From a virus: DNA of 34,439 nucleotides. The translations under genes and the position numbers were made by a program. The DNA is taken from positions 1 to 34,439 of the IMG/VR virus record IMGVR_UViG_3300047121_000388. One strand, 5' to 3'. The stretch's first letter is position 1. Each line of letters begins with the position of its first letter. This document shows, one piece after another, positions 1 through 34,439 of this stretch. Below the pieces are notes generated by a model. The model saw only the letters and a list, made by a program, of their open reading frames with translations, did no database searches and was not told the DNA's origin.

Positions 1-11
1 CATTTTTGCCG

Positions 12-27
12 GGTTTTGTTCAAAACC
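12..27. repeat. Short inverted repeat at left edge
   Basis: GGTTTT (12-17) pairs with AAAACC (22-27) around a GTTC loop. It lies directly before the poly-C run and upstream of the integrase. It has no U-tract, so it is not a normal terminator; it could be a regulatory site or chance. Confidence 0.3.
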
Positions 28-31
28 AAAA

Positions 32-51
32 CCCCCCCCCCCCCCCCCCCC
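32..51. repeat. 20-base poly-C homopolymer
   Basis: Twenty consecutive C residues lie 22 bases before the GTG start of the integrase. In-frame TAG at 59-61 separates the tract from the coding sequence, so a length change would alter promoter or leader spacing rather than the reading frame. Tracts of this kind slip easily during replication and are also a common place for assemblies to break or miscount, so the true length is uncertain. Confidence 0.9.
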
Positions 52-73
52 GAAGTGATAGCATGATATTAAT

Positions 74-1138
74 GTGAGGCATGACGTAGTAAAACTCGGC
101 AACGCCTCCGCCCGCCTTTGGCTTGGCAAAGATAACCGCTGGAAGTGGCACGGCTACGAGGCCGGGCGAAGAGTTCTAAAATCCTCCAAAGACCTTCATA
201 AGGCCCGCAAGAAGGCCAAGGAGGGGCTGGCGGCCATGCGCGATGGCAAAGCGGTCATGGCCGATCTGTCGCCAGCCATGCTTTCGGAGTTTCTGTCGTG
301 GAGATCCGCCCGCATTGAATCGCCCACGGTGGCCGAGGGCGCGGCCAAATACCTAGCGCACCTCGCGGCCCGCAAGGTGCAGGAAACTCGGATCGTCAAG
401 TCCGACCTAGAAAAGTTTGCTGCCGCCCATCCTTGCAAAATGTCCGAGGTCAGCGTGGAGCAAATCGGCAATTACCTCGCCGGCCTTGGGGTCGGCCCCC
501 GCCGCTTCAACAACGTGCGAAGCGCCTTGGTATCGTTCTTCCGCTGGGCACGCACCACGGGCCTTGTGCCAGACACAATGACCGCCCCAGAGAGGACGCA
601 TCTTATGCCGCTGCCAAATGAGGCCGTGGCTGTCTACACCCCAAAACAATTCCGCGCCTTGCTGGCCGTGGCCCCAAAGGAATGGCAGCTTGGCTTTGCC
701 ATTGGCGGATTGGCGGGTTTGCGGACGGAAGAGATTGCCGGGCTGCGATGGGAAGACATCAAGCTAGGACGCAAGCTGATCGAGGTGCGCGCCGAAATTT
801 GCAAGACGGGCAAGCGGCGCCTAGTTCCCATCGTGCCGTCTTTGGCAAAGATCATCCGCGCCAGCGAGCCGTGCGCGCACAATATGGTCGTGCCTCGCGA
901 GCGCATCGACAACGCTGTGAAGCGCATCCGCAGGGCCGGTGGCTTTTGGATAAAGAACGGCTTGCGTCACAGCTTCGGAAGTTATCGCTGCGCGGTGGTG
1001 AAAAGCGTCGGCCAAGTGGCGCTAGAAATGGGCAACTCCGAGGCGATGGTCCGCAAGCATTACCTAGAAATGCAGACATCGAAGGCTGCGCGGGACTGGT
1101 TCAATACTGGTTCGATTTTGCCAAAAAAACCAGATTAA
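74..1138 (+). CDS. int: Tyrosine recombinase (phage integrase)
   Basis: A 354-aa site-specific recombinase expected to insert the phage into the host chromosome. Residues 1-60 form a basic arm-type DNA-binding region, 85-165 a SAM-like core-binding domain, and 185-345 the catalytic domain. Visible catalytic positions are Arg217 (GLRTEEIAGLRW), Lys244, Arg298-His299 (GLRHS) and the nucleophile Tyr330 (RKHY). Two positions that are usually His are Asn here: Asn295, before GLRH, and Asn321, in MGNSE. The start is GTG, fixed by a TAG stop just upstream, with no clear Shine-Dalgarno sequence. It transcribes away from the left edge, towards a candidate attachment site. No excisionase is obvious next to it. 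Confidence 0.95.
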   Translation: MRHDVVKLGNASARLWLGKDNRWKWHGYEAGRRVLKSSKDLHKARKKAKEGLAAMRDGKAVMADLSPAMLSEFLSWRSARIESPTVAEGAAKYLAHLAARKVQETRIVKSDLEKFAAAHPCKMSEVSVEQIGNYLAGLGVGPRRFNNVRSALVSFFRWARTTGLVPDTMTAPERTHLMPLPNEAVAVYTPKQFRALLAVAPKEWQLGFAIGGLAGLRTEEIAGLRWEDIKLGRKLIEVRAEICKTGKRRLVPIVPSLAKIIRASEPCAHNMVVPRERIDNAVKRIRRAGGFWIKNGLRHSFGSYRCAVVKSVGQVALEMGNSEAMVRKHYLEMQTSKAARDWFNTGSILPKKPD

Positions 1139-1270
1139 CAGAGTGCCGGCGGAGGGGGTCGAATTGACCGCTGGGGGTAAAACTGATAAACTGCGGCTAA
1201 CATAGTCGCAAGAATTTGCGAATTTTGACCAATTAACAGGCTCCGATTTTTGGTTCGATTTTGGTTCGTT
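1097..1270. other. attP: Candidate phage attachment site (attP)
   Basis: Positions 1144-1163 read, on the minus strand, like the 3' end of a tRNA or tmRNA: TTCGA T-loop, C-rich stem, then acceptor stem and A. The segment is flanked by two pairs of direct repeats. TGGTTC occurs at 1097 and 1108, inside the 3' end of the integrase gene, and at 1251 and 1262. Each pair is offset by 11 bp, about one helical turn. A 13-bp word (TGGTTCGATTTTG) is identical at 1108-1120 and 1251-1263. A small inverted repeat, CGCAA/TTGCG, lies at 1207-1220. The layout, tRNA-like core between paired arm-type sites beside int, is what is known for tyrosine-integrase phages. The assignment is inference. Confidence 0.5.
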
Positions 1271-1314
1271 TTTAAGGCTTTGGCATAGGGCTTTGACATA
1301 CGCCGCGCGTTTGC

Positions 1315-2061
1315 GTGGCGACGATCACCCGAAAGTGGAAAAGATGGGTAGCCCTGACTTGTTCACATGGGTCCGACATCGACCCTAAAGCTCGCAAGGC
1401 CGCGCTGACCTTCATTGAGCGGTGGAAACCCGACCAGCGCCTTCACCTTGGCGATGCTATCGACCTTGCCTGTCTACGCGCCGGGGCTCGCCGCGACCCA
1501 GACGAACCAGACCGCGCTCAATCGCTCATGGACGATTTGCTCTCTGGCCTCTCGTTCCTGCACGAGCTTCGTCCGACCATCTATTTCCACGGCAACCACG
1601 AGGCCCGCGCCGTCGCGCTAACGCACAGCGGCAACCAGATCGTTGCCTATGCCGCCGGGGCCGTCATGGCAAAGATGCACGATGGCCTAGCTCGCTACAA
1701 AACCGAGATCGTTCCATATCGCGGCATTCTGAGGGAATCGGTGCGCCACTTAGGCGGCACAGCATTTCTCCACGGCGCTCTCTTCAACGTCTCAGCCGCC
1801 CGCGACACGGCGGAAACCATCGGCACCCACTGCGTATTCGGCCACACGCACAGAATTGCCGTAGAAGCCGCTAGGACGCACGCAGACGCCATCGGCTACA
1901 ACATCGGGTGCCTCACCCGTCTCGACATGGAATACGCGGCCTCGAGGCGCGCAACGTGCGCTTGGAGGCATGGCCTGGCTTATGGCGAATATTTGCCTGA
2001 CGGCACCGGCTGCACCGTGAACGTGCTGACGCTTTCCCCGCATTACCGCCTCCCCCTATGA
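1315..2061 (+). CDS. Calcineurin-like metallophosphoesterase
   Basis: A 248-aa protein with the signature blocks of metallophosphoesterases in order: Cys16-Ser-His18, Gly46-Asp47, Gly93-Asn-His95-Glu, His153 and Gly176-His-Thr-His179. These ligands bind two metal ions and hydrolyse phosphomono- or phosphodiesters; the substrate cannot be told. The first block normally begins with Asp (DxH), but Cys stands there, so metal site 1 may be altered. The GTG start is the only one leaving room before block 1, and no Shine-Dalgarno sequence is visible. It is the first gene of a three-gene plus-strand operon, overlapping the next gene by ATGA. Related phosphoesterases are frequent phage accessory genes. 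Confidence 0.85.
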   Translation: MATITRKWKRWVALTCSHGSDIDPKARKAALTFIERWKPDQRLHLGDAIDLACLRAGARRDPDEPDRAQSLMDDLLSGLSFLHELRPTIYFHGNHEARAVALTHSGNQIVAYAAGAVMAKMHDGLARYKTEIVPYRGILRESVRHLGGTAFLHGALFNVSAARDTAETIGTHCVFGHTHRIAVEAARTHADAIGYNIGCLTRLDMEYAASRRATCAWRHGLAYGEYLPDGTGCTVNVLTLSPHYRLPL

Positions 2062-2318
2062 GCCGCAAACCCAAACACATCGGCTCAGACCCAGACCTTG
2101 CCGCCTGGTGCGCCGCCCTCGCCTCCCCTCTCGTCCCCGACAAAGTTCCGCCCGGATGGCACACCTCCCGCGAACTTTGCAAGCGCCTTGGCAAATCCGA
2201 GTCGCGCATGGGCGAACTGTTGCGAGGCGCGTGTGAGCGAGGCGCGTGTGAGCGGCAGGCGTTTCGCGTTCCATCGGGCGGGGTTATGCGGCCCGTGCCG
2301 CACTACAAACTCAAATGA
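2058..2318 (+). CDS. Small helix-turn-helix-like protein
   Basis: An 86-aa basic protein of unknown function. Residues about 34-66 (TSRELCKRLGKSESRMGELL) read like a winged-helix or helix-turn-helix unit, and the tail ends in RPVPHYKLK, as in small phage winged-helix proteins. The start ATG overlaps the stop of the phosphoesterase (ATGA), and its own stop overlaps the acetyltransferase start in the same way, so the three genes are translationally coupled. A perfect 15-bp tandem duplication inside the gene repeats five codons (GACER). It may regulate its own operon, but nothing shows this directly. Confidence 0.65.
   Translation: MSRKPKHIGSDPDLAAWCAALASPLVPDKVPPGWHTSRELCKRLGKSESRMGELLRGACERGACERQAFRVPSGGVMRPVPHYKLK
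2222..2251. repeat. 15-bp perfect tandem duplication
   Basis: GCGAGGCGCGTGTGA is present twice in a row inside the 86-aa gene. The unit is five codons, so the frame is kept and the protein gains one extra GACER unit. It looks like a recent slippage event. Confidence 0.9.
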
Positions 2319-2734
2319 CCTACCGCATCCAGCGCGAGTCCGTGCCTTTGGCGGTGCTGCCGCTGGATCAAGAGTGTTTTCCATCAGACCATCGCCCGGT
2401 GCTTGAAAACTCGCTGTGGTGGATCGTCTGGCACGGCAAAGAACCTGTCGGCTATGCGGGCCTGCGCGTCTGTGAGAACGCGCAGAACAAAGGACTCGGT
2501 TTTCTCTCTCGCGCGGGTGTGGTTGCAAAGCATCGCGGGAGGGGCTTGCAGAAGCGGCTTATCCGGGCGCGAGAAGCGGCTGCGCGGTCGTTTGGCCTAG
2601 CCGAGCTAGTCACCTACGTTGCCCATTGGAACTCGCCGTCGATCAATTCGCTAGTGGCCTGCGGCTATCGGTTTTATAGGCCCGCGACCAAGTGGGGCGG
2701 GGCGGCATCGGTTTATTTGAGAAAGAGGTTGTAG
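2315..2734 (+). CDS. GNAT-family N-acetyltransferase
   Basis: A 139-aa protein with the GNAT fold pattern. A strand pair at 34-50 (WWIVWHGKEPVGYAGLRV) is followed by the acetyl-CoA-binding motif A around 68-84 (GVVAKHRGRGLQKRLI), where the Arg/Gly-x-Gly/Ala turn is RGRGLQ. A motif-B-like region is near 100-120 (VAHWNSPSINSLVACGY). It should transfer an acetyl group from acetyl-CoA to an amine on a small molecule or protein. The partner is unknown. It is the last gene of the plus-strand accessory operon, coupled by ATGA to the gene before it, and converges on the late lysis genes. Confidence 0.85.
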   Translation: MTYRIQRESVPLAVLPLDQECFPSDHRPVLENSLWWIVWHGKEPVGYAGLRVCENAQNKGLGFLSRAGVVAKHRGRGLQKRLIRAREAAARSFGLAELVTYVAHWNSPSINSLVACGYRFYRPATKWGGAASVYLRKRL

Positions 2735-2848
2735 GTGAAGTCTGGCTCCATCTGCCGCCGCCAATCAAAACATTCCCGCTCTATACCTTTTCGGGGCAGT
2801 GATTCTGGCCCGTCTCTGTAGCCGCTTCTTCGCTATACCCGTTCGGGA

Positions 2849-2902
2849 ACTTGTTGCAAACCGTAGGACAGTGCCAAAAAGTGCATACAGTTTGTAACAA
2901 GT
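2849..2902. repeat. Imperfect 13-bp inverted repeat
   Basis: ACTTGTTGCAAAC (2849-2861) and GTTTGTAACAAGT (2890-2902) are complementary at 12 of 13 positions, with the thirteenth a possible G-U pair, around a 28-base spacer. It may be an operator pair or an RNA stem. No coding frame crosses it. Confidence 0.7.
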
Positions 2903-2953
2903 GATGCGGTTTCTATCCGCTTCTTGCACAATGTGCGTAAAAATTAAGCTATT

Positions 2954-2993
2954 TTCGACACGTCCCGCGAACCTGCTGATGGCTTCGACACGT
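2954..2993. repeat. 10-bp direct repeat
   Basis: TTCGACACGT occurs at 2954-2963 and again at 2984-2993, exactly 30 bp apart (about three helical turns). It could be a pair of protein-binding sites in the convergent intergenic region. Confidence 0.55.
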
Positions 2994-3029
2994 TGCCGAG
3001 CATTGTTAAACGATACTGCGGTGCGCTTG

Positions 3030-3048
3030 AATAGCGGGGCGCGCTATT
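3030..3048. repeat. 7-bp hairpin
   Basis: AATAGCG (3030-3036) and CGCTATT (3042-3048) pair perfectly around a 5-base loop. No U-tract follows on either strand, so a bidirectional rho-independent terminator is not supported. Confidence 0.5.
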
Positions 3049-3104
3049 AAAGGTGCCGTAGGCGCAAGAACGCTTGAACTACCGCGCAGATTGTATGCGT
3101 TTGG

Positions 3105-3178
3105 GGCGGGGCCGGGCATTGAGCCCGCATCGGGCCGCGACTCGATAAACCATACGGTGCTCTCTACGGCACCCCGCC
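3105..3178 (-). other. tRNA-like 74-nt element, probably degenerate
   Basis: On the minus strand the 74 bases begin GGCGGGG and end CCCCGCC, a perfect 7-bp acceptor-like stem. Just inside the 3' side is a T-arm-like hairpin: GCGGG, loop CTCAATG, CCCGG, with four of five pairs formed. A D-arm-like AGAGCACCG segment is recognisable. The anticodon arm does not form five pairs and the D-loop lacks the usual GG, so a working tRNA is unlikely. It begins 4 bases after the stop codon of the last late gene and could be a tRNA fossil, a 3'-end structure of the late transcript, or coincidence. Confidence 0.35.
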
Positions 3179-3182
3179 AAAG

Positions 3183-3323
3183 TTAAGCCAGCAGCGTCAG
3201 CAAGCGTCTGAACAAACGCCACAAGCAGAAGCGTCCCGCAGGACGATTCGGCGCGTGGCGCTCGACGTAGCCGATGCCGCCGCCAACTGGCGGATAGACA
3301 AAGCCAAGGTCATTGCTTCGCAT
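3183..3323 (-). CDS. Small basic protein, last gene of late operon
   Basis: A 46-aa product starting MRSNDLGFVYPPVGGG and ending CLWRLFRRLLTLLA. The ATG is preceded by AAAGGAGG with a 6-base spacer, the best ribosome-binding site I found in the window, so I take the short gene as real. The C-terminal 14 residues form a basic, hydrophobic, amphipathic-looking segment that could touch membranes. It lies 21 bases after the endolysin stop, at the end of the lysis module. No family is recognised, and a role in lysis is only suggested by position. A longer antisense-looking frame (3197-3610) over the same region is not supported. Confidence 0.6.
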   Translation of the reverse strand: MRSNDLGFVYPPVGGGIGYVERHAPNRPAGRFCLWRLFRRLLTLLA

Positions 3324-3329
3324 GGTGTT

Positions 3330-3337
3330 CCTCCTTT
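3330..3337 (-). promoter_or_regulatory. Strong ribosome-binding site
   Basis: AAAGGAGG on the minus strand lies 6 bases before the ATG of the 46-aa gene. It stands out because most starts in this window lack a clear Shine-Dalgarno sequence. Confidence 0.8.
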
Positions 3338-3344
3338 CATGTTG

Positions 3345-3953
3345 TTAGCCCTGCCAATCTGCGTTCTTTCCGCGAACGTCCACATGGCAAAAGGTCTTGT
3401 AGCGGCCAATGCCGCCACGGAATAGCCCCTCTGCGCGCATTTGCGTGAGGATCTTGTGCAGGGTGGCCGGTGAGCCGGAAAGATCAAGCGCCCCGCCTCG
3501 CACGTGGATGCTCGCAGAAGCGCCAGAGATCGCGCGATTGTAAGCGGGCGAACGGTATGCCGAGTTAATTCGCAGCGGCTTGCCCAGCCGATGCCGCGCC
3601 TCATCGGCAACCTTCGTCACGGCCAGCAAAGACGGCCACAAGCTGCGCGGAGGGTCGGTGTTTAGTTGCAGCTTGGCATCCCGCGCACCACGAAAGAAAA
3701 CTTCGTCCGCGTCAAAGTAGCGCACGCCCGCGTCATCAAGCAGCTTTTGGAAATTAGCCTTTGCGCCCGTGAGATTTTTTCCGGCGCTTGGCGGCTTCGC
3801 TTTGGAGTCGGTCGGTAGCGGCGACGAGCACTTCGGACAAGTCGGTGGCTGAAAGTCGCTTGATAAGGGCAAGGGCGACTTCTCGCCTATCGTTTGCAGG
3901 CCAGCCAGAAAGGCCACGAATGAGTTCTTCCACCATGTAGTTATTGCTTTCAC
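3345..3953 (-). CDS. M15-family peptidase endolysin
   Basis: A 202-aa D-Ala-D-Ala carboxypeptidase-like (peptidase M15) protein, expected to cut the peptide stems of peptidoglycan at lysis. The C-terminal domain (about 79-200) carries the zinc site SIHVRGGALDL (His150, Asp157) and HVD (His190, Asp192), plus the INSAYRSPAYN element (129-139). Residues 1-76 look like linker, with a CPKC pair (39-42), and overlap a plausible 60-aa gene in another frame. The enzyme may therefore really begin at the GTG of Val77, giving 126 aa that start right at the domain (RYFDADEVFF). It follows the holin and lipoprotein genes in the lysis module. Confidence 0.88.
   Translation of the reverse strand: MKAITTWWKNSFVAFLAGLQTIGEKSPLPLSSDFQPPTCPKCSSPLPTDSKAKPPSAGKNLTGAKANFQKLLDDAGVRYFDADEVFFRGARDAKLQLNTDPPRSLWPSLLAVTKVADEARHRLGKPLRINSAYRSPAYNRAISGASASIHVRGGALDLSGSPATLHKILTQMRAEGLFRGGIGRYKTFCHVDVRGKNADWQG
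3754..3936 (-). CDS. Possible small helical protein overlapping endolysin
   Basis: A 60-aa frame beginning MVEELIRGLSGWPANDRREV and ending in the strongly basic KRRKKSHGRKG. It has the regular Leu/Ala/Arg/Glu composition of a helical protein. In contrast, the endolysin frame over the same bases is Pro/Ser-rich and shows no domain. If this gene is real, the endolysin probably starts at Val77. There is no clear ribosome-binding site. The alternative is that this is a shadow of a long endolysin N-terminus. Confidence 0.4.
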   Translation of the reverse strand: MVEELIRGLSGWPANDRREVALALIKRLSATDLSEVLVAATDRLQSEAAKRRKKSHGRKG

Positions 3954-3959
3954 GTTCAG

Positions 3960-4139
3960 TTAAAATTCCACCCGCCCGGTCACTCCGATGAACGACAGTC
4001 CCCGGCGACCGAAGCGGACGACAGGCTGAAGCGAAGTGAGCAAGCGTGTGAGCAGGGGCCGCGTGTCAGATCGCGTGGGCTTGGTGAAGATTGCGCGCAG
4101 GACTTCGCCGTTGATCGTCACCACGGGGCGGCGTCTCAT
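3960..4139 (-). CDS. Small hypothetical lysis-region protein
   Basis: A 59-aa basic protein (MRRRPVVTINGEVLRAIF...). I chose this ATG because it overlaps the stop codon of the lipoprotein gene (ATGA), which fits the coupling seen throughout the operon; an upstream ATG in the same frame would intrude into that gene. No family is recognised. It lies between the lipoprotein and endolysin genes, where phages keep holin, spanin or antiholin genes, but it has no membrane segment. Confidence 0.55.
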   Translation of the reverse strand: MRRRPVVTINGEVLRAIFTKPTRSDTRPLLTRLLTSLQPVVRFGRRGLSFIGVTGRVEF

Positions 4140-4354
4140 TCGGGGAGGATGATCTTGTCGGCATCGATGGCCGCTTTCGCTTCGACTTCTCCCCACGGAC
4201 GCCAGAAGGTCACGAACCAGACTTGTTTCTGAAAGTCCGCTCCGCCCGTCATGCGCCAGCCCGACTTAGCCAAGGGCAAGCCCTCGCCCTTCATGTCGGG
4301 CATCGTGGCACAGGAAGCGCAAAACAACGCCAAGACAACGGCGATGTGGCGCAT
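4136..4354 (-). CDS. Small predicted lipoprotein of lysis module
   Basis: A 72-aa protein with a lipoprotein signal: MRHIAVVLALF followed by Cys-Ala-Ser-Cys15, after which the mature chain would begin CATMPDMKG. The rest is short and has a Trp-rich patch (QVWFVTFWRPWGEV). The ATG overlaps the holin stop codon (TAATG). Its position between holin and endolysin would suit an outer-membrane spanin, but it lacks the proline-rich composition of typical Rz1-like proteins, so I name it only as a lipoprotein. An upstream start in the same frame would read into the holin gene. Confidence 0.65.
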   Translation of the reverse strand: MRHIAVVLALFCASCATMPDMKGEGLPLAKSGWRMTGGADFQKQVWFVTFWRPWGEVEAKAAIDADKIILPE

Positions 4355-4530
4355 TACTTGCCGTCCTTGCGAAAGACTTCCCAGACGCCGATGGCCGCGA
4401 TGACGAGAGCCGCCACGGAACTCCATTCCTCCGGCGAGAGCTTCCAGCCTGCGGCGGCGGCAAGCGTAGCCAGCCCGGCCCAGGTGGATTTTTCGCGCAG
4501 TTTTCCGAGTGCCGTATTAATCAAGTTCAT
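4354..4530 (-). CDS. Small holin-like membrane protein
   Basis: A 58-aa protein (MNLINTALGKLREKS...) with two hydrophobic stretches, about 17-29 (WAGLATLAAAAGW) and 37-53 (SSVAALVIAAIGVWEVF), and a charged C-terminus (FRKDGK). Size, membrane pattern and position just before the lipoprotein and endolysin fit a holin that permeabilises the inner membrane to release the endolysin. The stop (TAA) shares a base with the next ATG. It is the first gene after a hairpin that may end the tail-fibre transcript. Confidence 0.72.
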   Translation of the reverse strand: MNLINTALGKLREKSTWAGLATLAAAAGWKLSPEEWSSVAALVIAAIGVWEVFRKDGK

Positions 4531-4611
4531 GCCCTCGCCGGGGTGTCAAAGCCTGCCTGTTCGCCATTCTTGAATGAAAAAGGCACCACGATTTCTTTCC
4601 AAAAAGCGAGA

Positions 4612-4631
4612 GCCGCCCGGTGAGGAGCGGC
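4612..4631 (-). terminator. Possible weak terminator before lysis genes
   Basis: GCCGC (4612-4616) and GCGGC (4627-4631) form a stem. On the minus strand a CTTTTTGG stretch follows about 6 bases after it. It lies between the last tail gene and the holin (gap 4531-4685), so it may partly separate tail-fibre and lysis expression. The stem is short and the spacing imperfect. Confidence 0.35.
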
Positions 4632-4685
4632 CCTGCGTCCCGTAGTCGAAACTTTCGGGAGGAGATTATATCAAAGTTTGGCGGT

Positions 4686-5066
4686 TTAGCCCTGCAACCC
4701 CGCCACAGCCTCCGCACTCGCCTCCGCAAAGGTCGCCTGCGGCTGGCCGAAAGCCTCCGCTGGTGCGGGTGTCGGGGATGCGGCCCATGAAAGCATGACG
4801 CCTTCCAGCCACTGCTTGCAGGCGGTCATCTTCGGGCCGAGGGGCTTGCCTGCTTGAAGGAGGGCCATTTCCAAGCGTTGCAGGGCGGCGATTTGGTAGG
4901 CGCTGAAATACTGCGAGACGACTTGCTCTGCGGTGAAGGCCGGCACCACCTCCTCAACAACAGGCGGCTCGCTCACCACCCATCCCTTACGGACGAGGTT
5001 GGCGATCACTTCGGCGTTGCTCTCATTGCGGGGCGGTTGGTCTGCGTAGGTGAGGCAAGTGGTCAT
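4686..5066 (-). CDS. Hypothetical tail-fibre-region protein
   Basis: A 126-aa acidic, Ala-rich protein. Residues about 17-35 (NAEVIANLVRKGWVVSEPP) and 45-90 look helical, and the C-terminal 40 residues are Ala/Pro-rich and low in complexity. It follows the fibre genes by 2 bases, the position where tail-fibre assembly chaperones or adhesin tips are often encoded. I do not recognise the family, and the chaperone role is only a suggestion from position. Confidence 0.6.
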   Translation of the reverse strand: MTTCLTYADQPPRNESNAEVIANLVRKGWVVSEPPVVEEVVPAFTAEQVVSQYFSAYQIAALQRLEMALLQAGKPLGPKMTACKQWLEGVMLSWAASPTPAPAEAFGQPQATFAEASAEAVAGLQG

Positions 5067-5068
5067 GG

Positions 5069-5815
5069 TTAGTTGCAGGCGATTTTGAAAGAAAAGGCGG
5101 CGGCGAATTGCAGTCGCTTCCGCATAGAGGAATTGACCGCAGAGTTAAACAGCGCAGATGCCGAAATGTAGCCCTTCCATGCTCCAGTCGCGTTGCTTTC
5201 TGGCGTTGTTGAGTCAAAAGCCATGCCAACCCTATATTGATTAACGTCAAAATTCGCCGTTGCATTTGCGCCTGTTTGCGTGGCTGAAGACGATTCATTT
5301 ACTCTTATTGTTCCATTTGTTCCGTTCCAAATAGTTGAAACAATATACCAAGTGTTTTGCGATATTGAAACGGTTGACGAGCCGCTTGATTTTAAGCAGT
5401 AAAACTGATTATTGGCGCTATTTCGCAGAAGAGGAATACCGCGAGAATTATTATCAAAATCGTTGGCATTGTTTTTGCTTAATGCCAACGCTCTTGCAAA
5501 GGCAGGCGTGCTACTGCCCAAATTCACAACCCCGACATAAGTGAGCGTGTTGCTAGTCGCCGTGAATGATCCGTCTAGTCTGTCTTTTGAATCGGATGCT
5601 GGAGCAAATTCTAAAGACGGCTGGCCGCCTTGAATGTTGGTTCTGTATTTTGGCTTGTATGCAGCCGTTGCTTGCGTTGCATCGTTGTTGTTTGTGCTGC
5701 GGTCTTCCCATGTATTAACATCCGTATTGTCGCTTTGGTTGAATCCATAGCGAGCGTCCAGCGCCACAGATGCTCCTGCGGCTGCTGGATTAAAATGTCG
5801 TTGTCGCGCTCTCAT
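5069..5815 (-). CDS. Tail-fibre / receptor-binding protein with lectin-like fold
   Basis: A 248-aa protein whose N-terminal part (about 17-75: ALDARYGFN ... WEDRSTNNNDA ... GGQPSLEF) follows the pattern of concanavalin/LamG-like domains found in phage adhesins. The middle is Ser/Thr/Asn-rich. The C-terminus (RKRLQFAAAFSFKIACN) resembles the end of such lectin-like units. It probably helps bind the host surface. The DNA from about 5220 to 5700 is visibly richer in A+T than its neighbours, which suggests a swapped-in host-range segment. It starts just 2 bases after the long fibre gene. Confidence 0.65.
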   Translation of the reverse strand: MRARQRHFNPAAAGASVALDARYGFNQSDNTDVNTWEDRSTNNNDATQATAAYKPKYRTNIQGGQPSLEFAPASDSKDRLDGSFTATSNTLTYVGVVNLGSSTPAFARALALSKNNANDFDNNSRGIPLLRNSANNQFYCLKSSGSSTVSISQNTWYIVSTIWNGTNGTIRVNESSSATQTGANATANFDVNQYRVGMAFDSTTPESNATGAWKGYISASALFNSAVNSSMRKRLQFAAAFSFKIACN

Positions 5816-5817
5816 GG

Positions 5818-8262
5818 TCAGTTGAATATAATCTCAACGCCGAGCAGGCGGGCATCTACGGCGAGGGTGTCTCCGCCTGCGTCCGCATCACGATACACTT
5901 GAAGCTGGATCGGCGTGTTGGCCGCTGGCGTCCCGCCAATGGTCACGGCACTGGTCGCCGCCGAAACGTGCATATCGTCAGCCGCAAGCAGCGTGTCGGT
6001 CGCCGTCTGCGCGGTGCCGTGGGCGGTGTCGAGGGCATCATCGTTGGCGAAGGCGCGGCCTTGGAGGCCCCAGATAACATCGCCGCTGCCCGAAGCTGCG
6101 GTCCAATAGAAGCGGGCCGTGATGGTCGAGTTGTTGTAATTGCTCGGCATGATGACGAGTGCCTGCGCGAACTCGTCGGTGCCTGCGTCAAAGAGTAGCT
6201 CGTCGAAGTTTTGCTTGTTGGTCGAAGTCTCGCGGGAGTCCACGCCGCAGCCTGTGGTCGTGCGCGGAATCCATGCGGAGGCGGGAATCCAGAGGTTTGT
6301 TGCGCCGCCTGTCGCGGTGACAGTCATCGTCGTTCCGCTAATCGACAGCCCCGACCCCGCCTCCAGATACCGCAGCTTTCCCTCGCTATCGTCGAAAAAT
6401 ACGATGCGGTCGGCGTTCGGGTCATCGGCCACCAGATCGCTGCCAGAGACGCTCAAGACATCGGCTGTGGATGCGCCGACTGCGGTGACGCCCGCCCCCG
6501 TAGCCGACAACTCCCCCGCCGACAAGCTCAAGCCCGAGCCGATTTGGATCTCCTCGACGGCACCTGTGCTGCTGCTTGTCCTTCCGAGGATGCGGGCGGT
6601 GGCTTGCGTGAGGCCGCTGGTGGTGATGGCTCCTGCCGCTACCGCGCCAACATCTCCTGCGGTGGTTGGGATGTCTGTAACCACTGCGAGAGTTCCCGAC
6701 TGGTCGGGAATCGTGAGGGTTACGTCATCGGAAAGTTGCGACTGGACATCGAAGGTGGCGGCAAATTCGTTGTCGAGGTCTTTGAGCGAGATGTTTTCCG
6801 TAAGTTCAATCGTGCCAGTTTGCGGGACGATGATCTTTGGATTCCAACTGCTGCCATTGTAAAGCGTTAGGCGGTAAATGCCGTCTGGGGGCTGGCCAGG
6901 AATTGCGAGACCGTGGGCGAAGCCCGAAGAAATGTTGTGGTCTTGAAAAACAATAAACTGCGCCGATCCCCCAAACATGACAAGTGGAGTTTGTGAGGTG
7001 CCGTCTTGGCAAACAATGTGCGCGAGATGTTCCCCACTGTTGATCCAGTTAAATGCTGCTCCTCCCTGCCCGCCGCCGACAATCAGCGAATCAAAACGCG
7101 GCGTTGTGTCATCGGCTATCGAATCGCTGCCCGCATTGACCCCGCCAGATAGCGTGATGGTTTGTCCGTTGCTTGGAACTTGTGATGTGCTTCCGCCATA
7201 GTCAGAAACGCTGGCAGTGTTTGACGGGTTGGCCGAGTTCCATGCGGCAAGAACTGTTTCTATATCGCTCGTTCCGTTAAATGACAGCGTGATGCTATTG
7301 CCTGCGGTTCCTGCATCGTTGGCAATGATCCAAACGGTGCCCGTCATGCCTGAGACGGTGCCGAAGAAAGATGCTTTTGAGCCTGCGGTGTGACTTGCGG
7401 CGTGCGCCACAGCCGTCCTCGCATCGCTTAACCGCACATCGTCCCCAGCGCAAAAGCTCCCTGCCGTGTTAGAAAATGAACCCGCCTCGACTACGCCGTT
7501 GGTGCCTGTTTTGAGCGGGAGGTTGGCGGTGGTGCCGATCTTGCCGTCGTTGGTGAGGTTGCCGTGGGTGTGGGAAGCGGCTGCAAATGCGGTGCTGTCT
7601 GCGGTAGCGGCGGTGCCAAGGCCGCTGACGCTGGTGTTAGGCACGCTGTCGCCAACGAAAAGGAACGTGCTTCGGGCGCGGCCCACAACCGTGGACAGCT
7701 TGGCTTTTTCTATTGAGCCATCCCAAGCGGACAGCCAAGGCCACGCAGCGTTGTCATCTTCGCTGGATTCAATGATGTTTTGCGTATTTGGCGAGCCATC
7801 CGTGATATGCCAGCGAAGACTCTGAAAGAAAACATAATGGCCCGTGGTTGTGCGATAGACCCGTTTGCTGTTAAGCGTGCTGTCGGGTATCGGGTAGTAA
7901 ATCCCGTTGCCGTCTGCAAATTCGTAGGTGAAAAAAGCCGCCGAATCGTCGTTGCCGCTGGTGTCGATTTCGGAGCCGTCGAGAATAACGGTGCCCGTCT
8001 CGCCATTGACCGAAGACACGCCCGACGCCGGGGCTGCGCCCCATTCGGGGGCCGTGCCGCCGCTGTTGACCTTTAGAATTTGGCCTGCCGTGCCGATGGG
8101 CAGGCGTTGCGCGGCTGAAGCGCCTTGATAGAGAGTGTCGCCTTGGGTGGTGAGCGTGCCCAGACCGCTGCCCGTTGCGCCTTGCGGGCCTTGTGGGCCT
8201 GCCGGGCCAGCCACTTCAAGCACGGTAGCGACTTGCTCGATGATTTCGATTGTGTCGCCCAT
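5818..8262 (-). CDS. Large tail fibre protein with collagen-like repeat
   Basis: An 814-aa fibre. The N-terminus (1-17) is followed by a short collagen-like Gly-x-y run (19-32: GPAGPQGPQGATG). Next come modules typical of phage fibres: LTTQGDTLYQGASAAQRLP with APEWG around 37-77, a Gly/Ser/Thr-rich shaft, and ILGRTSSSTGAVEEI with GSGLSLSAGELSATG near 560-590. The C-terminal 150 residues (from about WIPASAWIPRTTTGCG) form a beta-rich unit that includes MPSNYNN, FYWTAASGSGDVIWG and DTLLAADDMHV. The same kind of C-terminal unit is familiar from many unrelated phage tail proteins. Expected role: host attachment. Confidence 0.85.
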   Translation of the reverse strand: MGDTIEIIEQVATVLEVAGPAGPQGPQGATGSGLGTLTTQGDTLYQGASAAQRLPIGTAGQILKVNSGGTAPEWGAAPASGVSSVNGETGTVILDGSEIDTSGNDDSAAFFTYEFADGNGIYYPIPDSTLNSKRVYRTTTGHYVFFQSLRWHITDGSPNTQNIIESSEDDNAAWPWLSAWDGSIEKAKLSTVVGRARSTFLFVGDSVPNTSVSGLGTAATADSTAFAAASHTHGNLTNDGKIGTTANLPLKTGTNGVVEAGSFSNTAGSFCAGDDVRLSDARTAVAHAASHTAGSKASFFGTVSGMTGTVWIIANDAGTAGNSITLSFNGTSDIETVLAAWNSANPSNTASVSDYGGSTSQVPSNGQTITLSGGVNAGSDSIADDTTPRFDSLIVGGGQGGAAFNWINSGEHLAHIVCQDGTSQTPLVMFGGSAQFIVFQDHNISSGFAHGLAIPGQPPDGIYRLTLYNGSSWNPKIIVPQTGTIELTENISLKDLDNEFAATFDVQSQLSDDVTLTIPDQSGTLAVVTDIPTTAGDVGAVAAGAITTSGLTQATARILGRTSSSTGAVEEIQIGSGLSLSAGELSATGAGVTAVGASTADVLSVSGSDLVADDPNADRIVFFDDSEGKLRYLEAGSGLSISGTTMTVTATGGATNLWIPASAWIPRTTTGCGVDSRETSTNKQNFDELLFDAGTDEFAQALVIMPSNYNNSTITARFYWTAASGSGDVIWGLQGRAFANDDALDTAHGTAQTATDTLLAADDMHVSAATSAVTIGGTPAANTPIQLQVYRDADAGGDTLAVDARLLGVEIIFN

Positions 8263-8263
8263 G

Positions 8264-8620
8264 TTAGCGAGTCACCTCCGGGGAAACTGTCAGCACGCCC
8301 TCAACAAGCCGCTTCACCAATCCGCCTGCGCTGACGAGTTCAAGATCGTAAACATAGCGCCCAGCGGCCAGAGCGGCGGTGTCTGTGGCCGTAATGGAAA
8401 GATCAATCGTTCCAGCTGCGCCGCCAAGGGCAATGCGTCCGTTTTCTGTGGTAAGCGTTAGCGATGGCGAGGCGGCGCTGTAAGATGTGCGGGCCTGCAT
8501 CCGCGCCGTGTAGCTCGTCAGGTTGACCAGCGCGGCGGGTGAGCCGCTTTTGTAGGTCATGCGTTGAGTCCAACTGCTTCCCTGCGGAATGGTGAGGTCG
8601 TGCGAGGCAACGGCGCTCAT
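8264..8620 (-). CDS. Baseplate/tail beta-domain protein (BppU-like)
   Basis: A 118-aa beta-rich protein (MSAVASHDLTIPQGSSWTQ...). The pattern, a polar N-terminus with IPQGSSW, then YTARMQAR and a final LVEGVLTVSPEVTR, is like small phage domains that sit between the baseplate and fibres. I chose the ATG that overlaps the stop of the upstream membrane protein gene (ATGA). It is probably structural and links the fibre to the baseplate; the assignment rests on fold-like pattern and position. Confidence 0.55.
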   Translation of the reverse strand: MSAVASHDLTIPQGSSWTQRMTYKSGSPAALVNLTSYTARMQARTSYSAASPSLTLTTENGRIALGGAAGTIDLSITATDTAALAAGRYVYDLELVSAGGLVKRLVEGVLTVSPEVTR

Positions 8621-8820
8621 TTTGTATTCCCTCCTCTGCGCCAATAATCTGCCTCAAGCCGCTCTACGCGCGGGGAGAGGGCGTCAAGAGTTTCGGCTTG
8701 GTTGCTGACTTCGGCCTGTAATGTCGCGGCCCACCAGACCACGGCAACAGTCTGGATGAGCAGCACCACGGCGAAAGAGGCCAGGGCAATGTTTACACTG
8801 CGGCGTTCGGAGTCGCTCAT
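8617..8820 (-). CDS. Small membrane-anchored coiled-coil protein
   Basis: A 67-aa protein with one transmembrane helix at about 9-32 (VNIALASFAVVLLIQTVAVVWW) followed by a heptad-like region (LQAEVSNQAETLDALSPRVERLEADY). The layout recalls hemolysin-XhlA-type or spanin-like phage membrane proteins, except that here the membrane helix comes first. It overlaps both neighbours by ATGA, so it is made together with two fibre-type proteins. The function is unknown; a lysis helper or a membrane anchor are both possible. Confidence 0.6.
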   Translation of the reverse strand: MSDSERRSVNIALASFAVVLLIQTVAVVWWAATLQAEVSNQAETLDALSPRVERLEADYWRRGGNTK

Positions 8821-9584
8821 TGCACTGACTGAAGAATGCCGTTGGAGAAAACGAGCGTGTTCGTGTTGGTCAACGCAACCGATCCGCTGAACGGGTGGTT
8901 GGTATTAGTCGATCCAGACAGCGCCCTCATCGCCGTGACGTTGCTAGTGTTGGTGAGGGCGGCGAGTGGGAGGCCGACGTTGGTGCGGACAACATTTGGC
9001 GCACCGAAGCTAACTGAGTCATCAAAATACCAAGCCCCCATAAATTCGCCGTTTACCACATTAATTGATCTAGAGCCCCCAACAATGGCCTCAAGCGTGA
9101 CCTCATTTGATGCCCCCAACCCAATCGCTGTCCGAAAATTCGTGACGTTTGTGTTGGTGAGCCACGTTGCGCCGAGGCCGACCGCACTCCGCGCATTGCT
9201 GGAGTTGGTCGAAGTCCACAAAGTGTTGAGGTTGGTGGAGAAGCCGAGCGATGCGCGGGTGGTGGCGGCGTTAGTTGTGTTGTTAAACGCCAAAGGAACG
9301 CTGGCAGTTAATTCAACATCGCTCCACTGAAATACTGAGCTTCCTAAGATTTCCAACTGCGCCTCTTCAAGATCGATAGATGCAGACCCGTAAGTGACAA
9401 AAGAGTTGCTAATCACCATATCGCCACCAAAATTTACAGGATTCGTAAACGTCAGCACATTCGTCCCCGTGTTGGCGACCACTTGGCCGTTGGTGGTATT
9501 AAAGCCCAGCGTCTTGATCGTCTGCCCGAAGCTGGTGGCCGCGCAGAGGATGGCGAGGACAATGATAAAGAGAAGGTGTTTCAT
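8817..9584 (-). CDS. Exported Asn/Thr-rich repeat protein in tail module
   Basis: A 255-aa protein with a clear Sec signal peptide (MKHLLFIIVLAILCAATSFG, cleavage near 20), unusual inside a phage tail operon. The mature part has diverged repeats of the type TNTNVTNFRTAIGLGA, seen at TTRASLGFSTNLNTLW, SSNARSAVGLGATWL, TNVTNFRTAIGLGAS and SNVTAMRALSGST. Such Asn/Thr-rich turns are common in bacterial surface and phage fibre proteins. It may be a fibre that needs export, a surface protein made by the infected cell or lysogen, or a domesticated host gene. It overlaps the coiled-coil gene after it. Confidence 0.6.
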   Translation of the reverse strand: MKHLLFIIVLAILCAATSFGQTIKTLGFNTTNGQVVANTGTNVLTFTNPVNFGGDMVISNSFVTYGSASIDLEEAQLEILGSSVFQWSDVELTASVPLAFNNTTNAATTRASLGFSTNLNTLWTSTNSSNARSAVGLGATWLTNTNVTNFRTAIGLGASNEVTLEAIVGGSRSINVVNGEFMGAWYFDDSVSFGAPNVVRTNVGLPLAALTNTSNVTAMRALSGSTNTNHPFSGSVALTNTNTLVFSNGILQSVQ

Positions 9585-9587
9585 GAG

Positions 9588-10118
9588 TCAGTTTCTAAGC
9601 GCGGACAAAGCCCCGTCATCCCCAATGGAAATTGTCCAGGTGTAATTGGCCGAGGCTAGGTTGAAGGAGGAAAGCGTGGTGACGCTGGTCAGCACCGACT
9701 CGGTGCCACGGATCACATCGTTGTAGATGATGGCCGAACTCGGCAGGGTGCTGGAGGTGTTGCCGCTCTCCTGCCACTCAACCTCCACCTTGCAACTGAC
9801 CGAGTCTTCCGTGTCGGCCGGGAACAGCGCATCGATGTTGGCCGAGGTCATGTTCAGCGAGAACGTGTAGATCGCGCTCGTGCCGGTGCCGCTTTTGACC
9901 CAGTTGCCCGCATAGGCCAAAAAGTTCCCCGCGTAAGTGGATTTAAGGCCCATCTTACCGATGGCCCCGGCGGCGAGCTCAACTACCGCCCCGTTGCGGA
10001 CGAACTGAACCTCGACCGGCGTGTTGTCGCGGCGCGTGAAATAAAGCGTGGAAACCTCCTGCAATAAAGTGGGGCTGACGACAAAGGCTCGACTATCCAA
10101 GGAAATATATACGCGCAT
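9588..10118 (-). CDS. Putative baseplate/tail structural protein
   Basis: A 176-aa, beta-rich, Ser/Thr-rich protein with no signal peptide. The start MRVYISLDSRAF and the repeated strand-like segments (VEVQFVRNGAVVEL, SAIYTFSLNMTS, VSCKVEVEWQESG) resemble an immunoglobulin-like or upper-baseplate domain. It sits between the sugar-modifying genes and the fibre genes. No specific family is recognised. It is probably a virion component. Confidence 0.5.
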   Translation of the reverse strand: MRVYISLDSRAFVVSPTLLQEVSTLYFTRRDNTPVEVQFVRNGAVVELAAGAIGKMGLKSTYAGNFLAYAGNWVKSGTGTSAIYTFSLNMTSANIDALFPADTEDSVSCKVEVEWQESGNTSSTLPSSAIIYNDVIRGTESVLTSVTTLSSFNLASANYTWTISIGDDGALSALRN

Positions 10119-10148
10119 GGCCTTGCCCTCGCCCTCTGTGTCAAAGCG

Positions 10149-10586
10149 TCAGCGGGACTCCACGGCCCACTTGAACGGGAAGGCCAGCGGACCCCGCCGC
10201 TCCTCGTCGGGATTGGCGGGATCGTATTCGCGGGAAGGAAGGTTAAGGATCGCCGCCTCGCGGTGACCGTGACATGGCGTGAAACCGTGGAACAAACCCG
10301 CCGGGATGACGAGTAGCTGCGGCGTGTCGGCGACAAGGATGATGGTTTGCCCGCGCTTGGCCTCGGCGTCCCAGATGCCCACCTTGGCCGCGCCTACTAC
10401 GCAATACCAGCGATCCACTTGCAGCCGATGGCGGTGCCATGCCTTTACCACGCCCGCCGCGCAAGTCGTGATGTAGGCTTGGCCGAATCCGTGCGCGTCA
10501 TCCGATGCCCGGAAGATTTCGGTGAGTCTACCCCGCTCATCGAGGTGGGCCGACAGCGGGCGGATCTCGGCTAACATGGCATCCAT
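10149..10586 (-). CDS. RmlC-like sugar epimerase (cupin)
   Basis: A 145-aa cupin resembling dTDP-4-dehydrorhamnose 3,5-epimerase. Supporting elements are DERGRLTEIFR (16-26), the first cupin motif WHRHRLQVDRWYCVVG (50-65; His51, His53), IPAGLFHGF (94-102) and REYDPANPDE (119-128). Full-length epimerases are about 180 aa, so this is a short form. The usual RGLH context is KAWH, so it may be a ketoisomerase or a non-catalytic sugar binder. It overlaps the upstream glycosyltransferase by 16 bases, which ties both to one sugar-modification step. A second ATG (Met4) would remove part of the overlap. Confidence 0.7.
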   Translation of the reverse strand: MDAMLAEIRPLSAHLDERGRLTEIFRASDDAHGFGQAYITTCAAGVVKAWHRHRLQVDRWYCVVGAAKVGIWDAEAKRGQTIILVADTPQLLVIPAGLFHGFTPCHGHREAAILNLPSREYDPANPDEERRGPLAFPFKWAVESR

Positions 10587-11593
10587 GGTTGCTGCCGTTG
10601 GCGAAGGTGGCCCCGGTATTCGCCCTCGGTTTCGTGATAGGCGCGGTGGTGGACGATCTTACCGTCTTTGTCGCGCTTCACATGGTCGGCCGCGGTGTGC
10701 GGGATGGCCGCGATCCGCAGGCCAGCGGGATGCCATCTGTGCCAGCAAAGGAAAAGATCCTGCGTGCCTCTGCCCTCGTATCCGCAGAAATCAGCCAGCG
10801 CCAAAGCCCGCGCGGACATAAGCGTGCAGCCGAGGCCGCACCAATCAGACGGCACAATGGCTCCTTTGCCAATGCCAGGATAGGCAAAGTCCATCCAGCC
10901 GCGCCTGCGCCACCCGTGCTTGCCGCTGACTTCGAAGACGTTGCCGTCTGGCGGGCATTTTTTCACCCGCTCGTGCAGCCGCCCGAGGCGCTTGCCCTCG
11001 CGCTCGCCCACGGCCTTGTCTTTGCAGTCCTTCAGCCGCTCCCGGCAGACCTCAAGGGCGCGGACAAGTCGCGGCGGGAGCTTTCGCTCTTTCTCGTTGA
11101 AGTCCTCGGCAATCGGGTTTTGCGGGGTGCCGTTGCCCCCGAGGAAGAGGCCGTTGGGATAGGTGACGGCGGCGACATGGTAAAACGGGCTTCCGTCTTC
11201 GGTCGGCATTGCCAGCGCCCACTCGGCCACCCGCAGCGCATCCGGCGGCACAAGGTTGTCCGACTCCACCGACCACAGCGCCGTGGCGCGGATTTTCCGA
11301 GCCAGGGCAAACGCGGCCCCCTGCAAGGCGGCAATCCGCATCTGGGCCTCGACCTTGTAATCCTTGCCCTCGGTCCCGCCGTCATCAAGTGGCAGGGCAA
11401 TCGCCGCGATGCGCCACCCCTCGGGCAGTTCGTGGCGGGCGGCTTCGACGGCTTTCTTACCCTCCTCGCTCTCGTCTGTCGCCAGGATAAAATGCGCCTC
11501 GGCGTGGTGCGCGGCGGCGGCGGCGATGCGCCGAAGGAACTGAGGCCAAACGTGGAAATACGACTTGGTTGCGTATGTTGCTATGGCTACCAC
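10571..11593 (-). CDS. Putative glycosyltransferase (GT-A type)
   Basis: A 340-aa cytoplasmic protein. The N-terminal 120 residues follow a GT-A nucleotide-sugar fold: MVAIATYATKSY, then ILATDES (36-42), a helix rich in Ala, and WSVESDN (107-113) as the acidic metal/nucleotide motif (Glu110-x-Asp112). The middle (170-230) is charged, and the C-terminal part has the motifs DFCGYEGRGTQDLFLCW and HTAADHVKRDKDGK. It starts with GTG. Its product overlaps the epimerase gene downstream, and the Ser/Thr-rich structural gene lies 18 bases upstream. I infer that it adds a sugar to a virion protein; an action on host polysaccharide or DNA cannot be excluded. Confidence 0.65.
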   Translation of the reverse strand: MVAIATYATKSYFHVWPQFLRRIAAAAAHHAEAHFILATDESEEGKKAVEAARHELPEGWRIAAIALPLDDGGTEGKDYKVEAQMRIAALQGAAFALARKIRATALWSVESDNLVPPDALRVAEWALAMPTEDGSPFYHVAAVTYPNGLFLGGNGTPQNPIAEDFNEKERKLPPRLVRALEVCRERLKDCKDKAVGEREGKRLGRLHERVKKCPPDGNVFEVSGKHGWRRRGWMDFAYPGIGKGAIVPSDWCGLGCTLMSARALALADFCGYEGRGTQDLFLCWHRWHPAGLRIAAIPHTAADHVKRDKDGKIVHHRAYHETEGEYRGHLRQRQQPWMPC

Positions 11594-11611
11594 TCGGCGG
11601 TGGCGGTTGTG

Positions 11612-13306
11612 TCAAGTAGGCCAAGTTGAGGTGTTTCGCGGCACAGCAAAAACAACTTGCTCAAAAGCTGGTTCCAAATAGCTGATAGGATACCAGTAAG
11701 TTGTGTCTTTTGTTCCAACGTAAGTCGTGTCATTCCCCGCAAAGAAAGAGGTGCCTCCACTTTGGTTTTTGTAGAGGCCGCGATTGATGCGGATAAGCCC
11801 CGTCTCGTTTTCGGCCAAGTCGCCACCAATGAGTCCGTCTCCCCTGCTGCGCGCGACCGTTTGCCATGTTGCGCCCTCAATTCCGAACTCGCCAGAAAGC
11901 TCGGTGTCTACAGTTTCGCCGTCTTCAAGCGTTGTTGTGAGGTAGGTAAAACTGTTGCTGGAAAGCGTAAACCAACTTGGAACCACCGGCGAGGCGGTCG
12001 TGTATCTTGTAAGCTCGCCGTCATTTGCTACTCGAAGATAAGAAAGGGTGATGGCGCTTCCTTCTTCAATATCGGTTTCACTTATGCCGTCGCCCGTAAA
12101 TCGAAGGCCGGCAGCGGCCCCAAGTTTCACGCCTGCGGGCGAATAGACCGTCATGCTCGGGGGTGTTGCTATGACGGGACTTCCGCCGACAAGCGCGCCC
12201 GCTTTTGTGGTGTTGCCAGAGCACGAAGATGACGCAGCGTTATCGATTGCTATTGTGTTAGCAATTGTGGAGCGAACCAAAACTGTTTTTTGCCACGATT
12301 CTCCAAAGACATCCGTTTGCGTTGCCACTGCAATGGTGGCCGAGGATGCCGCCACGGTTTCTGTGTCTCCAAAGTAAACCACTTCAGCTTGGCCGCTAAC
12401 ACGCAGTTCTCCCGATTGCGATTCTCCCGCGATGGAAATTCCAACAACCTCCGTCACAGTCTCGGCATTAACAGAGGCGGGCCTGCTGTTGACCGTCACA
12501 GTGATGGAAGACGCCGAAGAACCAGTGAAAGTGTAAGAACTTAGCGACTCAGAAGAATCAATCGTCTGCGCGGGGTCGGCGGCTGTAACCAGCCCAATAG
12601 TCTCGCGCAAATCCGAAATGGTGGTTTGCGTGGTCGAGACGGCGTTGTCTGTCATCGGCTTGCTCCATTCTGGGTCTTCGTTGATAACCCACAGCACCTC
12701 GCTGGAATCTGCCATGTAGATGGTGTCCCTAGCGTTGCCTTTTGTGGTTTCGCTTTCTGTGACAACAGTTCTTGTTCTTGTGAAAGATGTCGCCTCGACA
12801 AAATAATGTGTTCCTACTGCATCCGTAAGCACAAACTCTGTTACGTCGGTGTCTGAAAAAGTCTGCACGGTTGTCCACTGCGTGCTTTCCTGTGCGCTGG
12901 ATGAGGTTGTTGTGCCGTAGACTTCCAGAGTTTCTGTTGTCGTGGTTTGTTTTGAAACTGTAAAACTTCCCGAAGTGAAAAAACTGCCCGATTGCGAATT
13001 GTCAATAGTGTAGCCAAGCGTTACGTCGCTGTAAGTGACAGTTTCTTCTGGAAAAAAGTTTGTTGTGGATGTGTAAGTTGATGACACGTCCGCTCGTTGA
13101 CCAAACTGCGACTCTGAGGCGCTACTGGATTGCGTGTATCCTGTAGCGTTTTGCGTGTATCCTGTTGTAAATCCATTTGTATAACCAAAAGAAGACAAAG
13201 AACCGAACGCGATTCCCCCGTTATCAAAGGCTGTTCCTGCATCCGAGGACGAACTGGAACAAACCTTCTCAAACTCCACCTCCCTAGCCGTAGTCCACAC
13301 GATCAT
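11612..13306 (-). CDS. Ser/Thr-rich tail or surface structural protein
   Basis: A 564-aa protein of unknown family. By hand count, 34 of the first 100 and 39 of the next 100 residues are Ser or Thr. There are near-repeats GYTNGFTTGYTQ and NATGYTQSSS at about 41-62. Strand-like stretches continue throughout, and the C-terminus (from about 480) is less biased. The DNA is less GC-rich than the replication genes. It lies in the tail/baseplate block directly before a glycosyltransferase, so it is a natural candidate for O-glycosylation. It may equally be an unmodified baseplate or adhesin protein. Confidence 0.55.
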   Translation of the reverse strand: MIVWTTAREVEFEKVCSSSSSDAGTAFDNGGIAFGSLSSFGYTNGFTTGYTQNATGYTQSSSASESQFGQRADVSSTYTSTTNFFPEETVTYSDVTLGYTIDNSQSGSFFTSGSFTVSKQTTTTETLEVYGTTTSSSAQESTQWTTVQTFSDTDVTEFVLTDAVGTHYFVEATSFTRTRTVVTESETTKGNARDTIYMADSSEVLWVINEDPEWSKPMTDNAVSTTQTTISDLRETIGLVTAADPAQTIDSSESLSSYTFTGSSASSITVTVNSRPASVNAETVTEVVGISIAGESQSGELRVSGQAEVVYFGDTETVAASSATIAVATQTDVFGESWQKTVLVRSTIANTIAIDNAASSSCSGNTTKAGALVGGSPVIATPPSMTVYSPAGVKLGAAAGLRFTGDGISETDIEEGSAITLSYLRVANDGELTRYTTASPVVPSWFTLSSNSFTYLTTTLEDGETVDTELSGEFGIEGATWQTVARSRGDGLIGGDLAENETGLIRINRGLYKNQSGGTSFFAGNDTTYVGTKDTTYWYPISYLEPAFEQVVFAVPRNTSTWPT

Positions 13307-13317
13307 GGCTATACAGA

Positions 13318-13938
13318 CTAAGTTCCCAACTCATACCAAAGATCAAACGGGCTTTGTCCCGGCTGGGCAGCGGGCTCGGCGCTGGTCACTAAGCGCAGGC
13401 GCGGGTAGAGGTAGATTGATTCGCCAAGCAGATTGTAGGTGGCCCCGTTGTAAAACAGTCCGAAAAGGTATTCCACAGACCCATCCACAGCAAATTTCTG
13501 CGGTGTCTGCCGCGATGGTGCTTCGCTCGTAATGGCAATGGAAATGCCCGTTATGTTTTTGCCATCGGTGGCAATTGTTGCAACTCCGTAGGCAAGCTCG
13601 TCTTCGCCCACGGTCCATTCATCGTCCCAGTTGTCAGCCAAAATGTTGCTGATGGTGCCGGGAGTGACTTTAAGCGTGTAAGAAATGCTTCCCTCTTCGC
13701 CCTGTGCGTCGTCAACGTAGATGTCCCACGGTTTTGAAGCTGCGCTTGTGCCGCCGCCCTTAAAGTTTGCGGCCAGCCCGATGTAAGTCGCATCGCCGGC
13801 CTGCCGCACCGTGATGCCGCGCTCGCCTCGAGGGCGGTTCTTTTTAATCTCCGACAAAATCGCGTTGAGCCGATCCGCGCTGACTTCTTTAAGGAGCGGG
13901 CGGCTGGGCTGGAAGCGGATGCTGTCGAATTGGGCCAC
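13318..13938 (-). CDS. Putative tail/baseplate protein
   Basis: A 206-aa protein with a GTG start (MAQFDSIRFQPSRPLL). Residues 15-45 are helical and charged (EVSADRLNAILSEIKKN) and the rest is beta-rich (DIYVDDAQG, YTLKVTPGTISNILADNWDDEW, SVEYLFGLFYNG). No family is recognised. It lies between the tape-measure side and the Ser/Thr-rich protein, so it is probably part of the tail tip or baseplate. The first residues match those of the next gene upstream (MAQFD). Confidence 0.5.
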   Translation of the reverse strand: MAQFDSIRFQPSRPLLKEVSADRLNAILSEIKKNRPRGERGITVRQAGDATYIGLAANFKGGGTSAASKPWDIYVDDAQGEEGSISYTLKVTPGTISNILADNWDDEWTVGEDELAYGVATIATDGKNITGISIAITSEAPSRQTPQKFAVDGSVEYLFGLFYNGATYNLLGESIYLYPRLRLVTSAEPAAQPGQSPFDLWYELGT

Positions 13939-13944
13939 GGTGGG

Positions 13945-14583
13945 TTAATCGTAGAGGAACTCGGCGGCTTGCGGCTGTTCCAGGTAGGTGTATTCGCGGG
14001 TGACCTCGTATTTGTCGCCAACAGGTGTGGCGTTTATGCCGCTCAAAATCCATCGTCCGTTGCCGGGCTTGCCAACGCCGCTCGGGTCATCCAAGGTGCA
14101 AAGTCCAGCCACGCTTGGCAACCCGCTTTCTATCTCGGAGACGCGCGCAACCAACGCCGGGGCAATGTAGTATTCAATGCCGCGAACGAGGCACTGATAT
14201 AGATTGTTCTGGTCTGCATCATCAAATGATTGCTTGCGATTTGCTGGCGGTTTGTCCACCTCGCCCTGCACTGCGTTAACTTGGACGGTGTTTAGCGTCT
14301 TAAATTTTGGGTGGTTAATAATCGGCACCTCGCGGCTTCCGCCCATCAACTCAATCTTTTTCCCGTAAGCGTTGTAGTTGGCGTCTCCCGCCCCTCCCTG
14401 CGTGTATTCAAAGACGCCGCGACGAACGCCGCCGGGCTCGGCGGTGATGCTGACGTTGGTGAGGCGTCCCGCGCCGCCGGGTGCCTTAGGGTTAGCCCCG
14501 CCCGTGGCGATTACTACCTTGCGGTCAATGCGCTTGTCGCCGCTGTCGATTATGCCGCTGCCGACTGTGTCGAATTGTGCCAT
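13945..14583 (-). CDS. Putative tail structural protein
   Basis: A 212-aa protein beginning MAQFDTVGSGIIDSG. It is Gly-rich in 25-75 with an FEYTQGGAG segment, and its C-terminal 50 residues (LCTLDDPSGVGKPGNGRWIL ... YTYLEQPQAAEFLYD) are beta-rich. It starts 4 bases after the tape-measure gene stop, where distal tail or tail-tip proteins are normally encoded. No specific family is recognised. Confidence 0.55.
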   Translation of the reverse strand: MAQFDTVGSGIIDSGDKRIDRKVVIATGGANPKAPGGAGRLTNVSITAEPGGVRRGVFEYTQGGAGDANYNAYGKKIELMGGSREVPIINHPKFKTLNTVQVNAVQGEVDKPPANRKQSFDDADQNNLYQCLVRGIEYYIAPALVARVSEIESGLPSVAGLCTLDDPSGVGKPGNGRWILSGINATPVGDKYEVTREYTYLEQPQAAEFLYD

Positions 14584-14587
14584 AAAT

Positions 14588-15913
14588 TTAGGAGTTGGTT
14601 GATTGTAGCACTAAGTCGCCTTCTTTTACTTTTTTGTCGATCCGCACGGCGGCATCTGCCGCCTTACGCATTTGCTCGAACAACTTGGAGAAAGTGTTTT
14701 CTGGTTTGTTTCGTGTGTCGAAAAACTCGTTGGAAGCAAACCCGATGCGCTGGAACGAAGATGCGCCCATCGATCCCTTAAACGACTTGGATTGCATTTG
14801 TTGCTGTGCGCGCTGGGCTGCTTCGATAGCGGCAAGGTCTTTGGCTTGCCCAAGAGTCGCCCCAGACTCAAACGCGCTTGTCAGGTCTTGACGCATTAGC
14901 TCCTGTTGTAGCGTGTTTTGATCTCCAGAAGCCCTTGCTTTGCGGACGCGAATATCTTGGTCTAGTTTGGCCGCTCGCTTTGCTTTTTCGGCGTTGTCTT
15001 CTTGGCGCTTGCGGTCGCGCTCGGCTTGAGCCACGGACTCGCGCTCTGCCGTGACGTCATCAAACCTACCAAGCGCGCTGGCAATGCTACCGGGAGAGCT
15101 CCCCTCCAGCCCTTTGCGCAGGGCTTCGCGCATTTGTTCGTTTTGCTGTTGCCTGCGAACCGCCTCAATGTCGCCGCCCCCTTGAATTGTTTGCGCTTGT
15201 TCACGCAGATCGCGCAACTGACGAGCCAAAGAAAGCTCTGTCTGTAATGCTTTTTCCCTTGCGCCAGACTCCACCGAGTCATCAATAGCCTGGAATAGCG
15301 CCCCGCCCGAAAAGACGTTTGCCAAATTGTTGGCGATGCTTTCCAAAGTAAATTTAAGTCCCTTGAAATCGTCGGCCTTTTTCTGAAGCGCGGCAAATTC
15401 GCTGTTGGCCGAATTAAGCCCTGAAACAAGTTCGGAAATACTCGATGCCTGCCCAATTTTGCCAAGAGATTGTGAGAACTGTTCGCTTGTCTTTGTGACC
15501 TCTTGAAATCTTTCGCCAACAGCTTGAATGGTTCGGTTCAAAAACATACCGACTCCAACAGCAGCCGTGGCCGCTCCAACAAAGCTTAAAAAACCGCCGC
15601 CCTTTGGACCGGTGGTGCTTCCATCTTGCGCCCCTCCAGCGGTTTGTTTCATAGATTCGCGCAGCGCCTTGCGCTTTTTGAGATTCTCCTCGATGTTTCG
15701 CTCGGCCTGAGCAACCCAATCGTCCGCCGTCATATTGGGCCCAAACAAAACGCTTCCGCCGGCACCTCCACCTCCGCCGGCTGCGGGGGTCGCTGTAGCT
15801 TGAGAGAATGTTTGCCGAACCTGAGTGGCTGTGCGCTTGGCGTCAGAAAGCACGGACTGAAAACCAGTCTGCGTCTGATTTTGCGCGGTTATTCTGACTT
15901 TTACTTCAGACAT
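14588..15913 (-). CDS. Short tail tape measure protein
   Basis: A 441-aa, mainly helical protein with high Ala/Gln/Lys/Glu content. It has a Gly-rich patch at about 46-53 and a single hydrophobic segment at about 106-125 (GGGFLSFVGAATAAVGVGMF). Long coiled-coil-like stretches run through 135-390. This architecture and the position after the chaperone gene indicate the tape measure, which sets tail length and helps DNA entry. At about 0.15 nm per residue the tail would be roughly 65 nm, short for a siphovirus. The start overlaps the chaperone gene by 8 bases. Confidence 0.8.
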   Translation of the reverse strand: MSEVKVRITAQNQTQTGFQSVLSDAKRTATQVRQTFSQATATPAAGGGGGAGGSVLFGPNMTADDWVAQAERNIEENLKKRKALRESMKQTAGGAQDGSTTGPKGGGFLSFVGAATAAVGVGMFLNRTIQAVGERFQEVTKTSEQFSQSLGKIGQASSISELVSGLNSANSEFAALQKKADDFKGLKFTLESIANNLANVFSGGALFQAIDDSVESGAREKALQTELSLARQLRDLREQAQTIQGGGDIEAVRRQQQNEQMREALRKGLEGSSPGSIASALGRFDDVTAERESVAQAERDRKRQEDNAEKAKRAAKLDQDIRVRKARASGDQNTLQQELMRQDLTSAFESGATLGQAKDLAAIEAAQRAQQQMQSKSFKGSMGASSFQRIGFASNEFFDTRNKPENTFSKLFEQMRKAADAAVRIDKKVKEGDLVLQSTNS

Positions 15914-16466
15914 TTTCTTGGGGCTTCCTTGCTTTTACTTTGGCGATGGCGATTCGCTCGGCATCGGTCACGATGTCCAAGTGCGATCCAGTGTCATTCT
16001 CAAATGCTGCGGCCTCATACCACGACGCCATGCCAACCGGCGTGGCCCAGGCTTGTTGCTCGCTCATGCCAAGCCGCATGAGCTTGACCGCAGTGTTGAC
16101 TACGCTTGGAATGCGCGACGGTTCATGCTTGGCGTCATTTGCTTGCATGGTTTTGTTCCAAAGCTGCGGCGGGGCGCAGTAATCGGCAACGTAAGTTGTC
16201 CAGTTAAGCGTCTCGTCCACTAGGCTGATTGGGCGCAACTTCCACAATCTACAGGCTAGAGTCCTCATTTTTGGAATTTGAAGTGCTGGCCTTGAGCAAA
16301 TCCAAGCTGCCATTCTCAACTGCTCTTCATTGCCAAGCTCTCCCTTGTAAAACGGAGAAGCAATTGCCTCGAGCGTGAAGGCGTGCCCGAGCGACAGCGG
16401 GCGCATCCGCAGCCCGCAAACGGTGTGCTCTGCGTTCAGGAACGCTTCTGCGGCCAAGGCGTCCAT
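15906..16466 (-). CDS. Putative tail assembly chaperone
   Basis: A 186-aa helical protein between the tail tube and tape measure genes, exactly where tail assembly chaperones (gpG/gpGT position) are found. It contains MRPLSLGHAFTLEAIASPF near 21-39 and ends in a basic tail (KVKARKPQENV). I see no second overlapping frame that would signal the usual programmed frameshift, so the phage may use a single product. Family assignment rests on position and composition. Confidence 0.6.
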   Translation of the reverse strand: MDALAAEAFLNAEHTVCGLRMRPLSLGHAFTLEAIASPFYKGELGNEEQLRMAAWICSRPALQIPKMRTLACRLWKLRPISLVDETLNWTTYVADYCAPPQLWNKTMQANDAKHEPSRIPSVVNTAVKLMRLGMSEQQAWATPVGMASWYEAAAFENDTGSHLDIVTDAERIAIAKVKARKPQENV

Positions 16467-16481
16467 ATTTCAGGACGCGGC

Positions 16482-17021
16482 CTAAGATCCGCCGAAGGAG
16501 ACGCTCGTTGAGGTGGTGCGGACGAAATCGGTGTTGCTGAAACGCTTTTCCTTGCGGATGACTCCGGAAGCCGCGCCCACAGCCAGACCATCGTTTGTGT
16601 AACTGATGCCGCGCACGGTGACCTTTTTTACATCGCCGAGGGTTTCGGAAACTTCGCTGCTAACCGTGTCGAAGGTTTTGCTGTCGAAGCTGAAGGTGCT
16701 GCCAACATTCGCACTGCCCAAAAACGTTGCGCTGCACTCCTGTTTCGGGTTGTAGAAGCGGGCTTTTTGAGGGGGTGCATTTGCAGATCCCGCCTCAATC
16801 ACCACTTCGTCTACCGATGCCGTAATTGTGGCGTTGAGCACTTCGTTGCCGTTGATTGTGCCAGCGCCAAAAGTGGCTTCAATTGTCTCGTCGGTCGTTT
16901 CAGTGCGCGTATATTTTAGGATGTTATCCTGAACCGCGCCGGTTTCGTCTTGAACGGCAAGATACTCATAAGATTTGCTGGTGGTTTTTCCACCACCGGT
17001 TGTGCCGTAGCTAATAGCCAT
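16482..17021 (-). CDS. Major tail tube protein (putative)
   Basis: A 179-aa protein that is mostly beta-strand in pattern (MAISYGTTGGGKTTSKSYEYL, then ATITASVDEVVIEAGS, STFSFDSKTFDTV, KKVTVRGISYTNDG). Size, composition and place between the tail terminator-like and chaperone genes all fit the subunit that stacks to form the tail tube. No sequence-level family motif is recognised. Confidence 0.65.
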   Translation of the reverse strand: MAISYGTTGGGKTTSKSYEYLAVQDETGAVQDNILKYTRTETTDETIEATFGAGTINGNEVLNATITASVDEVVIEAGSANAPPQKARFYNPKQECSATFLGSANVGSTFSFDSKTFDTVSSEVSETLGDVKKVTVRGISYTNDGLAVGAASGVIRKEKRFSNTDFVRTTSTSVSFGGS

Positions 17022-17049
17022 GCCCTTTGGCGTGGTGTCAACCTGACGG

Positions 17050-17931
17050 CTAGTTCACTTGGGCGTAGATATTCAGGCCCAGAACGTCGGTAATACGGTT
17101 GGAATCGCTGTCGCTGGAATGGTTGGCCTCGAGCAGGCCCGCCACGGTGATCTCGGAGGAGGTAAAGTCTTGCGCCAGTAGCGAGCGCAGGGCGTCCTGC
17201 ACCTCGCGCACGGCGGCAACGTGGGCCGTGGAATCAATGCCGCCAGTGATAACGTGGACGGTGGCCTGCGCGGTGTAGCGATCAAGCTGCGGGAAGGGTT
17301 TGCTCGCGCCCTGACAGGCGGCAACGATGCGGCTGGATGCGGCGGTTGCCTCGTTGTAATAGGGCTGCACTGAGTAAGCTGCGGTCACGGAGCCGGGCAA
17401 CTCGGAGGCCAGATGCGCGGACAGGATCTGCTCGACCTCATGCCGAATACTGAAATCTTGCGGCGTGGCGTTGGTTTTACCGCTTTGGGCGTTGCCGATG
17501 CGGTCGCCTGCGACCACGGAAATGCGGATGCTGTCGCCCTGGTGGTTTGGCGAGGTGTCGCTGGCGACTTCGGTAACGGCCCAGCCGTAGAGGGTGAAGG
17601 CCGACTGCGCCGTATTGATGGCGATGATGCTGGCGTTGGTGTTCGTATCGTCCAGAATCCTCGCCAGCGCAGCTACGCGGTTCTTGTGCGTGGTCTGCCA
17701 CCCCCCCGTCTGGGAGGCCGCGCTGACCACGGCGAAGTCCATGTTGATGCGCGAGGCATTGCGGACGCCGCCCTCGATCAGCTCCGCGCCGCTGGCCGTG
17801 ATGATGAGACAAGGATAAGACAAGTCGGTCGCCGGGACGCCGTGGCGGATGCTGATGCCAGCCAAGGCTGTGCCCGTGGTAAGCGCACTGACTCGGGCGG
17901 CGAAGGAGGATTCTAGTTCTCGGTGGATCAT
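17050..17931 (-). CDS. Tandem-duplicated tail terminator-like protein
   Basis: A 293-aa protein containing two related domains. Domain 1 (about 1-150) starts MIHRELESSFAARVSA. Domain 2 (about 164-293) starts SIRHEVEQILSAHLAS. Each continues with a YPCLIITA / SSRIVAAC strand, an NMDFAVVSAA / QATVHVITGG strand and a helix of the type AALARILDD / DALRSLLAQ, ending with a DSIRISVVAG / LGLNIYAQV strand. Each half is about the size and pattern of a tail terminator or minor tail protein of the gpU/DUF3168 type. The start is the ATG overlapping the upstream stop (ATGA); 26 codons upstream in the same frame are not supported. Confidence 0.65.
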   Translation of the reverse strand: MIHRELESSFAARVSALTTGTALAGISIRHGVPATDLSYPCLIITASGAELIEGGVRNASRINMDFAVVSAASQTGGWQTTHKNRVAALARILDDTNTNASIIAINTAQSAFTLYGWAVTEVASDTSPNHQGDSIRISVVAGDRIGNAQSGKTNATPQDFSIRHEVEQILSAHLASELPGSVTAAYSVQPYYNEATAASSRIVAACQGASKPFPQLDRYTAQATVHVITGGIDSTAHVAAVREVQDALRSLLAQDFTSSEITVAGLLEANHSSDSDSNRITDVLGLNIYAQVN

Positions 17932-18809
17932 TTGTTTGCGGCAATGGCTTCTTGGGTGCGCTTGGCGATGGCGGCTTCCATCGTGTTGAGCCGCGCGCCG
18001 ACAAGCCAATCAACGGTTCCTTGAGGAAGCATCTTGCTGATGTTTGGCGTGCTGTTGACCATCTCAACCCAATAAGGCGCAAACGGCCCTACGTTTCCCG
18101 GCGATGTCGCAAAAGATCCGTTATTCTTTTTGGTGGCCGCGTTCACATAGGGCGGCAAGGAAACGCCGAGGGCTTGAGCCGCGAAACGCCAGCCAGCCTT
18201 CATGCTGCCCACGCGCTTTTGCACCATTTCCAGATACTGTTTGTAAGCTGGTTTTCTAAGAACCACTTGCAGGAATTGCTCGCGCTTTACGCGGCCAGAA
18301 CTGGTGCGGCGCGCTTTGTGCAGCATTTTGCTCGGCTCGTTGGCTATGTGAATGATTTGCCCGAGGCGATTGTCTCCAAGAGAGCTGATGTTTCGCGTTT
18401 GCCTGTAGCCCCTAACCTGTTTGCCGTTGCGGGTGTATCCCGAGACTTCAACTGATCCAGACACTTGCCCATTTAGCAGCTCTTTGGCTTTTTCGTAATC
18501 GCCAGTTTTGATGTATCGGTTGAAGGCCGTTGATGCACCCCGTGTTTTGCGGAGGATGTTTGTAATCGTTCCGCGCTGCGCGAACACTTTGGCGACATCG
18601 CGGGCCACGGCGTAATCGCCAATGTCTTTGCCGCCATCAATCCCGCGCGGCGGCGTGAACTTTAGAAGGCTGGCGCTGTCGCCATTACGAACAAGAAGTC
18701 GAGCCTGCTGGTCAACAGTTTTGATAAGGCCGGCACTGAAAGCCTTTTGCAACCTGGGGAATAAATCTCCAAGCTCCCGAAAATCAATGGTGGCCGAAAC
18801 AGCGGCCAT
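17928..18809 (-). CDS. Minor tail / neck protein (gpZ or HK97 gp10-like)
   Basis: A 293-aa basic protein beginning MAAVSATIDFRELGDLFPRL, with RLQKAF and a helix-rich N-terminus, as in virion morphogenesis proteins of the gpZ/gp10 group. It has a central Arg/Lys-rich part (150-210) and a C-terminal part with VNSTPNISKMLPQG. I start it at the ATG 2 bases after the previous stop; 34 upstream codons in the same frame overlap that gene and look like shadow. Lambda places gpZ between gpFII and gpU, which matches the order here. Confidence 0.6.
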   Translation of the reverse strand: MAAVSATIDFRELGDLFPRLQKAFSAGLIKTVDQQARLLVRNGDSASLLKFTPPRGIDGGKDIGDYAVARDVAKVFAQRGTITNILRKTRGASTAFNRYIKTGDYEKAKELLNGQVSGSVEVSGYTRNGKQVRGYRQTRNISSLGDNRLGQIIHIANEPSKMLHKARRTSSGRVKREQFLQVVLRKPAYKQYLEMVQKRVGSMKAGWRFAAQALGVSLPPYVNAATKKNNGSFATSPGNVGPFAPYWVEMVNSTPNISKMLPQGTVDWLVGARLNTMEAAIAKRTQEAIAANK

Positions 18810-18811
18810 AA

Positions 18812-19120
18812 CTATTCGGCCAAGCCGCCCGCTGTGATTTCGACAATGGCCGCGTCCTGCGACACGTTGAGAACTTGAAGCTCTTGCCCGCGCACGGTGA
18901 CGCGGGACCACATGGCGGGAACTGTGGTGATCGCGCTGCGCTTGATGGCAAAACGCACCGAGCGAATTTGGCGCACGCCGCCCTCGGCCAGTTCGTCGCG
19001 CTCCTCGATCTCCCCGACCACGGCGCTGTAATTGGTGCTGGCAATGGTGATTGTCTCGCCACCTACGTCCAAAAGCGCGCCAATGCCGAGGATGTGCGCG
19101 TTATCTAGCTGAGTCGCCAT
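18812..19120 (-). CDS. Head-tail joining protein (gpFII-like)
   Basis: A 102-aa beta-rich protein with VGGETITIASTNYSAVVGEI (19-38), EGGVRQIRSVRFAIKR (46-61) and a closing VTVRGQELQVLNVSQDAAIVE. Size and order, before a gpZ-like and a double gpU-like gene, match the lambda gpFII position at the head-tail interface. The assignment combines pattern and context; sequence similarity to gpFII itself is not evident by eye. Confidence 0.55.
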   Translation of the reverse strand: MATQLDNAHILGIGALLDVGGETITIASTNYSAVVGEIEERDELAEGGVRQIRSVRFAIKRSAITTVPAMWSRVTVRGQELQVLNVSQDAAIVEITAGGLAE

Positions 19121-19141
19121 GCCTCTGGCGGCGAGTCAAAC

Positions 19142-19459
19142 TTACTCGGCCACTACGTCGAGCGAGCCGCCGATGGTGAACTGCGAACCGTAGTTAACCG
19201 TGACTTCGTTGCTCGCGTTGAGGCCCGAAGTCGTTTTGCTCAAGGTCATTTTGGCCGGGCGGTCCTCTGCGGCGAGAGCGTTGTAATAGGAGTAGAAACG
19301 CTCGAGCATTCCGTAGATGATCTTCCGCGAGTCGCCGGTCGAGGCGTTGACCTCGGCGCTGGTCAGTTCAGCAAAAGCGGAAAGCGGCACCGTGAAGTTG
19401 GTGGCGGTGCTGGTGAAGGTGCTTCCGAAAATGAGCGTCGGGACGGACGAGAATGCCAT
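19142..19459 (-). CDS. Small conserved structural protein
   Basis: A 105-aa protein beginning MAFSSVPTLIFGSTFTS, with the segment STGDSRKIIYGMLERFYSYYN in the middle and a beta-rich end. It seems to belong to a group of small phage virion-associated proteins seen between capsid and tail genes, though its role is not known to me. It is separated from the major capsid gene by two glycosyltransferase genes. Confidence 0.5.
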   Translation of the reverse strand: MAFSSVPTLIFGSTFTSTATNFTVPLSAFAELTSAEVNASTGDSRKIIYGMLERFYSYYNALAAEDRPAKMTLSKTTSGLNASNEVTVNYGSQFTIGGSLDVVAE

Positions 19460-19476
19460 AATAGCTTACAGCGGTG

Positions 19477-20040
19477 TCAACAGCCGCAAGCAGGCTTGCT
19501 GCGGTAATCGTAAAGGTAGATCGGATGCTCTGCGGCCATCGCCTCGGTTTTGAGGTGGGGCAGGATCGCCAAAGCGTAGTCGTAGTCCTCGCCATAATCT
19601 CGGTCCCCAAATCGAGCCTTGAGGGCAATTTCCCGCCGCACCGGGCAAAGGTGGTGCGGGGTGCGGTTGTTGCCGCTCCATGCGGTGTTTTTGCGGTATT
19701 TGAGCGAGTGGCGGAAGACGGGGTTTGGTGACCAGGGAACGCCGTCTCGCTTCAAATACATGGACAAGCCTACGCAGTCTGGCTGGCTTTGCAGGGCGCT
19801 CATGATGCAGGCAACGTAATTGGTGGCGACTAGGTCATCGTCATCCACAAAGACAATGTATTCGGCCCGCGCTTCTTCGATCATGCGCCTGCGCTTCGGG
19901 CCGATGCGGTCGCTGCCGGGGTCCACTACGATGCGGGCGGCGGGCTCGTCTTCGATTTGCGGGACCAAGACGGCCAAGAGTCGCGCCAGCGCCTGCGTGC
20001 GGGCGGCGGTCGTGGGGATGAGAATGTCGAGCGTTACCAT
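19477..20040 (-). CDS. Glycosyltransferase, GT2-like (short)
   Basis: A 187-aa protein with the GT-A hallmark YIVFVDDDDLV at 61-71 (Asp66-Asp69), preceded by a strand/helix start (VTLDILIPTTAARTQALARLL). The C-terminal half includes a GEDYDYALAILPHL segment that resembles the acceptor/base region of family-2 enzymes (Glu/Asp-x-Asp). It is shorter than usual (about 230-300 aa), so it may be a minimal transferase. It starts inside the end of the double glycosyltransferase gene (ATGGTAA overlap), so the two are made together. Confidence 0.8.
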   Translation of the reverse strand: MVTLDILIPTTAARTQALARLLAVLVPQIEDEPAARIVVDPGSDRIGPKRRRMIEEARAEYIVFVDDDDLVATNYVACIMSALQSQPDCVGLSMYLKRDGVPWSPNPVFRHSLKYRKNTAWSGNNRTPHHLCPVRREIALKARFGDRDYGEDYDYALAILPHLKTEAMAAEHPIYLYDYRSKPACGC

Positions 20041-21749
20041 CCCTTCGCCACGGCGTCAGCGTTGCGGCGAGCAAAGACCTCGCGGCCTCGGGCATTCGCC
20101 TCTGGGTTTTGCTGCCGGCGGTAGGCTTCGTCGGACTCCGCGCCAGTGAATGCCGGGTGGTCGTGGTAAAGCTGAATGTGCCGCCCGTTGAGAACCTTGG
20201 TGTCGCGGTAAGCTCGGAAGCTATATTCCGTATCCGACCAGTAGCCGTCGTATTCAGGGCAGAGCAACCACTCGCGCCCGAGCCACCATCGCCAGTTGTA
20301 GCACATCGCGACCATAAGCGGGTCGCCTTCTGCGCGGAATCCGTCGTGCAAGTGCAGCACTGCCGGCGCATCCATGTTGCCCTCGAAGGCGCGGACGATC
20401 AGTTCGTCCCAGCCGTGCGGAACATAGAGGTCATCCTGAAGCATGAGGAAAATCTTCGCCCCCGATTCGGCAGCGGCGCGGGCTGCGGCGTTGTAATTCG
20501 CCACGGCAGAGGCGTGTCCCTCGGGAACAGCTTGAGAGACGGCGTGCGGGTAGTGCTGCAATGCCTCTACAACCGCGCTGTCGCCTTCGTTCACGCCGAA
20601 GTAATAGGCAACCTGGTCGGGCTTTGCGGCCCTTGCTAGGGCCATTTCCCGCACGGCAATCGCTTTTTCTGGGCGGCAAGTCGGATGGCCGATGGCGATG
20701 CGGACCTTGTTGCGTTTGTGATACGCCTTGCGGATGCGAGCGGCATCGTCAGGTTTGCCGCTTTTAGCCAGGGCAAGGCACTTCAGGTCATGCGCTCGCC
20801 ATCCATAGAGTGAGGCATCGTGCGTCCAGCTTGCCTCGTTTGGTTCTTCCTGCGCTTCCATTGCCTTAACATAGGCCAACGCTTTGTTAGCGGACCCGCG
20901 CGCTAGGTGGGCCTTCGCAAGTTCGGCGTAGCCTTCGCGCCGATGCGGCATGAGGCGCACGGCCTCAAGGAGCGGGCGCTCGGAACCTTCGATGTCTTTG
21001 ATCCACCGGCCAATCATTTGGTAGGCCGAAAACTTCTCCTCGTCGCCCAGATCGTCGCGGCCTGTGGCAACCACAGCGGCAGCCATCGCCTTCGGGATGT
21101 CTTGCGCCATCTCGCATTCGCGGAACAAAAACCACCACTCGCGCCCCGTGCGCTCGGCCTCGGGAATGGCCTCGAGGATGCGCCGATTGCGGACTACGCT
21201 GGCACGCTTGTTGTTGGCCGGAATATGGACAACTTGCAATTCCATTGCCCATGAGAGCTTGGCTTCGGGGTCATGCTCAACGTCTTCATGCACCGCATTG
21301 ACCCACTTGCGATAATGCTTCTTGCTGACCAGCCGCGCGCGGCGGGCGTAGCTGCCCGATGCGTCCACGATGTAGGGCGCATAGATCACATCGCCCTGGG
21401 CGTCACCGCCCTCGCGGATTAGTCGCAAGACGGCTTCGGCGGTGGGCGAAAGCAGATCGTCGCAGTCGGCCCACATGAACCAGTCGGTGTCCTCGGGTGC
21501 CAGCGCCCAGCTTTGCGTGCGTGCGGCTGCGAAGTTATCGACGTGCTCCCATTGCCTATCGGGCGCGTTCCAGTATTCGCCTGTGATGCAGCCGCGCTCT
21601 TTGGCGATGTCGAGCGTCCTGTCGGGCGATTGGTTGCCGATGGCGCGGACAACCGATACGGAATCGAAGTGCGGCTGGAAGGAGTCAAGGAAGCGGCCAA
21701 TCATGGCCTCTTCGTTGCCCGCAATTATCCCAAGATGTATTTTTGCCAC
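20034..21749 (-). CDS. Two-domain glycosyltransferase with TPR-like middle
   Basis: A 571-aa protein with three parts. Residues 1-175 form a GT2 domain (GIIAGNEEAMIGRFLDS start; acidic motif WADCDDLL, Asp95-x-Asp97; WVNAVHEDVEH). Residues about 190-345 are helical repeats of TPR type. Residues 348-571 form a second transferase domain (IAIGHPTC; MLQDDLYVP with Asp439-Asp440; GYWSDTEYSFRAY). N-terminal domains of this type act on proteins or O-antigen in bacteria. It begins at GTG, 12 bases after the U-tract of a terminator behind the capsid gene. It is probably part of a virion or surface glycosylation pathway. Confidence 0.82.
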   Translation of the reverse strand: MAKIHLGIIAGNEEAMIGRFLDSFQPHFDSVSVVRAIGNQSPDRTLDIAKERGCITGEYWNAPDRQWEHVDNFAAARTQSWALAPEDTDWFMWADCDDLLSPTAEAVLRLIREGGDAQGDVIYAPYIVDASGSYARRARLVSKKHYRKWVNAVHEDVEHDPEAKLSWAMELQVVHIPANNKRASVVRNRRILEAIPEAERTGREWWFLFRECEMAQDIPKAMAAAVVATGRDDLGDEEKFSAYQMIGRWIKDIEGSERPLLEAVRLMPHRREGYAELAKAHLARGSANKALAYVKAMEAQEEPNEASWTHDASLYGWRAHDLKCLALAKSGKPDDAARIRKAYHKRNKVRIAIGHPTCRPEKAIAVREMALARAAKPDQVAYYFGVNEGDSAVVEALQHYPHAVSQAVPEGHASAVANYNAAARAAAESGAKIFLMLQDDLYVPHGWDELIVRAFEGNMDAPAVLHLHDGFRAEGDPLMVAMCYNWRWWLGREWLLCPEYDGYWSDTEYSFRAYRDTKVLNGRHIQLYHDHPAFTGAESDEAYRRQQNPEANARGREVFARRNADAVAKGW

Positions 21750-21760
21750 TTGCTCTTAAA

Positions 21761-21797
21761 AAGGGTAAGGGCCACGGCGAGTGGAACCGTGACCCTT
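21761..21797 (-). terminator. Rho-independent terminator behind capsid gene
   Basis: AAGGGCCACGG (21767-21777) pairs with CCGTGACCCTT (21787-21797) at 10 of 11 positions. On the minus strand the stem is followed by ACCCTTTTT. It is the second of two stems between the capsid stop and the glycosyltransferase start. Confidence 0.7.
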
Positions 21798-21819
21798 CGG
21801 GTCGAAACCCTAAATGAAA

Positions 21820-21848
21820 CTCCCGGCGGGCCACTCAACCGCCGGGAG
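21820..21848 (-). terminator. Strong hairpin just after major capsid gene
   Basis: CTCCCGGCGG (21820-21829) and CCGCCGGGAG (21839-21848) form a perfect 10-bp stem with a 9-base loop, 16 bases after the capsid stop. On the minus strand TTTCATTTA follows. With the next stem it forms a tandem stop or mRNA-stabilising element that should uncouple capsid output from later genes. Confidence 0.75.
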
Positions 21849-21864
21849 GATGAACACACGAGCC

Positions 21865-22713
21865 TTAGATAATGAGCGCGCAGGTGCCGCTGGTCAGACC
21901 GGCAGACGATCCCATCATAACTTCAATGGAGGCCGTCACGTTACGGGTTGCCTGCGATGCGACGATATTGTACATGACTGTCATACCAAGCTGCTCGATC
22001 GTCACGGAATCCGAAACGTAGAGGAGGTTGGCGACAGCCGGGTCGATGGCGGGCATGGCCGAGGCCACCGCGATCGCTTCGGGCGAAACTGCGAAGCCGT
22101 CGAGGCCCGCAACCGCACCGCTGAAGCTGTTAGCGTAGTAGATGCCCTGGTCGAATCCGTAGGCTCCGTTTTGGAGCGGGAGGAAATCGGCGTTGGTCGG
22201 GATCAGCTTGCTGTAGATTTCGGGAGTGACAACCAAGCCCTTGCGGTCGCTCTTGCTGATCGCGCTCCACAGGGAAGCGAGATGGCCGGAACCGGGGGTG
22301 ATGGTGGTCGTGGTAACCGTGGCCGCGCCGAAATTGACGGTCGTGATCGGAGTGATCGCAACCGAGAAGATTTTGTCGGCCAGCGCGTTCAGGTTGATAC
22401 GAACCAAGTTCTCGAGACGATGACCCAGCGCGAGGTCGGCCTGTGTGATGCCGAAGAACTGGCTGTAGTGGTCGAGCGTCACGGTCGCCTTGCCAACGGT
22501 AACGTCGGAAGCCGGGGTGAAATCGGTCGGGTTGGTGGTCGTGGCGCTGGTGGCCGTGACGAGGGGCACCTGAACGGTGTCCTTTGGTTTGCGGACTTCG
22601 TTGCTGAAATCCGTGCTGAAGATACGGAGCGGGGCCAACCGGTTGGCGAGCACCGTCTGCACTTGTTCAGAGATCGTCGCGACGACGAGTGCTGAATCGA
22701 ATACGTTTGCCAT
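21865..22713 (-). CDS. Major capsid protein
   Basis: A 282-aa protein (MANVFDSALVVATISEQVQT...) with the look of an HK97/P22-type coat subunit. It has an N-terminal helix leading to LANRLAPLRIFSTDFSNEV, a beta-rich VQVPLVTATSA segment, a P-domain-like spine helix near 93-115 (QADLALGHRLENLVRINLNALADKIF) and a Thr/Val-rich C-terminal half. It follows the protease-scaffold gene and is followed by strong terminators, as expected for the most abundant virion protein. A separate decoration protein (gpD) is not seen. Confidence 0.85.
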   Translation of the reverse strand: MANVFDSALVVATISEQVQTVLANRLAPLRIFSTDFSNEVRKPKDTVQVPLVTATSATTTNPTDFTPASDVTVGKATVTLDHYSQFFGITQADLALGHRLENLVRINLNALADKIFSVAITPITTVNFGAATVTTTTITPGSGHLASLWSAISKSDRKGLVVTPEIYSKLIPTNADFLPLQNGAYGFDQGIYYANSFSGAVAGLDGFAVSPEAIAVASAMPAIDPAVANLLYVSDSVTIEQLGMTVMYNIVASQATRNVTASIEVMMGSSAGLTSGTCALII

Positions 22714-22765
22714 ATTATTTTAGGTTTTTTCTGGTTGTTGTTGGTTTTTCGTCGGGGGTTGGCCC

Positions 22766-23167
22766 TTAGAAAGTTTTCTGGTTGCGGGCGCGCAGGATTG
22801 CGGCCTTGTTCGCGGAAAAGAGTTGCGCCACGCGCTTCCAGTCCTTGGCCTCGGAAGCGGCCTTGAACTGCTCGACGGGGTCTTCGGAAGCGGCTCCGTT
22901 GCTGGACACGGCCTCGCTGCCCTTGGCGGCGAGAGCGATTTCCAACTCGGCAACCTTGGCCGACAGCGCGGAAAGCTCGGCGCTCTCAACAGCGGTCGCG
23001 GCCTCCTCGACTTTCACTTCCTCGGCCTCAACGGCGGGAGCTTCGGCGGGTTCGGATTTGTCGGCGGCGATGGCCGAAATGACTTCCTCAAGTTTTGCAG
23101 AAAGAGCCTCGAAGGCGGCTTTGGCATCAAACTGAGCCTCGTTGTTTTCGATAGACACGTCGGTCAT
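22766..23167 (-). other. Possible internal start for free scaffold protein
   Basis: Met162 of the protease-scaffold frame is preceded by GCGGAGGGC, so ribosomes could begin there and make a 133-aa scaffold without the protease (MTDVSIENNEAQF...). The SD-to-ATG gap is short (2-3 bases), which lowers confidence. Confidence 0.4.
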
Positions 23168-23650
23168 GCCCTCCGCGCTGGTGTCAACTGGATGCTTGAA
23201 ATCTTTGTGCATCCGATCCAACGGCTCGGTGCCGGCGCGGAACACGCCCTCGCGGTTCGCAGCGGGACGGCTAACGAGGTCTACGGAAACCAGATTTTCG
23301 ACGCGGGCAAAACGGCGGTCGCCCACTTCTTCGGGCTTGCCACTGAAGGCCATGCTGAATCCAACGCGGCCAGGCGCTTTAGAAAGAATCTCCGCGTAGA
23401 ACTCGGCCTGCGGGTGAGCCGAAAGCAGTTCCAAATCGGCGCGCAGTTGGTCTTCCTCGATGCGGAAGTTGCTGAGAAGGCCGATGAGCGAATCAATCGA
23501 CTCGTCGTGATCCACGAAAACTTTGACCGGGGAACCGGCCACGCCAGCCTGCTCCGCTTGAAGCAAGGTGGTATCGTCCACGAACATTTCGTGGCCGAGC
23601 GCAGGGCCGACTGTTGCTACGCTGATTCCTTCAAACTTGAGTGCCGCCAT
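22766..23650 (-). CDS. Prohead protease fused to scaffold
   Basis: A 294-aa fusion. Residues 1-140 form a phage capsid protease domain: VFVDHDESIDSLIGLL (catalytic His48), KAPGRVGFSMAFSG (Ser99) and ARVENLVSVDLVSRPAANREGVF (115-137), as in HK97-type (S78-like) prohead proteases. Residues 165-290 are Ala/Glu-rich, coiled-coil-like and acidic, a scaffold. The stretch around 140-165 links the two. It should assemble the procapsid, cleave itself and leave. An internal ATG at Met162 is preceded by GGAGG and could give a free scaffold, as in lambda C/Nu3. Confidence 0.85.
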   Translation of the reverse strand: MAALKFEGISVATVGPALGHEMFVDDTTLLQAEQAGVAGSPVKVFVDHDESIDSLIGLLSNFRIEEDQLRADLELLSAHPQAEFYAEILSKAPGRVGFSMAFSGKPEEVGDRRFARVENLVSVDLVSRPAANREGVFRAGTEPLDRMHKDFKHPVDTSAEGMTDVSIENNEAQFDAKAAFEALSAKLEEVISAIAADKSEPAEAPAVEAEEVKVEEAATAVESAELSALSAKVAELEIALAAKGSEAVSSNGAASEDPVEQFKAASEAKDWKRVAQLFSANKAAILRARNQKTF

Positions 23651-23667
23651 ACTTGGGCGGCGTCATG

Positions 23668-25185
23668 TCAAGCGTCGGGCTTGAGATCGGACTTCTTGCG
23701 CTTGTAGATCCGCTTCTTTTTGCGGGCGCGTTCCGAAAACTCGGCGGCTTGCGGCTCCGGGGTGGAGGCGGGCGGAGTTGAACCGCCGTCCCCTGTAGGC
23801 ACAGGGTCAATAACCGTCGCCCCCTCGGTGCGCTCGACGCCCACTACCACGCCGAGCTCGGCGGCGAATTGACGCTCGGCAGCGATTTCTTGCATGGCGG
23901 TTTTCCAGTCGAGCCCCTGCTCGCCAAAGAAGTCGGCCAAGGTCATAAGCCCGGCCTTCACATCGTCGCGGCGGGCGGCGGCTTCGCGGCCTACGTCCAC
24001 CGTGATCGAGCGCGGGGTCTGCCAGTGAACGCTGCGCCAGTTCGGATTCTGCGGCAGTTCGCGGCGGCGCATGGCGTTGGCAATCGCGTAGTTCCAGAGC
24101 TTGCCAAGGAAGGAGGAGATAAGAACGTCCTGCCGGGCGGCAAAAGCGCGGGCGGCTTTTTGAATAATGAAACGCTGGGCCACGCCACCAACAGCGGATG
24201 TGTCCCAGATAAATTCGTAAGGCAGGCCGAGGCCGAGGGCGGCGGCGCGGATGTATTGCTCGAGGTGCGCGTCCAACTTCTCGTTGGGGCGGTTCATCAT
24301 AAACGACTCGATGCGCTCGGTCGCCTTGAGGCGCGGGATCATGCCGCCGCCGAAAACCGTTTCGCGGGTCAGGCTTTCGCCCGTGCTCTTGGACAAGTCG
24401 CCAAAGAATCCTTCGGCCCCCACCCCGCCCTGCGCGTTCTGCACTACCAAGCCGATGCTGCTGCCGATTTTGGCGGCCTGCATCTCAAAGCGGAGGAGTT
24501 CGTCGCGGTCGAGGAGGTTGTTGAGCGCCACGGCCACGGCAGGATACCCGCGCACTTGGTCGGGGCGTTCGGGCTCGTAAACGTGGAGCATCAGATCCGC
24601 CTGGATGCGGCGGCTGGTGCGCTGGCTGAAGGTGTCGCCCTCGACCACATGGTAAGCGAGCGGACGCGCAAAGCGGTCGAGACTTACGCCGTCAATGATC
24701 TGGTCGGCCTTGTCGGGCGGGTTGGCTACGCGGTGCGACTCGACCACTTGGACGGCAGGCATCCCGTCGCGCTTGTTGGTCAGGATGCAAAAGATTTCGC
24801 CGTCGCGGTCGATGGCCTCGGAAACGAGCATTTGCAGCCGGCGCATATCGTGCCGCTCGCTGATTTCGGGCGACTTGCTCCAGTTGTGCCACCACGCTTC
24901 GGCGGCATCATCCCATGCGGGGTCGCCGCTGTTGGCCTGCGGTGCGATGGCCGAGCCGACCGAGTAGGTCGCCTTGTCGCGGATGGCCGATCTGACGATC
25001 GCGTTGTTGTAAAAAAGTTTGCGAGAAAGGCCGAGCAGGCGCACACGGTCGCCGTTGGAAATATCCACCTTGCTGTCCTGCGCCTGCGACTGCACCCATG
25101 CGCGCTCTTCGGGTCGCCAGTTGGCCGCTTCCACCATGCGGGAAAAGCCGAATTGCTTGGCGAGTTTGTCGATCAGTGTTGCCAT
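23668..25185 (-). CDS. Portal protein (lambda gpB family)
   Basis: A 505-aa protein that forms the dodecameric ring through which DNA enters and leaves. The blocks fit lambda-type portals: RVRLLGLSRKLFYNNAIVRSAIRD (47-70), DRDGEIFCIL (125-134), RPDQVRGYPAVAVALNNLLDRDEL (206-230), QAAKIGSSIGLVV (near 235), PYEFIWDTS and VGGVAQRFIIQKAARAF. The tail is basic (ARKKKRIYKRKKSD). It lies 1 base after a gpW-like gene and before the protease, the lambda order. Confidence 0.9.
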   Translation of the reverse strand: MATLIDKLAKQFGFSRMVEAANWRPEERAWVQSQAQDSKVDISNGDRVRLLGLSRKLFYNNAIVRSAIRDKATYSVGSAIAPQANSGDPAWDDAAEAWWHNWSKSPEISERHDMRRLQMLVSEAIDRDGEIFCILTNKRDGMPAVQVVESHRVANPPDKADQIIDGVSLDRFARPLAYHVVEGDTFSQRTSRRIQADLMLHVYEPERPDQVRGYPAVAVALNNLLDRDELLRFEMQAAKIGSSIGLVVQNAQGGVGAEGFFGDLSKSTGESLTRETVFGGGMIPRLKATERIESFMMNRPNEKLDAHLEQYIRAAALGLGLPYEFIWDTSAVGGVAQRFIIQKAARAFAARQDVLISSFLGKLWNYAIANAMRRRELPQNPNWRSVHWQTPRSITVDVGREAAARRDDVKAGLMTLADFFGEQGLDWKTAMQEIAAERQFAAELGVVVGVERTEGATVIDPVPTGDGGSTPPASTPEPQAAEFSERARKKKRIYKRKKSDLKPDA

Positions 25186-25186
25186 G

Positions 25187-25447
25187 TCAGTAGACCCCGT
25201 ATTGAGCGCGGCTGCATCTGTTGTTGCCGATCTTGCCTGCGTTGATGGCGAGGGCCGTCTCGATGAGGCCGAGCATTTCCCAGGCGTTGTAGGTTTGCTG
25301 AAGCGTTACGGAGCGCCCGCCCACGCTGCTTGACACCACGAACGCCTGTGACGCGCCTCCCGCGACGATCTGCGATTTGCAGGCCGTCTTTAGGTCGGAA
25401 AGTTCCTCGGAGCTAAAGCATGAGGCGAGAATCGCCGCGTCGGTCAT
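25187..25447 (-). CDS. gpW-like head completion protein
   Basis: An 86-aa protein with a Ser/Leu-rich helical start (MTDAAILASCFSSEELSDLKTA), the segment AFVVSSSVGGRSVTLQQTYN and an Ala-rich end. Size and place directly before the portal gene match lambda gpW, which seals the portal after DNA packaging. The assignment is by size, order and pattern. Confidence 0.65.
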   Translation of the reverse strand: MTDAAILASCFSSEELSDLKTACKSQIVAGGASQAFVVSSSVGGRSVTLQQTYNAWEMLGLIETALAINAGKIGNNRCSRAQYGVY

Positions 25448-25463
25448 GCCCTCGCGGGCTGTG

Positions 25464-25652
25464 TCAAGAGTCCGACTTCTTGCGCTTGGCCCACCGCGCC
25501 ATTACGGCAGCGCGGGCTTGTTCACTGGTTCGAGCTTTTGTCGCCCCTGTTGTTTTGCCGCCCTTACTTCCGGCTGCGCGGGTGTCCACATAGCTTGCTG
25601 GCAAGGGCTTCTTACAGTTCGGGCATTTCACGCCAGTAATGTTAGGGCGCAT
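25464..25652 (-). CDS. Small zinc-finger-like basic protein
   Basis: A 62-aa basic protein with CPNCKKPLP (one CxxC pair) near the N-terminus and a long Lys/Arg/Ala stretch. A longer frame begins with TTG five codons upstream; I prefer the ATG. It lies between the terminase block and the gpW gene. No family is recognised. With one CxxC pair it could bind a metal only as a dimer or incompletely. Confidence 0.5.
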   Translation of the reverse strand: MRPNITGVKCPNCKKPLPASYVDTRAAGSKGGKTTGATKARTSEQARAAVMARWAKRKKSDS

Positions 25653-25827
25653 CGTTGCCAATCTCAATGGGAAGCTCTAGCTGCGGGTCGGCGTTTTTGA
25701 TGCGGGCAAGCTGCACCGTGTGCGCGTGGCGAAGGATTGTCGAGGTCAGCGCAAGTGCCGCCTCAATGTCGTAATCCGTTGCCGCGTTAAAATTGGCGGC
25801 GATCTCTAGGATGTTGAATTTGCTCAT
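25642..25827 (-). CDS. Small hypothetical helical protein
   Basis: A 61-aa protein (MSKFNILEIAANFNAATDY...) with one long helix (ALALTSTILRHAHTVQLARIK) and an acidic end. A longer in-frame version would reach into the terminase gene and reads as its shadow, so this ATG is preferred. It overlaps the next gene by 11 bases and lies in the packaging block. Function unknown. Confidence 0.5.
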   Translation of the reverse strand: MSKFNILEIAANFNAATDYDIEAALALTSTILRHAHTVQLARIKNADPQLELPIEIGNDAP

Positions 25828-25877
25828 ACGCCACCAGCCTACGCAAGCTGCTTGCGTTGGCAAGGAAAATCTGGGTT

Positions 25878-27662
25878 TTACTCTGTTGCGGGGTTGGTTG
25901 AGCGCCATTGCGCCATGATGGAATCAACCAGCACGAGGGCCATCTTTTCGCAGTCGGCCAAGTGGTTCGGCCCCAGCCTTTGCCATTTTGCCTCGCCGTC
26001 TTTCTCAATCAGTGCCTCGCCTTGAAGCTGCCCAACATAGTCTTTTGCAATGTCTCGCGGCAGGTGCCACCGACCACGCCCGTCGCGCAGGATGTCGTGA
26101 TACAGTCTTGCCTGCCAAAAGTGCGCGTCGAATTGCACGGCCCATAGCACTGCACCACCTGACACGATTTGCTGGAACTTGTAGGGCTCGCGCAATCCCT
26201 GGCTGACGGTTCGGCCCTTGGCCGCGACAAAGAGACCGCCCGACTTGGCAACGAAATCGTATACACCCGCCGGGGTCTTGGCCGCGTAGCCCGCGTCCAC
26301 AATGCCGCGATAGCACTTGTAGTGCTTGAACTTGTCCATGATACCGTCCCATCCGACCATTGCGCCGTAGTCGAGAAGGTAGCTTGATCCGTCCTCGTGC
26401 AGTTCGCGCACGATCCACCACATCTCGGTCTGCTGAACGTCGATGGACATAAGTCTCCCGATCACCTTGCCTTCGGGCGCGGCCCCCATCGTGTAACGAG
26501 GCGAGGCGTCCACGCGGTCGCGGATCATCTGCGTGGTGATAAGCGCGCCGTCAGGTTTCCACGGCAAGGCCAGTTCGCGGTTGTTAAAGTCTTGCAGTCC
26601 TCCCGGCGCATCGCGGTCTTGCAGGAACTTGACCGCCAAGTCGGCCCACTTGCGCCAAGGCGCATAGAGCGAAGAAAGGTGATAGCTTCGCCGCCCTGGC
26701 TCGGCGGCAAGCTCTGTCGCCCGCCACTCCCCACGCTCTAGCATCAAAGGCTTGTCGTTCTCCGTGTGCGCGTGGCCGCAGGCAGGGCAAACGCAGCGCG
26801 CCGTGTCGGCCACCTTGGTCATGTCCCAGCCCTCGTCTTGCTTGGCTGTCTCGTCCCAGCGGATGTGTTCCCATTCCAAGGCCCACGCTTCGCCGCAGCC
26901 AAGGCAGGGCACGAAGTATTTGCGTTGATCGCCCTTGACCCATTCAGTCCATATCGCCCCGTCTTCGTAGGTCGGAGTTGAGGTCGTTACGATAATGTGT
27001 TTCGGGTAAGTCGCCACGCGAGCCTCGGCAAGTTGCAACGGCGCGGACTCTTTGCCGCCCTTGGCGGGGAACTTGTCCAATTCGTCCATGCACAGAGCGG
27101 CAATCGAGCGCGAGGAAAGCGAGGCCGGGCTGTTGCTGCCCGTGAACCACACGCTCATGCGGTCAAAGTGCTGCTCAAGGAGTCGATACTTGTCAGGGTC
27201 GGCCTGCTTGTGCCGCGTCAAGGTCGGGTTTTGATCTATGAGCGGCATCCAGCGAGTCTCGGAAAATGACCGCGCCAAGTGGGTGGACGGCATAACCCAA
27301 AGGCAGGGAGACGGGGCCACGTCCAACTTGTAGGCCATACCCACGATGATGGCCGTGGTCTTGCTGGTCTGAGCGCCCCACACCAAGGCAAGCCGCCGCA
27401 CACGCTCGTCAGCAAAGCATTCCAACACTTCGCGGACATACGGAGTGCGCTGGGTCAGATAACTCCCCGGCTTGTTGGTGATGCGCTCGGATAACTTGAG
27501 ATTTGACTCGGCCCACGCCACCACGCCTGGCTTCGGCGGTGTCAGCGTTACCTCGTGCCCTGCGGCCCACGCTTCGGCTAACCCTTCGCGGTCGCCTCCG
27601 ACAAGGACGGCGGCAGGGTCGCTAAGTGCTTCCGCAGCATCGAAGTCGCCTGCTCTCCCCAC
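25878..27662 (-). CDS. Large terminase subunit (gpA family)
   Basis: An ATP-driven DNA packaging motor and nuclease, 594 aa from GTG 27662. Residues 96-102 are GAQTSKT (Walker A; the usual Gly before Lys is Ser), MDEL at 192-195 is the Walker B acidic pair, and IVTTSTPTYED follows. A zinc-like pair of CxxC motifs (Cys253/256 and Cys292/295) interrupts the chain. The nuclease half begins near RLMSIDVQQTEMWW. The frame is open 154 codons further upstream, but that part overlaps the small terminase gene and has a Gly/Arg-rich shadow composition. GTG 27662 overlaps its end by 85 bases and gives a length normal for gpA. Confidence 0.9.
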   Translation of the reverse strand: MGRAGDFDAAEALSDPAAVLVGGDREGLAEAWAAGHEVTLTPPKPGVVAWAESNLKLSERITNKPGSYLTQRTPYVREVLECFADERVRRLALVWGAQTSKTTAIIVGMAYKLDVAPSPCLWVMPSTHLARSFSETRWMPLIDQNPTLTRHKQADPDKYRLLEQHFDRMSVWFTGSNSPASLSSRSIAALCMDELDKFPAKGGKESAPLQLAEARVATYPKHIIVTTSTPTYEDGAIWTEWVKGDQRKYFVPCLGCGEAWALEWEHIRWDETAKQDEGWDMTKVADTARCVCPACGHAHTENDKPLMLERGEWRATELAAEPGRRSYHLSSLYAPWRKWADLAVKFLQDRDAPGGLQDFNNRELALPWKPDGALITTQMIRDRVDASPRYTMGAAPEGKVIGRLMSIDVQQTEMWWIVRELHEDGSSYLLDYGAMVGWDGIMDKFKHYKCYRGIVDAGYAAKTPAGVYDFVAKSGGLFVAAKGRTVSQGLREPYKFQQIVSGGAVLWAVQFDAHFWQARLYHDILRDGRGRWHLPRDIAKDYVGQLQGEALIEKDGEAKWQRLGPNHLADCEKMALVLVDSIMAQWRSTNPATE

Positions 27663-28117
27663 GGGAATGTCGAAAAATCCTGCACCATTGCCGAGATCAG
27701 CCCACGGATCGCCGCCACCGTCTCCGCCTTGTTGAGTGTCGCCTTGGTCATGGACAGGAATTGCCCCAACTCCTGCTCGGCTTGTGCCACGGCCTTTCGG
27801 CTGTCGCGCCACGCGCCGGCCAGTTCGGCCACGGTTCGGCTGTTGGCCTCCTCCGAGTTCGCTGCCGCCTTCCACAATTCGTAATGGCGAATCTCCCCCT
27901 CCGCCGCCCGGTCGAGTCGCGCCCTCGGGCCCAGCGCCGGGTTGGTGCTGGTCGTTGGCGCGGCCACCTTGCCCGACTTGCGGCGGCGAATGTTCGCGGC
28001 CAGCCATGCCCTCGCCGCGTCCACCGAGTCCGTTGGCATCCCCTGCGCCTTCCAGAGCGACACGCTCGTCTGGTTGGCGTCGAGCGCCTTCGCCAGTTGG
28101 ATCTGCGTCAGGGCCAT
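27578..28117 (-). CDS. Small terminase subunit (Nu1-like)
   Basis: A 179-aa DNA-binding protein that recognises the packaging site. Residues 3-25 (LTQIQLAKALDANQTSVSLW) form a helix-turn-helix like lambda Nu1, followed by GMPTDSVDAARAWLAANI. The central part has charged helices (65-140), and the C-terminal part probably contacts the large subunit. The ATG is the first gene of the packaging operon, right behind a 210-base control region. It overlaps the large subunit gene. Confidence 0.8.
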   Translation of the reverse strand: MALTQIQLAKALDANQTSVSLWKAQGMPTDSVDAARAWLAANIRRRKSGKVAAPTTSTNPALGPRARLDRAAEGEIRHYELWKAAANSEEANSRTVAELAGAWRDSRKAVAQAEQELGQFLSMTKATLNKAETVAAIRGLISAMVQDFSTFPWGEQATSMLRKHLATLPPSLSEATAKG

Positions 28118-28124
28118 TGGGCAT

Positions 28125-28334
28125 TGTGATACGGCTTTTTCGCGTGTCTCATTATCAAATTGCCTTATTGAGACTGCCAGACTCGCTGAGTGTTTATTAC
28201 CTCACCAAATCGCAATAAATTTGGGCCCATTTTCCGCCAGTCGCAAGCTCCTCGCGCTCCGCTATCCAAAGAGATTCCTTTCTCAAGTCTCAACAAGGAG
28301 CATTGTTGTTTACTCTTATTGAGACTAGCGCGGC
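28125..28334. promoter_or_regulatory. Control region before packaging operon
   Basis: A 210-base gap with no convincing gene. CTTATTGAGACT occurs at 28164-28175 and 28315-28326, and a near-identical copy in reverse (AGTCTCAACAAG) at 28286-28297. The heptamer TTGAGAC is common to all three copies. The spacing suggests operator sites of a phage regulator that governs the late packaging operon. A clear consensus promoter is not obvious by eye. A 29-codon frame inside is not supported. Confidence 0.55.
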
Positions 28335-28922
28335 TCACTCCTGCCCCTCCTGCATCGAGCCTGTCAATGCCAGGAGCCTGCGCTCGTAAGCATAAATCGC
28401 ATCGCGCACCGGCTTGACCACCCGCAGCGTCTCAACCACTTGCTCCTCGCTCATGCGGTCAGGCGGCATCTTGACCAATAGCTGACTGAACCACCGCCGC
28501 GCATCGTAGACCCAGCCCGCCGCGATGTCCCGCACACTTACCTCTGGCACCTCGTCTTTCGTTGGCGTGTCGCCTTCCGCCGTCTCAGCGTTGGCCTCGG
28601 CCTGTGCCTGCACGCTGGCTCTGTCCTCGACAGGCTTGAAGCCCGGCAAGAACAACTGCCCTGGATGGTAATTCCGATGGTGGCGGATGTATCGCTCGGC
28701 TGTCACGCCGGGCATCTCGACCTTCTCGCGCAGCCAATGGTGGAACGCATCGCCCACCGTGTCGCGCGCGCTGGCAAGCAGCATCCCGACATGGTTTGCC
28801 ATCGACCCGATCTCAGTAGCCGTGGCTTTCACCGCGTCCACCTTTGCCATGATCTCGGCGTGGTCTTTGTTAATTTGCGCGGCCAGATCGTCCGCCGCCC
28901 GTAGTTCAATCTCCTTGCTCAT
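28335..28922 (-). CDS. DUF3102-like phage protein
   Basis: A 195-aa protein with a helical N-terminus (EIELRAADDLAAQINKDHAEI) and a motif typical of this group: IGSMANHVGMLLASARDTVG ... FHHWLREKV ... TAERYIRHHRNYHP. The C-terminal part has SVRDIAAGWVYDARRWFSQL. Proteins of this kind are common in phages and plasmids near replication or ParB-like genes, but their role is unproven. The start ATG shares a base with the upstream stop (TGATG). Confidence 0.6.
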   Translation of the reverse strand: MSKEIELRAADDLAAQINKDHAEIMAKVDAVKATATEIGSMANHVGMLLASARDTVGDAFHHWLREKVEMPGVTAERYIRHHRNYHPGQLFLPGFKPVEDRASVQAQAEANAETAEGDTPTKDEVPEVSVRDIAAGWVYDARRWFSQLLVKMPPDRMSEEQVVETLRVVKPVRDAIYAYERRLLALTGSMQEGQE

Positions 28923-29428
28923 CAGTGTGTGTTCTCCTCTTCGTGTCGTTTTGTCCACGAGCGGTGCGCGGCCTTGCGGGAACTCTCCCGCGCCGCCTCG
29001 CTCTTTTGAAAGTTGTTGTGCCCCTTTAGCCCCAGCTTGTCCTGCATCTCGATGACAGCCTTGGATAATGCCGCCCTCGTCACCCCGATCTTGCGCGCCA
29101 GTTCCGAATAGCTATGCGCGAGAGTTATGGACGTATCGCCGGCAGCGAGCAGGAAGGCGTAATACCGCAACGTCTTGTTGCCTCGCGGCTCGTTCAGATA
29201 GGTCAGGATGGGAATGAGCATCTTGCTCGCCGCCTCCCGTGCCTCGCGCATCTGGTATTCGGCCATGAGCAGGACGAGCGCCTTATGCTGCCACTCAGCC
29301 AGATCGAGCTTATCTGCCCACTCGTCGGCCAGTGTGTCGATCTCGCCCGCCATGTCGGGCTTGTAGCTGGTTTCCAGCTTGTCTAAGGGGTTTTCGCCCA
29401 TGCTGGCGAAGCGTCGAATGTCAATCAT
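28922..29428 (-). CDS. Helix-turn-helix protein (regulatory or replication)
   Basis: A 168-aa acidic-to-basic protein. Residues 106-134 (SYSELARKIGVTRAALSKAVIEMQDKLGL) read as a helix-turn-helix, and the C-terminus is highly charged (RESSRKAAHRSWTKRHEEEN). The ATG follows GGAGGAG by a suitable gap, while 83 upstream in-frame codons are a shadow of the 56-aa gene. It may be a regulator of the phage or a replication initiator. No specific family is recognised. Confidence 0.65.
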   Translation of the reverse strand: MIDIRRFASMGENPLDKLETSYKPDMAGEIDTLADEWADKLDLAEWQHKALVLLMAEYQMREAREAASKMLIPILTYLNEPRGNKTLRYYAFLLAAGDTSITLAHSYSELARKIGVTRAALSKAVIEMQDKLGLKGHNNFQKSEAARESSRKAAHRSWTKRHEEENTH

Positions 29429-29595
29429 CTGCGGCTCCTCCGTCTGCTTTGTTTTGCCATAAGTCTGCGCCGCTTGGCCTTGGCCCGGTCGCGCTTGGTC
29501 TTTGTCCGCTTGCGCGCATATCGCGGCCCGACCGGGCGCACAGGGCTTCGCCCGTAATGCTGGGCGGCTTCGTCCATCGTTTTTGGAATACTCAC
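29425..29595 (-). CDS. Very basic 56-aa protein
   Basis: The gene starts with GTG, overlapping the upstream stop (GTGA), and its stop overlaps the next start (ATGA). The product begins MSIPKTMDEAAQHYGRSPVR and ends in a run of Arg/Lys (RLMAKQSRRRSRR). The double coupling and the protein-like first half (DEAAQHYGRSP) support a real gene. Nucleic-acid binding is plausible from charge, but its function is unknown. Confidence 0.6.
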   Translation of the reverse strand: MSIPKTMDEAAQHYGRSPVRPVGPRYARKRTKTKRDRAKAKRRRLMAKQSRRRSRR

Positions 29596-29786
29596 CCCGC
29601 CCTCCCTTCCGCCAACCGCAGCACCACACCGTCAGGCCAAGTCTCAACCGACTTGGCCTCAAAAAGAACAGCCGCATCGGCCGCCTCTTGCCCCACGGCC
29701 GCGATCAGCCATTCGGCCGGGTGGCCGTAGCTCAAGATGGGTCGGCCTGTTCGTAGTTCGGCCAGTTTGATTCGTCTTTTTTTCAT
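29592..29786 (-). CDS. Small hypothetical protein
   Basis: A 64-aa protein beginning MKKRRIKLAELRTGRPIL, with a hydrophobic centre (AEWLIAAVGQEAADAAVLF) and a mildly charged end. It is the first gene after the repeat-rich gap 29787-29918 and overlaps the 56-aa gene by GTGA. Not recognised. Confidence 0.5.
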   Translation of the reverse strand: MKKRRIKLAELRTGRPILSYGHPAEWLIAAVGQEAADAAVLFEAKSVETWPDGVVLRLAEGRAG

Positions 29787-29817
29787 TGATTTGATATCGG
29801 ATTTTTAGCGGCCCAAC

Positions 29818-29858
29818 AGTCTTGAGACGGACAGGACTTTCTGTCTGTCCTCAAGACT
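29818..29858. repeat. Interrupted inverted repeat
   Basis: AGTCTTGAG (29818-29826) pairs with CTCAAGACT (29850-29858), and the next 8 bases pair at 7 of 8 positions, around a 6-base loop. The left arm contains TTGAGAC, as in the packaging-side control region. Possible operator or replication site. Confidence 0.75.
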
Positions 29859-29867
29859 GATTGGAGT

Positions 29868-29909
29868 GCTTCATTCATCACATTTTTACTTAGTGATGAT
29901 GAATGAAGC
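29868..29909. repeat. 13-bp perfect inverted repeat
   Basis: GCTTCATTCATCA (29868-29880) and TGATGAATGAAGC (29897-29909) are exact complements around a 16-base, A/T-rich loop, only 9 bases from the first repeat and beside the replication ATPase gene. No U-tract follows, so a regulatory or origin role seems more likely than a simple terminator. Confidence 0.8.
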
Positions 29910-29918
29910 TGAAGGGGG

Positions 29919-31139
29919 TCAAAATGGGTCATTTGATCTCCCATTCTTAAGCCGAAAAACGGCCTCCTTTGTGCCATTATTGATCTTCTCAATCCCATAT
30001 TCGGCCAGCAAATGGCCGTGCCGATTGATCGACTGTTTCCACACGCCAGGGCTGTGACTGTCGCCCGTGATGGCCTTGGCCCGCAGGATCAATTCCGCGC
30101 TGCCCATCGAGCCATCGGAAGCGCCTTGCAGCACTTTCTGCATGGCCTCGGCCCTTGGTGTGAATGTGTCCTTGGTCTTCCCTGGCTGCCGCAGCTTGGC
30201 CGGGTCCAGATCGCCCCGGGGATTCATCACCGGGGCCTCCCATTGCAGCACCAGCGGCGAGATCGGGGCAAACTCCCGCAAGATCGCATCCAGCGTGTAA
30301 CAATCCTCCTCCTCGTGGTTCGTGAACGTCATGATCGCGTCAGGATCGCGCGCCATGACGCCGCTACCCGAGATTCGGTCCATCGCCTCTTTGCCGCTCT
30401 GGTTGCCCTTGGAAAAGTGCGCCGCGAAGGCAATGGCCGCATTGCACTCATCGGCGAATCGCTCGATCTCCAGCATCAGGGCCGCCATATCGCCGGCCGA
30501 GTTCTCGTCCTTGTCGCCGTAGGTCTTGTAGATCGGGTCGAGGATGATCAGGGAAAACTTCGGCGCGTCCTTGTCCTTCAGCCGCATCCGCGCCGTCGAG
30601 AGCATCGTGACGAGGTCGTAGCACTTGCCGCGCAAATTCCATGTGTGGATGGCCGCGCTCACCTCGGGCTTCAGTCCCGTGCCCTTGCACAAACCCCGCT
30701 TCTCCGCGATCCACCGCACCCGGCGGCCGGCGGTATGTCTGCGAAGCTCCAGATTCACATACAAGACTGCCCCCTGCTTGCACTGGAAATGCCCGAGCCA
30801 CTTGCCACCCGAGGCCACGGCCAAGGCCAGATCGACCAAGCACCATGTTTTGCCCATCTTCGAGCCGCCGCCCACCACCAGCTTGGAGCCGAGCCGCAGC
30901 ACCGCGCCCTCCTCCGAGCCGTCCGGCCCGCAGATCAGCACTTCGGGCGCCTCTTCCTCATAGGCCAGAAGTTCATTGCCATTGACCCAAGGCGGCAGCG
31001 AGTCCGAGTCGGGCGCGTCATCGGTCACCTCGAGCTTGTGGACGTTGGTCGGCTCGTCGGCGGTGTTCAGCCCGCCCTGCTTCACGGCATCCATGAACGC
31101 CTCCGCGCCCGCCGGTTGTGCTTTGTGAATGTTACGCAT
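29919..31139 (-). CDS. RepA-type replication ATPase (RecA-fold)
   Basis: A 406-aa P-loop ATPase of the RepA/AAA_25 group, probably the replication helicase or its loader. Walker A is GGGSKMGKT (90-98), Walker B SLIILDPIYKTYGD (196-209, Asp201), and AAHFSKGNQSGKEAMDRISGSG forms the sensor/DNA loop. The C-terminal part (about 330-406) has a winged-helix look (AELILRAKAIT ... INRHGHLLAEYG). The ATG overlaps the primase stop by 8 bases. An in-frame upstream extension of 20 residues is shadow. Confidence 0.85.
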   Translation of the reverse strand: MRNIHKAQPAGAEAFMDAVKQGGLNTADEPTNVHKLEVTDDAPDSDSLPPWVNGNELLAYEEEAPEVLICGPDGSEEGAVLRLGSKLVVGGGSKMGKTWCLVDLALAVASGGKWLGHFQCKQGAVLYVNLELRRHTAGRRVRWIAEKRGLCKGTGLKPEVSAAIHTWNLRGKCYDLVTMLSTARMRLKDKDAPKFSLIILDPIYKTYGDKDENSAGDMAALMLEIERFADECNAAIAFAAHFSKGNQSGKEAMDRISGSGVMARDPDAIMTFTNHEEEDCYTLDAILREFAPISPLVLQWEAPVMNPRGDLDPAKLRQPGKTKDTFTPRAEAMQKVLQGASDGSMGSAELILRAKAITGDSHSPGVWKQSINRHGHLLAEYGIEKINNGTKEAVFRLKNGRSNDPF

Positions 31140-32025
31140 CGAAATAATACACCCTCTGAATCGTTCCGTTTTCCCTCTGCCCGTTCGGCATCCGCACAAA
31201 CTGACTCTTCAGCCACGTCTTCGGGTCGCCCCCAAGCCGCACCGCCTCCTCCATAAACTTCCGGTCCTCCGCCTCATCGGTCGCCCGATACCAGCCGTGG
31301 AGTGATTTTGACCCCGAAAAAACCACCATCCGCAGATCGCGGAACTCCGAGAGCCAGATATGCCGCGCTGCCTGCTCGTCCAAGGTTGCCCCGTCATCAA
31401 ACTCCACGACGATGTTCTGGCGCGGCCCCGTATTGTCCAGGGTATGCGCGGAGAGCTCGCCGTCGCTCTTGCGCTTGCCCTCGAGGGCCGACATCGCGTT
31501 CGGCACGACGAACTCCCACATCCGCAACTGCCCGGCAAAAGCCGACATCGCCGCCGTCTCGAACTTCGCTACCCCGAGCCCCACGCAGGCAAGCGCCTCG
31601 CTGCCGCCCAACAATGCACCAAGAAACCACTCAGGCGCGGTCCTCTCCATCTCCGCAGCATCCAGCGCCGACGCCTCCCGCAGCTTCTCCAGCGACCACT
31701 CCCGCCGCTTCGACAGCCGGCGGCACTCCGCTTGAAGCGTCTTATTCGGCACCGGCCACGGCCTCACCCGCGCCGTCCCCGTGCTCGGCGTCACCTCGTA
31801 GGCGTATTGGATGGCCGACAGAATCTCCCGATCCGGCGTAAAGCGCCCCGTGTCCTCCCGCACCGCATCCACCATATTGCGGATCACGCGGTAGGCCCAA
31901 GGATGCGCCATGCCATCATCGCGCAGCATACAGGCCCAGGCATAAATCTGCCCGTGCAAGCTGGACGCCTGCCGCTTGCGCTTGTTCGGGTTGCGGCACC
32001 AGGCGAGGAATTTGCTGTCGGTCAT
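31132..32025 (-). CDS. Archaeo-eukaryotic-type primase (PrimPol-like)
   Basis: A 297-aa protein. Motif I is VVEFDD (Asp210-Asp211) and motif II SGSKSLHGW (237-245, His243), followed by the conserved KSQFVRMPNGQREN end, all typical of AEP primases that make RNA or DNA primers. Residues 1-120 are a helical part with a basic stretch (RNPNKRKRQ). It is coupled to the RepA-type ATPase, so primase and helicase are produced together. The ATG overlaps the HNH gene stop (ATGA). Confidence 0.8.
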   Translation of the reverse strand: MTDSKFLAWCRNPNKRKRQASSLHGQIYAWACMLRDDGMAHPWAYRVIRNMVDAVREDTGRFTPDREILSAIQYAYEVTPSTGTARVRPWPVPNKTLQAECRRLSKRREWSLEKLREASALDAAEMERTAPEWFLGALLGGSEALACVGLGVAKFETAAMSAFAGQLRMWEFVVPNAMSALEGKRKSDGELSAHTLDNTGPRQNIVVEFDDGATLDEQAARHIWLSEFRDLRMVVFSGSKSLHGWYRATDEAEDRKFMEEAVRLGGDPKTWLKSQFVRMPNGQRENGTIQRVYYFDA

Positions 32026-32495
32026 GCCGCCTCCCATCGCGGTTGCACCGCTGGCTCAATCCCAAAGTCGGTCGCTATATCAATTAAGTTCGGCCGGTAA
32101 ATCGGAGGAACTTGTGCAAGCCATTTTCTCCAATTTTTCCAAAACGATTCGAACGGCTGCGCCCAAGATCGATTGCAATTACACCACGCGCACGAGGGAA
32201 CAAGATTGCTTAATTCGTTGTTTTTTGGATTCCCATCTATGTGGTCAACATTGATGACGTGCCATGTTGGCTTGGGCAATCCCACCCTCCACGGAAGAGA
32301 GAAGCCACACCAAAAGCATTGAGTCCATTCGGGCCTGCCCAAATGCTCAAATAGCAAATACCGGTGATATGGGATTCGGCCTCGCAATCCAGCAATGGGG
32401 TGGCCATCTGCGTTTGCAATAGTCATGTATCCGCGCTTGTCGCCGCTCCACAGCGACCAGCCTTCGGGCAACTGCACGGAGTTGTCGTGACTCAC
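32022..32495 (-). CDS. HNH endonuclease
   Basis: A 157-aa nuclease. It has a zinc knuckle pair, CFWCG (Cys60/63) and CAWC (Cys102/105), the HNH core HVINVDHIDGNPKNNELSN (His79, Asp84-His85, Asn89) and NLVPSC. The N-terminal 45 residues resemble the substrate-binding part of homing-type enzymes (DGHPIAGLRGRIPYHRYLL). It is less GC-rich than its neighbours. Genes of this kind are often free-standing homing endonucleases inserted in phage DNA, although this one still keeps the coupling overlaps on both sides (GTGA/ATGA). Confidence 0.85.
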   Translation of the reverse strand: MSHDNSVQLPEGWSLWSGDKRGYMTIANADGHPIAGLRGRIPYHRYLLFEHLGRPEWTQCFWCGFSLPWRVGLPKPTWHVINVDHIDGNPKNNELSNLVPSCAWCNCNRSWAQPFESFWKNWRKWLAQVPPIYRPNLIDIATDFGIEPAVQPRWEAA

Positions 32496-32695
32496 GCCGC
32501 CTCCTTCCGATTCCAGTTGCTCATCAACTCATCCCGCAACCGCCGCGCCTGGTTCACGTCCTTGGTGCCGAGCGGCCGGCGGATACGCTGCTTAGTGTAA
32601 TCCTCGCGGTGCTCCGTGACGTTCAGCCACCACGACCCGTTGTTGAGCCACAGGTGGTGATTCGGGTTCTTGTTGGGGCGGATGGACAGACTCAT
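32492..32695 (-). CDS. Small arm-type DNA-binding-like protein
   Basis: A 67-aa protein (MSLSIRPNKNPNHHLWL...) whose pattern WLNNGSWWLNVTEH ... RIRRPLGTKDVNQARRLRDEL follows the three-stranded arm-binding domain found at the N-terminus of tyrosine integrases, but with no catalytic domain. It could be a directionality factor or just a DNA-binding protein. The ATG overlaps the DUF551-like gene (ATGA). Confidence 0.55.
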   Translation of the reverse strand: MSLSIRPNKNPNHHLWLNNGSWWLNVTEHREDYTKQRIRRPLGTKDVNQARRLRDELMSNWNRKEAA

Positions 32696-32898
32696 TCCGG
32701 CACCTCCGGCAGTTCCATCCAATGCGTGATGACGCTGTCGATCTGCTCCGACGTATGGGCATTGCTCCACTCAAAGCATCCCAATGCGCCATCTATGCGC
32801 GCCTCGTAGCACGCGATGAAATGGCACTCGCCATCGGTCGCTATTACGCAACGCGGGTTGCCCGGGAGTTCCTTGTCGGCCGGTATCCACTCGCTCAT
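32692..32898 (-). CDS. DUF551-like protein
   Basis: A 68-aa protein with the family signature: WIPADKELPGNPRCVIATDG at the start and VITHWMELPEVPE at the end. Such proteins occur in many phages near replication genes and have no known function. It is coupled to both neighbours by overlapping start/stop codons. Confidence 0.75.
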   Translation of the reverse strand: MSEWIPADKELPGNPRCVIATDGECHFIACYEARIDGALGCFEWSNAHTSEQIDSVITHWMELPEVPE

Positions 32899-33074
32899 TG
32901 CTCGTCCTCCGGCTCAATGACCACCAAGTAGCCGCCGCGCTTTTCCATGCGCGCATCTTTCGACCACCCGCGCAGATATCGCCCCATGCGGTTGAGTGGC
33001 ACCGGCAACTTCACGGCCATCACCACGCCAGGCGTGATGATCGGCTCGCCATAAGTCGGCGCCTGCTCACTCAT
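32895..33074 (-). CDS. Small 59-aa phage protein
   Basis: The frame MSEQAPTYGEPIITPGVVMA ends with LVVIEPEDEQ. Its start lies inside the end of the 65-aa gene and its stop overlaps the DUF551-like gene start (ATGA), so it fills an otherwise empty 170-base gap in the coupled row. It has a short hydrophobic stretch (GVVMAVKLPVPL) and a basic centre. Function unknown. Confidence 0.65.
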   Translation of the reverse strand: MSEQAPTYGEPIITPGVVMAVKLPVPLNRMGRYLRGWSKDARMEKRGGYLVVIEPEDEQ

Positions 33075-33264
33075 CGCCGCCCTCCTTCCACTCTCGGCTC
33101 GCCTTAATGAACGAGTAGTAAGCCGCGTTCACCGATTGCTCGTCCATGTGACCGCCGCCGGCCGGCAACGCCCAGAACAACTGCTTCGCCAGATTGCGCG
33201 CCTCGTTGCGCTCTTTGGCGAGACGCAGGATGGCGCTGTCGATGGTGGGTTGTGCCGCAATCAC
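33067..33264 (-). CDS. Small helical protein
   Basis: A 65-aa protein starting with GTG (MIAAQPTIDSAILRLAKERN), with a helix of heptad-like character (LRLAKERNEARNLAKQLFWAL) and a charged end. The start overlaps the exonuclease stop (GTGA). Not recognised. Confidence 0.55.
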   Translation of the reverse strand: MIAAQPTIDSAILRLAKERNEARNLAKQLFWALPAGGGHMDEQSVNAAYYSFIKASREWKEGGDE

Positions 33265-34103
33265 GCCGCCCTCCTCTCCCTGTATTGCTCCGGCCGTGGG
33301 TCATACCCCTTGCGGAAGCGCCACACCGCGCACATCTGCGTGAAGGCGTGGTAAGCCTCGACCAGCCGCGCCTTGTCGTGCTTCACCACCTCGAGGCGCC
33401 CGGGTTCGGTGCTCGAGATGAAGAGATTCGCCGCCAGCACGCGGTCGAGATACTCGGCCCCGTAGTGCGTGGCCGCGTAGGCCGCAAGTTGCAACGTGTG
33501 CTCGTCATAGGCTTCGACCTTCTCGTCGGGCTTGGTCTTCTTCGTCTTGAAGTCGAGGATGCCCATGTTCGGCGCATCCACCGGCCCCCAGGTGAAAAGA
33601 CTGTCCACCCGCCCGGCAAAGCCGTGGATCGGATTGACCAGGACAATCTCCGAGTGCGTCACGCGGATGCCCTTCTCCCGCATCCAAGTGATGACGGGTT
33701 TGACGTAGGGAATCAGATCGGCCGGCGCCTCCTCCGCGCTGCCGCGCATCAGATTCTCGATCGCCGTGTGAATGCGGCTGCCGAGATCGGCCGCCTCACC
33801 CACTTGGCTCATGGCGTGCTCGATGGCCCGATCGGCGAACCGATCCAGCGGTTCCTCGCCCTGCGGTGGCGGCACGTTGAGCGCAGCCTTGGCGGCTTCC
33901 CTCATTTTCCATTTGGTCAGTTGTGGTTTGTCGAGGATGCCGATGATCGTCGTGACCGACGGCAGCAGCCCCATCTTGCGCGCATCACGAATCGTCGTGG
34001 CGCGTGTTCCATCTCCGTCCTTGTTCGGCACCGTGTGGCACGGTTTGCCGTCCAAGGAATACCAATGACTCGACCCGAGGGTCGGCTTCGTTAGGATAGC
34101 CAT
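33261..34103 (-). CDS. PD-(D/E)XK exonuclease (RecB/Cas4-like)
   Basis: A 280-aa nuclease. His112 (GSRIHTAIENL), Glu152 and Asp167 (HGFAGRVDSLF), Asp184-x-Lys186 (GILDFKTKK) and Gln205/Tyr209 (LQLAAYA) are the ordered active-site elements of PDDEXK_1/RecB-type enzymes. It probably trims DNA ends for phage recombination, together with the single-strand-binding-like protein encoded just before it. An upstream in-frame stretch of 56 codons is not supported; the chosen ATG begins MAILTKPTLGSSHW. Confidence 0.85.
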   Translation of the reverse strand: MAILTKPTLGSSHWYSLDGKPCHTVPNKDGDGTRATTIRDARKMGLLPSVTTIIGILDKPQLTKWKMREAAKAALNVPPPQGEEPLDRFADRAIEHAMSQVGEAADLGSRIHTAIENLMRGSAEEAPADLIPYVKPVITWMREKGIRVTHSEIVLVNPIHGFAGRVDSLFTWGPVDAPNMGILDFKTKKTKPDEKVEAYDEHTLQLAAYAATHYGAEYLDRVLAANLFISSTEPGRLEVVKHDKARLVEAYHAFTQMCAVWRFRKGYDPRPEQYRERRAA

Positions 34104-34121
34104 CGCAATCGCAAGGGTTGC

Positions 34122-34178
34122 GGGGCGGGGCGCTTGAGGATTCCCGTCGAAAGTTGTCCTCGATTGCGCTCCCGCCCC
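34122..34178. other. Long imperfect hairpin between early genes
   Basis: GGGGCGGGGCGC (34122-34133) can pair with GCGCTCCCGCCCC (34166-34178) with one bulge, and GAGGA pairs with TCCTC further in. It occupies the 82-base gap between the exonuclease start and the partial gene stop. There is no U-tract, so it is more likely an mRNA structure than a terminator. Confidence 0.5.
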
Positions 34179-34185
34179 AATTTCC

Positions 34186-34439
34186 TCAGAACGGGTCTGA
34201 TTCGTCTTTGACCGGCCCCAGCACCTCGAACTCGGAGTCATCCGACTTAGCGGCCGACTGCCCGCCGACATTGGCGAATGCGTTTAACGCCGGCACGTTG
34301 GCCTCGTAACCATCCAACACGGGGGAAATCCCGGTGATGTTGTTGTAGGTCTTCCCGTTGCGGGCCTCTTCGGCCGTCACGGTGATCTGGCCGCCCTTGC
34401 CCTTGAGATCCTCGGTGTCCATGCCGGGCTTGGGATTCT
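34186..34439 (-). CDS. Partial ssDNA-binding-like protein (runs off window)
   Basis: The C-terminal 83 residues of a gene that continues past the right edge. The frame is open through the edge, so the first internal Met is probably not the start. The visible part (EDLKGKGGQITVTAEEARNG ... YNNITGISPVLDGYE) looks beta-rich, and the end is acidic (KSDDSEFEVLGPVKDESDPF), like the acidic tips of single-strand-DNA-binding proteins. It probably works with the exonuclease encoded next to it. Identification is tentative. Confidence 0.5.
   Translation of the reverse strand, partial: NPKPGMDTEDLKGKGGQITVTAEEARNGKTYNNITGISPVLDGYEANVPALNAFANVGGQSAAKSDDSEFEVLGPVKDESDPF

Follow-up and report, generated by a model that had tools for sequence, protein, structure and literature searches.

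The window analysed here is the whole stretch of 34,439 nucleotides of viral DNA, and its positions 1097-1272 very probably constitute the attP of a temperate Verrucomicrobia phage, which would recombine its core with the 3' end of a host tRNA-Leu(CAA) gene. The attP reading, first made from the letters alone, is now strongly supported, because the core, two pairs of arm-type repeats and their overlap with the 3' end of the integrase gene are conserved in about 30 relatives, and because the core is identical to the terminal 3' segment of a bacterial tRNA gene.

The core and its tRNA-Leu(CAA) identity

The core lies at 1144-1163 on the minus strand, the integrase stop codon ending 5 bp ahead of it. 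Its reverse complement, TTCGACCCCCTCCGCCGGCA, is composed of a T-loop (7 bases), the 3' strand of a T-stem (5), the 3' strand of an acceptor stem (7) and a discriminator base. All 20 positions are identical to the end of Verrucomicrobia tRNA-Leu(CAA) genes (genomes G283, G408, G432, G463, G442, G445, G447, G438 and G439), whose encoded sequence lacks the CCA end; in such a putative host, this tRNA end would be the attB. The exact 20-mer was matched in just 1 of 387 genomes of the phylum, because tRNA-Leu ends vary, and probes based on the tRNA gave more. The sequence-only reading had seen here the 3' end of a tRNA or tmRNA and had suggested searching bacterial genomes for a gene ending in the core; that search returned tRNA-Leu(CAA), so that the tRNA part holds and the tmRNA part falls. 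Indeed, although the T-loop and acceptor ends of tmRNA resemble those of a tRNA and tmRNA is the target of Cluster K phages (PMC3203893), the exact 20-mer terminates tRNA-Leu(CAA) genes, and the relatives of clade C (see below) carry a Leu anticodon loop and variable arm, which contradicts a tmRNA core and leaves it practically no probability.

The identity to a tRNA-Leu ending in GCA starts exactly at the T-loop, and the positions beyond are near chance (4/24, 6/14 and 5/26). From this extent and from the precedent of mycobacteriophage Ms6, whose strand exchange was placed in the T-loop (PMC1762012), we propose the 7-bp T-loop (1157-1163, minus strand) as the strand-exchange (overlap) region. 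A proposed core-type half site, CCGGCGG (1146-1152, plus strand), is mirrored about the T-loop centre, 1160, by a second one, CCAGCGG (1168-1174, minus strand), which agrees with it at 6 of 7 positions; this inverted repeat was noted post hoc and is absent from some relatives. The variation of the half sites across the clades counts against the attP explanation. That the site is a genuine attP whose crossover lies outside the T-loop, at the T-stem/acceptor junction or at another point of the 20-bp core, is unlikely, although it deserves real weight: identity delimits just a 20-bp interval, and Islander pools T-loop and junction sub-sites, which are hard to distinguish (PMC4383910), but the exact start of the identity, the mirror repeat centred on the T-loop and the mapping of Ms6 all speak for the T-loop.

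Among 2.9 million IMG/VR contigs scanned, 18 contain the exact 20-bp core, and each time it immediately follows an integrase gene whose product is 65-78% identical to that of the window. ARAGORN detected no tRNA gene near the core in the examined stretch of these 18 contigs, and the sites are therefore attP rather than attL or attR. An integrase beside a tRNA fragment also occurs at prophage ends, so that the window might have held the attL or attR of a prophage or its remnant; this extremely improbable reading is contradicted by the presence of both arm pairs on one DNA, by the missing 5' part of the tRNA (no full tRNA-Leu adjoins the core in the window) and by the recurrence of the same layout in about 30 viral contigs.

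Elsewhere in the window, ARAGORN reports a tRNA-Thr (cgt) at 27380-27477 on the minus strand, within the terminase large subunit ORF (25878-28124), which is probably a false positive. On the minus strand, 20034-21749 encodes a glycosyltransferase-like protein in which two PHROGs (13126 and 14945) match separately.

Arm-type repeats and the adjacent integrase

The motif TGGTTC starts at 1097, 1108, 1251 and 1262, exactly the two pairs offset by 11 bp that had been reported, and we define from it four putative arm-type sites, all on the plus strand: left outer TGGTTCAATAC (1097-1107), left inner TGGTTCGATTT (1108-1118), right inner TGGTTCGATTT (1251-1261) and right outer TGGTTCGTTTT (1262-1272). 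Arm-type repeats thus occur on both sides of the core. The 13-bp word already noticed on both sides is TGGTTCGATTTTG, found without mismatch at 1108-1120 and 1251-1263, and the left pair (1097-1118) does lie in the last codons of the integrase gene (ORF 74-1138). In dinucleotide-preserving shuffles of window 950-1420, one 6-mer arranged as two pairs offset by 11 was obtained in 0 of 3000 cases, a two-pair layout with any offset of 7-29 in 2 of 3000 and a 13-bp exact direct repeat in 1 of 300. In the rest of the window, TGGTTCRAT with one mismatch allowed occurs at chance level and without clustering. Two other elements were observed near the core: ATTAACAG, at 1134-1141 and 1232-1239, on either side of it and at the same places in the close relative L002, and GAATTTGCGAA (about 1214-1224), kept between the window and L002; both are possible accessory-factor sites.

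The adjacent gene (74-1138, plus strand) encodes a tyrosine integrase of 354 aa, as indicated by its ORF, Pfam PF00589, a PHROG integrase match and a structural model, with predicted arm-binding, core-binding and catalytic domains. The AlphaFold model built with 24 homologues reached a mean pLDDT of 84.9 (an earlier 10-sequence model, with a pLDDT of 53, was left out) and shows a four-strand-plus-helix domain at residues 3-56, followed by the core-binding and catalytic domains. Its top VIA-align match is full-length lambda Int (1z1b; Z 16.8, residues 1-337), aligned from residue 1 with an rmsd of 18, the domains therefore being placed differently, and residues 84-337 superpose on 1z19 at 3.0 A. 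The protein is thus predicted to be a lambda-type integrase whose residues 3-56 form an N-terminal arm-binding domain.

Judged by motif positions, residues 295 and 321 (NGLRH and MGNS) are Asn where tyrosine recombinases have catalytic His, and we take them to correspond to lambda H308 and H333; across 24 relatives, the Asn at 321 never varies and that at 295 hardly does. A run of C also precedes the integrase gene on the coding strand (window 32-51). Such a run, of 8-20 C, is found 17-47 nt upstream of the start in 24 of 28 relatives checked (a count in which L014 is a second copy of the L002 contig), and it is usually the sole run of at least 8 C or G in the piece examined. Its length is not constant even among closely related phages (C10 to C16), and several contigs start within it or shortly before it. 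The run might act as a switch of integrase expression that is prone to slippage, or might simply be a homopolymer that is hard to assemble; a literature search on a C run upstream of integrase found nothing.

Conservation, covariation and the tRNA sub-site

A second set of relatives was picked by integrase alignment alone, which avoids selection on the core. It consists of 32 phages at >=51% integrase identity (51-78%, the window being counted in), 31 of which are readable past the integrase, and all 31 possess the core; the contig of L098 ends within the core and matches up to that end. These phages are distributed in clade A (the window and L002), group B (65-69%) and clade C (51-55%, support 100/100). 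A pair of sites spaced by 11 bp is present on each side of the core, always in direct orientation, in 31/31 cases, the outer right site being weak (TGGTC) in L092 and L093. The inner site reads TGGTTCGATTT in clade A and TGGTTACTTTC in B and C, inner left and inner right switching together; the two pairs of L002 are identical over 22 bp, and the outer sites are more degenerate than the inner ones in B and C. Relative to the start of the core, the right pair begins at +106 to +109 in all clades and the left pair at -47 in A, -57 in B and -68 in C; the steps of 10 and 11 bp on the left would fit a helical-phase constraint. In every clade the left pair is part of the integrase coding sequence, and a constraint at the DNA level may therefore underlie the W-F and the G that are conserved near the integrase C-terminus. 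At the DNA level, the phage records of INPHARED gave no match to window 900-1500.

Repeats that come in pairs, separated by one turn, close to a gene can act as operators, and arm sites may also regulate; the TGGTTC pairs could accordingly have served a repressor or integrase autoregulation, unrelated to recombination. Against this stand their position at the 3' end of the integrase gene, their placement around the tRNA core at fixed distance and the fact that their letters on the two sides change together according to integrase clade; we consider operators alone very improbable.

Phage attachment sites have been divided into class I (anticodon loop) and class II (T-loop) (PMC1762012). In the window, as in the rest of clade A and in group B, the tRNA-Leu identity covers the 20-bp segment from the T-loop to the 3' end, as in class II, and does not extend from the anticodon loop. 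In group B, 9-12 of the 24 positions that come next still agree, which may be a remnant or may reflect a core-type site in common. In clade C, the identity runs from the anticodon stem-loop through the 3' end, as in class I: it covers 58/58 positions in 6 of the 8 members compared, 56 in L100 and 51 in L106, and L105 matches at 60/60 the tRNA genes of five genomes of one family, which also includes a 'Verrucomicrobia subdivision 6' MAG. The tRNA block of clade C is almost invariant and the DNA to its right varies. By the usual classes, and as far as these identities indicate, one integrase family would hold both class I and class II sites. We regard as evenly balanced the proposal that the crossover has moved, in either direction, between the T-loop, used with a 20-bp core in A and B, and the anticodon loop, used with a 58-bp core in C, of the same tRNA-Leu(CAA), with integrases 51-78% identical. 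The two sub-sites are about three helical turns apart, and the distance of the right arm to the tRNA 3' end is unchanged.

Other features were observed in clade C and beyond. The core of L106 (about 7068-7125) differs from other clade C cores in its anticodon-stem and acceptor letters; the anticodon-stem change preserves pairing and agrees with a different form of tRNA-Leu(CAA), of which L068 has an example, and this suggests a different host. Its acceptor-end pattern had 0 matches in the 213 genomes of the order, and near variants occur in L176 and L177. The clade C phages L096-L107 contain a hairpin like TTAACCCCCTGATTTACAGGGGGTTAA between the integrase stop and the core, which after insertion would stand just 3' of the restored tRNA-Leu and might be its terminator. 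A distant phage, L110, has a 13-bp perfect inverted repeat centred on the T-loop.

Proposed integration and comparison with known systems

We infer the following course of binding, DNA bending, crossover and integration. The integrase would hold the 11-bp arm sites, arranged as two direct pairs, with its N-terminal domain and the core with its other domains, and an accessory factor would bend the attP DNA. The integrase would then bridge arm and core sites and capture the 3' end of tRNA-Leu(CAA), with strand exchange most likely in the 7-bp T-loop. Since the phage copy from T-loop to acceptor is identical, insertion would leave the tRNA gene complete, with the integrase and tRNA genes convergent, 3' end facing 3' end. 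In the distant relative L003, a tRNA-Val faces the integrase 3' end 37 bp away, which is the architecture predicted after insertion. No integrated close relative (>40% identity) was found in 387 genomes of the phylum, 213 of the order and 21 of the family; the integrases found in the 387 phylum and 213 order genomes are only 30-40% identical, and in the family that has the exact clade C tRNA, 21 genomes yielded no integrase at E<=1e-30. This is weak evidence, because the genomes searched were one per species and many were fragmentary. The distant integrated relatives (30-40%) also adjoin tRNAs, mostly on the 5' side of the integrase, a placement that counts against the attP explanation.

The attachment site and tRNA target of an uncultured phage family are fixed from sequence alone, and the target links these phages to Verrucomicrobia hosts and provides a candidate attP/integrase pair for a phylum short of genetic tools. 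The arms that covary across clades form a natural data set on the co-evolution of integrase and arm sites, and the contrast between T-loop and anticodon loop in sister clades is a testable change of sub-site; if true, the choice of sub-site by the integrase would be an evolvable trait that can be tested directly.

The predicted N-terminal arm-binding domain likens this integrase to the two-site-binding integrase of lambda (1z1b, Z 16.8). Lambda likewise has its attP at the integrase 3' end, but differs in an attB that lies outside tRNA genes, in the uneven distribution of its arm sites and in having defined IHF sites. Mycobacteriophages L5 and Giles share with the window paired arm sites in direct orientation, L5 differing by its extra arm sites (PMC3203893) and by a crossover in the anticodon loop (class I), like clade C and unlike the window (PMC1762012). 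In the Cluster K mycobacteriophages CrimD, Adephagia and Anaya, two pairs of 11-bp arm repeats flank a tmRNA core, and the arm letters likewise vary between relatives, there along with the integrase N-terminus; however, the right pair is inverted there whereas the four sites of the window are all direct, the core is tmRNA instead of tRNA-Leu(CAA), and attP is 5' of the integrase gene, whereas that of the window is 3' of it and partly inside it (PMC3203893). The attP of Ms6, a class II site in the T-loop of tRNA-Ala with strand exchange proposed in the 7 bp of that loop, resembles that of the window by its short core (26 bp against 20 bp) and by an identity that runs from the T-loop to the 3' end without reaching the variable region (PMC1762012), and differs by its mycobacterial tRNA-Ala where the window has a Verrucomicrobia tRNA-Leu(CAA). 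The architecture of this attP is therefore already known, Ms6, L5, Giles and Cluster K being the closest; the host group and the Verrucomicrobia tRNA-Leu target are new, and the apparent difference between T-loop and anticodon loop within one integrase family is possibly new.
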